A stretch of DNA of 64,000 bases from Mytilinidion resinicola (taxonomy: Eukaryota > Ascomycota > Dothideomycetes > Mytilinidiales > Mytilinidiaceae): assembly GCF_010093595.1 (NCBI RefSeq), contig NW_022985461.1, positions 31,822-95,821 of the forward strand. The letters are read 5' to 3'. Both the position numbers and the translations under genes were made by a program. This document shows, one piece after another, positions 1 to 64,000 of the stretch. The stretch's first letter is position 1. Every line of letters starts with the position of its first letter. The notes below the pieces were generated by a model. The model was given only the letters and a program-made list of their open reading frames with translations. It searched no databases and was not told the origin of the DNA.

Positions 1-95
1 CTAAAAGTATAAAGATTTACAATGTGTTCTATGTTAGCCTGTTAAGACCCGCTGCTAAGGACCCGCTGCCTGGGCAGCGTTAGGACCCGCCGCCA

Positions 96-308
96 CCTGT
101 TGAAATTGACAGCCTAGAGGAATGGGAGGTGGAGGAGGTTATTGACTCCTGGTGGAAGCATTGAGGACGTGGGGCCCCCCAACTGAAGTACACTGTTAAG
201 TGGGCTGGTTATAACAAGGTTACTAAAGAGCCTGCCAGCTACCTGGAGCATGCTGAGGAAGCTATCCAATTCTTCCATCGCTGATACCCTGATAAGCCTG
301 GTCCTTAG
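96..308 (+). pseudogene. Ty3/gypsy retrotransposon, decayed chromodomain end of pol
   Basis: The + strand frame from about 96 encodes an acidic lead-in, then [19 protein letters not shown] and a FHR-YPDKPGP end, which is the chromodomain typical of the integrase C-terminus of fungal Ty3/gypsy elements. In-frame TGA codons at 162-164 and 282-284 sit where arginine is usual, so CGA to TGA changes (C-to-T, as in repeat-induced point mutation) are the simplest reading. The TAG at 306-308 may be the true stop. A purine-rich AGGAGGGG tract at 331-338 and the LTR follow directly. The rest of the element lies left of the window. Confidence 0.8.
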
Positions 309-343
309 GCCTTAACAGAGTTTGGCCTTAAGGAGGGGAGTAC

Positions 344-698
344 TGTCACGGCTTGGATCAAGAACTAAAGGTTCCTGCAGATTACCAAAAACTGCTGCAT
401 ACTGCTGCGTACTCCTGCATACTGCTGCATACTGCTGTGTACTGCGGCACGCTGCTGCATACTGCCGCAACTTGTAGAGCTTGATAGCGTGCCGGAACGG
501 AGTTAAGATACTCCAGCTGTAGCGGCTTAGCGACAGAATATCTTGCAAGCGCCCCGGAGGACCTTCGTAGCTCTTCGAGCTACGTCTTGTTATTCTGCTG
601 TCTGTCAGCACGCATAGGATCTGTAGCAATTCAATTGTCATTACCTCGCCCCTGTCTGCCTGAGTTAGCTAGGTCCCGACCGCCCCTGCGCCGTGACA
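344..698 (+). mobile_element. 3' long terminal repeat of the gypsy element
   Basis: A 355-bp segment begins TGTCACGG and ends CCGTGACA, a perfect 8-bp terminal inverted repeat with the TG...CA ends of an LTR. It follows a polypurine tract and a chromodomain, as expected for a 3' LTR. Inside, about 400-470 holds a degenerate tandem repeat of a roughly 10-bp unit (CTGCATACTG variants). The five bases after it, GCATG (699-703), should be the target-site duplication; its partner would be left of the window. Confidence 0.85.
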
Positions 699-703
699 GC
701 ATG

Positions 704-1010
704 GATGATAAAGTGGCCTTGTGCTGTTTTCCATTGGAGGGTAAGTTTACTCAAGAATTGGAGCCCTGAAACTGGAACCTGGCAGGCCTATGGGCCCGGA
801 AATGGGCCTTCTGAGGCAAGGTGAGGACCCTAGTCTCAACACTCCTGTTGAATACAGGGCCCAAAACTGGGTTCCAACAAGCTGCTCAGTCTCGGCTCAG
901 ATGCGCTCAGTCTTGGCTCAGCATGCGCTTACCCAGCACAGCCACAGCTCAGGTTCCTGAACGGGAAAGGAAATTGCTTGGGTGCACATTGGGATATCGT
1001 ACTACCTGTT
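704..1010 (+). repeat. Dispersed repeat copy 1 (pair with 32105-32421)
   Basis: About 300 bp, from GATGATAAAGTGG to the region of GGGTGCACATTG, aligns along its length with 32105-32421. Differences are mostly transitions plus small indels. It abuts the LTR, so the retroelement probably inserted into this older repeat and separated its left part. I see no coding potential shared by the two copies and no terminal repeats, so its class is unknown. Confidence 0.75.
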
Positions 1011-1973
1011 TTAGGGCCGCAGCAAGTTCGGGAGACGAAGAAATTACCTATTTGGAGTGCGTTTGTCCGAAAAATCCATCGGGACGCGTTTCGCACTCCT
1101 TGAGTCGAACAAGGTCTACTCCTTCTGTATGTTTGGCTTTGCACCGTTCGTTTTGCTAATTCGCTTGCAGTGAGAGTTTACGAAGTAGCTATGATGACGT
1201 GCTCGCATCATCCCCAGTCGAGCGTCGGAAAAAGCACCAGAGCGCGTTGTTGAGGCGATCTGAGCAAGGGGGCGTGTGTGGGTTGGTGGGGTACAGCATT
1301 ATAAGGGTAACTACAAAGGTAGGATCGTGGGACAAGTTAGTTCGAAAACAACACACAGTCATATACTATCTACCTCTGCTTACTCCTTCGTGTGATTTCT
1401 AGAGGTGATATCTTGAACATGGCCACTAGAGTGTGTTTCTGCAAGGCTTCCAGTAGGTCCAATAACTATATTGCCATTCTCAAGAGCCATTCTCAATATC
1501 CGAATATTGAAACGAATGCCAACCAATTCAATCTATATTGGAATAGATTCCTCGCCATGCATCCCGATATAAATCAAGAAAATAGTTCGTGAAAAGTGAC
1601 CCCAATCTTCTAAGTCTGCGCCCTCCAATGCACGCCTGACACAAAGGAGAAACAATTGATGCTCATTTCAGATACAATGCCAAGTCGCTGATTTACATGT
1701 ATTAACTCAGCAATGCGTGAGTTTCTTCAAGGCGCATCTTTGGGTTGCTGAACACTACCTTGTGGAGTAGCTCGTTTGGAAAAAAGGGCGATGACTAGCA
1801 CCTTCGACCTTGCCTAAATTCGGCGGCAGGATGCTGGATTATGGAGACTCGATAGAAGCATCACAAGAACTCGTAAATGAGAGCACACAAACATATGGCG
1901 AGGCGATGTAAGCGTTAAACGTGATAAAAAGGAGTAGCGCCGGTTTAGCGAGAGGTCTCAAGAGACACGTCGT
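1011..1973. other. No gene seen
   Basis: Only short unsupported reading frames occur on both strands. There is no recognisable domain, splice-supported model or RNA gene. It is probably repeat debris or flanking DNA. Confidence 0.5.
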
Positions 1974-2477
1974 TTACAGGAATACCCAAGGGTCCGCCCG
2001 CAATGTTATTAGACCCGGTAAGAAGTCATGTATTACTGTACAGAAGACATCATGATTCGCTGGCTGTTGTCCTTGTCGGTCCGCAAGCATGGTCAATCGA
2101 ACCTGTCGGACTAAGCTTTTGGCGTCCGGACTCAATCGACGGATGAAGTCCAATACAGGAAGGTAATTGAAGCCGATGAAATGGAACTGATGCTCGGAAT
2201 ACAACACAGACAAGGCCTCATGGTAGATCATTCGGTTAGTTCGGAGAATCGCTAATGCCATCTTATCTGGATGGGGACTCGGTTTGCGATTCCATTTTGC
2301 GCTCGCGGCTGTAGCATCGCAGTCTGCGTAAAGGCGAAAACTCTGGGGAGAACTTGGGACGATATACCGGAAAATTTCATGACGAATCTCCACTGGAAGT
2401 CGTAAGAAAGGCGGGCATTCATCCAAGGTCGTGATGCCCGCCGAGCTTCGGTGTCCTGGATCTGGTCGTTTCTTCAC
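1974..2477 (-). CDS. F-box/2EXR-like protein, 5' end unresolved
   Basis: The minus-strand frame encodes PPFLRLPVEIRHEIFRYIV followed about 50 residues later by AILRTNRMIYHEALSVLY. This is the pattern of the fungal F-box-like/2EXR family, in which an N-terminal LPxEIR helix pair precedes an ILRxxxxxxxEAxxVLY strand-helix. The family is very large in filamentous fungi and mostly of unknown function. The frame opens at a GTG, not an ATG, and runs upstream only to a TAG without an ATG, so the first exon is missing, unseen or lost. At 167 codons it is short for the family (often 200-350 aa). It may be a gene fragment. It stands alone between repeat debris and CCT7. Confidence 0.5.
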   Translation of the reverse strand: MKKRPDPGHRSSAGITTLDECPPFLRLPVEIRHEIFRYIVPSSPQSFRLYADCDATAASAKWNRKPSPHPDKMALAILRTNRMIYHEALSVLYSEHQFHFIGFNYLPVLDFIRRLSPDAKSLVRQVRLTMLADRQGQQPANHDVFCTVIHDFLPGLITLRADPWVFL

Positions 2478-3070
2478 GGTGTCTAAAGCACCTGTAACGT
2501 CTTCTTCATGAGGTGACGGATGCTACGGTTGGATTGGTTAGTCCTATGATCTTCTGAAGATGACCCGACATTTTAGGCAACTCACTCTTCTTGAGAAGCC
2601 CATAATGAAAGCTGAAACGCGAAGGAGTCAGAACAAAAGAAAGGCTGTCTGATTTGCTGGGCTTCTACTCCGAGCCAGCCAGCGAAAGTAACCTTGACGC
2701 TGCAGTCATGTGCACCGAGAGACGAGAATAGAAAGTTGGGAGATTTCGAGATAGACCATGAGAAACAAAGGTGCGAGATGAAATAGGAGAACAATAGCGA
2801 AATATTAACATGTAGATAGATGTTGCAGTGATGTTGCCTAGAGGATCATGCCGTGAGGGAGACTCAGCCTCGAAGAGGGAGGTTGGCGGCTTGGCATCGG
2901 GCCGGGGAAACCTGCTCCGACGTGAAGGAAAACGCGTCGGATAATTTTGGTGGTGACATAGCTTGGTTGTTCCCCCACTTCGCCCTCACTGATCCAGATA
3001 CTGCCTTTAAAAGACAGAGTCATATCAGAAGACCAGGTTTCAAGCTCGTATACCGTGGGCGTCTTCCAGA
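2478..3070. other. Intergenic, promoter side of CCT7
   Basis: No gene is seen. A TTTAAAAG element at 3006-3013, about 60 bp before the CCT7 ATG, could serve as a TATA-like element. Short frames on both strands have no recognisable content. Confidence 0.4.
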
Positions 3071-4971
3071 ATGTCGTTCGGAGGCCAAACACCCACTATT
3101 ATAGTGTTGAAGGAAGGTTAGTTTTCACTCTGCGCTGCCTAGAACAAAACATCACCCGATGCTAACTGCTCTACAGGGACCGACCAGGCCCAAGGGAGGG
3201 GACAAATAATATCGAATATTAATGCTTGCCTTGCTGTGCAGGAAACAATCAAAAGCACGCTGGGACCATATGGCGGGGATCTACTTCTAGTTGATGAGAA
3301 TGGCAAGCAGACTATTACGAATGATGGCGCCACGGTTATGAAGGCAAGCACTGCGACCTTCGTTGTTTATGTACCTAAGTTCTAATTCAGTCTGCAGCTT
3401 CTGGACATCGTCCACCCGGCCGCTCGAATCCTCACAGACATCGCCCGTTCTCAAGATGCAGAAGTTGGTGACGGCACGACATCGGTTGTGGTATTGGCCG
3501 GAGAGATCCTTAAGGAGATAAAAGAGTTTGTCGAGCAGGGTGTCAGCAGCCAGACAATCATCAAGGGCTTAAGACGAGCTTCGCACATGGCTGTCAACAA
3601 AATCAAGGAGATTGCTGTGGACACAGCGGAGTCCAACCAGAGAGAGACCCTTCAAAAGCTTGCTGCGACGGCTATGAGCAGCAAGCTGATCAACAGGAAT
3701 TCCGGCTTCTTCACGAAAAGTAAACCACTCTACCTGTCTCCATAAGCTGATCAGATTGCTAACGTCTGCGCGCCAAAAACAGTGGTGGTAGACGCTGTAC
3801 TGTCTCTTGACCAAGACGACCTGAACGAGAAACTCATCGGTATCAAGAAGATTACCGGCGGTGCGCTACAGGACTCGCTGTTCGTGAACGGTGTAGCTTT
3901 CAAGAAGACCTTCTCCTATGCCGGATTCGAGCAGCAACCGAAGTCTTTCAAGGACCCGAAGATCGTATGTCTCAACGTGGAGCTAGAGCTTAAGAGTGAG
4001 AAGGACAATGCGGAAGTCAGGGTGGAACAAGTTTCAGAATACCAGGCTATCGTGGATGCAGAGTGGCAGATCATCTTTAACAAGATGGAGGCTCTGTACA
4101 AGACTGGTGCAAAGGTCGTCCTCAGCAAACTGCCAATCGGCGATCTCGCCACGCAATACTTTGCCGATCGGGATGTGTTCTGCGCCGGACGTGTCGCATC
4201 CGATGATCTGGAGCGGGTTTGCCAAGCAACAGGAGCCAGCATTCAATCAACTTGCTCAGATATCCAGGCCAAACACCTCGGTACCTGCGAGCGTTTTGAG
4301 GAGCGCCAAATTGGTGGTGAGCGCTTCAACTTCTTTGAGGGATGCCCTGCCGCAAAGACCTGTACGCTAGTGCTGCGCGGCGGCGCAGAGCAGTTCATTG
4401 CAGAGGTTGAGCGAAGTCTGCACGACGCCATCATGATCGTCAAGCGTGCGATCAAGAACAAGAACATTGTCGCTGGTGGTGGTGCCTGTGAGATGGAGAT
4501 CTCTTTCTACCTACATCAGTTCGCGAACGTCAACATCCCACACAAGCAGCAGGCTATCATCAAAGCATTTGCGAAAGCGCTTGAGGTGATCCCGCGACAG
4601 CTATGCGACAACGCAGGATTTGATGCCACGGATATCCTCAACAAGCTCCGGTTCGCACACAAGCAACACAACACGTGGGCCGGTGTTGACTTTGTCCACG
4701 AGGGCGTTGCCAACAACATGGAGAAATTTGTCTGGGAACCTAGTCTGGTGAAGGTTAATGCCATCCAGGCAGCGACTGAAGCGGCTTGCCTGATCTTGAG
4801 CGTGGATGAGACGATAAGTCCGTAAAACATACTCCCACCTATAATTCTCGTGCTAACTCAGTCTTAGAGAACCAAGAGTCACAACAACCGCAAGCGCCAC
4901 AGAGAGGTCTTCCGCCCGGGGCGGCGCAGCGAGCTCTGAGAGGTCGTGGGCGTGGCATGCCCCGGAGGTAA
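3071..4971 (+). CDS. CCT7: T-complex protein 1 subunit eta (CCT7), cytosolic chaperonin
   Basis: This encodes the eta subunit of the TRiC/CCT ring, which folds actin, tubulin and other proteins with ATP in the cytosol. Exons: 3071-3116, 3177-3343, 3398-3719, 3783-4817, 4868-4971; 557 aa, the usual length. The protein starts [16 protein letters not shown] and has the group II nucleotide-binding motifs [16 protein letters not shown] and [13 protein letters not shown]. The middle shows [18 protein letters not shown] and the end has LILSVDET and the Gly/Arg-rich tail [10 protein letters not shown]. Intron 2 (3344-3397) is GC-AG (AAG|GCAAGC), and intron 4 starts GTCCGT; both are forced by the reading frame. 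The ATG is the first after a TTTAAAAG element. Identification is very secure. Confidence 0.96.
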
Positions 4972-5496
4972 ATTTCCAACCGACGGCGACGGATCGGCTG
5001 GGGTGGAGAAAAGCATGCTGTATAGCACGTTGTAGATATACCAAGTACACATCATGCACTGGTCGTATACTCTGCATGGGTCTTGGTAACCTAGAACTCA
5101 TCCGGGAGGGCGACAAGCGCACACCGCCCGTATGTAATAGTCTGTGCGCCGCTCATCGGTTGTGATGATCGAGATAACCTATAGATCTGCAACTAGCAAG
5201 TCTTGAAATAAAAAACTTCTGAATTGAGCCTGCTCATGTATGGATAGACTTATCGCGATAGATTGCTTTACGGCCATGACACCTCGTCGATACCCGAAAC
5301 AAGAGAGATAAGCAGTCTGACTGCTTTGATTGAAGCCGAGAGGAAGTGCGGGAAAAGCGTGGCCTATACGTGCACGTGATGTGGTGTCTTTTTCGAGCGA
5401 TTTGATACCAAAAATACGCGAGGCCGCTATGTAATATTCCGACGTCCTAACCGCAGCTCTGGAGATGCTTTGCAAGCTCATGAACCCCTCTACCTC
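4972..5496. other. Intergenic between CCT7 and the next + strand gene
   Basis: This holds the 3' UTR of CCT7 and the promoter of the 5497 gene. An antisense frame across 5179-5640 mirrors the coding strand of the next gene and is not supported. Confidence 0.4.
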
Positions 5497-7851
5497 ATGT
5501 CCCCGCCTGCCATTGCCTGCCGTCGAGCAGTGCACCGCATTCGCCCTCCTTTGGTCGACAGTGTTTGGATCAGTGACGAGCTCCTCGCCGACGTCTACCA
5601 CCGCTTTCTTCAGGCGTCCTTCTCGAGCCAGCGACGCCATGGCAGCAATGTCCCGGGGCCATTGGAAGCTAGGAAAAGGGCTTCCAAACGCCGTATGATG
5701 GATCTCGCGGCAGCTGGAGGGGGAGGTGCATTTCCCAACCCGGCCATGCTCTTTGGACCTTCATCGACTGGACCTTCATTGACCGGCCCTTCGTCGTGGA
5801 AATATCAACCTCCTTCGAAGAGCTCGCGTACAAAACCGGGGAGTTCTGGTATGTCATGCATCAGCGTTGGGGCCTTTAGTTAAACTCGTTTACTTACGTC
5901 TACCCTTGCAGAGCTACCTATCTTGTCTCAATGGCTGCTAGATCTCTCGGCACCTGCTCCCCCTCGACCCAAACAATTAGACAATTTGGAGCAGCTTGAA
6001 GCAGAGCCGGTCCAAGATGAACCGTCCTTTGATGATCGCCTACTGTCTTTCAAGAGCCTAGTGAACAGCAGGACGGACCAAAAAATTATACGAAATCTAT
6101 TCCTAGAATACTGCCCTCCTGGAGGCGAGTCCAAAAAATTCAGCCAGCTCGCATTCAAGCACATGGTGGATATTGAGTGTCCATTCGACCAGATCCTCCT
6201 ATTACTACCCGAGCCCTCTATAAACGCAGCCGGGACAGGCAATGTCGAGCGTTTGCTCCGATTGTTGAACGACACTCCAATGGAGTTGACGAATACCTCG
6301 ATTGTGAGGCTGAAGCAACGCTACAATTACTTTTTTTGGACTATCTGTAAACTCAACGCACCCGGCAGCCAACGAAACATGACCGACGGGGAGATATTAA
6401 CCGTTGTTCACACACTCAAGTCTGCCAACCCTACAGTCCTCCAGGACCTCGAACGCGCTCATCTTTACAACGATTTGTGGCAATCCTGTTTTACTCGCGC
6501 GAACATAGTCTCTCCAAAGTCGTTCGATGCTGAGCTATTCCAGCAAATCACCAGGACCTTCAAGTGCCACTACGGACCGGTGCCCCTGCGGTGGATGAAA
6601 TCCAAGCAGGAGCCTCTTGTGGAGGATCTAGTAGGCTTACTTCGTTGGAACTTAAAAAAAGCAAACAGGAAAAAGAATAATGTGCTCCTCGCCTTTAACA
6701 CGATCCCAATATCACTTCTGCCGAGCCTATTCAGGGCAGTCACTGCGTCCGTTGCTCGCCAGCCCGAGCCCCACCAGCGAGCTTCAGAGCTCGATTCGTG
6801 GCTACAGCTTGTAGACGCCTTCTCGAAAACTCAATTGCCTGAAAATGCACGTCGGAAGATAATAGACATGGTCTACAGAGAACTCGCCGCCCAGAACGTG
6901 GGGCCAGTAAACGTTTTAAGCTATGTTGCTAAATTTAATCTCAAGAGAACAATCCACTCTTTGATTGCGGGCTGGGCCCCAGACGTAGGTCTCCGGACGA
7001 AGCTTATGACCTGTGCGAACAGTTTTCTCAAGTCGCGAACGACATCCGATCGCAAACGTCTCGGCGGAGCTCTGGTCGAGCTTCTTGTCGAGATGGAAAG
7101 TCTAGAAGAACCCATTTCCGCTGCTGTAGATGAGTCCGTCGAGCTTGTATATCGTCAACCAGGCGGCGGAGCCAAGGCTGTAGTAGACTTCCTCACGGAG
7201 CTGGCTCTGCGAACTAGCACACAATTCAATCCCCAAATTCTCTACCGAATTGTCCTCGAGACAATGTACACCGACAGCGCTCACGCCTACAAACTCTGCG
7301 AGATTGTCTCAAGCCTCGACTTGCGTTTTAACCCCAATTTCCCGGTCCACCACATCCTCGGTGGCCTCCGCTCGATGATGGATATGTCCCGCATTGTGCT
7401 CAATGCCCGGCGTCGCGACCATCTTCCGACGCCGTACCGTAATCAGCCACTCGTGGATCTTTACCAGATCCGCGTTGAGCTCATCCATCAGATTGCGTAC
7501 CAGTACTCCCTCGACGAAAGCTTCACCCATAAGTCATCTGGCCGCGCGCTTTACTACCTCTGGAAGTATTTGAGAGTCCATAGCCTTCCCATCGGACCAC
7601 TGATGACCAAGGCTCTTGTCAATGTGTTCGTCACACGCCCATTGCTGGATCGCCGGTGGGTCAGCACACGCCGTTTTACAATCGTCCGGGACGCGGTCGC
7701 GAGGGTCGAGGGCAAGGAGACGGCAGCAAAGCTACACGAGACTTTCTGGTATTGGAGGGGAGAGCTTATCCGTGACGCTAAAAGGCGGCATCTCATAGCT
7801 GGAGGTGAGGCAAGGGCAAGCGTTGCGGTAGTGAGGAGGCTGGGGCTTTGA
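5497..7851 (+). CDS. Conserved fungal protein of unknown function, helical, 763 aa
   Basis: Two exons, 5497-5848 and 5912-7851, joined by a 63-nt intron (GTATGT...TTGCAG), encode 763 aa. The start is the ATG giving MSPPAIACRRAVHR; the longer frame upstream opens at a TTG. The N-terminus is basic, with RRHGSNVPGPLEARKRASKRR, and could be a mitochondrial or nuclear targeting segment. A low-complexity Gly/Ser/Pro linker follows at roughly residues 70-115, then a long mostly alpha-helical body rich in Leu and Arg without a motif I can name. The helical, repeat-like body and basic start would suit an organellar RNA-binding factor, but that is only a guess. I recognise it as a widespread Pezizomycotina protein type without knowing a function. 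Confidence 0.85.
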
Positions 7852-8032
7852 GCGTACAGAGCCGTGGAACGTAAAGACGTAAGCGCTCCTAATAAGGCGG
7901 CAGCAGGTGGTGGATGATTTGTATAGTGTATTCATGTATATACCGGCTATATCTGCCGTAGCTACCCAGGATATAGGGTTATAAACAACACCATATATCA
8001 CGAGTGTCATACGAATAACGATCGTGCTAGGT

Positions 8033-8990
8033 GATGTGAAGGTTCGGAGGGCGTGAATCGGACCTGTGTTCTTTCGTCTTTTGTGCTCCTTGATAGCGGT
8101 TTGGAATGCTCCTTGCCTATACGAAGTTCTAAGATTGTGATGTAAATGTTTGGAGGTTATTAATCGGACCTATGTTCATGTGTATGTTGTATTGAGCACG
8201 GCGCATATTGCGTTCGTTACGGTAGAGCGCTGGAGAGTTAGATATGACTTTGAGGGGCTTCACGGTGCTGCAAGTCTGGAGGGCAATGATGTAAAGGTTT
8301 ATACACCGTGAACTAGGCCTGTGTAAGTGTTCGTGTTAGGGGGCGGGATAGGTAGGACTTTAGGGGACTTCATAGTGTTGTAAGATTTTGGATCCTAGGT
8401 GTAAAGATCCGGACACTGTAAATTAGACCTTCGTTTAAGCACCAGGAAGCTTGCAAATCGGATTGTGTGAGATATCGCGCTGGGGGTATGGATAGCATGT
8501 TGGGGCACCCTTAGTGGGTATAAGAATTTTAGAACCATAATATAAAGATCTGGACACTGTGAATTAGACTTGTGTTCGTTCACTATGCACATCTCAAATC
8601 GCACCATATAAGCTGTTACGCTGGGGGTGTAGACAATACGTTGGAGGACCCCAGGACATTTAAGGATTTTAGAACCGTGATTTCGAGTTCCAGACGTCGT
8701 GACTTAGACCTATGCTCTTGCACCAGATACCTCTTAAATCGCATTGTGAGCTATCGCGCTGGGGGTGTGTGTAGCACATCGAAGGCCTTCAGGAGTTTTT
8801 CAAAAAAGCACGGGCGAATATCATTTCTTGGAGCGTGTGAATTGTACCTGTATTCATTCAATACTCACATCTCAAATCGCATCGTGTGAGATATCACTTT
8901 GGGGGTTGTACGCAGCCCACTTCAGGACCTTCTCAAAATTTCACGAACGAATGCCATTTCTAGAAGCGTGTGAATTAGAACCTAGCCATC
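8033..8990. repeat. Decayed tandem array, about 8 units of 107-148 bp
   Basis: A core like GTGAATT(A/C)GACCTGTGTTC recurs at about 8053, 8157, 8308, 8417, 8556, 8697, 8835 and 8966. It is followed by CTCAAATCGCATTGTGAG-type and GCGCTGGGGGTGT-type blocks. Units are heavily diverged. The array ends about 75 bp before the stop codon of the beta-propeller gene. A reverse-complement part of the same array lies at 12271-12640. No coding capacity is apparent; origin unknown. Confidence 0.8.
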
Positions 8991-9063
8991 TATTTTTTTG
9001 CACCTTCTATGAAGTGTTTGTAGCCCCCTGGGGATATTCGAAGTTGTAGTGGAGAGAAGAAGT

Positions 9064-10198
9064 TTAGTTCACACCAGCGAGTCCCCAAATCTGTATAGCC
9101 ACGACCTTGCCGCCTTCCGTGAACGTTCCATTCACCGGTGCGATGACTCCTCCGCAAGTGGTACCGTAGAGGGGGCCGTCTGTTCTGCTCCTCCATGCAA
9201 GAGCAGTGATGCCCGCTAGTGCCGATGAGTTCTTAGAACCAATGGTCCACACCACCTTATTGTCCTTGCCGATCACGGTCACCGTGTTTGTTGGGTTGCC
9301 TGCGGCCCATATGTTCCCGGCATAGTCGACAGCGAAGTTGTCGACGGTGAGCTTGGCTGCGAGTTGGTTGAAGACGCTGCGTGTGGCGCCAGAGGCGCGA
9401 TCGATAGCCACGTTGGTCAGCGTCTGCTTCGCAGTGTCGGCATAGTAGGCGTACCAGATGTCGGAATCCCATCGTAGGCGACCTTCATGCCGTTGAGGCC
9501 GACTGGTAGTCCTGCAGCGGGGAGCGGCTTCATCGTGTCGTCGCACAGGAAGCGACCATACTCTTTTGTGTTCACATTGAGCTTCCAGATGCAACCTGCG
9601 GTGCTATCTGAGATCAGCATATTGCCGAGGATGTCCAGGTTCGTGATGTCGCTCAGGACGCCAGCTTCGGGGATATCGGCGATCTTTTCCACATGAACGT
9701 CGTTCTTTTCAGAGGTGAGGTCGACGAGCCAGACGCTGCTGCTCGAGGGTATGGCGGTGAAGGTCATAAGGGAGAAGTTGACAGCAGTGACAGCATAGCG
9801 GTCGTGATCACTAGAGTTAGCGTTGACTCCTGCGATACCCATGAGGCCCGTGGCGCCGGGGAAGCGGTAGATCAGACGAGCGTTGCCGCTCGGGTGGAGG
9901 GGAGTGCTATTGATCGGGTCAAAGACGGGATCAATCTGCCATAGCTCTGGTACATCGAGACGAGTGACAAGGAGAGCGCCCTATTTGTAGATATTTAGTG
10001 TTACACTCCAAATTCGAGATCTTCCATGAAGCCTTCTCTTACATTCTGCCGGACCGCGAGATTCTCTACCCAAGCACCTTTAGGAAACTGATGAAGAGTC
10101 TGGATGTTCGGATTGAGGGGATCTGGAGAGCCAGAGACGGGCAAGCTATGAGCACCAGAGATGCAGAGCGCGCCTATCAGTGCACAAAAGAGCTTCAT
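9064..10198 (-). pseudogene. Secreted six-bladed beta-propeller (SMP-30/gluconolactonase-like) protein with a one-base frameshift
   Basis: Exon 1 (10198-10043) encodes a clear signal peptide, MKLFCALIGALCISGAHS, and exon 2 (9980-9064) a beta-propeller; the intron is 62 nt (GTAAGA...AATAG). Propeller strands include LSDITNLDILGNMLISDST, GCIWKLNVNT and LTVDNFAVDYAGNIWAAG, the blade pattern of the SMP-30/NHL-like family found in secreted fungal proteins (about 350 aa). At 9468-9470 (CCC on +, GGG in the coding strand) the frame breaks: the protein reads NGMKVAYDG in one frame and SDIWYAYYADTAKQ in another, and one extra G would join them. This is either a sequencing error or a recent loss-of-function change. 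The gene has a TATA box and lies between two inverted repeat arrays. Substrate unknown. Confidence 0.75.
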
Positions 10199-10623
10199 TG
10201 TGCGGAAGGTTGGAGCCTGTAGATTATGATAAGTAGAGGCGGTGGTGTTTTGGTAACGAAGGAAGAAGTTGGTGGTGAAGAAGCACGGGGGAGAAATGAG
10301 GAAGTATTTATAAGCCAGTGATGATAGAGGCACAGTGCTGGTTTTGGACGCTGATGACAGAGGGAGAGTGCTCGGAGTCTCTCACTGCAGAACAGTAGCA
10401 AGTGATTGATTATGCCCTTGGTTGTTCAGAAAATCTTCCTTCGCAACTACCATTTATCAAGAAGCGACTGTCGCATGAAACGGTGACTCATTAGAAAGAA
10501 TTCTATAACTATTCGGGGAAATGAGGTAAAATTACATGTTTGATGGACGCGTGAAGTGTAACGTCACTTCGGCCCACAGTTGATCCAAGACAGCTTGTAA
10601 AGTTGCGTAGGGTCGATGCTCAT
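10199..10623. other. Intergenic, promoter of the beta-propeller gene
   Basis: This holds the promoter of the minus-strand propeller gene and the 3' flank of the lipase gene. A TATA box is listed separately. Nothing else is recognised. Confidence 0.4.
10304..10314 (-). promoter_or_regulatory. TATA box of the beta-propeller gene
   Basis: On the minus strand this reads TTATAAATAC, about 106-116 bp upstream of the ATG at 10198. That distance suits a TATA element with a short 5' UTR, and TATA boxes are common in regulated secreted-protein genes. Confidence 0.5.
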
Positions 10624-12078
10624 TCATAACATCGGAAGAGCCTTTCCTTCACGCTCCTTGCCAGTGATTCTCCTCTTCTGCGCCGCTCTCATTATGTCTA
10701 ACGCCTCTTGGTCACTGATATCAACCAGGTTTTCCACATCGACATGTTTTTTCGCCAAGGTCTTTGCGGATATGAAATATCCTTCGATATTGATGCTGCC
10801 CGGACTCTGCATAACGCGCTTACAGAAGTCGGTATAATCGGTGAAGCACATCCTACTGCCCTCAAGACCTTCCAATACCATGGCGAAGCAATGTGGCATT
10901 GCCTCGAAGCGATCCCAAACGACCTTGACGCCCTGTCTTGCAAGTCGTTGCGCAAACACTGAAGCTTCGTCCGCGAGAGTCTCATCCCCTGAGACTACGA
11001 ATATAGGAGGGGAATTTTCCCAGGACATTGCTGCTAGAGGAGAAACCAATGGATGACACAGTGCGCTGCCCTCACAAAATAAGTCTACCCTAGGAGGATC
11101 GGTGGGCCAAACAAAGTCTGGAGGAAATGTGCTCTTCTCTGTGATACTGGGCGGCGGGAGATAATCGTATATAACGTTCCCTTCGATCGATGGTAGCGAG
11201 CGGGTAACGTCCAGCCAAGGCGAGAAGAGTGCTACGCCAGCGGGCAGGGGAATCGTGCAGATCTTGTTGTTCCAAGAAACAGACGGCAGCTCATTAGGAG
11301 CACAGCTTCGGTGCAGTTGAAGCAAGAACTGAAGCAGAGCTGTAGACAGATTTCCACCAGCGGAATCGCCACCGAACACTATTTTTTCTGGTGGGACTCC
11401 AGCATGGTAGGCGTCGTCTGGAGGGTAAAGAAGAGACATATATGCCACCAGAGCATCCAGAAGCTGAGCTGGAAAGGCGGCTTGAGGTGCTAAACGGTAT
11501 CGTACGGAGTATACTCGACCGCCGGTCATTCTGGCTATCTTGCTAGTCACAGGACGATGTGTCGAGGGATCCATGAGAAAATAGGCACCGCCATGGAAAT
11601 ACAGCACAGTCAAGTCGCTTGTGACTTCTTTCATGAGATTCTCGTATTTCTGCTCTTCTGATATTGATGGCTCGGGCGCATCCTTTGCTACGTTTGCGCG
11701 GTATCCGGTCCACTCGGCTTCTACTGGAAGCAGCGGCGGTTGCGTATATTTCTCATCGCCTTGTTTCATTTGGTCGATCGTCTTGAAAAGTAGTTGGCGT
11801 AAGTCGTCCTCAAGTGGCACAGGCGCAGTGACCCGACTGATCCACATGTCTCCTTTGACTCCCGGATCTTTACACGATTGATACTGTTGCTTGGATATGC
11901 TGGAAGGCTTTCCGGGATTTGCTATCAATTGGCGGAGGATGTTGATAACAAGCTCGGTCCGTAAACTCCATTTCGAAGAAGTAGGAGACAGCCATAATGA
12001 ATGCAGCAGTGCTGTCTTGAACATGAAGGGAATATTAGGGGTGAGGACCTTGAGCAGTGCAGACGGGGAGGAGTCCAT
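10624..12078 (-). CDS. HSL-family alpha/beta hydrolase (lipase/esterase)
   Basis: A single-exon gene of 484 aa. It has the hormone-sensitive-lipase oxyanion motif HGGAY (about 162-166), the nucleophile elbow GDSAGG (Ser about 239), SGDETLADE with the candidate acid near 365-370, and a C-terminal PHCF with the catalytic His near 396. This fits an intracellular or membrane-associated esterase, lipase or deacetylase of the fungal HSL branch; the substrate cannot be told. The open frame extends upstream to 12153, but that position is a TTG, and the added stretch (a hydrophobic Cys-rich run) has no ATG, so I start at the ATG at 12078. An N-terminal hydrophobic region (FMFKTALLHSLWL) may bind membrane. 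All catalytic residues are present. Confidence 0.9.
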   Translation of the reverse strand: MDSSPSALLKVLTPNIPFMFKTALLHSLWLSPTSSKWSLRTELVINILRQLIANPGKPSSISKQQYQSCKDPGVKGDMWISRVTAPVPLEDDLRQLLFKTIDQMKQGDEKYTQPPLLPVEAEWTGYRANVAKDAPEPSISEEQKYENLMKEVTSDLTVLYFHGGAYFLMDPSTHRPVTSKIARMTGGRVYSVRYRLAPQAAFPAQLLDALVAYMSLLYPPDDAYHAGVPPEKIVFGGDSAGGNLSTALLQFLLQLHRSCAPNELPSVSWNNKICTIPLPAGVALFSPWLDVTRSLPSIEGNVIYDYLPPPSITEKSTFPPDFVWPTDPPRVDLFCEGSALCHPLVSPLAAMSWENSPPIFVVSGDETLADEASVFAQRLARQGVKVVWDRFEAMPHCFAMVLEGLEGSRMCFTDYTDFCKRVMQSPGSINIEGYFISAKTLAKKHVDVENLVDISDQEALDIMRAAQKRRITGKEREGKALPML

Positions 12079-12270
12079 GGCGGCGGCTGAAATGCAACAA
12101 AGGCACAAAATGCGAAGACAATACGAGAGAGTTAGTAGGGAATAGGACTTCAACAGAAGCAGGAAAGCATTTTCGTGGTGACATTCGAAGGGCGGACGTC
12201 ACTTCGCCTCGGTACTTCGCCTGTGCCAGTTCTTAGCTCCCGCCACCGGGCTCTCGTGGATACGTCAGTC
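12079..12270. other. Lipase promoter side, nothing recognised
   Basis: This short stretch lies upstream of the minus-strand lipase ATG. No gene or clear promoter motif is seen. Confidence 0.3.
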
Positions 12271-12640
12271 CATCAGGCCTTACACGGTCCAAGAAATGAC
12301 ATTCGCTCGTGAGATTTTGAGAAGGTCGTGAAGCCCTTCGATGTGCTGAATACGCGTCCAAAGCGATAGCTCACATAAGGCGATTTGAAACGCACCTAGT
12401 GCATAAACGTAGCTCTGATTCACAACGTCTGGAACTTGGCATCACAGGTTCAAAAGATCGCATAGGCAAGAAGCACTCCAGACCGCTATCACGCTGCGCA
12501 AAAGACGAAAGAACACAGGTCCAATTCACGACCTCTAAACCTTTACATCACAATTTCAAAATCTCGCATAGGCAAGAAGCACCATACGCCACTATCAAGG
12601 TGTGCAAAACAGAAGTTCATAATTCGTGATTCGTGACTCG
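12271..12640. repeat. Inverted part of the 8 kb tandem array
   Basis: Reverse-complemented, this segment matches the 8033-8990 array. For example, it reads GTGAATTGGACCTGTGTTC, then TTTCGTCTTTTGCGC and GATAGCGGTCTGGAGTGC at 12530-12460, closely matching 8053-8120. Unit cores fall at about 12271-12290, 12407-12428 and 12511-12533, and a weak one at 12622-12640. The two arrays therefore flank the propeller and lipase genes in opposite orientation. Confidence 0.75.
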
Positions 12641-12644
12641 TTAC

Positions 12645-12960
12645 AAAAGGCTCCAAAGGCAACCGCTCCGAGGCCCCCTTGGGGTGCTCTCTTTTTTCCC
12701 AAAACGCCATGCTAAACGCTCACAAAGTGTCCACCTAATGCTCAAAAGAAACGCCAAAAGTAACCACCCAGTGGCCCTAAGAAGTGCCCAAAGCGCCCAC
12801 GCAATGCCAAAAGAAGTAACCAAAACGCCCACGCAATGCCCAAAAGAAAAGCCAAAAGTCCCTACCCAGTGTGCCTAAGAAGTACCCAAACTGCCCACCC
12901 GTTGTGCGAAAAAAAGAAAACCAAAAGTACCCACCTATTGCGCCGAAGAAGAAGAAAAAG
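12645..12960. repeat. Degenerate short tandem repeats 3' of the membrane-anchored gene
   Basis: Irregular repeats built from CCCAAAA, CGCCCACGCAATGC and AAAAGAA-type words recur every 20-45 bp. They lie directly downstream of the stop codon of the minus-strand gene at 12964, so they would be in its 3' UTR or flank. The plus-strand frame through them is only a by-product of the repeat. Confidence 0.5.
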
Positions 12961-12963
12961 CAC

Positions 12964-14730
12964 CTAAATTCCCCGCCTCAAAAATAAGAAAAAGGCCCGG
13001 AAGAGCCAGACAAACGGACGCAGAGCCAGCGACAAGGTCACGAATGGTGGCTCCGGGGCCCAGTCGTAGACTCCGAAGCCTTTCATACTTTTCGCGTACG
13101 CTGGCTGGCAGAAGTAGGTACTAAAGCAACTATTAGCACCAGAAAAAGGTACTCAGAAGGGTAGAAAGACTTACCAAAGCGTCGACTCCACGATGTACCA
13201 CGCAACCAGGCCAAGAAGCAGCAGAATCAACCATGTCGGGGCAGGGTCGCGGAGGCCTCGTCGTGGTGCCATTTGATGGTAGCTTTGGCATTTGCACGCT
13301 CTGCAGGTGCTTCGGTCGCTTTTTGCGACGCTGACGCTCTCCTCCAGACGCTGCATGCCCTTGTTTGCGTCCTTTATCGAGGAACGCGTGGCGAAGAGGC
13401 GGGCGTTCATGTTGGAAAGTTGGCCCATTTCGTGGCCTCGCTGGGTGTTTTCGGTGGTTTTGGTGGTTTCAGGACCGAGAGAGGGGAGGATTTCGGTCGG
13501 AGATTCGACGGTCTCGTCATCTCCAGGCATTGCGACCATCTTCTCCAATGAGTTGATGGTCGAATCGCTGTACGCTCTGTGGCGGTTTTGGTCGGTTTTC
13601 CCGGCATTTCTCGCATCAGCAACAATGCGTGCCAACGCGGAGGTGGGTAGGTTGCGTGGTCGGGGGGTATTTGCGGGCAGTTCTTCTACGAAAGATGGGG
13701 ACGTTTTCGGTGCAAGTAGGCGACTAAGGGCCCGCATCGTGTCCGCTGGATCTTCCTTTTGGACCGTCTCTGGAATCGGGACTTCAGTCTTCTCGATAAC
13801 TTCCGTTTTCTTTTGCGGTACGGAGGTGTTCTTGATAATCTCCACTTTCTCCTGCGGCACGAGAGTCTCTCTGACAACCTCCACTTTCTTTTGTGGCACG
13901 GGAGTCTTCCTGGTAGTCGCAGACCGCGGAGCACCCATCTCCAGAATGCGGCGTTTCAGAGACTCAGTCGCGATCCTATCTGGTTCGGACACAGGTGGTG
14001 AGGGGGTCTTGCATCCAGCACCCATGTACAGAATGCGGCGTTTCAGAAGGTCACTCGCGATCTTGTCTGGTTGGGACGAAGGTGGTGAGGGGGTCCTCGG
14101 TCTTTCAGCCATGTGTGCAACAGCAGGAGTCCCAGCGTCCAATTTCGAGGGCCATTGTTCCTCGGTATCTTCGACGTCGTGATTCTCGTCATGATTCTCG
14201 TCGTGATTCTCATCGTAATTCTCGTCCAATTTCTCGTCCCATTGACCATCTTGATCAGCAGCTGAAGCAATTCCGGCGTCGTAATCCCGCGGGAAAACGT
14301 GTCCGAAAGGCACGTCTTCTTCAGGTGCAACTGGAGCCTCGTCCACCGGCGTCATGAAAACGTCCACCTCGGGTATCCATTTTGCCACTTCCTGTGAGCC
14401 ATTGAATCCTGTCTGAGCAGGCTGGCGACGGGACAGAATCTCCGCAGTCAAAGCCCCATATTTGCGTGCTTTGCGGAAAGGCTCGACTCTCTTCCCGGAA
14501 AGCAGCTCTCGCAGGCGTTTCTCTGCTCGTGCGTTCTGAATCATGAGGCGGCCGAAGTCGTCTTCCGCGTCCTCCAGCGAGCTGAGGCCAGACGATGCCA
14601 CCGAGACGGCAGGCGATCTGCGAGCAGCTGAGGTCCACAGGTCGGTCTCTGTGACCTCGGGTGAAGTCATCTGGGGTGGTGAAGGTCCGGAGTAGAGGTA
14701 TGGTGGAGCGGGAAGACGGTAAGGAAGCAT
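12964..14730 (-). CDS. Low-complexity protein with internal repeats and a C-terminal membrane anchor
   Basis: Exons 14730-13175 and 13120-12964 (54-nt intron GTAAGT...TGCTAAT...TTTAG) give 570 aa. Without the intron the frame would end at TAA right at the donor. Splicing adds 51 residues including YGVYDW-like GFGVYDWAPEPPFVT and a second hydrophobic segment. The start is the ATG of MLPYRLPAPPYLY; the longer frame opens at TTG. The protein is mostly disordered. It has three DENHD-type repeats, two copies of TPSPP(S/V)S(Q/E)PD(K/R)IA with LKRRIL(Y/E)MGA, and three roughly 11-residue TxVPQ(K/E)K repeats. Near the C-terminus lies the membrane helix TWLILLLLGLVAWYIV. The layout suits a tail-anchored ER or nuclear-envelope protein; no family is recognised. 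Confidence 0.75.
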
Positions 14731-15991
14731 GGCGATTTCGGGGTGTTTTCTGTACGCAATTGATCGGGAGGGTAGAGTTTGAGATGAGAAGAGAGAAATT
14801 CTGATGGTGCGGGGTGTGGTTGTGGAGATCTGATAGCTGGCTGATCGCTGGCGAGAGAGTTTGTGAGGAGACGGAGGACGACGCGTCGCGGGGAGAAGAT
14901 AAACTGGCGGCCTGGCTCGTGCGCGCCCCGCCCAGTTCGGCGCGTCGACCCGCAGGGGTGGCGCGGCATGGCGGGTAGGGCTGCATATGGACCCGCAGTG
15001 AATTGCAGATCGTGGAGCCAAAAAGATTAGCGTGTGCGCGCTAGAGGCCCGAGGCTGTGGGTATGGGGAAGTTGAGGGAAGTCGCGATGGGCGGCTTCAC
15101 CACCTCAGCGGGCCTGCACACTGTTACATCGGTGAATCTGCCACAATGACGCGCGGTCCACTCACTCATTTTCGTCTGGGCTGATGCTACTATCGAGGTG
15201 TTGCTTCCGTATGGGGTAGCAGGATGTGGGCGTGGTGTTGTGGTGTGGTGTGGCAGGCCTGGGTCTAGATGACGGACGCCGTTAAGAAGCTGGCTTTAGC
15301 CTTCACCGTTGATGAAAATGAGATGAGAAAGGAAGAAAGGAAGAGAGGAAGAGTTCATGTAGGCAGATATGACATGTGATTACGAGTTTTCACCGCTTGT
15401 CCACGGGTTCAAAGGTCGACAGCCAACAGAAACTAATAGCCAAGGCAGTGGTGCAGACTTGTCTTCTACTGTTTGACGCGCTTTGCTCTCCCTTTGAAAC
15501 TCGGAGGGACTGTGGAAAGGTGGCGTAAGTCATGTGATCAAGGATGACTGTCAGCCATGGGGGCAGTATACTACCCTGTCACGAGGTAGCGTAAGCATAT
15601 CTACTACTTTTTAACGTGCTTCAACACGCTTTCGGGGTGCCGAGAATATGTGTTTTATCCCTTTTGGTCAGTATGGTGCCTCTTTGGACCACCTTAGACG
15701 GCGTTGCCTGCGACCTCACATTTTTTAGGGCTGGTCATATTGATCAAGTTCAGAAGTATTATTAGGTAGATCAAGTAGCAAGCATGTGTGCAAAGAATTG
15801 AATATGGGGTGTGTACGATTCCATATTGATGTCACTGTGTCTAGTTCCTGATCGTAAATCTTTCTGCCACTGTCTGCAGTGCTCCAACGCATTTCAAACT
15901 TATGTAGCAAATATAGATGTGGGGTTATGACTAGCTGAGAAATGCATCAAGGCAACCCAAACATCGTTAACCTCGAAGCGCGGACTTCCTT
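14731..15991. other. Intergenic, about 1.26 kb
   Basis: This includes the GC-rich promoter side of the 14730 gene and AT-richer DNA to the right. Long frames over 14321-15021 on the minus strand start at non-ATG codons and look like extensions into the leader. No gene, RNA or repeat is supported. Confidence 0.4.
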
Positions 15992-17311
15992 TCAAGTCCT
16001 CAGGAACGCCTTCACAGCCCTGCCCCATACGACTCCCCTCTTGTAAACCGCCATGCCCGGTACACTTCCACTGCTCAAACCGTCTATCGCATCAGCCAAT
16101 GCCTCTCCACTGCCCTCTTCTTTCACCGCCCTGATAGGATACTGATATGTGCGGAACGCAAATACTAGCGCCTGGCTCTTTGGCAGTCGATGTAACGTCT
16201 GACGCTCACATCTGAGCACCGTCTCATCAATATTCACCATCTCTTCCACCGCCTCTTCGCCTTCATACAGATGGTTGCCACCTAGGCTGAACAGATTGGT
16301 ATTGGTCGTGATGCTCCAATTGGTGCGGAGAACGATCTTGCCTGTGGGTAGAGTGGCAAAGAAGCGGTCCATAGACTTTTCAATCTTCGCGCCATACCCA
16401 GGCACCGGCGCATGAATTTCAGCGAGCTTGAGATTTAGCTTCTTGGGCGTGTCGAAACCGGAGGGGAAGCAAGTTATAAAGCCTTCGAGTTTGTACTTTC
16501 CCTGGTCGGTTGGAGACTCGGAAGGGAGGAGGAAAAGGAAGTCGGTATCGATGTGTTCCCCGAGCAGGCGAAGAGATAAGACTGCGTCTTCTGCGCTGAT
16601 GGGAATCGTCTCGGACGTGATGCAATTGAGTAATTGCGCGCTCGTTCCTGGATATGAGGCTGGGATAAGTTTGAACATGGAACTGTACCGGCTCGGGAGA
16701 TATGTCCCGAACATCCAGGCGTGAAACTCGTTGACAGCTGGCACGATGCTTGGGTTTGCTGCCAGAACATCATTAGGACGGTCTTTGATGAGTTGACGAC
16801 GGAGATTGATGCGATCGACATAGGTCTTGTCTACTGCAACGAGCTCTGACATTGTAGTATTCTGGAGCGCTACATGAAGTCAGATAGGGCTCCGAGGCCT
16901 GCTATGAAATCTTACCCATTGTTAAGTGGTATCTGGGTTTGAAGGGTCGTATCTGGAGTGGCTCTATAGTTCGCCAATTGAAGTCCAGCAACGGGTCGAT
17001 CTCATTGTACACATCTTTGGTCGGCGCTTGGTGACTTTTCAAAGGCTGATGATTTGGTTGTATCTGGAAAGCTTATCAGACATTGGTCCAAGGAAACCGA
17101 CCACGGGTTGCTTGGTGGGAAGACGAAGACACTAGTAAGTCCCAGAGGCGACTTGTACGTGAGGAAAAACTGTCCGTGACTGCACAATAGCTTGGAGCAC
17201 AACCTTTTCATCTCTTTTTGTCGCCAGTGATTTGACCCCAAACCATAGTACGAGTACAACGAGGACCATGCAAACTGGCATACCGAAAGTAGGGTTGTTA
17301 ATTATATCCAT
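15992..17311 (-). CDS. DUF3445 (heme-dependent oxidative N-demethylase-like) protein with N-terminal membrane anchor
   Basis: Exons 17311-17159, 17063-16916 and 16869-15992 encode 392 aa; introns are 95 and 46 nt. Residues about 11-30 form a membrane helix (MPVCMVLVVLVLWFGV). DUF3445 features follow: DFNWRTIEPLQIRPFKPRYHLTM, MALQNTTMSELVAVDKTY, then RINLRRQLI and a C-terminal LPKSQALVFAFRTYQYP. The family was named for a bacterial heme-dependent dimethylamine-type demethylase; the fungal members are anchored proteins of unknown substrate. Both splice junctions restore family-conserved sequence, which supports the model. A TATA-like site lies about 80 bp upstream. Confidence 0.9.
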
Positions 17312-17676
17312 GTCTAAACTGATTAATAGCGGAGAGTGTACTAGATGAGAGCGGAGCTGATGGTGCAGAACAAATTGTGGGAGAACTTATATAGTCTTGA
17401 TAGAACAATAGCTGATCGGTTTGAAGACTTATAGATACGCCCACCCCGCGAAAAGTTTCCTATTTAGGTTAAGCGCCAGAAATCAAACTATGCCATGCAA
17501 TGCGGAGTGCGAGGTATGCAGTCAGTTGAAGGGCCGGAGATAATTTATTTGAACCGAAGGCGTGATAGACGACGATAGACATTCCACAAAGCACCAAAAA
17601 GGCTGGGGAAACAGAAATCAATTTCACATTTCGCCCAAAGTCAGGGTCTCTATTAAACGGCCTGACGGCCAGTCGG
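17312..17676. other. Intergenic, promoter of the DUF3445 gene
   Basis: This holds the upstream region of the minus-strand DUF3445 gene and the 3' flank of the small gene to the right. A TATA-like site at 17386-17394 is the only element seen. Confidence 0.35.
17386..17394 (-). promoter_or_regulatory. TATA-like element of the DUF3445 gene
   Basis: The minus strand reads CTATATAAG about 75-83 bp upstream of the ATG at 17311, a plausible TATA position. Confidence 0.4.
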
Positions 17677-18349
17677 CTAATACGGCAGGAGAGCTGCCCC
17701 TCTCTTCCTTCGTTGTCGATCTGATATTTGCACGGCTCCGAGGAAGTCGAACAATGTGCACAGCTTTGCGTCCAGCGCTGTTCTCGGGCTGACGGAATCT
17801 CGTGATGTGAGTTGCAGAGAACGAAGATCAGTCGGGAGATTGTAGCTTCTCAAAATGCGATCCAATGTTGTGGGATCAATGCACTTGACCTCTTCAAGTG
17901 TTTTCGGTGATCGAAAATCTTGTGGGAATACTCCATTTGAACACATTTTCGGCTGCAACTGTCCGTATTTCGCCGCCCAAGTGATTTGTCCATTGACGAA
18001 TTGAACTAGGAGGTTTGTCCTTGAGGAAGCGAGAGGTTAGAAACTGTGCATCGTCCAAGTACTCGGGAGAGACCCACCTTCGAACAAGATCATCCACATT
18101 TGGCGGACTACAGCCCATCATCATCTCCGGGTCGAGTCCAGGTGGAGGTGGCATTCTCTGAGGAGGGCCATTCGCAAATGGCCCTCCTATCGCACCAAAG
18201 TAGTCGGGTCCGTCCATACCCGTGCGACAAGAATCGAAAGATGCATTCATGATGCGTGGGTTTCGGGCATCCATGTCGAATGGTGACGGAGGCAAGGAGC
18301 GATGGTAGTCGTCGTGTGGCATGGGGGAACGTAGAGTATGGGCGGCCAT
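17677..18349 (-). CDS. Small fungal protein of unknown function, 204 aa
   Basis: Exons 18349-18078 and 18019-17677 with a 58-nt intron (GTGGGT...TTTCTAAC...CTCAAG) give 204 aa. The N-terminal half is Pro/Met/Gly-rich and disordered (MAAHTLRSPMPHDDYHRS; PPQRMPPPPGLDPEMM). The C-terminal half looks folded: VRRTNLLVQFVNGQITWAAK, then YNLPTDLRSLQLTSRD and AKLCTLFDFLGAV. Reading through the intron gives a different, shorter end, but the spliced frame is the one that continues to a long helical region. No domain is recognised. Confidence 0.7.
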
Positions 18350-19441
18350 GATGACAGTGAGGTTAGATCTAGCTCAAATATCGCTACACCTAAAGTATTG
18401 GCGGTTTGAGTAGAGTTGAATATCCCTGTTAGCCTGGGGAGAGCATTCCTCGAGGTCTTATATGATGAGATAAGAAGCAAACATCAAGATGGCTGGCCAC
18501 AAACTTGTAAAGGAGTAAACCTCGTTGTTTCATCAACGAATCGAGAGGTCAACGGAATGCAGCAGGCCGAAGCGAGTACGCAGTATGTATAAATAGAATG
18601 AAACGGGACCATAAAATTTGGAAGGAGACGAGACGACTTTCACTGCTCTAGTAACGTACTGTCGTTCCACAATTGGAGATCGTTCAATGGATTCGCATGT
18701 TATGAAGACTATTACGTCGCCTCATGGCGGTCAATTACCGGTGAAGCCGATCTCAAGGGCGAGCGGTGAGAAGCAAAGTATCTAGAGCGCCGGTGGGGGT
18801 GAATGGGACCTCCGTAGATGAGCAAACAAGTCGCCTCATCGCCTCATATCATGGCGCAAGCAAACAATAGGACAACGACTGGGCCCAACTTGTCGAATGA
18901 AAGCAACATAAACCGGCCGATCCGCTCAAAAAACCGCTCGTTGTGCCCAAGTACGTTTTGAGGATCTATGAAGGTCATCTGCAATCTAATGCCAGCTCGC
19001 CGCTCGAAAGTTCGACATGGAAAAGACCTGTCCTTATGAGATTGCTGACATGATAGTGACCAGCCGTGTTCTAGCAGAGTCGGCTAAGTGGCGAGTGTGA
19101 TTGACATGTCTTCGAGCTCGTACAATTCTCTGGCCTTGCACATGACGACGTTGTCGGTGGAGACGCTGTTCACTGGCCAGATGACAATACCAAGTTCCAG
19201 GAATAGAAGTTGGTATTACACTCGGGCGAAGGCGTCCAGATTAATGGTAGCAAACTTGTGTATCTTTCGTAGCTCAAAGGCTCGTGCTACAAGGTTGCTA
19301 ATCGTTGTTGCCAAATTTCACACATGAGGTGTCCGTTCCGAGTAGCCCGTGACACTGCAGTCCACTTCTCTGAGAAAGACGGTGAGGACTCCGGCAAGAG
19401 ATCGGTAGCAGATGCAAGGAAACCAATCAAGAATCTCCGTT
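18350..19441. other. Intergenic, about 1.1 kb
   Basis: No gene model is supported. A + strand frame at 19088-19327 lacks any family resemblance. A TATAAATA on the + strand near 18593 has no downstream gene on that strand. Confidence 0.4.
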
Positions 19442-19891
19442 TCAGGTACTTGAAGAGCTGTCTTCGTGCTCTTCGTGTAGTTGGCGGAGCTTCACATCCG
19501 ACAGATCCGTGTGATTTGTACCACTAAATGAAGCTGGAGAGTTGCTGCCGAGAGACGAAGGCTTCCCAATACTGAAGCTTCGACGATGGCCGTTCGGTCT
19601 CGCAACGAGGCTCGGGGCCCTTGGACGTGTCTTGCCACGCGCTCGCCCCCCAAACACAGGTATCTCGTAAGCTATGGCGCGCCATATATAGAGGAAGACG
19701 TCGTAGATAAGGAGGGCGGCCCATGGCCCGATGGTTAGGATGGCGAGAAATAACTAGGGAAGGAGTCAATTAGCACCTTTCTCAATCATAAAGTACTCCA
19801 AATTCAAGCTCGGTTGGAAGCTCACGAAAATGCGGGTTGTCCATGTTTCAAAGGCACTGAGGTTGTCTGGGAGAATTGAAAAGAGCGCCAT
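19442..19891 (-). CDS. Small single-pass membrane protein, 125 aa
   Basis: Exons 19891-19826 and 19753-19442 with a 72-nt intron (GTGAGC...TGCTAAT...CCTAG) encode 125 aa. It starts MALFSILPDNLSAFETWTTR, followed by a membrane helix LAILTIGPWAALLIYDVFLYIW, a short RAIAYEIPVFGGRARG segment, then a basic and Ser-rich cytosolic tail (RPRAPSLVARPNGHRRSFSI). I believe this is a conserved small fungal membrane protein whose function is not known. The intron falls within the start of the membrane helix; an alternative donor inside exon 1 gives the wrong frame. Confidence 0.75.
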
Positions 19892-20845
19892 GGCTCAAGA
19901 GCACGGTTGGGAGAGGGTTTCGATCGGTTCGGAGAGCGTCAGTAAGATGGATTAAACGGTCTTAAATAGATTCTGGGGGACCCGCGGGCAGCAACAAATG
20001 TTGAGAGGGCAAGGTTTGTTGTGGAGGATAGAACTACTGCTAGGGGCCTCGGGAGAAGCCCCACCAGCCGCCCGACACGCGTCACGTCTCCTGACGCCGC
20101 GTCTCCATCACCAAAGGCACTCGGAGGCATCAGAAGACGTTTCTACACAATTGTTGCCAGAAAGAAAAAGCCCATGTCGAAATAGAGTCCCATCTTTCTT
20201 ATGCCATGCTACCTATTGTAATATAGCGACCCCACTCCAAGCGGGTGACTCCCGCAGCCTTCCACGGTCGAGGCTGCGCAACCAACCTGGGTTACACACA
20301 GCGATGGTCGAATAGGAAGCGTTTTAATTATGGAATATGTGCGAGCCCTGGAGACTCTAGAACCAAGGTACAGTAAGAGTTCCGTCCAGTCGTAGGCTGG
20401 AAATGCACGATGCCGGTCCCGTGGCCCGCCCCGCTCACCTCTCACTATTTGAGCTGGACAGTCTGGAACTGCCCAAGTGCTGGTGACAGAGTCATTGCTT
20501 TATATTTCCCTTCTGTGACGGGGAGTAGCTACGGAGTCAGAGAGGTGAGGCTTCGTCGACGGCTACTTACGCTGGCCGATTGATCTGTTCTCACCATCAT
20601 TGCAGCCTAATTTGACAGAGCGGAGTATTAGCGGTGCCTTGCTGTCCTCGCCGCTGTCTACGCATTCTGACAGCCTGGGGCCTCTCAACACAGCCTGGTG
20701 GAGTATTACAACCTCAGCTACTACCTCAATTCCCGTCACCTCTCACCCCTCTTCTCTCAGCCCAGACCTCTTGTTGCATCGCGAACAGCTTGAGCGAGAA
20801 CTGGCGACCACCCCTCCCCCGCAACGAATCCAAAGCTTCACCAAC
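19892..20845. other. Divergent intergenic region
   Basis: This lies between the minus-strand small membrane protein and the + strand BTB gene. The BTB frame is open back to 20600 but starts there at a TTG after a CAG acceptor-like site, so a 5' UTR intron or an extra first exon is possible. Nothing else is seen. Confidence 0.4.
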
Positions 20846-21974
20846 ATGGCCAATTTGGATTTCCTCGCCCGGTTCCCGGCGGGCAATGCGTCCCTCAGCG
20901 TCGTCGCATCAGATGGAGTCATGACCATCCACAATCTCCATCCTGGAACCATTGGCCGCCGGTGTCCACTTCTAGAGCTATCATTTGAGCAAGGCGCCTC
21001 TGGAATCCCTAGAGCGAGTGTCGAAGCAACGTCTGTGGACCTCGTCGTGCACTTTCTCCGCTTCTGCTACACTGGCGACTACCTCTCCTACGATGACATG
21101 GGCGCTCTACCTTTCTCACTACTCATGCACGCTCAGCTCTGTCGCATGGCAGAGATCTTCGAAGTACCAGAACTTCAGGCTTTAGCCCATACCAATGTCA
21201 TTCGAGAGACTGAGCTCGCCTGTAGCCTTCCGTCGCCACCACTTGACCTCTGCCCGGCAATTCGCTTCATATACGAGCATCTAGCGGACCAGAGACCGCT
21301 TGTCGAAACCATTCTCCACTACTGTGTCTACTGCTTCTTACAGCATAGACTCGGGACGGACGACTCATTCCGACAAGTCGCCTTCGAGCTGCGACCATTC
21401 CACCAGGATCTATGTCGTACTAGCTTCCAGCGGGGTTTCCAAGATGACGGTGAGTTATTCTGATATTCACAATATTACGGGCACTAACAGGGGTTTAGGA
21501 GCCATTGATATCGTTCGTCTGCCTGTACAAGAATCAACCCCACACTCGATGCAGGAACTCGGCAAGCTCGCCCTCGGCGATTTCCTCTACGGACTCTGGT
21601 CCGGCGACGTTTCCGACCTTCCCAAGGAGCTGGGCGAACAGGACCACGGCGCAGTCCTCCCGGAGAGCGAACACACTTTAGTGTACAGACCAAAAGTGGT
21701 GGATTCAAAGCGAATTGGAACTTCCGAAGACGACGTTTATGGCTACACGCTCGTCCACCTCCCGAAATACGCTTCGGAAAGCGGACCCTCCAATCTCATG
21801 TCCAATGCCCAGTCCCAGGATCCTTCGAGCGATCTTCCGCACGCCCAGCGTCCTTCAATTAGTGTACAGACCGACGCGGACACCGAGAATCGGGAGAACT
21901 TGGAGGACTGGACGATTACATCTCCAACGACCAACAATACCTCAGACTCAGACTCAGAGTGGGCTTTCGTGTAG
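20846..21974 (+). CDS. BTB/POZ domain protein
   Basis: Exons 20846-21449 and 21499-21974 (49-nt intron GTGAGT...TTTAG) encode 359 aa. Residues about 1-110 have the fungal BTB pattern: NASLSVVASDGVMTIHNLHP, a core LLELSF, VDLVVHFLRFCYTGDY and LLMHAQLCRMAEIFEVPELQ. A helical region follows, then an acidic Ser/Thr/Asp-rich tail ending SDSDSEWAFV. BTB proteins of this type are numerous in filamentous fungi; some act as Cullin-3 adaptors, but no partner can be inferred. The ATG chosen is the first in frame just before the BTB fold; an open frame of 82 codons lies upstream without ATG. Confidence 0.85.
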
Positions 21975-22924
21975 AGCGTGGCAATGGTTTCAATGTCTTC
22001 AAGGCCATTGTGGATTCCTTAAAAAATCCGCCGACACAGTTCAACTCGCTCAGATGTACTACCAGGTCAGTCAGGCTCATCAAAAGGATGGCAAGCAGGC
22101 TGACAATCAAGTAATAAGAACCGTTTGATATATCCAGTGCCAATCCCCTTTGTTGTGGTAGATGACGCCGAGAGGGCAAGCGAGTTTACAGTCTGTTCAA
22201 ATCATTGACTTACATGTGTTCCAATTTTTAGAAAGAGATGTGAGGCCCTCTTGCAAATAGAAGAAAAGTTTATAAGGACTATTCAAGGGCGCTGTACATA
22301 TGCCCGGTGGAACACGACTACGCGCGGGCCAAGTACCCGTTAGTCAACTCCCTGCGCGTAAATATGGCGCCTCACCGAACCCTCAAACAACGCCACCTGC
22401 GCCTCTCTTTTAATACCAATCCTTGCATTACCCACTTGAAGATGTGAGCAAGCACGCAACCCCTCAATTATGTTCTGCCTTCTGCACTATGATACCCTTT
22501 TTCTGTATCTAGAACGACGGCTTATGTTGGGAGGTTTCCACTATTCACGAATGGTAACCTGGGAAGGAAAAGGCCTACTCTCAGAAAAACGAGTCGCACC
22601 CTTCCGAAAGGCGTGCAAATACGGACCGCTGAGAGAAAGTGGTTGAGCGGGAAAGGTAGACCGACTGCTAATTAGATAGAGAGGCGATATTGGAACGAAT
22701 ACTGCTCCGAACTTGCTAGTGAGACTCAAATGTGCCTATTTGATGTGTCTGTAATCTAATATTATAGAAATGAAATGGTGAATGGTGACAGCAAGGAGAT
22801 GTGCCAAGCCACTAATTCTAGCGGGCCAAAACTCCAGCCAGCTTCCGACGAGAGAACCTTACGACCGAAGAAGCTCTCCCAGTTACCAGCAGCCCTGCAC
22901 ATCACCACAAACCCAAACCTCACA
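21975..22924. other. Intergenic between the BTB gene and ATP14
   Basis: No gene is seen. A few short frames on both strands lack support. Confidence 0.4.
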
Positions 22925-23419
22925 ATGCTCGCGCAATCACTCAGGGCCTCGGTAAGCCTCAATTGCCTGCAGTAGTCCGACACCATCTAACAATGCCTCG
23001 CAGCGCCAATCGCTCGCCCGCGTTGCCTGGCAGCAGGGTGTCGCCGTCTCGCGTCGAACCTTCATCACGCCCACGGCCGTCCGCCAAGGTAACTTTCCAT
23101 CTAGTAGAGCCCATCGCCAGGCTCAATTGCTAACGAGCGACTCCTCCCAGCCGACCTCGTCCAGGACTTGTACCTCCGCGAACTGAAGAACTACAAGCCG
23201 ACCCCCGTCAAGGCCTCGGATGCCGAGGGCCACGTCCAGACGTTCTCCATCCCCAAGGCGCCGCCGTCCCCCGAGGAAAGCGACATCGCGAGCGACCTGA
23301 AGTCGTACGAGACGCAGCAGGTGGAAATTGAGGGCCAGGCGGAGAGCGGCGCCGCGCCGGTGGAGGAGGACTGGTTCGAGGCCGAGGAGGAGGAGGAGGA
23401 GGCGGCGGCTGCTCATTAG
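22925..23419 (+). CDS. ATP14: Mitochondrial F1Fo ATP synthase subunit H
   Basis: Exons 22925-22951, 23004-23088 and 23151-23419 (introns 52 and 62 nt) give 126 aa, normal for subunit h of the ATP synthase peripheral stalk. Residues 1-35 are an Arg/Ser/Ala presequence (MLAQSLRASRQSLARVAWQQ). The mature part begins ADLVQDLYLRELKNYKPTPV and continues with KASDAEGHVQTFSIPKAPPS, and the protein ends in an acidic EEDWFEAEEEEEE tail, all hallmarks of Atp14. It would sit at the top of the peripheral stalk in the inner membrane. Splice junctions restore the family sequence exactly. Confidence 0.93.
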
Positions 23420-24911
23420 ATTTGCGTGCGAGCAGGTGGTCGGATGGCACACTGGCTGGAGCGATTGTAAAACAGCATTTGTTGAATGTGACTATATCAA
23501 TCTTTTGATTGAGTCTTAGCTGGAGATGCCGCGGGATGAGTGACTTGCGGTGTGTGCTTGTTATTGGGGATGAAATGACCCAATGGCGTTCCCTTCTAAT
23601 CTGTATTCACGCGTGTGCCATCGTTGGTCGGGAATTGGCTGTCCCTGTTGCTCCCTGGAAATTATACAGCGGTTTGTATCAGGTCTTGAAAGGATCTACA
23701 GTGCATCGGCATAAGTCTATTACACTAATTACCCACCGCTTGAGATGCTCAGCCTACTTTCCAAAACACATCAGTTTACGTGAGCTCTGCCCCTTCTTTT
23801 AAGTGGTAGCATTCGACCGTATGGGCGGCCTAAAGAGTCATCAGACTCGTCGAAGGACTGAAGTTAGGTTTCGTCTATATCCACGGGCTCAGACCTCTAG
23901 ATATACTGATTATGAAGTTGCGTTATTTCATCAAAAGCAAGGACTAGAGCCAGTATGGGCGTCCGAAATTCATCAGACCGCTTCAGCATCGAGGTTTAGT
24001 GTCGATCAGGCGATTGCTCTCTGGTTTGTATGTTGATGTAGACCTCATCTTTGGATTCTTTTTGCGTGTCCGACACCAAATCTCGGCATGGGAGGAGAGT
24101 TGAGAGCAGTCGACAAAAGGTCGTATAGAGTTTAAAGAAGGAATCTGCATCACTTGAGATATGGAGAACCCTGCGCATTTCCGACCTGTTTACTCTGTTT
24201 AGTAATAGGCAATCGCTCTTGGTGTGCATCTTTCTAGAAGAAATGCCTGCCATAATGCGAGGGCTTGAATGGGTTGGACTGCGGAGGATAGGGAACTTTA
24301 TTGTGGAAGAGGAGAGTGCCGTAGGTAAGAGTCTGATGATGGTTTGGAACGAGCGAGAGGATAATCTTGGATCGAGGTAAAGGGCGGGGGAAAGTGACTA
24401 CGGGTCCGAGTCGGTAGAAACCCTATTTATTTGTACATGTATTGAGGTGCTCTAAAACGCTCATTATTCTATCCAAGATAGATAACAATCTAGTAAGGCT
24501 CACAGTAACCAGACAATGAGAACTCTATGAGGTGCTCTAAATGAGCAGAAGGCGACTACACGCGACTAGTGATCTAATCGCCTGCAGTAGTTACTGTCGG
24601 AAGAAGGTTATTAAGAAAGTTAATACGGTCAGAATAATGCTATTTTTAGCAACTTGACTTGGCGCATGTCGGGTCTACACTTTTGGAAGTGTAGAAAGAG
24701 GTTAAGAGGATAGTCATGGGAGAGACTGGAGGCAGAATGTATATATTCGAGAGGGGATAGACTAGCGACTAAGACGCGCTAGGATGAAGGTGAGGAGAAG
24801 AGATGGTTGTCTCGGTTGGGCTGGTGTTCGTATTGAGGCTCGCGGAGAAACCCGACGTATCGATTTCACTTACTGTATAGTTTGAAAAAATTTGCCAGCG
24901 TCCATCAAACA
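23420..24911. other. Intergenic, about 1.5 kb
   Basis: No gene is seen between ATP14 and the tRNA gene. A 14-bp word (TGTATTGAGGTGCT at 24438-24451) also occurs in the 211-bp transposon but is not enough to call a copy. Confidence 0.4.
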
Positions 24912-24941
24912 GGCACTTTGGCGGAGTGGTTAACGCGCGGG

Positions 24942-24990
24942 GTATGCATCACCTCCAGGTCATCCACACTTCTCATACTAACAGTACTAG
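24942..24990 (+). other. Intron 1 of the tRNA-Ser gene (spliceosomal-type signals)
   Basis: These 49 nt start GTATGC, contain the full consensus branch site TACTAAC (24976-24982) and end TACTAG. They interrupt the anticodon stem between its fourth and fifth base pairs (tRNA positions 30/31), not the loop. Ending the intron at the earlier AG (24984) leaves six extra bases that destroy the stem. Confidence 0.8.
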
Positions 24991-25011
24991 CCTGCTAAGC
25001 CCGTTCCTTCG

Positions 25012-25061
25012 GTACGACTTCCCAAAGCTTGATGTTTGATCAGGTCACTAACAATCCTCAG
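25012..25061 (+). other. Intron 2 of the tRNA-Ser gene (spliceosomal-type signals)
   Basis: These 50 nt start GTACGA, contain CACTAAC (25046-25052) and end CCTCAG. They interrupt the variable arm immediately after its UUCG loop; joining the flanks gives a cUUCGg tetraloop closed by a 4-bp stem. Without removal the variable arm cannot close. Confidence 0.8.
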
Positions 25062-25105
25062 GGAGCCTGGGTTCGATCCCCAGAGGTGTCGTAAGATATT
25101 CCATA

Positions 25106-25120
25106 TTTTTGATCTTTTTT
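25106..25120 (+). terminator. RNA polymerase III terminator of the tRNA gene
   Basis: T runs of five (25106-25110) and six (25115-25120) lie 15-29 nt after the tRNA 3' end, as expected for Pol III termination. Confidence 0.7.
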
Positions 25121-25559
25121 GCCCTTGAAGACAGCCCAAGAAGCTTCACGTATGAGAAGAGAATTCAGCTAAGGTCTTTCTATTTTTATCCATTATTATA
25201 TCTACGTCTCTTCGTACCTTTGTAATGCCACGCGAAGGATGCGCTTGGTCTATCCGTAAAACTTGGTGTTATATCACCCCAATGTGCACACTGCCCAATC
25301 CCCACTTCTCACGTGACGATATGCCACTGTGCCAGGCAGGTTACAGGTGGCCGGGGAGACCTTGTAAGCTTTGTCAGATAGTCTTGGCGCACCCCACCCA
25401 ACTGCACAGGCACCTGCATTCGCACCCCAACCTCACCCCACCCTCATCCTCATCACTTTACGCCATTGCCCCATTCCCTTCCGTTAACAGTTACTAAGGG
25501 CTCAAGCCCGCTGCTAGTATTACCATTCTGGTTCCCTTGGTCCCTTCTTTACCGTCGAA
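25121..25559. other. Intergenic between the tRNA and the 431-aa gene
   Basis: This holds the promoter and leader of the gene at 25560. A 90-codon frame at 25225-25497 has a chance C-x2-C/H-x-H spacing and is not supported. Confidence 0.35.
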
Positions 25560-26913
25560 ATGGAAGTTCTGGCCTATCTTCTCTCAGAGCCACTATCCAC
25601 GTTGCCAGAAGTTGGCGTGGTTGACCCTCATCATACCACAACTCGAATTCTTCTCGGCATCCGAAAAACTTATGAAAGCGATGAGGAACATCTGCAACGC
25701 TTCTCTAACATCTTGCTTAATCTGGAAAAAGGTAGGTGAGTGCTGAGTCCCGACCAGGGCTTTGGTAGCGGCACTGTTAACGTGTATAGATGTGACTTTC
25801 GACGCCTTACATAAGACTCTTCCGTTCAGGTGGTCTGATGGCGAGAGATATGACGTAGTTAATCCGTTTGGCGATGATCGTCAGTTTCAGTACCAGTCCC
25901 TCTGGACTTTCGACATCCAAAATAACGTATTACGGTACACCAATCGCGACGGCTGTAGCCAAATCCTATTTGCTCTTCTTCGAGAGCGTGCTGTGAGTTT
26001 GACCGATATGAAACCGCTCGACGGACCTATACCCTTACCTTTCGAGCCGATTTTCGATCCAGAAGGGACCTATTGGCAACCGCAAATTAAGGTAGGTAAC
26101 CGACTGCGTGCATTCACCCATCATTTGCTCCACGATTTCCATCACCAGTGGAGGCACATCCATCGGAGACGTTACAACTCCATCACTTTACGAGCACTTG
26201 GACGAGCTATTATCAGACTCTCAACTCTTGATTTTGAGGTTCGCCAGAACACAGGGGGGCATCTCCCTCTGGGAGTACATGTATGGATTACCCAGTTGCC
26301 TGCCTGGGAGCCATTTGAGAATGATATTGTACGTGTTGGTAGCATCTACGTCGTTCTCTGCCAAGAAATTCAAGAAGGACTGTCAATGGCCCGACGACAC
26401 CTATCATCTCGAGACTTTATCAACACAACGGCTTCTGGGGAAGCGCAGGCACAGTACATGGTCCTATCAGTCAAGCATATCATGCTTTGTCATGTCACTA
26501 TACAGCATTCACTCGAATGTACTGTTCCAGAGCCTCTTTTCAATGGCATTGAACCCCCGTCGGATCTAGCACTGGATTACCTTATCTGGGCTACCGCCTC
26601 CGCTAGACCTTGGATCTTTACACCTCTCCAATCGCTGCCTATTGAGGTCCAGAACATTATACTGGATTACGAGTCGATTGGGACAGTAGAAGCTGCTAAA
26701 GTTGGCTGCTTGCTTGGCTTGGGGTCACCATTCTTGTGGAAGGACGGTCCTCTTGAGGTTACACTAGAGGAAAGACACTTGACTCGCCCGTCAGGGTCAA
26801 CTGTCGAATCCCAAATCTGGTTTGGTGAGCATAAGAGTGGAATAGTCTATTGGGCCCGAGCAAGTTCTCTCCGCCCAGGTCCCTTTGCCTCCAGCATTCT
26901 AGCGGGAAAATAA
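25560..26913 (+). CDS. Conserved filamentous-fungus protein of unknown function, 431 aa
   Basis: Exons 25560-25731 and 25790-26913 (58-nt intron GTAGGT...GTATAG) encode 431 aa starting MEVLAYLLSEPLSTLPE. The end carries a distinctive block I recognise from many uncharacterised Pezizomycotina proteins: LPIEVQNIILDYESIGTVEA, AKVGCLLGLGSPFLWKDGP and VESQIWFGEHKSGIVYWAR. The middle is mixed alpha/beta with HHQWRHIHRRRYNSI. The LPIEVQNIIL segment resembles an F-box-like helix but sits near the C-terminus. No catalytic motif is evident. It lies between the tRNA gene and a transposon-rich stretch but looks intact. Confidence 0.85.
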
Positions 26914-27065
26914 GTCACAATATCAGCTGTCAAAAGGTAACAACGCCTCCAAGCACCATTGTTTCAGTCGGTCCGAACTAATAACGATACGGCTCTATCT
27001 AGGAACGAGACTACTGCACTCCAACAATCCATATTTCTTTAGTGGCGTCAACTACACGCTAGACC
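26914..27065. other. Short intergenic stretch
   Basis: Nothing is recognised here; it ends at the target duplication AGACC of the transposon copy at 27066. Confidence 0.3.
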
Positions 27066-27306
27066 TGGCAACTGGCGTAAGAAGGTGCAATCAGTGCAGG
27101 AGACATGGAGTTATATTAGTGTGCTAATGAGTAACTATATAGTTAGAGGACGTCTAAGGAAAAAGGAAGCATAGTGAGACAAGAGGAAGTGACAAACGTG
27201 CATCAGCAGCGTAACAGGACAGCGCAGAGTAACAGACACGTAGCAGGCGCGTCGCAAGTTCTGTAGTAGAGACAATGATGAAGCCGTAGTGCAAAGCTAG
27301 CTTCCA
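27066..27306. mobile_element. Diverged 241-bp member of the miniature TIR transposon family
   Basis: The left end TGGCAACTGGCGTAAG and right end GCTAGCTTCCA (reverse complement TGGAAGCTAGC) match the TGGCAGC termini of the 211-bp element. Internal blocks such as GTGCTAATGAGTAACTATATAG also match. It is flanked on both sides by AGACC (27061-27065 and 27307-27311), a perfect 5-bp target duplication. It is longer and older than the two identical copies. Confidence 0.75.
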
Positions 27307-27454
27307 AGACCACCAGGTGCTCAAACAGGCTATAGAGACAGTGTAATGAATATGGCATTCCGTCTATATAATGTCAGAAACAACAAACTCCAAAACTCCA
27401 GTGAACCCCCAGCGTTCCCCCATACCAAGCACCTCCCATGTGCAGATTTTCTGT

Positions 27455-28570
27455 TTATGGTAAAACCCCAAGTGGGTTGTTCTTCATGTTTGCAAGCATG
27501 GTTGTGATTCTATTGACATCGTTTCGTAGGTATAAGCCGCCGCTCAACGCCGTAAGTATCCCGTGGTTCGCAGTGAAGAACTGAACGTGAAGCCCGATAT
27601 GGATGATGCCGTAGACTTTCTTAGATGCGTTCGTTGTGCCTCCGCAGTGTGGCAGCTGGCGTAGGAAGGGCAAAGGATCAGTGAGGAAAGCATCAGTTGT
27701 ATTGAGGTGCTAATGAGTGGCTATATAGTGAAGAGAGACCAGGGGTTGCAGGCAGCAACGGTGACAAAACAACAGGTGAACCCTGTCCAGCTGAGAAGTG
27801 AACCCTGTACAGCTGAGACGCGTAGACAGACGTGCGTAGGAGCATTCTAACTGGCTGCCACAGTGTCTGCTCAAGTGATCTCTCGTCAGAGGCCAGCTTC
27901 TATCGGCCCTCTTGCTCTCTACCAAACAGTAGTCATACGCATACATGCTACCCCCAGGGCGAGCAAGAATTTTGAGCACCGACATGTCTGCCTGTGTTTC
28001 ACCGACAGTTGTCTCCCCAAGCGACTCCTCCTGGACAACATCGAATCCTTCAGCCTCCACGAAAAAATGCTTCAAGATGGCCAAGAAGGCCCTCCGGTAC
28101 AAGAACTCGTGGGATTCGGGACTTCTTTCAACAAGTTGGAGGTGCGTTTGAACATTGGGCGTGTCCAGGTAAGTGCGAGGTGCAGGGGGGTTGGGATTTG
28201 TGCGTCTGATCCGTCCAGTTCGTGCGTTGCGCCTGCATGAGACAAGGGAATTACTTCTCATCGAGATCTCCAATTACTTGTAAGCATTCCAGATGACGAT
28301 TGACACTCACCATTGCACCCAAGATTTGGAGATATCAAGTGTCCATGTGTCCTGAACGGGATCAGCACAGCTCGCTTCTGTTAAGATCTAGCATATACAC
28401 ACCGCTGCTACATCCTCCCACCCAGCCGGGATTGCAAACTGCGTAGACCCAGTATCTACCCGTTCGTAATAGTCTTCTCCGGCAGCATTTGCCCATTGTC
28501 TCCAGCCACCGCCAACAAAGGTTCCGAGTGCATATGCCGAGGTGGAGGGAGGCGGAAAGGGGGCAGCCAT
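27455..28570 (-). pseudogene. WW-like plus PD-(D/E)XK nuclease-like gene, split by a miniature transposon
   Basis: Exons 28570-28403, 28351-28311 and 28232-27861, then, beyond the insertion, 27644-27455; introns are 51 and 78 nt. Without the element and one target copy the frame is 257 codons including the stop. The start is the ATG of MAAPFPPPSTSAYALG. Residues about 20-55 (GGGWRQWANAAGEDYYERVD, then TQFAIPAGW) resemble a WW domain, and WVQWRNARTGRIRR a partial second one. The later half has an ADMSVLKI...CLVESKRAD pattern like the D...ExK core of PD-(D/E)XK nucleases, and an end KKVYGIIHIGLHVQFF. The 211-bp element plus 5-bp duplication adds 216 nt, which keeps frame, but an in-frame TAG at 27710-27712 ends the product early. 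Function unknown. Confidence 0.75.
27650..27860. mobile_element. 211-bp miniature TIR transposon (MITE-like), copy A
   Basis: The ends are TGGCAGCTGG and CTGGCTGCCA, imperfect inverted repeats with a perfect TGGCAGC core. Target duplication CAGTG flanks it at 27645-27649 and 27861-27865. The sequence is identical over all 211 bp to copy B (63788-63998), which points to recent movement. It has no coding capacity. It interrupts the gene at 27455-28570. Confidence 0.88.
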
Positions 28571-30512
28571 TTCAAAGATATGTGATGTTGAATGCGTAAC
28601 TGTCAAGATTGGCCGGTATTGAAAATGCGTGGATAAAGATATTGAAGTTGCGTGGATGTTGAGACTGAGTAGATATTGGGAATTGGAGAGGTGTACTGGG
28701 CATATATACTTACTATCGTACCTACTTCGCTTTCTAGATACATATTCCGTTTCATCTTTCATCATATCAAACAAGGCACAGGGCTTCATCTGCGTGTCCC
28801 TCGTTCTATAATTGGTTGAATACTGCTAGAGGAGAAGATGCGGCGTATGCAGCGTTTCCCTTCTACCGGTACAACGCGCGCGCGTAGGATCCCAAAATAG
28901 ATAGTTCGATTCATGAAATGCATGGGCAGAGCAATCAAGGAGCTAGATATCTACTAGTCACATGCGGCGAGTTCCATAATTTTCTCTACTGAAGCTGGAG
29001 GCACGATTGTCCTTCGCGTAATGATACTGCCTGCTTGCTAGCGCTAGGGAGCTGTGCAGAAACATTTGCTCCCCTAGCTCAGTTTGGACAGACGCATTCT
29101 TGAAAGCAGCTGGCACTAGAAATCTCTTGTGGTGAACTCACTCTGTCTACCCAAAGACTTGAGATGGCACGCGAGTGCTGGTAGTAGAAACAAGGCGATG
29201 AACGAGTGGATCTAGTGAAGCCGATGGGGCGCAGGTTCATGTCTAACCCTAAACTTGCCGCAAGCAGCCAGACGATACGAGCAGGAAACACCCTAGCTCC
29301 CATTGTTGGTAGGTTTTGACGCACCGTTATTTAAGGTGTGGCGTAACGCGTTTGCCGCAGCGCGGGCGGCCAGAGTAGCAGGACTTGCCAAGGCTCTGAA
29401 CAGTTCGTTCGGTGGATTCATGATCAGTTCAACCTCCGGACGATGCTCAAAGCTAAAGCGCGCCCCAAGCTGTGCGCGACGTCGAACGAAGGGGGTAGGT
29501 ACTCCCACACCACCTTTGTTTACTCGAGGATGAATTATCACGCCTTTCACTCGTCCCAGCGCTCTCTGCTACCAAGATTATTCACCCTTTCCTACCGCCC
29601 GCGAATGGCGAATACTCTGCTACCTGTGCCGCCTCCGTCGGTACGCGCTTAATCGCTCCTCGGTTTCAGGTTCCCTTATTCTCCGCTTTCTCCCCTCAGG
29701 TTCACCTTGGAGGAGTTTCGGATCGGCGTCTCTTGGTGGTTTGTGGCTTCGTCTCAGTGATAGCGCCAATAAGGCGGCTATGTATCTAAAGAAGTGGTTG
29801 GATATGCCCTCTTCCATTTCACGACTGACTTAGTCATGCCAGATGATCGTTAGTGAACGGAATTTTGACGATCGAGATCTAAGACCGCTATGAAAACTTT
29901 ATCAACTCATCCGCTTTTCGGATATGTGGCTTAATATATGCACAGAAAATCCTCGGAGCAAGGACTCGTAGAAGTTTCGTCGATGGCCATTCTCTTGCTA
30001 ACATGTTGATACTAGAAGTAAAACGGCCGGAGAAGATACCTCTTCCTGAGGAGCGCCTAATGTCAATGCCGCTGACATTGCCCTACTCGGCGACCTGTTG
30101 AAACAGAACAAAACCTTGTGGGTCCACTCCTGTGGGGCTATTGTGCCGTTCCTTCTACATATCTGTTAATGCATCGTAAGGATACGCGCGCGTGGGGTGG
30201 CACAGCTTTTGTGGAGTCATGCTAGCGGCAGGCAGGATCGTTGCGAAACGGGTGTCTACACTGGACGGTGGACCTCTGCCTTGTACCTCTTTCATGGAGA
30301 AAACGTGCCACGACTTTGGTCAAGAGCGGCGTGGCCTGTAGTTATCTGTCAGGATACATAGGCCGTGTGTCGCTGAGATAGATGTTAAGTTTCCAAGCAG
30401 CAACGCAGCTACGAGCAGCACAAGGCTCGATCATCCTATAATACATAGGACAAAAGGCAAACACTTGCACTGACTGGAATTGTCTCTCGTTGTGTTCTAC
30501 GTAGATCTAAAT
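28571..30512. other. Intergenic, about 1.9 kb
   Basis: This is the promoter side of the split gene and the promoter of the Fig1-like gene. Minus-strand frames around 29293-29550 and 29079-29324 have no recognisable content and start at non-ATG codons. No repeat partner is seen within the window. Confidence 0.4.
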
Positions 30513-31468
30513 ATGTCTATCTCTACTCAGATGCGTAAGTTTCTATCCGAAGACTTCCTTGGTTTTGTTGTTGATTTTGTTGATTAGAGAATGTCAACGT
30601 TCGGCTTTGCGTTTACCTCCTACCTATCCCAATTGCTGTCTTCTATTGTAAGATCCCTACATATCCATGACCTTGAGACTCTGCTTATTTTCGTATAGCC
30701 TTGTGTCTTACTGGCTGCGTATCTAATTCGCCCGGCATTCCGAACATCTTTGCTGTAAAGCTAGAAGGGAGAAACCCTTTAATCATTTCGGAGATATGAG
30801 TGGCTTACTTTGGTACTTCTATCACTTGCTGATTTTAAGGAAGTGCTAATTAATGACTAGGTATCTGCATTCTTCCCTCAGAAAAGATGACCTGTCAGTC
30901 CACCTCTGGCAAGATGGTTGATACTCTCCTCAAATCCATCGCCGAAAACTCTGACGCGATCGTCGCGGACCCCATGGGTCTGGTATCTTTGGCCCTGAAT
31001 ATTCAATCCAAGATTATCTTGTACCTCCTCGCGGCCGCCGGTGTTCTCTTCCTTAATGGGATGATTCTGACGCTCTTATTAAAGCGACAACTTAAGGCAT
31101 CAACAAAGGACAACGCGATTGCACTGAAGCGGAAGAAGATGTTGAGAAGCGCTTCCCTAACAACGATCTGGATATCGGTTGGGCTTGTCCTAGCGTCTTC
31201 TATTGCAATCAGCCAGGCAACCGGAGCGATGGCATTCATCACTCAACGAGATACTGTCTCGACGATTCGCATTACTGCTGGAAAGACGCTGAGTGTTCTC
31301 CAGTGGTTGACCTTCTCATTCTCCTTGATCTTTGCTGTTGGTATATCAGCAATATTCCAGAAACAGGGCGGTGTGATCGAATCAGCTGGTTCAACCGGAC
31401 CTCCCCGGCCCATGGCCGCTGTGGGTGGTCCTCCACCCCCACCCCCACCTCCCTCATACTTTGCCTAA
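30513..31468 (+). pseudogene. Fig1-like four-span membrane protein with an in-frame TGA
   Basis: Exons 30513-30534, 30588-30647, 30699-30812 and 30861-31468 make 268 codons with good splice sites. The first membrane span (VYLLPIPIAVFYSLCLTG) is followed by GCVSNSPGIPNIFAVKLEG, then VAYFGICILPSEK and three more spans, ending in a poly-Pro tail. The GCxSxSPGIPN and YFGIC signatures and topology fit the Fig1 family (Ca2+ regulator/membrane fusion at mating) or the related SUR7-like proteins. A TGA at 30797-30799 lies between ISEI and VAYFG, where the family has a basic or polar residue; a C-to-T change of CGA would explain it. I found no splice choice that avoids it. The last exon alone has an ATG (30887) and could give a 193-aa fragment lacking span 1. 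Confidence 0.75.
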
Positions 31469-32104
31469 GTGAAGATTTAGGACGTTGGAGAGCGATCGCG
31501 GACGGTTGGTACAGTTCAGCGTGGTTTGTAAGCCGTCCAATTCTCAATCCATCCGGCCGCCGGATCGACAATCCACACCCCTTCTAGTCTAGTCCAATCA
31601 AATCCGTGACCTATCACGGTCCAATCGGTTATCAATCCGACTGATCGTTTAGATCTATATAGCTTTAGTGTTGAAGTTCACGTGATGATGTTCTTGAAGG
31701 ATCAAAATACTTTGATGTGACGATGCCACAATCTCATACCCCGACGGCACGGAAATAAGCTACAGCGGTACGGGAATGAGGTCCTCACATTTTGTAACAT
31801 GCCTTCCGGCCTAATACGGATAAGATGGCCATTAGTTTGGTGTTGGTGAAGGCCCTAGACGCCTTGGGATCTGCTTTTAAAGAAGACAAGCCTATTTCAG
31901 GCGTAGCAGGTTCGGTAGAGGTACTAAGACTTACAACATGCTTAAAAGTATTATTAGATATTTCCCTGTCGTCGCTGTTGCAAATGCTATCTGATCTAGT
32001 AGTAGTATTGTACGAGGGTTCCGCCGGACGTGAATTCGTATCATGAGTGGAGGCATCCTTACCCTTGTATGTCCCCCAAATTCTCGGTCGCTGTAGCAAC
32101 ACTT
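31469..32104. other. Intergenic, no supported gene
   Basis: Frames at 31785-32102 (minus) and 31825-32046 (+) overlap and neither shows a recognisable family. The right end touches the dispersed repeat. Confidence 0.35.
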
Positions 32105-32421
32105 GATGATAAAGTGGCGCAGATCAGCCTTAAGCTAATTTTCATTGGAAGGCTAGTTTACTCAAGAATTGGGGCCCTGAAACTAGAACCTGGCAGGCCT
32201 ACGGGCCCGGAAGTGGGCCTTCCGAGGCAGGGCGAGGACCTCAGTCTCAACCCTCCATGTCGAATACAGGGCCCAAAACTGGGTTCCAACAAGCTGCTCA
32301 GTCTCGGCTTAGGATACGCTCATCTCAGCACAGCCACAGCTCAGGCTGGAGCATGAGCAGCTCAGTTCCCTGAACGGGAAAGGCAATTGCTCGGGTGCAC
32401 ATTGAGATATTGTACTTACTG
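32105..32421 (+). repeat. Dispersed repeat copy 2 (pair with 704-1010)
   Basis: This aligns with 704-1010 from GATGATAAAGTGG onward through GGGCCCAAAACTGGGTTCC to the TGCACATTGAGATATTGTAC region. It includes about 20 extra bases near 32117-32137 and 32345-32362. It keeps C or G at several places where copy 1 has T or A, so copy 1 looks more mutated. Confidence 0.75.
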
Positions 32422-34025
32422 TTATACATGAGACTTAGAATCAAACAGAGGATGGTTATCAGGACAGCTCTTCACGACTTCTACGCTCGAATGCTCATCT
32501 CCCCCACCGTCGCTCGCTTGAAATGAGTATCGTTGTCCTCTACCTACACAACGCGAGTGACTTGGTCCCAATCCTGTGCCAGCCAGAGATATGTCATTAA
32601 GCATACATATGCTACTCTCCAAGCTAGAAATCAGAAAATAAGGCCGAGAAGGATGTATACTACTAGCACGGTGATAGCAGTAAGGTCAACAAGCACTCCG
32701 ACATGCTAGACGAGCAGAAGAAGAATGTTAGGCCCTGATGGTACGACAAGAAAGCGAGTGGTCAGTAAACAATTCACCGTTCCAAGGGTCTATAAGTTCT
32801 GGCTTTCAGGCTGCAGGGCCCAAAACGGCATGAAATTTAGAATAAGACGGCAGAGTTAGTGCTTCTCGTCACCACTGCACGGTGGAGCCTGAGCGTCAAC
32901 CGAACTCCACCAGACCCAACGACGGCCATTCGGAGCTAGGGCGGGCCGTTATCTTACAGAAAGGGACTCAGCCTCGCATGTTTCAGAAGCATCGAAGTCC
33001 TTGATGGGCGACATGCAGGCCGCTCAAACACTAGTGGCCAGTGACAGAGAATCGGCCGTCTAATGGCGGAGATCCTACGCGCATTCCCTACGCATGACGC
33101 ATGTTGGTTGGAAGCGACAGCAGAGAACATGGCTTCAAAGCTTCACATCTGCGCCCTCGGGTGCATTCACAACCACGGGCGCAGAGGAGGCCGCGAGAGC
33201 GGAGACAAAGAGCGTCGTCATTTCAGCATACAGCATGGTTGACCGGCATGGCGGTGCATACATACAGTGGACCCGCGGTGGTTGCGTGCCCGAGTCGACG
33301 GCATTGGCATGGACGTCGTAATCTCTCGATTGCGGTCAGCCTTCCCAGACGCATGACTGGCCGAAGACCCGTGGATTGACCAGTGGGTGCAGTGGGTGCA
33401 GTGGGTGCAGTGGGTGTGGCGACGTTCGGTAGCGGAGGCGATGGCTGAAGGATTCTGGTACCCTTAGAATATCGAACCTACTGCTGCACATTCTGGGGCA
33501 TCGCACTGCCTAGCCACGATCGCCGTCGCCTCTTCGTCCTGCAGCCGCCGCCGCCTCTTTTCTCGAACGAAAGCCAAAAATAGGGCGCACGCCCGCCCGT
33601 GACCCCTGCGGATCCCTGTGAGATTCAACTTCGTCCCGCGCGCTGCGACAAGACAACCCTCGCTCCCTGTCCCAGCCTGAGCCGCCCCAGGCAATCTGCC
33701 GGACTCATCCACTGCTGCCAGGACCAGGACCCAAGTCTGAAGCCTGCTCGAACTGAAATCCTCCTGTCGTTACCATTGCTTTTCCGCCGCCGCCTCGAGA
33801 ACCGGCCTCCAGCTCGTCCGCCGCCCTCTCCTATAACGCAATCCGTCCGCTGGCATTCGCTTTTCTGAGACGCTGCTGTGGATCCGCCTCTGGGACAGCC
33901 TCCTCGACCGCAGTCTGACCTGAGATTCCTTCGTTGTCGAGAAACATGACCCTTCGGAGCTAGACGACACCTGACGAAGCTCCTCCGACGCATGGAGGAG
34001 GGCCTCCTGCGCTCTCTTGCTCACA
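32422..34025. other. Intergenic, long upstream region of the DUF1765 gene
   Basis: No gene is supported. A 9-bp minisatellite lies at 33381-33416. The stretch from about 33500 is GC-rich and Pro/Arg-coding in several frames, as is usual for long 5' UTRs of regulatory genes. It contains upstream ATGs. Confidence 0.4.
33381..33416. repeat. Minisatellite (CAGTGGGTG)x4
   Basis: Four perfect copies of CAGTGGGTG occur in tandem, 36 bp. There is no obvious function. Confidence 0.85.
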
Positions 34026-37000
34026 ATGCACGCTCTCATTTCGCGCGCGAGCAGAAGCAACATGTCGGCCAGCAAGACCCGCTCGCGAGATCGAAGTGCC
34101 TCTGAAGTGGTTGCGCCTGGCGCCGACGACCTCCGCCAGCCCGAGTCCGCATACCTCCCTCGGGCTGCCAGCTACACATACTTTCCACACGTCAAGGAAC
34201 TATTCGACGACTCTTCTTCCCTCGTCGAGCTCAAGGGAACCATCTCGGAAGACGAGCTCAAGTCGACCACCACTGCCTTGGCCCAAACGGACTCCTTCCA
34301 TTCCTCAGGTGACTCAAGCCCGGACACCGAGACTCCTACTACAGACGAGCGCCCCTCCGTGAAGCGAAATGCCTCGCGCCGGTCGTCGAGATTCTTGCTT
34401 TTCAGCAGTCAGGATGAGGAGCCAGCGAGCCTTGAGACCACCGATATTGGCAAGGATAGCCAACCGACCACCCCGAAAGCAAGATCGCCCGTGAGATCAA
34501 TGACGAGGTTACGGAGAAAATCTTGGATATCGTCTCGACCATCTTCCCCCACAAAGGAGGGAGAAAGGGACGCTGCGGCGGGAGACTCAGCAAAACCTGC
34601 GAAGAACTTAGACGCTGGACGTAGAAGGTCAATCGTCGCAGCAACCTTCAAGCTTGATAAGGATGGGCCAAAGGACAGCCGGGATAACTCTCCCACCCCG
34701 AGCAAACGGGCTGTTCTATCCAAGAAGCCGAAGCGACCGCTAAGTGCTCTGCTGAAAGGACCCAGCCCAGTCGAAGTACCACCACCGGTGAAAGTTCCGG
34801 ACGTCCCACGCCTACCCAGATCTTTCTCCTCTGATCGGCTGCCTTTGGGCCCTCAATCGCCCACTTCTCCACACCAAGTCCCCCCAATACCAAGAAATTT
34901 ATCCTCCGACAAGATCAAGGGCGCTAGGATCGAGCCCAGGAAGAAGGACGAGCTATGGAGCATTTTCAGGACACTGGAAGGTGACCTTCGCAAGTAAGCG
35001 GAGTACAAGTGCGATGGGTGTTCAGTTGCTAACTTTCGTTTCAGGTTTCAATCCAAGTCGATTGCTATGAAAACGAATGTGGTCCGAACCTCCCTCCTAC
35101 CTTTTCTGCGAGCTTACGCAATACACCCTTCAAACAGCAAGTTGCGGCCTGAGGACTTGGATAGACGTGTAAACATCTTGAATGGTTGGTGGACTGGTCT
35201 TCTGGAGTTGCTCTCCGGCAGGAATAATCTGTCCATTTCAGGTACGGACCGCCCGGCAATACTGGAAGGGATTGCAGGCATCATGGAAAGGCCCGAGTGG
35301 AGACTGTCTCCATCACCCTTTTGTGCCCTTGCGAATAGAGCCGACACCGCGTCGACGCTGACTGCTAACTCGACAACGTCTCTCTCCTCTGGCGCCTCTG
35401 ACTTCCTAGCGGAATCGGTATACCATAACGTCCGGAACATCTTTACTCAGAACTTGCTATCGCAGATGGCGTTCGTTGTGGATAAAATGTCGCTTCGAAA
35501 CGCTGCCGCGAGTCTGGTGACTTTCTGTGGGAAAACTTGTGCCTATGCGTTTTTCTTCTGCCCCGGAATAGCAGATGCTTTGGTCCGCTTATGGGATCCC
35601 TCCCTGGATACTATGAGGCGCGTTTTGGAGGAATCCGGTATCTCAAGGCGAGATAAATTGGATACAGTCGCGAACCGGGTTGTCCCAATATTTCCACCGA
35701 GTCTCCATTCTTTAAAGTTCACGTCTATCATCAAAACATCGAGGATGTTGCGCGCAGCTGCTAACCCACCTTTGGGCACCGCCAACTGGGACTGGTATGG
35801 GCCTTGGGTAAAGCGTTGGACCGGGACTGAGAGCGATCTGTTTTATGTCTTTGTGAAGCATTATCACATTCTTGTCACCGAGTTCCTGCCTGCAGAACCT
35901 ACTCATCTTGAACGGATTTGCGTACCAGGCTTGGTCATGGTACACGCTCAGATTCTGGAGAACCTGGACGCAACGCTCAACCGCAATGCTACTGCAATCC
36001 CAGCAGAAGAGCTTACCAACGGACCCGCCCCCATAACATTCGATGATGTACTCGCCGATCCCGATGCTACCGCTTCGACGGTTCCAGTACCGCCTGCGAA
36101 CGCAACTCGGCTGATGGCGGAGAACCGTCTAATCATGTTGATTAGAGATTTCCTTTCCGACCGAGGTGCTTTGTATCTCACAGCCCGCCGTATGTTTGCA
36201 GAAGCGTTTGGCCATATCCTCAAAGCAGCAGCTAGAAAGATTTCCATCTACGATAGCCAGGCCTGCTACACTCTTTGCGACTTTTTGGAAGAAGCCCTTG
36301 TCATCATGGTTCGATATGACCAAAGCGCTCCATCGCAAGAGTCTGTTTTAGACTGGCCCTTCTGGCTATCGGTGTGCATGCAGATGGCGGCAAGTCAGAG
36401 TACCACGACCGAACTCAAGCTATATTCTTTCTTGTTCAGCATCTGGAACCTCATTGCTACTGACGAGAGCCGGAAGATGGACCTTTGTCTCAGCTTCTTG
36501 CTCGAGCCGGAGTTCTTCGAAAGCAGATTTAACCATTGGTGCCCGATGGTCCGAACCTATTACATGCGCTTGCTATGCTGGCGAATTGCGCGGTACGATG
36601 GGGAGGGTACGGAAATTGACACGTAAGTCCTAATGAGACAGTCATCGGCTCTTCCACTAACGTTTGGGACAGCGAAATCTTGAAGACATTAAATGACAGG
36701 CTACGATCCGTCTGGAGTCATTACTTATGGCTACGGGAAGACTCCGAACTGAAAGGGGCAAGTCCTCCGTCTACAGCACCATGCAACCCAGCACCAGGCC
36801 GGCGGTTACTCATAATTCGGAACGATAACCCAGTTGTCGCGAGCGGAGGACCTTTCCTGTCGTTTGATGGGGTGGTACAAAACTCCGCCACGAGACGATT
36901 ATCGTCACTGGATGCAATCTCCGAGCCGGATTCGCGACCACCTTCCGCGCAGTCTACTGATTCGTCCGAGTTTGGTACCGGTGAAGAAGAGGCTGGCAAA

Positions 37001-37513
37001 AAGCGATGGAGTCTGCTCCGAAGTTTCATTAGTGGTACTCCGAAATCGCGATCAAAGTCACGAAGTCCAGGACCTACACCCAAAGAGCCTGTTGCTACCT
37101 CGCCTCCATCCAAAACATCAACGCCCACTCCGTCTAGACCCAATTCGAGGAGCGGCGAGCAACGTCCACCTCTAGTTTCGCACCGGAGTTTCTTTTTCCG
37201 TTTCTCTCTTGAATATGTCGATAAACGATTCCACAGGCCGATGGAGATGCGATTGTTTCCTCCCAGACTACCTTTGCCGGCACAAATGCATCTTCAAGAT
37301 GAAGATATACTCCTCCCTCCCGTTACCAGCGCCAGGCCGACTGGGATCGTGGCACAATCTAGTCGATACGCCGGCCGCTCACTTGCTGAATGGGCTCTGG
37401 TTGTTCACGAATGCCAGAACTTCTTTGATCGCAGAAAGACCGAGGGTGTGCCATCGAATAAGCTTGTCGAGACACCAACACTCGCGGTTGAGAATTTCAG
37501 GATGCGGGGATAG
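34026..37513 (+). CDS. DUF1765/UPF0592 family protein
   Basis: Exons 34026-34993, 35045-36622 and 36673-37513 (introns 51 and 50 nt) encode 1128 aa. Residues 1-320 are disordered and Ser/Pro/Arg-rich with many phospho-type motifs (SRPSSPTKE, RSFSSDRLP). The central region about 340-840 is helical and carries the DUF1765 signature, for example VRTSLLPFLRAYAIHPSN, FFFCPGIADALVRLW and HYHILVTEFLP. The C-terminal part includes GGPFLSFDGVV and another disordered stretch. The family includes budding-yeast YDL073W (AHK1, a scaffold in the HKR1 branch of the HOG pathway) and an S. pombe UPF0592 protein; the role here is inferred only by family. The start is an ATG just after a TTG-opened frame. Confidence 0.9.
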
Positions 37514-39329
37514 ACTTCCTTGATCGGCAGCTAATTGACTTCGGTTTTATCTCATTGTCTCGACCTTAGCGTATCCCGTACTGAGGCATTTTTTACCCTT
37601 CGACGAGTGGAGCTTAGTGGCTATTCTTCCTATGGGGTCTTCATGTACGACAATATTTCGGGTCTTTTAATTACTCCACGATGTAAAATACACGTTGATT
37701 CGGATGTGCGTGTTTTACATTGCCGAGGAGTTTTGGTCGCGCTAGAATGCACATTATCTAGCCTCATTTACAGGCTTTCGGATTTCGTAAGGGTTCCTGG
37801 GAAGGGTGGTATGGCGCATAGCCTTACATTCTTCTTTCTATTTCTATCGCAGACGGAATCAATTGGGAACGGTACATATCTCCGACAACAGGCGTATATA
37901 GAGGGTCGATAGGCCCGCGAAATCTGCATCCGCCGAGCGCAAACAATTCTTCTTATCCTACTCTCACGTGTTGCAATCCATCTCAAAACAAATACTACTG
38001 GCCTGAGGGACAAGTGCAACAATATATGCGTCATGCATCTTGATCGCGGGAGGAGCCGAGACAGTGAGGTGATTTGTTGGCCTCGAGGTATACGGCGGCT
38101 TCATTATTGCAACAGAGGAATTGACGGTATGTCAACCTCACACCACCTGCCTGTGCTCATGCTAACTTCTGTAATACGCTGCAAAAGCGTGCTGATTCAT
38201 GTTAGGCATGCGATAGTCTTTCATGTCGAGAAACTCCATCTGCAGAAGTTTGACTCACTTTTACGTTGCTGACCGGCTCTCCAAAAGTATGCTGGCCAAT
38301 CACTGGGCCCATTTGCAGCTGAACTGTGCTAGCTGCTCGATATCGCGTATGGTGGAGGGCGTACAGTCTCTGAGTCTTTGGAATACCGCTCTTCGAGTGT
38401 TCCACTGCACCGTTCAAAACGGTAGTGACCAAGGCGATCCCCAGCCTAAACCACGAGGAGAGATGCCACATGGAGGCGTTCACGGAGCGTCGAAATTTTC
38501 TCCGAGCCAAACATCTTTGACTTCACAGAGCCACGAGCGTCGCGACTTGAACACCTTCAACGGCTTCTAGCGACGCCACAGATTGATATTCACTTTGTTC
38601 TTCATTAGGCCCCCTCTTCGATCTCTGTTGCATCTCTTGCCATGATTGCGGTAAGTAGATGACGTCACTAGAGAGAAGCATTCGGGCCTGCGCAAGAGTT
38701 CACGCTCCCACAGTCCCGATCAGGACACAACAGCTCGAGGGAACTGGGAACATCCTCCATCCGATGGCTTTATTTAGACATTCTCCTCGGCCTAGTCTTG
38801 AAGGCTGTGACCCATGCGCACAATTGAAAGCGGACACGAGATGTTCTTCCGAGTGCGCCTCAACTAGCGACTAGCTTTTCCAATGGCTGAAGACCAGTAC
38901 TCCAAATTCCCAAGACTAGTGGTCTGTTGAGGGGGAGAATGATCTCCGCTCGCACATATGACATGAATGCTAACCTGCCCTCTCAAGAAGTCGACAGGCT
39001 TTGAGAAACATCAGGGGATGCGGCTCGGCGGGCCCCTCGTCCTCCTGCAGGTTCGCGATGGTCTGGTTCCTTCCGCAATGTAATACGAACCACGACTGAT
39101 AGTCCTTGACCGAAGGGTTCACTAAACGATACTGCAGCTGCAGCAAACTAAGCTCGACAGAATCTCCTTATTCACAATGAGTTACCGTGTCGTGTTTAGT
39201 ATAAAGACATGGCGTCCGGTCCGCGTGGCGTTGGAAGATAGATCACGCCTCTTGATTCATCTTTCATAACCTCTTCAAGCCTTTCCTCTCAGGTCAAGAG
39301 TTAGTCTGGTTCGTTTTTAGCCCGCTACA
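37514..39329. other. Intergenic, about 1.8 kb
   Basis: This holds the 3' flank of the DUF1765 gene and the promoter of the peroxidase gene. Frames near 38200-38870 have no family resemblance. Confidence 0.4.
39200..39206 (+). promoter_or_regulatory. TATA box of the peroxidase gene
   Basis: TATAAAG lies about 124-130 bp upstream of the ATG at 39330, followed by a C/T-rich stretch (CTCTTCAAGCCTTTCCTCTC) typical of fungal transcription-start regions. Confidence 0.5.
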
Positions 39330-40382
39330 ATGCATGTCTCAGCACTCCTGCTTCTCCTTGGCACGTATAGTCTAGTGCATGCATTGACCGTGCCGGGAAC
39401 GTCGCCCTGGCCAGACAAGCACCTTGAGTCAGGTCTACGGATAGCGAAGAGGTCCGTACCGTATGAAATTGCACCACGGGCGCTTTGTCCACAAGTGTGG
39501 TGGACAATCGCTACAGAGCTTAAGCTATCTTTCCTCGGGGTAGGAGGCTGCAATAACCTCGCGCGGTAAGACCGCCATCCCAACTTGAAGCCAAGACGTC
39601 AACTAATCCACTCGAAGACAAGCTATTCGTGCGGCTTTCCACGACTGCTTCGTAGACGGCTGCAACGGGTCTCTGATGCTCAGCGGCGAATGCGACCGCA
39701 GCGAAAACAATGGCCTCGAAGACATATGCGCGCAACTCCCGACAGTTCGCGCGAAGTATGGGGTAGGTATGGCCGATCTTATTCAATTTGCTGGAGGTAA
39801 GCACATTTGCTGTATTCCCCATCCTACATCCACTGACAGCTATACCCAGCCATCGCCGTTGAAGTCTGCCCCCTTGGGCCCCCAATGCCCTTTTACGCCG
39901 GCCGCAAGGACTCCACCACGCCCTCCACCCCGGGCCAACTTCCCTCGGTAACAGGCAGCGGTGACCAGCTCTTCAACATGTTTAAAGCCAAAGGCTTCAC
40001 TGCAACTGACCTCGCCGCGCTAATTGGGGCGCACACAACGTCGGAGCAGTTCTTCGTCAACAAGGCGAAGGCAGGCGCGGCTCAGGACACTACGCCGAAC
40101 GTCTGGGATGTGGCGTATTACGGACAGATGCTGGCCGGGACGGCGCCGTTCACTTTTGAGAGCGATAAGAACCTGGCGGCGCAGAACGATGTGAAGGGGC
40201 CGTTCAAGGGGTTTGTGGGGAATCAGGTGGCGTGGAATGGGGCGTTCGTTGTTGCGTAAGTGGTTATGGGTGCGTGCTTTGCAGAGGAGGCCTGCTAATA
40301 ATTGTCTAGCATGGTCAAGATGTCGTTGCTCGGGGTTAGTGGTGGGAAGAGCGGGTTGGTAGATTGCTCTGCTGCAGTGTAG
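39330..40382 (+). CDS. Secreted class II heme peroxidase
   Basis: Exons 39330-39565, 39618-39796, 39850-40255 and 40310-40382 (introns 52, 53 and 54 nt) give 297 aa. Residues 1-18 are a signal peptide (MHVSALLLLLGTYSLVHA). The distal heme site is RQAIRAAFHDCF (Arg about 83, His about 87), followed by VDGCNGSL for the first Ca2+ site. The proximal His is in LAALIGAHTTS (about 200). This is the layout of fungal secretory (class II) peroxidases; ascomycete members are not proven lignin peroxidases, and no Mn-binding or surface-Trp site can be assigned with confidence. The acceptor of intron 1 is set by the motif: only CTCGAAG|ACAAGCT yields RQAIRAAFHDC. It would use extracellular H2O2 to oxidise phenolic or similar compounds. 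Confidence 0.9.
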
Positions 40383-40899
40383 TAGGAGGGAAGGTCATCA
40401 GGATGTGACAACAGCGGATCTAGGATACGTGCTTCTGTTGCATCCTTGTTTGCTATACTTGGGCTCTTGGATTCGCGTCTGATGTCCTTCTCGTTTACTG
40501 GGTATACCCTGATTCATGTACGATTATCATGTTCGCTGAAAGTAGGTTAACTTCGGCAGCTTCGGACTCTTGTTCAATCTCTGCAAAAACGCATTGAAGC
40601 ACTTGCAAATATTGACACTAAGTGAATATGTGCGCGTAGTGAGGAGTCGAGTAAAGTGCTAATTCTGCTTGGCATTAAAGTTCCGATTTGGTGTTGCATG
40701 TTTTGGTGGTGAGTTGGCTCGACCAATCAGAAGGCTGTTGCTGGGCAGTCCTATGTTTGCCGCCAAAACATCAACACAACATTTCACCCAGCGCATCCCC
40801 CATCATACACCGCATCTTACCGCCAGCATCCCACCACCAACAGCTCTTAGGCCCCCAGCATACACTTGTATCAATAGCTGCCTGTGCCCATACAACCCA
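40383..40899. other. Intergenic, promoter of NDC80
   Basis: No gene is seen. The stretch before the NDC80 ATG is C-rich with CATCACCCA-type words. Confidence 0.4.
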
Positions 40900-43290
40900 A
40901 TGGCCCAAGAAACGGGCGTCTTCTCTATCCGCCGTCCGCGCGAGGTAAGTCGTATCTCACGCCGCAGCTTCCTTGCTTCGTCGCATTTCTGACTCTCACA
41001 ACGCAGCCGCTGGGCGGCATCGCGCACAATCCCTCCGCAATTCCCATGCCGGCTTCCGCGATGAAGCGCTCCAACTCCGTTTCGAACATGCAAAACAGCG
41101 CATTCGGCGGCCCTTTCACCACGAACCACGCGCGCTCAACCTCTGGATCGCGCATGTCTCTCGCACCTGGCCGCCCGAGCCAGCCAATCTTCCAGCGCTC
41201 CTCCTCTGGCGACAATCTTGCAGGTATGGGCGGTTTCCAATCCGCGCATCGCAATTCGACAAACAACATGTTTGGCGGCGCAAGCACTGGGCGCAAGAGT
41301 CTTGCGCCTGGCGCAGGGCTCACAACACCCGCGTCCGCACTTAGCCAGGACCAGAGCTCACAGCGTCGAAGCAGCGTGTTTAGAGCGCGACCGTCGTCTG
41401 GCGCGGGTGGGATGGGACAACGCCAAAGCTTTTTCACAACTACGCCAGCCACCGCTGCGATGCCGGTAGACCCCAGACGACTAAAGGACGCGTCGGTGCG
41501 GGCGCAAATGGCACAAGAGCTCATGGAGTACCTTACACATGGGAACTTTGAGATGGAAGCAAAGCACTCTCTCACTCACAAGTCCATGAGCTCCCCAACG
41601 CAAAAGGACTTCAACTGCATGTTCCAGTGGCTATATCACCGTATCGACCCGGCATATCGTTTCCAAAAGTCTATCGACGCCGAGGTACCAGCACTCCTTA
41701 AACAGTTGCGTTATCCGTTCGAGAAATCAATTATGAAGTCTCAAATCGCGGCCGTGGGTGGAAATAATTGGTCCACATTCCTAGGGCTGCTACACTGGAT
41801 GATGCAGCTTGCTCGAATGATGGATCAGTACAACGCGGGCAGCTACGACGATGTGTGCGCCGAAGCGGGCCACGACGTCCTACACGACAGGATCATCTTC
41901 GATTTCCTCTCTGACGCATATCAAACCTGGTTACACGTTGAGGACGATGGCGAAGACGACGATCCGGCAAAGCTGGTCGCACCGCATGTTGAGGTGATGG
42001 CCGCCAAGTTCGAGCAAGCGAATTCTCATCACTTGGAGGAGTTGGAGGTCCTACAGGCTGAGCACAAGGCACTAGAAGACCAGATAGACGAGCTAGGGAA
42101 GAGCGGACCCCGACTTAATAGCTTAAACGACCAGATCAAGATCCTAGAGGAAGATAAGGCCAAATTCGAGAAGTACAATGACAATCTGGAAGGCAAAGTC
42201 GAAAGATATGAGAACCGGGTTAAACTTCTAGAGGAAGAAATTCGCAAGACCGAGGCAGAGCTGGAGGAGGCTGAAAATGAGAAGCAAAGTCTGCAAGAAA
42301 TTGTTGACAGCAGAGGGATAACTATCAGCGATATCGACCGCATGAACACAGAGCGCGAGCGACTACAGAAGGGCGTCGAGTCTACTAGCGCACGCCTTGA
42401 AGAGACCAGGAAGAAAGTCGCAGAGAAAGAAATCGAAGCACTTCGCAAACTCGACGAACTTGAGCGGACAGTCGAAAAGTACAACTCACTCGGCTATCAG
42501 ATTGGTATCATACCAGCCACTGCTGCCAATGCGAAAGGGCTTGAATATGAAATCGTCATCACTACCAACGATGGGCCGAACTTCTCTGGCTCCCAAGTGG
42601 GCGCATCTCAAGGGCAAGACTCTTCGGACCGGCTCCTTGCAGACTCAGGCAATGGATACCAGCCTCACCAGCTCTTGAACCTCGACCTCCGCGGAACCGT
42701 CAAGACCAATATCCTCTCTCTTCGCAAGGAGATCAGCGAGAGGCGCAATGCTGCGCTCGAGGCGGACATGAACAACCACGACCTCCTCGACAAGATCAAG
42801 GAGGCCATGGACGATAAACAGTCTGAAGTCGAGGGATTAGGTCACAAAGTCCGCGCGGCTGAGGAGGAGTTTGAAAAGACTCGCGAAATCACCAACGCAC
42901 AGAAGATGGCCAGCGACGCGCAAATCGAGAAGATGGAGAAGGAGCTTGCGAAAATGAGGGCGGGTTTGAGCGACAGCGTCCAGGTCATGGAGCAACGGGA
43001 GATGAGTACGAATCTTGAGTGAGTCTTCTCATACTATTATTGCAAGCCAGTGACAGCTGCTAATCTGAATCTCAAATAGGTACGAACAGCTCACCCTGCG
43101 TGCAGCATCTCTCCGCGAGGAACTCCACACCGAGATCGAGCGCATGCTGAACGACATCATCAAGTTCAAGGTGCACATCCAAACCCACCTCGAGGGCTAC
43201 GAGACCTTTGTCTCGGACGAGGCGGAGAAGTGCCTCGAAGAGCCGGATCCAATGGGTGTGCATGATGATGAGGATGTGTTTGAGGACTAA
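40900..43290 (+). CDS. NDC80: Kinetochore protein Ndc80 (Hec1)
   Basis: Exons 40900-40944, 41007-43018 and 43080-43290 (introns 62 and 61 nt) encode 755 aa. Exon 1 gives [15 protein letters not shown]; the larger open frame before exon 2 is intron. Residues about 15-185 are a basic, Ser-rich N-terminal tail, as in Ndc80 proteins, where it binds microtubules and is an Aurora B target. The calponin-homology domain follows (about 185-310: [63 protein letters not shown]). After it comes a long coiled coil interrupted near [13 protein letters not shown] (the loop region), ending with HLEGYETFV. The product is the outer-kinetochore subunit that pairs with Nuf2 and contacts spindle microtubules. Very secure. 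Confidence 0.96.
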
Positions 43291-44184
43291 GATGTGCATT
43301 CAGTTGGGTAGCAGTAGTCACTCGTAACTCGAGTACGATGTACAGCCTTGTTGCATAATGAGCGGAGTTTTGGCGTTGGGGAGAGGGAGGCGCTGTCACG
43401 ATTTCATTTCCCGGGAAGCAATTGGGGGCTGATTGATGAAGGACAGGATAGGGGTTGGGGGGAGTTGGTTTCTTGTTTCTTGTCTATGGGCTGGGGTGTT
43501 GTGTTATGGCTCGGCTTGGATGATACCTTTCGATACGTAAACACGAAGACTTCTGCGTTGCTCATGCCACCGCCCTCAGACCTAATGAACGTGGCTCTGC
43601 CTTTCTTACGTATCTAATGCTACTCCTGTCTCCTGAAGGGGGTGCTCCGCAGATGGGCGAAGGGCAATACAACGGTCATCTTGACGATGCCTCTCCATCA
43701 CACCTCAGAGTAAGATATTAACAGCCACCTTTCACAAGCCAATTCCAGGCGCTTGCGCCCAGAAACACACCATCAACGCCCAGCACGCGGCCCAAAGCTC
43801 GCACGCCGCACGCCGTCATATCGATCTGAGCTTATCGTCGTCGCGCAGGCCGTCGACCACTCAGCGGCCCCGCTGCGGGGGTCGTCCAGGGTCTTGCATG
43901 AGCGCATTGACGTCACCGGATCTCGATTGTGGCAAGCAACTGCGGTAGGACAGCCAACAAAGGAGCGGAGCAGGTTTCGCATCATGGAAACCAGCGGGTG
44001 GGTTTGCGAACGGGAGATTGGGGGGGCAGGAGGGGCAGCTGCCAAGTCCTTTTGCAAGAGTTGTTTAAATAGGGCTGGACCCTGATCTGCTGAGGGCGTT
44101 CAATTCAGTTCACTCCAACTTACATTACCAAACACCATTTTCACACTTTACCACACAGACTTCAAAGTACCGATACCAGTCAAC
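43291..44184. other. Intergenic between NDC80 and a small gene
   Basis: No gene is seen. TTTAAATAGGG near 44063-44073, about 115 bp before the next ATG, may be its TATA element. Confidence 0.4.
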
Positions 44185-44544
44185 ATGAACAACCAAGGCA
44201 ACGCCCAGCAGACCAACGCGTCTGGTAACGAGGACTACGTCGACAAGGGTATGTTGCATGCAGCCCTCGCCCTCCGCCTCCGCCTCCTGCATCAAAAGTA
44301 GCGGTGACTAACGGACGGGTTGACAGGACTCGATGCCGTTGAGAAGAAGTTCGGTGGCGCGTACGGCGCTGACCCGGGGAAGAACCGCGGCGTCAACGAG
44401 AAGATCGTAGGTTGCTCCTTCCCCCGCCTAACACTTCCTCGGTCGGAAACATCGTTTGCTGACATGGTTTTGGAGACCGACGGCGCGCGCGGCTTGTTCG
44501 AGAAGGCTACTGGCAAGAAGGTGCCCGACAAGTTCTCCAACTAG
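44185..44544 (+). CDS. Small hydrophilic protein, 70 aa
   Basis: Exons 44185-44248, 44327-44406 and 44476-44544 (introns 78 and 69 nt) encode 70 aa. It starts MNNQGNAQQTNASGNEDYVD, then KGLDAVEKKFGGAYG, GVNEKITDGARGLFEKATGK and ends KVPDKFSN. It is charged, Gly-rich and without Cys or a membrane span, resembling small stress-type or CsbD-like fungal proteins by composition only. The C-rich leader and TATA-like element suggest a well-expressed gene. The third exon's acceptor is GAG, which is less common but needed for the frame. Confidence 0.75.
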
Positions 44545-47539
44545 AGATGGTTGGGGCGGATTGCATACCACAGACTGGTATAACAGCCTCGCTGATGCAG
44601 CTGATGGCTGGGAGTCTTGATCGGATTGGGATAGGATATCTGGGTTATAGGGATATGAATATCATGATATGATCCGTCAAAGTTTCATTGATTTGCCCAT
44701 GTGATGTGTGATGTGTGATATAGTGGTATATATGTTTGCGTCCAATGCTGGATAACTTAGTGTTGAGTTCAGTGGACTGTTTCCAGCGTCATGCGTGTTG
44801 TGCAAGGTATGCAGATGTCTACTTCATCACGCTGGGCATGAAAAAAAGTGGCACACTCATCAAGTACTCTGCCCGTGTGTACACCGGTCTGCCGCTGCAT
44901 GAAGTGCTTCAACAAGTTTCCACATAGCCTAGGGCAAAGAGCTTCTATCTTCTTTAGACCTGAAAACATATTGAAGCAACCCAAGCAGTGGCAGACAGGC
45001 GTACACACGAGACAGCTTTTCTAGAATTAGTGTGCCACCTTTTCCATGCCCCGCGTGTTCATATCTCCCTCAGTCTTCTTTTAAAGAACCGTCATCCATT
45101 TGCACCTCGAAAGGCGGGGTTTCGCACACTTAACTTTGAACGTCTCTTGCATTAGCCTTCCCGAGTAACGATACTTTGAGACTCCATTGCTCCATCCAGA
45201 CTGTGTACACTTGCTTGACACCGCTTGAGGCTCCCTGGTACAATATGGTGGGTTAGAAAACGACCCTTTCAACACACCTAGTAGCTCTCCAGGCCACCCC
45301 AGACGGTGCTGGACCTCTGTGGCCAACAGAGACTAACGCCCTTGACTTTACCCGTTCATCCCCTCGCTGGGAGAAATCCTTCACTGGTCCCGCCCAATCC
45401 AGTCACGTGATAGAGACGCTAAGCCGAGTCTCTTCGGCCCAAGCCTCAACATCACTTCATCGCCACTCTCATCCGTTCTTACTGCCGACAAGCATTGCAT
45501 GTGGAGACGGAGCATCCTTGGCGAAAGTCAGCAGCTGTCAGCCCTCCTTGCGCTCCGCCTAACATGGAAGTGCTCTCGGCCTGCACCGGCAATGCGGAGT
45601 ACTCCCATAGGTGATTGGATGTTCGATCCCATCTGCCCATTTAGACATCTGGAGGCCAATGATGACCGAGCGATGCCTGTAGCATCGAGCATCGAGGGTC
45701 ACTCGAAAGCGGAGAAGGTCCGGTCCACCTGCAGGCCTTTAGAATCCTAGCTCGCAGCATCTTCATCGCAAGCTGTTGGTCTGTGTGGTCGCATGCCCTC
45801 TTTCGCCTGATCAGAGAAGCCGAAGGTGTGGCCGGGAAAGACTCGGCTTAAGAGGATCGGCCTCTCCCGAGATGGCGTTGCCGGCGAATTGTTTTGAGGC
45901 TTATTACGAGAGAGGCTACAAGTAGCGTCGTGGTGGTTGGTGGTGTGGAGAGCAGCCGATGGAACCTGCCGTGGCGATGCTCCAAGCAGTCTAGCAAGTG
46001 GCTTCCAACGGGAAATACTTGACGACGGTTAGTAGTCCCGCAAGCAACAATCCTAGTCATCAAAAGACTAGATTGCCTACATAATAGAGAGTCAGGTGTT
46101 GAGGGGCAGTGAAGGACATTGGAGACCCTGCAGGCGTTGCCGACTTCCAGCGTGGCGTTCAACGGTCCGATGGGGTCCATGCATCGCTCCACTTGATGGC
46201 GTTGGACAAGTTTTAGTCCACCAGAAGCGGAAATCCGTCGTGCGGCGCTGACAAGGAAGATTCAAAAGGCGACCAGAGGGCAGGCGGGATTACTCGGTAG
46301 GGTGGCCCGCAGAAGGAAGCAAAGTCTTGCGTGAAATGAAGGACGAGACTTCAGCCGGCGACGACGCTGGGAGGCGCAAACTGCGGAGCATCACCGGGCT
46401 CGCTGCAATGGCAGCAATTACCCCGGGTTCTGACAACAGGCAGAATTGCGGAGAGCGGAGGAGCCAGCTGAATGGGGGGTGGTGGCGAGGATCGTGGCAA
46501 TCCCCAGGGGGCGGGAGAAGTCGGTCTCTGGAGGTTCTTGGAGACGCGTAGGGATCGCGGGAAGACGCACCAGATGGAGAGGGGCGCAAAGGGCTGAACG
46601 TCAGCAGTGGAGCCGTGGTCGAGGCGACGCAGGGGCGGGGAGCAAGCGCTTCGATCGTCTCTGCTGGTGTTGCAGCCGTCGGCGTAGTGGGAGTGGTAGT
46701 TCATCATGGCGAGCTGCGTGCAAGCGGCGGGGCGCCGTGGCCTGCCCTGTGCCTTGGGGGATGCACCCGAACACGATGCAAACACCAAGCCAGATGAAAG
46801 AGAGCGAGAGAAAACGATGAGAGCGCATGGGAACTGGCCCGCGGCAGCCCGTCGACGACTTCACCCGCAATTCGGACCGGATGCCGCATTCGGCAGGGTG
46901 CGTATATCTGGGGCAGCCCTGCGCGCGGCACGCGGCGTGTGTCTGTCGCGTGTGCTGGACCGCCAACCAGGGCCAATGGCGGGCGCAGCGATAAGCGGCA
47001 CGGGCTCATGGCGGTGAGCGGAGCCCAACGAGGGATGAGGGACGTCAGGACGGCCAGCGGATGGCCGTGGCCATGGCCCTGGCCATATACAAATCAATCC
47101 TCATGCCTCAACCCGCCCTCCCCGACCGCCCTCCCCTTGCCCGCACCGTGTGCTGTCCGACGTGCTCCCACGAGCGCTGCTGTCCTTGACTTGCCTTAAA
47201 GCCTTTGTGCTCCCCATGTAGCCGTTTGCACGCCGTCGCCGCCCCCCCTCGGCCTCAACACCACGCTCCGGCCCTCCACACCACATCTCTGCACTGCGCC
47301 CCTGATCTACGGACCTCCCACGGGCCCGTCCCAGGCGACCGCGACGACAGCGCGACGCTCGCCACTCACAGCCGCCCGACCGCACACCACTACCTTCCCG
47401 GCGCGCCTCAGAGCGACCACCACACCCTCCGCGCGCCCAGGTAGGGGGTCGACGGCAGCGTCAGCTGAGCCACCTCGCACACCCACGACGCTCGCGCAAC
47501 CACCATGTCGGCGTAGATAGCGGGAACGTTGAGGAGGAA
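44545..47539. other. Intergenic, about 3 kb
   Basis: This is the longest gene-free stretch. The left part (to about 46200) is mid-GC with short frames only. The right part (46300-47500) is GC-rich and open in several frames on both strands at once, which reflects composition, not coding. It likely includes the promoter and long leader of LST7. Confidence 0.45.
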
Positions 47540-48985
47540 ATGGATTTCACGGTAAGCCGCCCACGCGCCTGGGACTGCTAAGCTCCGCGTGGATGCGCAC
47601 GCCATTCCCGCTGCACCCACGCCTCGACCACGCGCGCCGCCGTCCCGGGACATCGTGGCTGATCTCCGTCACAGATATCGCTGGCTCATTTCTGCGAGGT
47701 CCACGGCCCGACCCCGATTCTCTGCACGCAAATCTCCCCTCCCGACCCGTGCCAGACCTGCCACCACCCATGCGTCACGCCGCCATCCGACGAGCCGCCT
47801 CGGTCCGCCCACCCATACAACGCCCTATACGACAACGGCCACGGTTCCTTGGCCAGCCGGCTTCCGCAGCTGTCTTCGCCGTTCGAGACGCCGCCGACTA
47901 GCCCGACGTCCCCGAGGAGCAGACACAACCCGTACTTCCCCAGCGTGGCAAGCGGTACCGACTTCACCAGACGGTACAGCGGCAGTGTCGAGGACGAGAA
48001 CGACTCCTGCGCCAACTGCACCTTTCTCGTCCCGAAGAATGTCAGCCAGCGTCTCCCGGACGGAGCACCTGGCAGTCCTTCGAAAGATGGGAGAGGAAAG
48101 AGCAGCAGTCCCGTGCTGCGAACCAACCAGCCAGTACTCGCGCGTGGCCCAGCTACGCCCCAGTCCGATGAATACAACAGCTCGCCAGAATCGTCTGACG
48201 CCGAGCAGTCCAAGTCCTCGACGGCTTCGCGCTCCAGCTTGCCCAACTCTTCCCCTTCTTCGCCCATGTATATGCCTCGCAACACCCACACCCATACGTT
48301 GACGTACCTCACGACCCACCAACCGACTTCCCCCTCGACCTTTTCTCTCCTGAGACGGTCATGTATCCGAACTTTGTCCTGCGAGATGCTCCCCTGTGGA
48401 AAGCCCTCTGGTCCCCTCTACTTCGGTGACCCAATAGTCGGATACACCATAGCCTACATCTTCCGCCTCCCCGATCCCCGTGCACGTGGCCAGAAACGGA
48501 CGTACGCACTGATCGCCCTGGGCGGACGGGACAGCTGGCGGGTTGGCAAAGCCATGGTCAAAGTAACGGCTGTCTTCGAGAGCATCGCCAACCGCATCAT
48601 CGCTATGGCCGACAAGGTCCTAGAGCGGGAATCGGCTGCATCGCCCTTCAACCAGCCATTGGCTTTCACCCGCCCTTCGACCGCTGTCGCTACTACACCG
48701 CCGCTACTCAGCACCTCGGCACAGTCCATGCCCGCCTTCCCGTCGCCACAGAAGGAGAAGCTGTCGTTCTCGACCGCCAGCTCACCCGCCACGCGCAACA
48801 TCACGCCCGTCTCGTCATTCCTGTCTGCGAAGAAGGTTGATCCAGACGGCTATCCACGCGTGTCGCGTGACGTGATGCGTGCTAAGAGCCTGGCTGAGAT
48901 TGTGGGCCGCGAAGACTTCTTCGTCGAGCTCCACGTGCGCTTCTGTACGCTCCTGTCGTCGCTCATCAAGGAATTCGGCACCTGA
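47540..48985 (+). CDS. LST7: Folliculin homologue Lst7 (longin-DENN protein)
   Basis: Exons 47540-47551 (MDFT) and 47675-48985, joined by a 123-nt intron, encode 440 aa. The start MDFT-ISLAHFCEVHGPTPI and the paired-cysteine segment CTQISPPDPCQTCHHPC are typical of folliculin/Lst7 N-termini; the second Cys cluster is SCANCTFLV. Then come THTLTYLTTHQPT, LLRRSCIRTLSCEMLPCGK, FGDPIVGYTIAYIFRLPDP and RTYALIALGG, the longin-DENN core, and a C-terminal RVSRDVMRAKSLAEIVGRED. In yeast, Lst7 with Lst4 acts as GAP for the Rag-type GTPase Gtr2 and activates TORC1 at the vacuole; the same role is expected here. The short first exon is inferred from the required N-terminal motif and a perfect GTAAGC donor. 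Confidence 0.9.
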
Positions 48986-49929
48986 TCTCGTGTTACTCGA
49001 CATATGGGCAACACCACTCCTGTCTCACCAATATACGTTCCGCAACCCTGTTCGCTGTGTCCTAGAAGCACACCATTCCAGCGACTAGCTCCTCCTGTCC
49101 TCTACCACGTCTCCAACACTGTGTCTCTGTTGTACATCTCGGGTTCGGTTATGTCCTTGCCACGGCCGTGTCTTTTTGCAATTACTGTAGCGTTCTAGCG
49201 TTTCCTTTCGGTATCGGGATCCTCAACTGGCAGATGACTTCCCAGCTTGTCAACCAGCTTCGGATCTCAATTTCCCTACCCTGGTCTCTCGGTGTTGGTG
49301 GCTTTCTCGATTCGGCTTGTTCAGACCCCCCTTCCAGTTTCTCTTTTTTTTTTTTCAACTTCTTTAACAACTTCGTGCTTTTGAGATTCCCCAAATATAC
49401 CGCACACACCCCACCTTATGATACCCCAGCTCCTTTCATTAGGTCCGGTCTTTCTTCTTTTCTTCTTCACTTTTTTCTTCCCCTCTTTGCTCTCTCTCTT
49501 TCTCTGTAGGGACGGCACTCTGGTCTGGAACGAATGGAACTGGGACGGGATTAGATTACGGGAAACGGAAACGGTGCTAACTAGCTAACGGAAAAGTACG
49601 CCACGCGATTGGGCAAGGGAACGAAAGCGGCGCGTGTGTCAAAGGAAAAATGCCGTGGAATTTCTTGTCTTGTGTTCTGTCCACAGGAGTTCGAATAGGG
49701 GTAATGAGCAAAGGCAGTTCTCCACAACCACGACAACTCTGCGTGTCGTTGTTGTCTGTAGATGCCACCGAGTACATAAATAAACATTGTAAACGTTTCT
49801 TCATTGATGGACTCTCTCACTCTCTCTCTCCGTTCTTGTGCTCGTGATCGTGATACGTGGGCGTCATTAACCGCCTCCATGGCCCACCCTTCTTACACCT
49901 ACTTTGGTATGCCCCCTGAAGCGTGTTTT
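48986..49929. other. Convergent 3' flanks of LST7 and APC2
   Basis: T/C-rich stretches (for example the T run at 49347-49358) and short frames only. It likely holds the two 3' UTRs. Confidence 0.4.
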
Positions 49930-52878
49930 TCACTTCCGAACCCCAAACACATCCCCAACTCCCCCAACCTTCCCCTCCTCGACCAACTCCTCCAACAACG
50001 CCCGCACCTCCTCAACCCCATAGGGGAAACCCCCCGGCACCACCATCTTCAGCATCATCAGCACGCGCACCGGCGGCATATTGCCCTGGTTCGTCAGCAT
50101 GCCCATGACAAACTGCCGGTACAGCGGCTTATTCTGCGCCAGCTGCTCCGTCGTCGACACCACGCCCGACGGCTGCAGTTCCGCCGCCGCAGCCGCCGCG
50201 GCCGCCGCCACAACAGCCGTCGAAGTGGTAGGGTTGCCCGCCGTGTCGGTGGCGGTGATGTCGGCGGCGGAGGGCTTGGGCAGGGTTTCGAGGATGGCGT
50301 AGACGTCCGGCCGCACTTCCTGCAGCACGCCCATGCCGACCCAGAAGACGAGCGCGTTGCGCACGAGGCCCTCGTCCATCTCGAGCAGTTCGACGAGCTG
50401 GGGGACGGCGCGTGCGACGCCCTCTTCGGCTTTCGAGTTTCGATTCTCGGCGGGCAGGGCCTGGAAGGCGTAGATGACGCTTGCTTGCCAGGTCTGCACT
50501 TCGGCGTCGACGGTGCGGTCGGTGAGGTGGAGCTCGACTTTGGCGCGGCCGAGCGAGGGGAGCCAGCGGAGCTTGCGCATGCCTTTGACGCGCTCGAAGC
50601 GTGCTTCGTACTCGCGTTGCAGCGTGGCGATGGGAGCGGGGACGTGGAATTCGTCTTCGCGGAGGGGGGGCCAGAAGAAGGAGGAGAGGATTTGCGCGTT
50701 GAGGGTATGTTCTGCTGGTGGTTGTTTGATGAGCGCCGCAACAGGGGTAGAAGGGGCCGGGTATCGGGCTTGTGCTGCTGCTGGAGTGCGAGGCTGGGCT
50801 TGGTTGTTTGCGGGCGTGTGAGGGCTGGGTGTTATGGGCAAGGGCATCGCGGACTCGTCGGGTTTCTTCTCCCCGTTGATCGAGGCGTTGATGCGATTGG
50901 ATTCGAGTACGTCGCGGAGCATGACTTCACATGCTTGAAGCTTGTCGTCGCCGAGGCGGAGCTTGATCAGCTCGAGCAGGCGTGTCTCTTTCTCGTATTC
51001 TGGATCGTGTCCACGGAGGAGGTAGTCGCCTAGTATTTGCTTCAGCTCGTTGATGAAGTCCTCCCGATCGTACAGCGTCAGGAGGAACCAAATCACGTCT
51101 TCGACCTTAGATTTCCTATAGTCCGGGGACGCGTCCATCGGGTGCGGCTGCCAGTTCATGTCGCTCCAATTCAGGTCATCGTCCTGTTCCTGGGCAAACG
51201 ATGCAATAGGTTTCTGCATTTCTGCAGCAATTTCATGTGAGATTTCACTTGTAGGGCCGAATTTGGCTGCATTTTCATCTTCGACGTCTGTGAGAAGACT
51301 GGAAATAACGATACGCGCGGTGTCCTCTCTCCCCTTTAGATATCGACGAATTGGACGAGCTGCGCGTTCCAGCAGCACTCCATTAGGTTCGAGCTCGTTG
51401 AAGGCGCGGATTACATAAATGTAAACATTGAGAATGAAGGTTGTGGTAGCACCGGCATGGAGCAACCGCCTCGAGACTTGTTGTGAGAAGCTATTAGAGA
51501 GATTAACCTTCGCTCCTGGCATCTTGAGGTATTCCTAACGATGTGGTTAGAAATGAAAGTGAAGGGCTCAGAATTGCTGAGGCCGGATTGAGGTATAACA
51601 AGACATGAGATAGTACCTTGATGTCCAGAATCGCACCCAGCGACTTGTCCCAATTGATGATAAAATCAAACAGATTTTCCACTCGCGCCCTTCCCAGTCT
51701 CCCAATGGCCATATCCTGCCACTGTTGGACATCGTTCGCCTGCACCGATTTGGGTTCATCTGCCAGAACCTCCATGACTTGCCGCACAAGAGGGCTGAAT
51801 CCATCCTTTACCCACTGCCTTAGATGATTGATGATAGATTTCCGAGAGAACCAGTCCACTTTCATGTAATGGCTGACAATGAAGGAACCCATAAGCTTGT
51901 CCATGGCGTGAGCGAACGCCTTCTGCGCCTGCTCTCCCCCTAGTCCAACGTCTTGTAGGCCTCGAAGCAGCTGTAGTATGCCATTTCGTAGTTTCGGAAC
52001 GTCGTCCAACGCATCACCACCAACGAAGCCTAGTCCGTTGTCCACATATACGCGGAAAAGACGACACCCTCCATTGTAAAGCACGTAGCTGAGGGTCTTC
52101 GAAAATCGTTGGGGTGGAAGAGCGTGTGCGAACAGTCCATGCAGATCTCGTTGGAACTTCCAGCTAGCAAATATGTGTTGGTCCTCGGCTGTGGTATCTA
52201 GTCGTATTGTACTCGAGGTTGTATTGGCGCTCTCGTGCTCTAAGATGGGGAGAATGTGGTTGTTGAAGGGTTGGAGGTATAGCTGCTGGACCTGCAGCAG
52301 TATTCGCTGGGTCTCCTCAAGGGCTTCCCACGCGTTCTGGCACGCGATTTCCTGAGTACGTTAGCTGTCGACCTTTTTCCGTAGTTTTTAAGGATGTACC
52401 CTACATTGTCCCATATCGACCGCAATGCCGGATGTACGTAGTTGACGAAATGTATCCTGACTTCGTTCGTGTACCAATCTACCTATATGTCCATCAGCTC
52501 TACTGGGGCCTTCGCTCCGTTCGGCGTACGCACCAAGCTTTCTTCTTTGCCCTCCTCGCCTTGCCCTTCGCCGACCAGCAAGTATTCCAGAGCCTCAACA
52601 ACATCCTTCCCTTTATGTATATGTACAACTCTCGCGCTGAGGTGGCCTTCGTCGTGTGGCAATTTGGGTAGGCTCAGGAACCTGGTTGCTGTGCTCCACG
52701 CAAGGTTGCGTTTCACCTCGCGGTGTTGACTACCTGCACTCGCCCCACCAAAGGGCCCTCCAAATGATTGCCCGGGGGCTGTAAATCCAAGCTCGGGTGT
52801 AGCAATCGGCGTAGGTGTCGTATGCGAGAGTGCTGGTACTGGGAACACAGACGCGAAGACCAGACTCTGGTGGTCCAT
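49930..52878 (-). CDS. APC2: Anaphase-promoting complex subunit 2 (cullin-type)
   Basis: Exons 52878-52534, 52482-52405, 52351-51617 and 51534-49930 (introns 51, 53 and 82 nt) encode 920 aa. The cullin-homology region includes ILNVYIYVIRAFNELEPNGV, ERAARPIRRYLKGREDTARI, WSDMNWQPHPMDASPDYRKS and WFLLTLYDREDF. It continues with FWPPLREDEFHVP, RKLRWLPSLGRAKVELHL and LVRNALVFWVGMGVLQE, and a C-terminal winged helix ends GYGVEEVRALL-like FPYGVEEVRALLEELVEEGK. Apc2 forms the catalytic core with the RING subunit Apc11, which ubiquitinates securin and cyclin B. Intron 1 removes an in-frame TAG; its GTGCGT donor, GCTGAT branch and ATATAG acceptor are good. A low-complexity poly-Ala stretch near the C-terminus is lineage-specific. 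Confidence 0.94.
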
Positions 52879-53235
52879 GGTGTGTAGTGGCAGCGGGGTG
52901 TTCGACGCGTCCTAGACAGAAAAGTAGGCGGAGGTATTGTCCCTACTTCACGTAAAATGGTAGGAGCAGCTTCGCATCACAGCAGCGGGACAGCGTGGGT
53001 GAAGCATCAACATGGTTGATTGAAGGAAGTTCATGATCTACAACTACATTTGTGAAGCTCCATGTAGGGCTGAATCCACGCAATCACGTGCATTCATTCA
53101 TCAAGCCCCATCTAACTCCAAAAAAGCCCGAAGACTCTGAGACGCCCAACGACTCCAAAACCAACCCTAGACAATTACCTGAGTCGCCTGCGTGGTGAAT
53201 AGAACGGAACCCAAAACACCGAAATCCTAGCAACG
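52879..53235. other. Short intergenic region between APC2 start and the F-box gene end
   Basis: This is the promoter side of the minus-strand APC2 gene. No gene is seen. Confidence 0.4.
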
Positions 53236-56200
53236 CTACAAACGGCCATGCCTAGCCTTGAATATGGCGACCTTGTCATCATAAAAGAGAATTTCTCGCA
53301 GCCTAAGTCTCGGCCCTTTCCTGTCATCCTGCAAGAAAGAGTCATCGCCATCAGAGTCGTCGTGCATGTCTTCAGACGCGTCAGACTCGGTCTCGTCGCC
53401 GTCGCCCGCGGCTCCGACCGGACCATCTAGGTCGTCGTCGTCTTCGTCTTCCGTTTCGTCTTCTTCATCCGACATCATTGCATCATTCGCCACGTAAGCG
53501 CCGCCCATGGCGCCTCCGGCCGGCCCATCAGTGCTGCTGGTGTTGCTCTCTTGGCGAAGATCGTAACTGGACGACTTGTTTTCCAGGATCTCAAAGCACT
53601 TGACAGATATTCCCATATAGCAAATCTCGATCTCTGGTCGCAAGTGAACGATATCCAGGACCTGCATGGCCAATTCTCGGGGTTCGATATTGTTCCCGTG
53701 AGCATGGTCGGCAATGAAAGGGATATAAAGCGAGCGGACATGGAGAATAAACGGTAGTCGCTGAAGGAAGAAATGCTGAAACTAGTTAGTACCTCGCCTA
53801 TTGAAGGATATTTTATAGCCACGTACCCAATCTCTATAATCAATAGACACGGCCAACTCTCTTAAGCCGCTCATTCGACCACTTGTAATGAATGTTATAA
53901 TTTCGCGATTCAGCATCCATCTCCTCCATCTTGAACTTGAACTTGTGTGTCCGTCTGGTCCTTTCTCGCTACTGTCTATCATCAATTTTTTGAGACTTCC
54001 TCGGTGCCTTCGTAATGCTCCTCGGTAGATAGTTTCGACTGTGACCGTCGATGAATACGATCGGCCTTCTTGGAGGAATAGAACTTCCAAACTGTTTGGC
54101 GCAAGAGTTTCCTTCAGGAAGGCAATCAGCGAAGGCGACACTGCGTTCGTGTGTATCTTTTTCAGATTCAAAGCGTAGTCGGAGCGGCCGAGATATGAAG
54201 ACTTATAGGCCTTTGTGGGGTTTGAGTAGCTAGAACCTGAAATCGTTTGGGACCCTCGAGGAGAAAAGGTACGCCGCAGAGACTTCCACAACTGCTCATG
54301 ATTATGGCAGTGCAACAACGTCAATGTTGTAAGCAAAGACCAGTCAAAAGCTTTCAGCAAGACTGTCACCGATAGAGGAACACGCTCAAGCTCGAGAGTA
54401 TCTAATCGCAACTTGCCGTTGAGAAGTGGGCCGTGTGTTTCTTCGAGATTCATGATCGTCGAGCTGTTGGCAGCTATGGTAGGGCTAGGGTCTGGCATAG
54501 CTGGCTCTGCTATATTGCTAGACGGGTGTGATTCCGTGGGAGCAGTAGCAGGCCCAGTGATCGCGTCCTCAAGTACACTGTTAGCTGGAAGCATGTTTTG
54601 TTCCTCGATGGGCGGTATGGATCCATTGCCGACTAGGCTGACACCCTCCTGAGCAGATAGTTCTTCTAGGGCGCCATCCCCGTGCTCTGATTCTAGCTCC
54701 ATATCTCGCTCCGGTCCAGCAATCTGCTCGTTCACAGGAGCGTTGGACTCGCTGGATGTTTTGACAGGCTCTGGAACTGCGACTGGACGCTCCGGAGACA
54801 CGTGCGGTTTAACTGCTTTGGCCACTATTTCGTCGTTGTGTCGCATATTGTAGACCCGTCCGACAAGAGTACCCAGTACCCCTCCAAGGCGTTTCTCGCT
54901 AATGGAGCTGGCTGCAGTCCAAGTTGTACTGTAATCCACTTGTTGTATGCCGTCTCCATCCCATGCCGTTACCCAGTCTCGTTGTTGAGCATGACGTGCT
55001 ATGCCGATCCGTAGCTCCCGTAGGCCCCTCTGTGATCGAGCGATCAATATCGCCATTTCATCAAGATACGGGAGCTCGTCGATGTCCAATACGCTCAGAC
55101 TCTTGAGTGGAGGAATAACGGAGAACGTGGGATTCTCGACCCTGTCGATTGCAGCAGCCGAGGAAGAGGAATAATGTACCGGAACCACAATAGGAGCCTG
55201 TGTCGCACCCGCCCCACTAGGGTGAGCCGTATTCGGTGGTGGTGGCACATTGTTGAGCATCATAGGCGGGGGCGGTATAGGACTCGGGGAGTCGCCTGTG
55301 TTGTCATGCCATCGTATCCATAATCGCTCGAGCCGGCAATCCTCGCCATCTGTTCGGTCAGCTAGGGAAGACAATGCGAGCCATACATCCCTCAAAACCC
55401 CAGTGGGCATATCCCACACAAAGGTCTCCAGGTTCTTCATGCGAGCCACAGCAAGAGCTACAAGCGTGCCAAGCATCTTCCCGCCTTCTTTCGCAATCAT
55501 GTACTCCTGCACCCAAGCGTGTGGCCCATTCCCCAAGGAAAACTTTTTGGTAAACTGAGCGTAGTAATTTCCACGGCGGCGCTTGGTAAGCGGGAAGGGG
55601 GTCTGTTGCGCGCTGCGAGCCATGTGGGTAGTCGAGACGTGAGAACCGCAGTTTTGGCAGTTGTTTTGGTGTGGCGCTTCTCCAAATATTTCTTCGGCCA
55701 TAACGAGGGTCGCTAGTCCGTATGTTAGGGCATCGACGCCGGTTCTGGGCTCTGTTTGTGTACTCTCATCTGGCCAAACAATGTCGAATCTCGAGTAGAT
55801 GCAGGGTATCGTAAGACTGTGAAGGGCGGAATGGCAAAGCGCAAGCGAAGTCAGATCGTTGGTGTGTGGGAGCTACAACCACCAATCTATTAGCCTTTCG
55901 AACGAGGACATAATGCGCGATGTTATATATACCTGGTAAATGATCTCCTTGAGAATATCGACTGGAAGATCCAGTAGCCGCAACGGCCCCTTCCTTGCAA
56001 CATCTGTCCATTCTTTCTCTTTACCTTTCAGCAGCTTCGATAAAGTTTGCTTCGCAGAGTGGTCGTCGACCTGTGGAAGGTCCCTCAAGGGCGCATCGGA
56101 GGTTGTGCATTGTTCAAGCTCCTCGTCGGCAACCTTTGGGGACAGTTGCACGTCTTCCGGGGATGGAGGAGCAGAGCTGGCCAGATCATCGTCGTAGGCA

Positions 56201-56268
56201 ACGGGTGTGTTTGCGCCGCTCGACCTGGAGGACCGTGGCGTGCTAGGTGGTGAGGATTCGGATGCCAT
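53236..56268 (-). CDS. F-box protein with leucine-rich-repeat-like body and acidic tail
   Basis: Exons 56268-55933, 55872-53827 and 53775-53236 (introns 60 and 51 nt) encode 973 aa. After a disordered Ser/Pro start, the F-box spans about 97-145 (LRLLDLPVDILKEIIYQ, then NDLTSLALCHSALHSLTIP across intron 1). The body contains irregular leucine-rich segments such as LKSLSVLDIDELPYLDEMAI, RLDTLELERVPLSVTVLLKA and GLRELAVSIDYRDW, and two disordered acidic inserts. The C-terminus has a run of Asp/Glu (MSDEEDETEDEDDDDLDG) and ends REILFYDDKVAIFKARHGRL. It is expected to act as a substrate receptor in an SCF ubiquitin ligase; the substrate is unknown. Both introns are phase 0 and restore continuous F-box and body sequence. 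Confidence 0.88.
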
Positions 56269-56910
56269 GTTGTTTCAACGACCTGAACTCCTCGCAGTTG
56301 GCGGGAACGCAGGAACCCTCATGAGGAGAGCAAGAAGAAGCGGGTCACGGCGAGGAATAGAGATGTAGCTCCGAGCGCTTGCAGTGTAGGTGTTGTGTTG
56401 GGCTTGAGTTGGGTGAGAGGTCGCGTAGAGGGTTGGACGTCGGGCGGAGATTCCCGCTGCCCCAAAAATGCACAGCATCGCTGCGATATGATTGGTCCCG
56501 TATATTGCCTACTTTTCTTACAAGAGGTACCACCCAGCGCCACGTCTGAGGCCTGCGGCCTTCCAAGGCTTCAAAGTCGGGGCTCAACATCCATCACTCC
56601 GATTCCCAGGCTTGCAGATGTAGTGTCTTTTACAAGTTACTATGCTTCGCCATTTCACTGCTTCACTAACGTTGACGTCACATCAAATCCCATCCATAGA
56701 CCGAGAAGCCAGTCAATTAGCGGGTGCTCTCTCTCAACCACATGAAGCTGCTCTTTTCGGTTGGTAACTTGCAATAGCAAGTTCAAGAGGCAATGCCGCC
56801 ACCATAAACCTCCGTGTTCCCGTATATCGCCTCTCTCGGAACGCCCAGGGAAGTCAGTACGAGAAGCACAATGACAAATCTGCAACCCATTCTAGCAGCG
56901 GGCGCCCAGA
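56269..56910. other. Intergenic between the F-box gene start and the SMC6 3' end
   Basis: No gene is seen; this is the promoter side of the minus-strand F-box gene. Confidence 0.4.
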
Positions 56911-59900
56911 TCAGCTCGTAAACGGCAAGGTTGTCTGCCCTCGGTCTGGGTCGCTCATCCTGCTCAGCTGTTAGCTTTGAACTGAATAGCTCACTCAAGA
57001 ATCAACTCACTTGATGATGCGGACATCCTCCTGGATGGAGACGCTTCCCATGGCTTGAGGAGTAATCAGGATGAATTGACGACCAACGGCGCGACGTGCG
57101 GCCTCAATCTAACGGTAGATTATGTGAGCGGTCTCTTTCGGCCCAATAAAGCTCTTGACAACAGACGAGAGCTTGCTTACCATCATCTTCATGCTAATAT
57201 CCCGGTTGACGCTGTCCATGAAAACATCACTAGTTCCATGTTAGCCGGCCCATTCAAGTTTTGTAGATATGATCACTCTTACAATTCATCCAAGCATCGT
57301 ATAGGCGAGCCCATCGCATCCCACAGTGCAAGAAGCAGGCATATCGTTGAGAATGACTTCTCGCCGCCCGATAGCGTCTGCGTCTGCCGTCCTCTTTCGT
57401 CGCTCTTGGTAATATCAGGCTCCACCTATAGCAGCGTTAGGCCTATGACTTTGATACACAAGATTGAATTAAGAAAGAGGCTTACCTTGATATCCAGAGT
57501 CTTGTGTATAGCGCTGATCTCGAGAGATCCCCGGAAACTACGTTCGCTGAGCAGGTAAGTAAAGGTGATACGCGCACCAGCTTGAATATAGCGCCTGAAT
57601 TTCCCCCATCGGTCCCGGCGGTCTATTAAAGCCTCCTTGAGTATTGACATCAATTCGAGGCTACGATCCTTGAGTCCCTTGGCCTCTTTGTGAGCGGCAT
57701 TGGCTTCAATTTCAGCATGCACAAGTTCTTCCTTTGTTGCCCCGAGCCTTGACTCATTAGCTAGATTGATATTTCGGAAAAGTGAACTCACCTGGCCTCG
57801 CTGTTCTTCAAGTCTTTTATGAGCCTTTCCCTTTTCCTTTCCAAACCCTCGTAAGTTTCACCTGGAGGAACTGGAATACGAAGGCAGACTTCCGTGGCCT
57901 TGCTCGTATACTCCTCGACAATATTTGCCTGCTCTTGGCGCCCTCCGATAAGCTGCGCCTTTTCCCCTTCTGCGAACCTGAAGGACTCTATAGCGAGATT
58001 CTTTTGCTGCAACGCAACTTCTCTTGCCTGCTCTAGCCTTTGGAGCTTCTTTGACGTTTTGGTGATCCTTGCCTCAACCTCTTTTTCTTCCAGCTCCAGG
58101 GATCTATACTCTTTCTCCGCAGTTTCCTCTTCAGTCTTGTCTTCAGCTCTGGCATCTTGCGCATCTTGGAAAGACGCTTCAAGGGCTTCTTTTTCTGCTT
58201 CCTTTTCTCGAAGCAGCTTCTCATAGTCTTTGAGCTTTCCTGCTTGGGGAGTCTCCGCCTCGAGTTCGTCTCTCAAACGATCAGAAAGTTCATCGGCACG
58301 TTGATGTTGGACTCTCAACTGATTTTCAACGGTTGTGTAACTCTCGATAGCTTTGTTGCATTGCGCTACCTTCCCTTGAACGGCCTTCTCCTGCGCCTCT
58401 ATGCCCTTCAATTCTTGCTGGAGCTGGGCCAAGTTCTCCTTTTCAAAGCTAGACGTGTGTGAGTAACGACTTGTTGCAAAGATCCAGCTGACTTACCCGA
58501 GCTGAGATTCTTGGTCTGTTTGCATACGAACTTGTCCGTTCCAAGGGTGAATTGGTCCCAGCTTTGGAGCTCCACCTGAAGTCAGCTGGAAAAGATGGCC
58601 AGCTCCCCTCCTCTGATCGGACATCGCAAAAACCTGCCTCACGTTCTGAGGGCGAACGTCGGCTGATATGAAATTGAAGGCTGTGGTGCGATTCTTGATG
58701 AGCACGGTCTGATCAATTGCCTGGCCGATAATCATTTGGTTGCGAACAAGATCGTTGTCGATCTAGGTGCGATTAGTGAAGACTTGGTATGGCGACCTCG
58801 AGTCCTACCTTCAGCACTCTCATCCAGGTCTCCAGCTCCGGACTTGGCTCTTTATTCGACGTGTCCAACGGTCTTGGGTTACCTATAAGAATGTTCGCCA
58901 CGCTAGAAAGTCAGCGTATTCAACAAGGCTCAAGGCAAGTCACTGACCATCTCGTCTTCTTCATTAATTCAGAGAGGATGCTTTCGTCGGCTTTGTTTGT
59001 CACGACGAACGAGTTAAGGGATGGTCCAGCTTGCTTCTCGAGGATTGAAGACCATTCAGGTTTTAGAAGGCGAACATGCCTACCCATCGGTCCCACAGGA
59101 GCAGTTCTGAATCCTCGCTCAGCCTCAATAGCGCGTAGTAAGCTGGGTAGATTAGGGTCATAGCCAGCAGTCCAGTGCCCTTGGCCAGATTGCATATTTC
59201 GGATGAGCGTCTGTTTTTGTTGAATCTGCTCCTTCTTTTGCGCTTTGGTTGGCCTGAAATCGTCCATCTCCTTTCTAGCCTTCTGAAGGTTTTGGACAAC
59301 GGTCGTACGCGTTTCTCTATGAGACTCCAGGGATGCTTTGGCCTGCGCCAACTTGGATTGTGCTTCTTCAATATCGGCGAGCTTCTGGGCGTGTTGACCA
59401 CCGTCTGCTTGTTCCTGTCGATGACGCTCCTCTCGAATCAGCGTAGTGTATTTCCTTATTGCTGCTTCTGAAGCCTTTATCTCGCTATAGATATTGCGTT
59501 CTTGTACCTATGTCTCATCAGCAATGCGAAACGATATTGAGTGAGTGTCATACTATGGTGTCCGCAAGTTTCTCTTTCTTCGCATCAAGCGTCTCCTTGG
59601 CGGCGGTACGTCGAGCCTGAACAGGAGCTATGCTGTCTTGAAGTGCCTTCAAAGATTCCCTGGCAGTTTCGCGTGCTTCGTTGGCGGTATCGTACCTTCC
59701 CGAGGCCTCCTCAGACTGTGTTCTCCTGTCATTGATCATTTCGTCCTTGTCTTGAATTAACTTGTCCAGTTCGGCAAGGCGCTATGCAAGTTGTTAGTAC
59801 TAGTACATTGCCATGAGAATCAAACGTACATCTTCTTGATCGATCACTTGGGCCCATGCCATCTGCATGACCAAATTATGTATCTTCTCATGGAGACCAT

Positions 59901-61012
59901 CCAGTTGCTGCGCTTGCCTTTTTTTGGCTGCAGCTTCATCGAATGCCTTCTTGCGGATCTGGACAGTCTCCTCTAAAAGATCATGTTTGCTCTCCACGGC
60001 ATTGATGGTGTCTGATAGCAATTTGTAATCGTTATCCAAAGCCTCCAACTGAGTCCCCTTGAGAAAGAACTTGTACTTGTCTTTTGCGTTGGAATGGTTC
60101 AAGAACTGTCGAGCCATGTCTTGTGTGAGTACGTTCATCGGATTATCCAATTGGAGACAGAATGCATCAAGGATATCATCCAAGTCGGCTTTCTTCGTCG
60201 AGACAGTCTTGTCATTGGTGTTCTTGATTTTATAGCTGTTGGACCCTGTCTTTGAGAATTGTCGTTCGACGATAATCGATTTTCCGTAGATCTCGGGCTT
60301 GTAGGCAGCGGAGCCTTGATTCTTGATACGTACACTGAGAAGAGCAGCACTATCAATGCGTTAGGACATTTCCATATGCCTCTGGTGCTCAGCTTACTCT
60401 CGGCCTTCTTTGATGAAACTCTTCAAACTTTGACCCCGATTGGTCGCGGTAGCCTTTCCTCCGAGACACAGAGTGATGGCAGTGAGGACAGCGCTCTTGC
60501 CGCTGCCATTGTGCCCGATAATAAAATTGATGAGGGGACCGAGTTTGACCGTAAGTCGATCATGACACATGAAGTTTGTGCACTTCACTTCTTCAATCAC
60601 GCCGTTGTCGGCCGGGTCGTTCACCTTGCCGTCCTGCAGTCGTTCTCTGTGTTTTTCAAATCGCTGTTGTATGATCTGGGTGGAGTGCTGGTCGTCGATT
60701 TCCTGGTATTGCAAGTCCTCGAAACCGCCATCGCGAGCGGTCTCCCAATCCTCCACAGGGCCTTGTGGACTTTCTTTGGTAAGATGAACCTCTTCTGAAA
60801 CGTAGGACATTGCTGCGTCAGATTCTTCATCTTCGCTAGCTGGTGATAAACGCGGTCGCTTGCCCTGCAATACGGTCAGACAGGCAATTCAGGGAATGGG
60901 GAATATGTGCATCTCCTACCGAGCCCCTTCGCAAACCCGCGGCATTAGTTCCAGAGGCTTCTCCATTCTCAGTACGCGACCGTGGGCGCTTGGAAGGCCG
61001 CATGGGAGCCAT
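56911..61012 (-). CDS. SMC6: SMC6, ATPase subunit of the SMC5/6 DNA-repair complex
   Basis: Thirteen exons: 61012-60920, 60864-60398, 60349-59830, 59781-59554, 59507-58948, 58902-58809, 58762-58497, 58448-57792, 57747-57486, 57425-57283, 57229-57181, 57108-57011 and 56959-56911. Together they encode 1161 aa; all 12 introns are 44-72 nt. Walker A GHNGSGKS is at about 148-155 and the Q-loop region follows. Coiled coils flank a hinge (about 460-610). The ABC signature LSGGEKS is at about 1067-1073 and Walker B CLDEFDVFMD at about 1093-1102. The end [29 protein letters not shown] is the Smc6 C-terminus. It works with Smc5 and Nse proteins in recombination repair and replication-fork stability. 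Every splice junction restores frame; the start [13 protein letters not shown] is the first ATG. Confidence 0.95.
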
Positions 61013-61247
61013 GGTAGGCGGTGGTGTGGTAAGGCTGGGTTTGTCGCGAGGGGCAGAGGAGGTCGTCGCGTCGCGAAAGGCACACGGCCTTCACAGAGCA
61101 AAGCTAAAGTGAGGCGTGGTCCCGTGACCGTCACTCAAATATCTCCGGTCAAACATTCACGCGGAGGTCTCTGCAGCCAAGGCTTTCATGAGTCAATCTC
61201 TGGACCAGAAGGCAGCTATATCGTACATTCACCACACCATAGCCTCC
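61013..61247. other. Short intergenic region, SMC6 start to ClpP stop
   Basis: This is the promoter of the minus-strand SMC6 gene and 3' UTR of the next minus-strand gene; no element stands out. Confidence 0.4.
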
Positions 61248-62196
61248 TCAATCCTTCTTCTCTTGCCCGCCTTCCGCCTCCCGCTTTACCAGAATGCGGT
61301 CCACCAGGCCAAAGTCCAGCGCTTCCTGCGCATCCATGTAGTAATCGCGCTCCATGAACTTCTCAATCTCGTCTAACGTCCGTGGCTTTGTTAGATGCCG
61401 CTGGTATATCATGTCGAGCTTCTTCCTGACCCGCAGAATCTCTTTGGCGTGAATGGCAATGTCCGACGCCTGCCCTGAGTATCCTCCGGAAGGTTGATGG
61501 ATCATGATCGAACTGTTTGGAAGGCAGAACCGATTTCCGGGAGCTCCACCACAAAGGAGGAGGGACCCCATGCTGGCCGCATGTCCCATACAAATGGTAG
61601 TTACTGGGCATCTAATGTAGGTCATTGTGTCGTAAATAGCGAGACCTGCGCTTTATTTTAGCAGTCATTCTGGAGATCGTTGTAGTGGCTTCCACATACC
61701 AGCTGTCACAGATCCGCCGGGCGAGTTTATGTAGAGACTTATCGGCTTCTCAGGGTTGTCGGCTTCGAGGAAGAGTAGTTGGGCCACGATGGAGGCTGAA
61801 GTGTCGTCGTCGACTGTACCATTGAGGCATACTATCCGCTCCTACCATGGGATCAGTAACATGTATAGAAGCATAAGAGGTATACACACACCTTCAGAAG
61901 CCTCGAATAGATGTCGTCTTGTGGATAATTAGCATCGAGGTCATGCCAGAGATAGAGAACAACGCACATGTGTGCCAACCGCCTCCCTAGTCCATTAGCT
62001 TAAGCTAGATTCATGCGATGAGAGCACTCACAATGGTCTCTGTAACGTAGGGTGTTGGTGACCAAGCTTGCGGAGCGCTCTTCTTGGGGGGAAACGATGG
62101 GGCACCCGGCGGCATGGAGAAGAACGAGCGAGCTCCATGCCGAGCTGGAACTCGTAGAGCTGAGTTAGAAAAGGCGCCCTTCAGTATTCGCGACAT
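61248..62196 (-). CDS. Mitochondrial ATP-dependent Clp protease proteolytic subunit
   Basis: Exons 62196-62032, 61986-61968, 61917-61892, 61841-61700 and 61645-61248 (introns 45, 50, 50 and 54 nt) encode 249 aa. Residues 1-30 are a basic, Ser/Ala-rich presequence ([19 protein letters not shown]). Then come [45 protein letters not shown] and the catalytic residues: Ser in GHAASMGS (about 142), His in IMIHQPSGG (about 167) and Asp in FMERDYYM (about 218). It is the barrel protease of the mitochondrial matrix, working with a ClpX-type unfoldase. Two exons are tiny (19 and 26 nt), yet they restore [15 protein letters not shown] exactly. The product has His where Gln is common before AASMGS. Many f ungi, including baker's yeast, lack ClpP, so its presence is informative. 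Confidence 0.94.
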
Positions 62197-62324
62197 GATT
62201 GTGGTTGTAGAATACTGGGTGTCTCGAAGTTGCAGCTCGAAGAAGCATCGAACAAAGTGCCAAGACACCGCTAATTCCTCCAACTCTCGCGGTCCTTGCT
62301 CCTCTAGACTTCGCCCTTCCATAT
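62197..62324. promoter_or_regulatory. Divergent promoter between ClpP and the 380-aa gene
   Basis: Only 128 bp separate the two divergent ATGs (62196 minus and 62325 plus), so both genes must share a compact bidirectional promoter. No TATA box is apparent. Both products may be mitochondrial, which would fit co-expression, but that is inference. Confidence 0.5.
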
Positions 62325-63523
62325 ATGTCCCTGATGAGAATCTCTCTGCCGCATGGGCGTCCTCGTTTCAGAGCAATTATCTGGCAAGCGCATCATAGAC
62401 AGTTCCGCCGAAAGGCTTCCTCCGCCGCGAAGGAAAGCCCGGAATCTCTCGAACCACTCGTCCAAGATGTCCACCTCCGAAAAGCGAGCAATCGCCCTCT
62501 TCCAATACCCCCGGTGCTCAAGCCCATGGCTGCTTCAATCAAGCCGCCATGGAAAGAGCCCAAGCCAGATCCCGACCTAAATAATCTCACTCCTTTTCAA
62601 AAGAAGCTCTACCAAAATCCGTATGGTCCGCGCAACCCGCTCTGTCCTAATTCCCCCCGTTGCTGACCCTCAAACGCATAGCTCATGCACTCGCGACGCC
62701 CGTTAGACTCTGCTCCGCTACGCTCTTGCGACTGCCATCAGATCTCCTACTCTCAATGCAAGTTAAACTGCATCCTACCACCGAGGCGCCATGGCTTGTT
62801 CCCGCAGCCCTTGCCTCCAAGTCCAATAATCACGGCGTACCAGTACGATACTTGGCCCAGGAATCAATGATATTATACCTTACTCGCAACAAAAGAGAGC
62901 CCTGGAAATACACTCTTCCCCTCCGAATCGTCGAAAATCTCGGCTCCGCAATTAAGAAATTAGTCTGGCGTGAAGACATGCCTGCTTTGCTCCTGTCTAT
63001 TCTTCGGAAACAACTAGTGGCCAACCTTCGATGGTTTTTTGGCAAAACATCAAATCACTTAGTTCCATGTGAAAGCCAGAGCCCAACCGATGTCGACCAC
63101 ATTGACGATGTCTCTTGCATTCTGTGCCTTCGTACTTTGACAACTGGGGTGGACCATCTCCATACCGAGCTGACACAAATCGTGCTGAAGGCTGAACAGA
63201 GTGCAGACAAGATCTCCAAGAGACACCGGCAGACGTACGACACCAGTAAAACGAGTTCTGATCCACCTCCGCACGTTCCTCGTCTGAAGCCTAGCCTACG
63301 ATTCCCCCCGCTTCACTTCCCTACGGCTGTCTGGAGAGGTAGACGTGTTCCAGTTTACAGTCTTATTGACCTACTCGGCGAAGAGCATCTAGCTGAGCTC
63401 ATAAAGGACACGAAGTTCCAGGATGAGAAAAATGTCGTAGTCATGAGAGAATCTCGAATTGCAGTCTCGGCGCAAATTAAGTTAATGCAACTCCAAGCGT
63501 ACTTAGCGAAGCCTATGCCTTGA
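62325..63523 (+). CDS. Conserved fungal protein, probably mitochondrial, function unknown
   Basis: Exons 62325-62625 and 62682-63523 (56-nt intron) encode 380 aa. The N-terminus is basic with a presequence-like MSLMRISLPHGRPRFRAIIW, HRQFRRKAS. A conserved block spans the intron: PDLNNLTPFQKKLYQNPYA, HALATPVRLCSATLLRLPSD. The C-terminal part has HFPTAVWRGRRVPVYSLIDL and ELIKDTKFQDEKNVVVM. The intron uses donor GTCCGC; only this choice gives NPYAHALATPVR. I recognise the LTPFQKKLYQNPYA/LATPVR block as typical of an uncharacterised mitochondrial-type fungal family, possibly linked to mitochondrial gene expression; not certain. Confidence 0.85.
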
Positions 63524-63787
63524 CAGGATCATTGGAAAAGGCAAAGACAGAATCGGGCCTCGCTCATTTATTCACATGCCAGGGGAGCAGCTTTGGGGAA
63601 ACTAATGATACTCCGATGCAGCATTTCGCGTCATGTATAAACTCCATCGAGTTCTGATCGTTGCCTGTGGAACAGACACCACAAAACAGCGTGCAGTTGG
63701 GCTGAGATGGTCAGAGCGAATTCACAAAGCCTATCCCTTAACCCGTCGAGGCGCAACGCTCGGGCTAACGCCAAGCGAACATCATTC
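63524..63787. other. 3' flank of the 380-aa gene
   Basis: No gene is seen up to the transposon copy at 63788; the five bases CATTC (63783-63787) are the expected left target duplication. Confidence 0.4.
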
Positions 63788-63998
63788 TGGCAGCTGGCGT
63801 AGGAAGGGCAAAGGATCAGTGAGGAAAGCATCAGTTGTATTGAGGTGCTAATGAGTGGCTATATAGTGAAGAGAGACCAGGGGTTGCAGGCAGCAACGGT
63901 GACAAAACAACAGGTGAACCCTGTCCAGCTGAGAAGTGAACCCTGTACAGCTGAGACGCGTAGACAGACGTGCGTAGGAGCATTCTAACTGGCTGCCA
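63788..63998. mobile_element. 211-bp miniature TIR transposon, copy B
   Basis: This is identical over 211 bp to 27650-27860, with the same TGGCAGCTGG...CTGGCTGCCA ends. The left flank is CATTC and the only two bases visible after the element are CA, consistent with a CATTC target duplication cut by the window edge. Confidence 0.85.
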
Positions 63999-64000
63999 CA

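Follow-up and report, generated by a model that had tools for sequence, protein, structure and literature searches.

Putative spliceosomal introns in a tRNA-Ser(GCU) gene and other nuclear tRNA genes of Mytilinidion resinicola

In the bark-dwelling fungus Mytilinidion resinicola (Mytilinidiales, Dothideomycetes), a tRNA-Ser(GCU) gene is interrupted by two segments that have the ends and branch motifs of mRNA introns. Judging from the DNA, we consider it very probable that a functional Pol III gene has here acquired two U2-type introns, which the spliceosome would excise. The two introns appear to belong to a set of at least 15 spliceosomal-type introns in 12 tRNA genes of this fungus, one intron lying within the anticodon of tRNA-Leu(CAA) and some within or next to the Pol III promoter boxes, and it is likely that Pol III nuclear tRNA precursors are regular substrates of its spliceosome. 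The first-pass annotation had proposed that the precursor is processed by the spliceosome, or that its introns were gained by the mechanism that spreads mRNA introns. This proposal gains support from eleven more tRNA genes and a U6 gene with introns of similar length and signals, from intron-free paralogues, and from junctions that, in 13 of 15 pairs, show no enrichment of the bulge-helix-bulge (BHB) motif; the excision itself we infer from these patterns.

The tRNA-Ser(GCU) gene of the window

The gene lies in a window of 64,000 nucleotides (the whole stretch of DNA analysed), and a whole-genome search with 300 nt around the gene revealed a single copy. Re-reading of positions 24912-25091 bore out the sequence, coordinates, GT and AG ends and branch motifs given by the first-pass annotation, including its placing of the motifs about 10 nt from the intron ends (branch A at 9 and 10 nt; Table 1). 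Intron 1 reads GTATGC...TACTAAC...TAG and intron 2 GTACGA...CACTAAC...CAG. Unlike canonical SEN introns, they sit off 37/38, at 30/31 and in the variable arm. The spliced 81-mer has an acceptor stem of 7/7 pairs (two of them G-U), a D stem of 3, anticodon and T stems of 5/5 each, the GCU anticodon and a long variable arm of serine type (13 nt). An intact B box, GGTTCGATCCC, is present in the T arm within exon 3, no T4 run occurs within the 180 nt of the gene, and the two introns lengthen the distance between A box and B box by 99 nt.

Removal of both segments had been claimed to yield an 81-nt tRNA, one arm of which cannot form if the matching segment is retained. Among the forms tested, only the spliced 81-mer was called tRNA-Ser(gct) by ARAGORN, and with introns disallowed the program found no tRNA in the full gene or with one segment removed, in agreement with both parts of this claim. 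When a 37/38 intron was allowed, ARAGORN offered Val, Ile and Asn calls, which we rejected because they ignore the complete serine cloverleaf. Since neither ARAGORN nor Rfam detected a tRNA in the unspliced window, tRNA finders may miss eukaryotic genes of this kind.

The window was also scanned for T-arm-like sites on both strands, with removal of up to two GT..branch..AG segments. Any cloverleaf at all was obtained at 3 of the 19 sites, the Ser-GCU gene scoring 28.5 and the other two 23.5; the best score of the same scan in three shuffled windows was 22.0. In an exhaustive test, every removal of 25-110 nt was scored for cloverleaf fit. For intron 1 the best score was reached by two removals only, both of 49 nt and both restoring the anticodon stem, one of which is GT-AG and is the interval given in Table 1; a shuffled 49-mer matched this result, branch motif included, in 0.0009 of trials. 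The borders of intron 2 are loosely fixed by structure, with 237 equal-scoring removals of 15 lengths, three of them GT-AG.

The introns had further been said to have the modal length of mRNA introns in the window, 49-50 nt. Codon-bias intron detection gave two introns and an ORF-bridging scan, whose controls were high, was used instead. Its 31 candidates include 13 of 45-54 nt, which is rough support from a noisy set (controls 16-26); the commonest donors in this noisy set (controls again 16-26) were GTAAGC and GTGAGT, followed by GTAAGT and GTGCGT. The claim is weakened by the two introns of the NDC80 gene in the window, confirmed by protein P0001, which are 61-62 nt long. This NDC80 gene has a match at 98% in Lophium mytilinum.

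Table 1. Features of the window tRNA-Ser(GCU) gene and sites of ectopic introns in the twelve tRNA genes
Feature	Position	Strand	Description
tRNA-Ser(GCU) gene	24912-25091	+	180 nt unspliced, 81 nt spliced, two introns
Exon 1	24912-24941	+	5' acceptor strand, D arm, anticodon stem 27-30
Intron 1	24942-24990	+	49 nt, GT..AG, 30/31 in 5' strand of anticodon stem
Intron 1 branch motif TACTAAC	24976-24982	+	branch A 24981, 9 nt from intron end
Exon 2	24991-25011	+	base 31, anticodon loop CTGCTAA (anticodon GCT), 3' anticodon stem, 5' part of variable arm
Intron 2	25012-25061	+	50 nt, GT..AG, loop of long variable arm
Intron 2 branch motif CACTAAC	25046-25052	+	branch A 25051, 10 nt from intron end
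Exon 3	25062-25091	+	3' variable arm, T arm, 3' acceptor strand, G73
Pol III terminator-like T runs	25106-25120	+	T5 25106-25110, T6 25115-25120
Ser-GCU	window		ectopic introns: anticodon stem and variable arm
Ile-AAU	C33		ectopic intron: anticodon stem
Asp-GUC	C5		ectopic intron: between variable loop and T stem
Asp-GUC	C14		ectopic intron: between variable loop and T stem
Arg-ACG	C16		ectopic intron: T stem
Arg-UCU	C10		ectopic intron: T stem to T loop
Arg-CCG	C4		ectopic intron: D loop
Ala-UGC	C4		ectopic intron: D stem, 10/11
Leu-CAA	C1		two ectopic introns: D loop; anticodon interior, 34/35
Ile-UAU	C15		two ectopic introns: D loop; anticodon stem
Ser-AGA	C17		ectopic intron: T stem
Ser-GCU	C24:257740		ectopic intron: T stem; 37/38 intron also present

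Ectopic introns across the genome

The genome (47.1 Mb, 44 contigs) was scanned, and loci were drawn from Rfam (63 of 1387 tRNA candidates scored, 35 kept), from five pattern searches and from extra stretches, and were read by a home-made cloverleaf threader and by eye. Twelve of 44 classified tRNA genes carry 15 introns outside 37/38 (here called ectopic), three of them having two each, and the remaining 32 have no intron or a 37/38 intron only; since the sample is biased by low Rfam scores, the TGCTAA pattern and picks from B-box lists, 12/44 is not usable as a frequency. Introns at 37/38 are common in this genome and coexist with ectopic introns in the Asp, Ile-AAU, Leu-CAA and C24 Ser-GCU genes. 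In Leu-CAA, a SEN-type intron after base 37 accompanies the spliceosomal-type intron that splits the anticodon.

All 12 spliced forms were accepted as tRNAs by ARAGORN, which labelled the C33 Ile-AAU gene Asn(att); here we followed the threader, which reads Ile-AAU. The 11 genes fitted by the threader have acceptor stems of 7/7 and T stems of 5/5, and their anticodon stems are 5/5 save that of Ile-UAU (4/5). Arg-UCU was analysed without its first base, was accepted by ARAGORN only and gave nothing in the exhaustive removal. The threader sought GT introns only and split Ile-UAU otherwise; borders were set by hand for the introns of Ser-AGA, C24 Ser-GCU and Arg-UCU and for the second intron of Ile-UAU. 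Three further loci stand outside the 12 of 44: L067 and L095 gave no tRNA threading even under relaxed rules, and L108 could be threaded only by assuming a 37/38 intron of 72 nt, its stems then being imperfect. L067 (C5:1655911-1656354) combines a T arm with a piece resembling a D arm, and a branch motif and CAG lie directly 5' of TGTAGTTCAGTGG; this looks like an intron in the 5' acceptor strand, and no 5' exon was found for it.

The same set of signals recurs in all 15 ectopic introns, which measure 49-56 nt and end in AG. Thirteen begin with GT, the donors being GTATGC, GTACGA, GTATGT (three), GTAAGC (three), GTAAGT (two), GTAAGA, GTCAGT and GTAATT, and two begin with GA (GAAAGT). Each has a branch motif (CTAAC, CTAAT, TTAAC or CTGAT) whose A precedes the end by 9-13 nt. 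On shuffling, each of the 13 GT-AG introns had a chance of 0.0002-0.006 of showing GT..branch..AG, with same-length registers alone counted; these are low estimates, since other lengths were uncounted and the register numbers came from the exhaustive test for 8 of the 15 introns and were set by hand for 7. Where the cloverleaf is tight, GT..AG is among the few best-scoring registers (two in window intron 1 and three in Ala, one of them GT..AG in each case), and where borders are loosely fixed it is found in 3 of 237 registers for window intron 2, 2 of 42 for Arg-CCG and 2 of 46 for the first Ile-UAU intron. Higher-scoring rival removals exist for six introns (Ile-AAU, both Asp, both Leu-CAA and the second of Ile-UAU), which we think is an effect of deleting the 37/38 intron as well. 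A T4 run occurs in 1 of the 15 introns (Arg-UCU), a rarity that says little because 12% of random segments hold one.

Neither GA intron, in the T stems of C17 Ser-AGA (L065) and C24 Ser-GCU (L068), has a GT-AG register at the best score. The two have GAAAGTG and AACTAAC in common, and their middles are identical in 19 of 36 columns, against 16 on average for shuffles. GA-AG introns are described as frequent in two animals (PMC7072748). Among the 15 introns, sequence likeness is clear for the Asp pair alone, the best other pair scoring 12 against 10 when shuffled. We therefore rejected the idea that the ectopic introns are introner copies, and the fact that they share little beyond the signals, the Asp pair excepted, argues against a recent burst of one element.

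Paralogues with and without an insertion occur side by side in this genome. The Ile-AAU gene at C25:364045 equals the C33 gene minus its insertion, with few differences in or near the 37/38 intron, and two registers are possible for the insertion, of which one is GT..AG. Likewise, the Asp-GUC gene at C1:2262443 has no ectopic intron and the two other Asp-GUC genes carry one whose borders are fitted by GT..AG. Within that pair the exons are identical (72/72), the SEN introns agree in 11 of 19 columns and the flanks in 66 of 113 and 60 of 117 aligned columns. Their ectopic intron agrees in 49 of 58 columns overall and in 22 of 30 in its middle; the donor GTAAGC and CTAACGGATGTTG are unchanged, and the stretch from branch to acceptor is kept with one base inserted. 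Such a pattern is what selection for splicing would leave, with a contrast between signals and middle that is only moderate, since the middle is also fairly similar.

A comparable insertion was found in a U6 snRNA gene. The genome holds at least 17 U6 loci (48 of 2448 candidates scored), of which one, at C1:2369760-2369910, spans 151 bases and the others 99-103. This locus (L111, C1:2369755-2369915, minus strand) contains a 51-nt spliceosomal-type intron, GTACACAC...CTAACGTCAACTAG, directly after GATACAGAGAAG, and the intron is absent from the two U6 copies aligned with it. Similar introns thus occur in two kinds of Pol III gene in one genome.

Several other loci with B boxes came to light. 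Two U6 copies, L093 (C1:2920479-2920578) and L096 (C1:2999875-2999974), are followed downstream by B boxes of tRNA type; L093 may be a dead copy, since it has CCTGAGA in place of the ACAGAGA of L096. Two similar loci, L106 (C12:1449381) and L107 (C8:1868415), have a B box and T runs, are not readable as tRNAs and share a GTACTAACCAGCAGGA block, possibly as an unknown Pol III RNA. A multi-copy B-box family, in which AGTTCGATCCTTGGCGCCGGAC or close variants precede T runs, often about 300-650 nt apart, has sites at C20:316257-316926, at C13:944232-945498, on C31, C34 and C7, and elsewhere.

Function, excision and alternative explanations

The Pol III signals of the window gene are its B box and the T5 and T6 runs downstream, and T runs are present no more than 20 nt past base 73 in 11 of the 12 genes, the twelfth having been read for 14 nt only. 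BLAST with the spliced Ser-GCU, Arg-UCU, Arg-ACG and Ser-AGA sequences found no uninterrupted close copy in the genome; besides its own gene, Arg-ACG matched an 83% partial relative on C9. Diverged intact copies could escape such a search, since BLAST missed the Ser-GCU gene on C24. That second gene answers in the negative the suggestion that the window gene might be the only Ser-GCU gene of the genome. As to an uninterrupted Ser-GCU gene elsewhere, which, combined with a lack of reads from this locus, had been named as a sign of a pseudogene or a different processing case, none is present among the matches listed, and the C24 copy has an ectopic intron of its own. Since both Ser-GCU genes found carry ectopic introns, neither would yield a tRNA without ectopic splicing.

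These findings bear on the possibility that the insertions killed the genes and that the tRNAs are supplied by intact copies elsewhere, which we regard as unlikely. The uninterrupted Ile-AAU and Asp-GUC genes fit such an account, as do same-anticodon genes for Leu-CAA (L031) and, imperfectly, Ile-UAU (L108). The tRNA list on which the comparison draws is incomplete: it rests on the scored Rfam candidates and on B-box matches reviewed among the matches listed, up to contig C27, and the TGCTAA pattern is blind to genes in which a 37/38 intron follows TGCTA. Against this account stand the acceptor, anticodon and T stems, which in the 11 threaded genes are complete apart from a single anticodon-stem mismatch, and the donor and branch stretch, which are kept in the Asp duplicates as well as in the two Ser T-stem introns. 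The interruption of both Ser-GCU genes found, and the lack of an uninterrupted close copy of Arg-UCU, Arg-ACG and Ser-AGA by BLAST, likewise speak against it.

It is quite improbable that the insertions are ectopic introns of the archaeal or red-algal type, cut by SEN, mostly at a BHB, with GT and AG as coincidences. Introns do occur at many tRNA positions in archaea, Cyanidioschyzon and nucleomorphs, and many of those in Guillardia lack a defined BHB (PMC4090602, PMC3978253); 37/38 introns, moreover, are common in M. resinicola, and a full 4-bp BHB centre is found at Ile-AAU (9 of 79 other positions as good) and at the first Leu-CAA intron (12 of 157 as good). A BHB fold at the junctions was among the checks that the first-pass annotation had named; apart from these two exceptions there was no enrichment, since the other 13 of the 15 junction pairs were equalled or outscored at anywhere from 13 of 67 to 121 of 126 other positions. 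The window introns are among these, with counts of 121 of 126 and 59 of 125. Nor does cutting by SEN account for the donor, branch motif and AG found in all 15 introns, for their length of 49-56 nt, or for the U6 intron. A reading of the loci as spliced transcripts of Pol II, or as other RNAs with exons resembling tRNA, is very improbable indeed: spliceosome substrates usually come from Pol II, but the T runs shortly after base 73 in 11 of the 12 genes and the presence of such an intron in U6, itself a Pol III gene, point the other way.

If the introns are spliceosomal, the whole 180-nt Ser-GCU precursor would be transcribed by Pol III, and U1 and U2 would bind to it in the same manner as to short mRNA introns. 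The donors GTATGC and GTACGA, the CTAAC branch sites and the AGs would be recognised by the spliceosome, and both introns would leave as lariats in the nucleus; the 81-nt tRNA would fold only after splicing and then undergo the usual trimming (RNase P). In genes with a 37/38 intron, SEN would be predicted to act after the spliceosome, because ectopic introns block formation of the cloverleaf, and Leu-CAA, with an anticodon-splitting intron as well as a SEN-type intron after base 37, would need that order. Features that tell against this account include the GA start of the two Ser T-stem introns and the placement of several introns inside the A-box region or next to the B box, which should impair Pol III recruitment. 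The tRNA introns and the U6 intron of this genome probably share a mode of origin, which may have been reverse splicing into a nuclear RNA that was then converted back into DNA, or another route of gain.

Relation to known systems

The introns of tRNAs and of mRNAs are taught as separate worlds with separate enzymes. If the spliceosomal explanation is true, Pol III tRNA transcripts can be spliced without a Pol II context, several tRNAs require the spliceosome and then SEN, and the sequence in which nuclear splicing, folding, end trimming and cutting by SEN take place becomes testable. If no uninterrupted Ser-GCU gene exists, decoding of AGU and AGC would depend on spliceosomal splicing of a tRNA. 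In addition, the genes would document intron gain cleanly, with exons fixed by the cloverleaf, intron-free paralogues and a sister event in U6.

To our knowledge, the spliceosome is not known to cut tRNAs. The first-pass annotation knew of no described equivalent, and we likewise found no report of spliceosomal introns in nuclear tRNA genes in the open-access literature searched. Eukaryotic cases of ectopic tRNA introns described include those of nucleomorphs and Cyanidioschyzon (PMC4090602, PMC3978253), and in tRNAscan-SE 2.0 the search for non-canonical introns is described under archaea (PMC8450103). Like the introns reported here, those of archaea, Cyanidioschyzon merolae and nucleomorphs lie in the D, anticodon, variable and T arms, and position 30/31 is listed for archaea (PMC4090602). 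They are tied to SEN, mostly at a BHB, and measure 3-24 nt in Guillardia; that source does not contain the word spliceosome (PMC4090602). In contrast, the ectopic tRNA introns of M. resinicola are 49-56 nt long and carry a donor, a branch motif and AG, and 13 of the 15 show no enrichment of BHB. They differ also from the canonical eukaryotic 37/38 SEN introns of the same genome, since they sit elsewhere and carry splice signals. Introner-like elements represent spliceosomal intron gain in fungi, including Dothideomycetes (PMC4457414), whereas the tRNA introns are not copies of one sequence.

The U6 snRNA gene of fission yeast contains an mRNA-type intron (PMC10484740). It is alike in being a spliceosomal-type intron in a Pol III gene, and M. 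resinicola U6 has one too; here, by comparison, the host is a tRNA and not an RNA of the splicing active site, the insertion sites are scattered, and two introns occur together in three of the 12 tRNA genes. Among other structural RNAs, the introns of fungal rRNA genes are alike in being spliceosomal in an RNA that does not come from Pol II, and differ in that the host is Pol I rRNA. Spliceosomal introns are known in fungal nuclear rRNA genes, and a 1993 study, going by its title, reportedly describes an mRNA intron in fungal 18S rDNA. Spliceosomal introns are thus known in U6 and in fungal rRNA genes; what would be new is tRNA as the host class of RNA.
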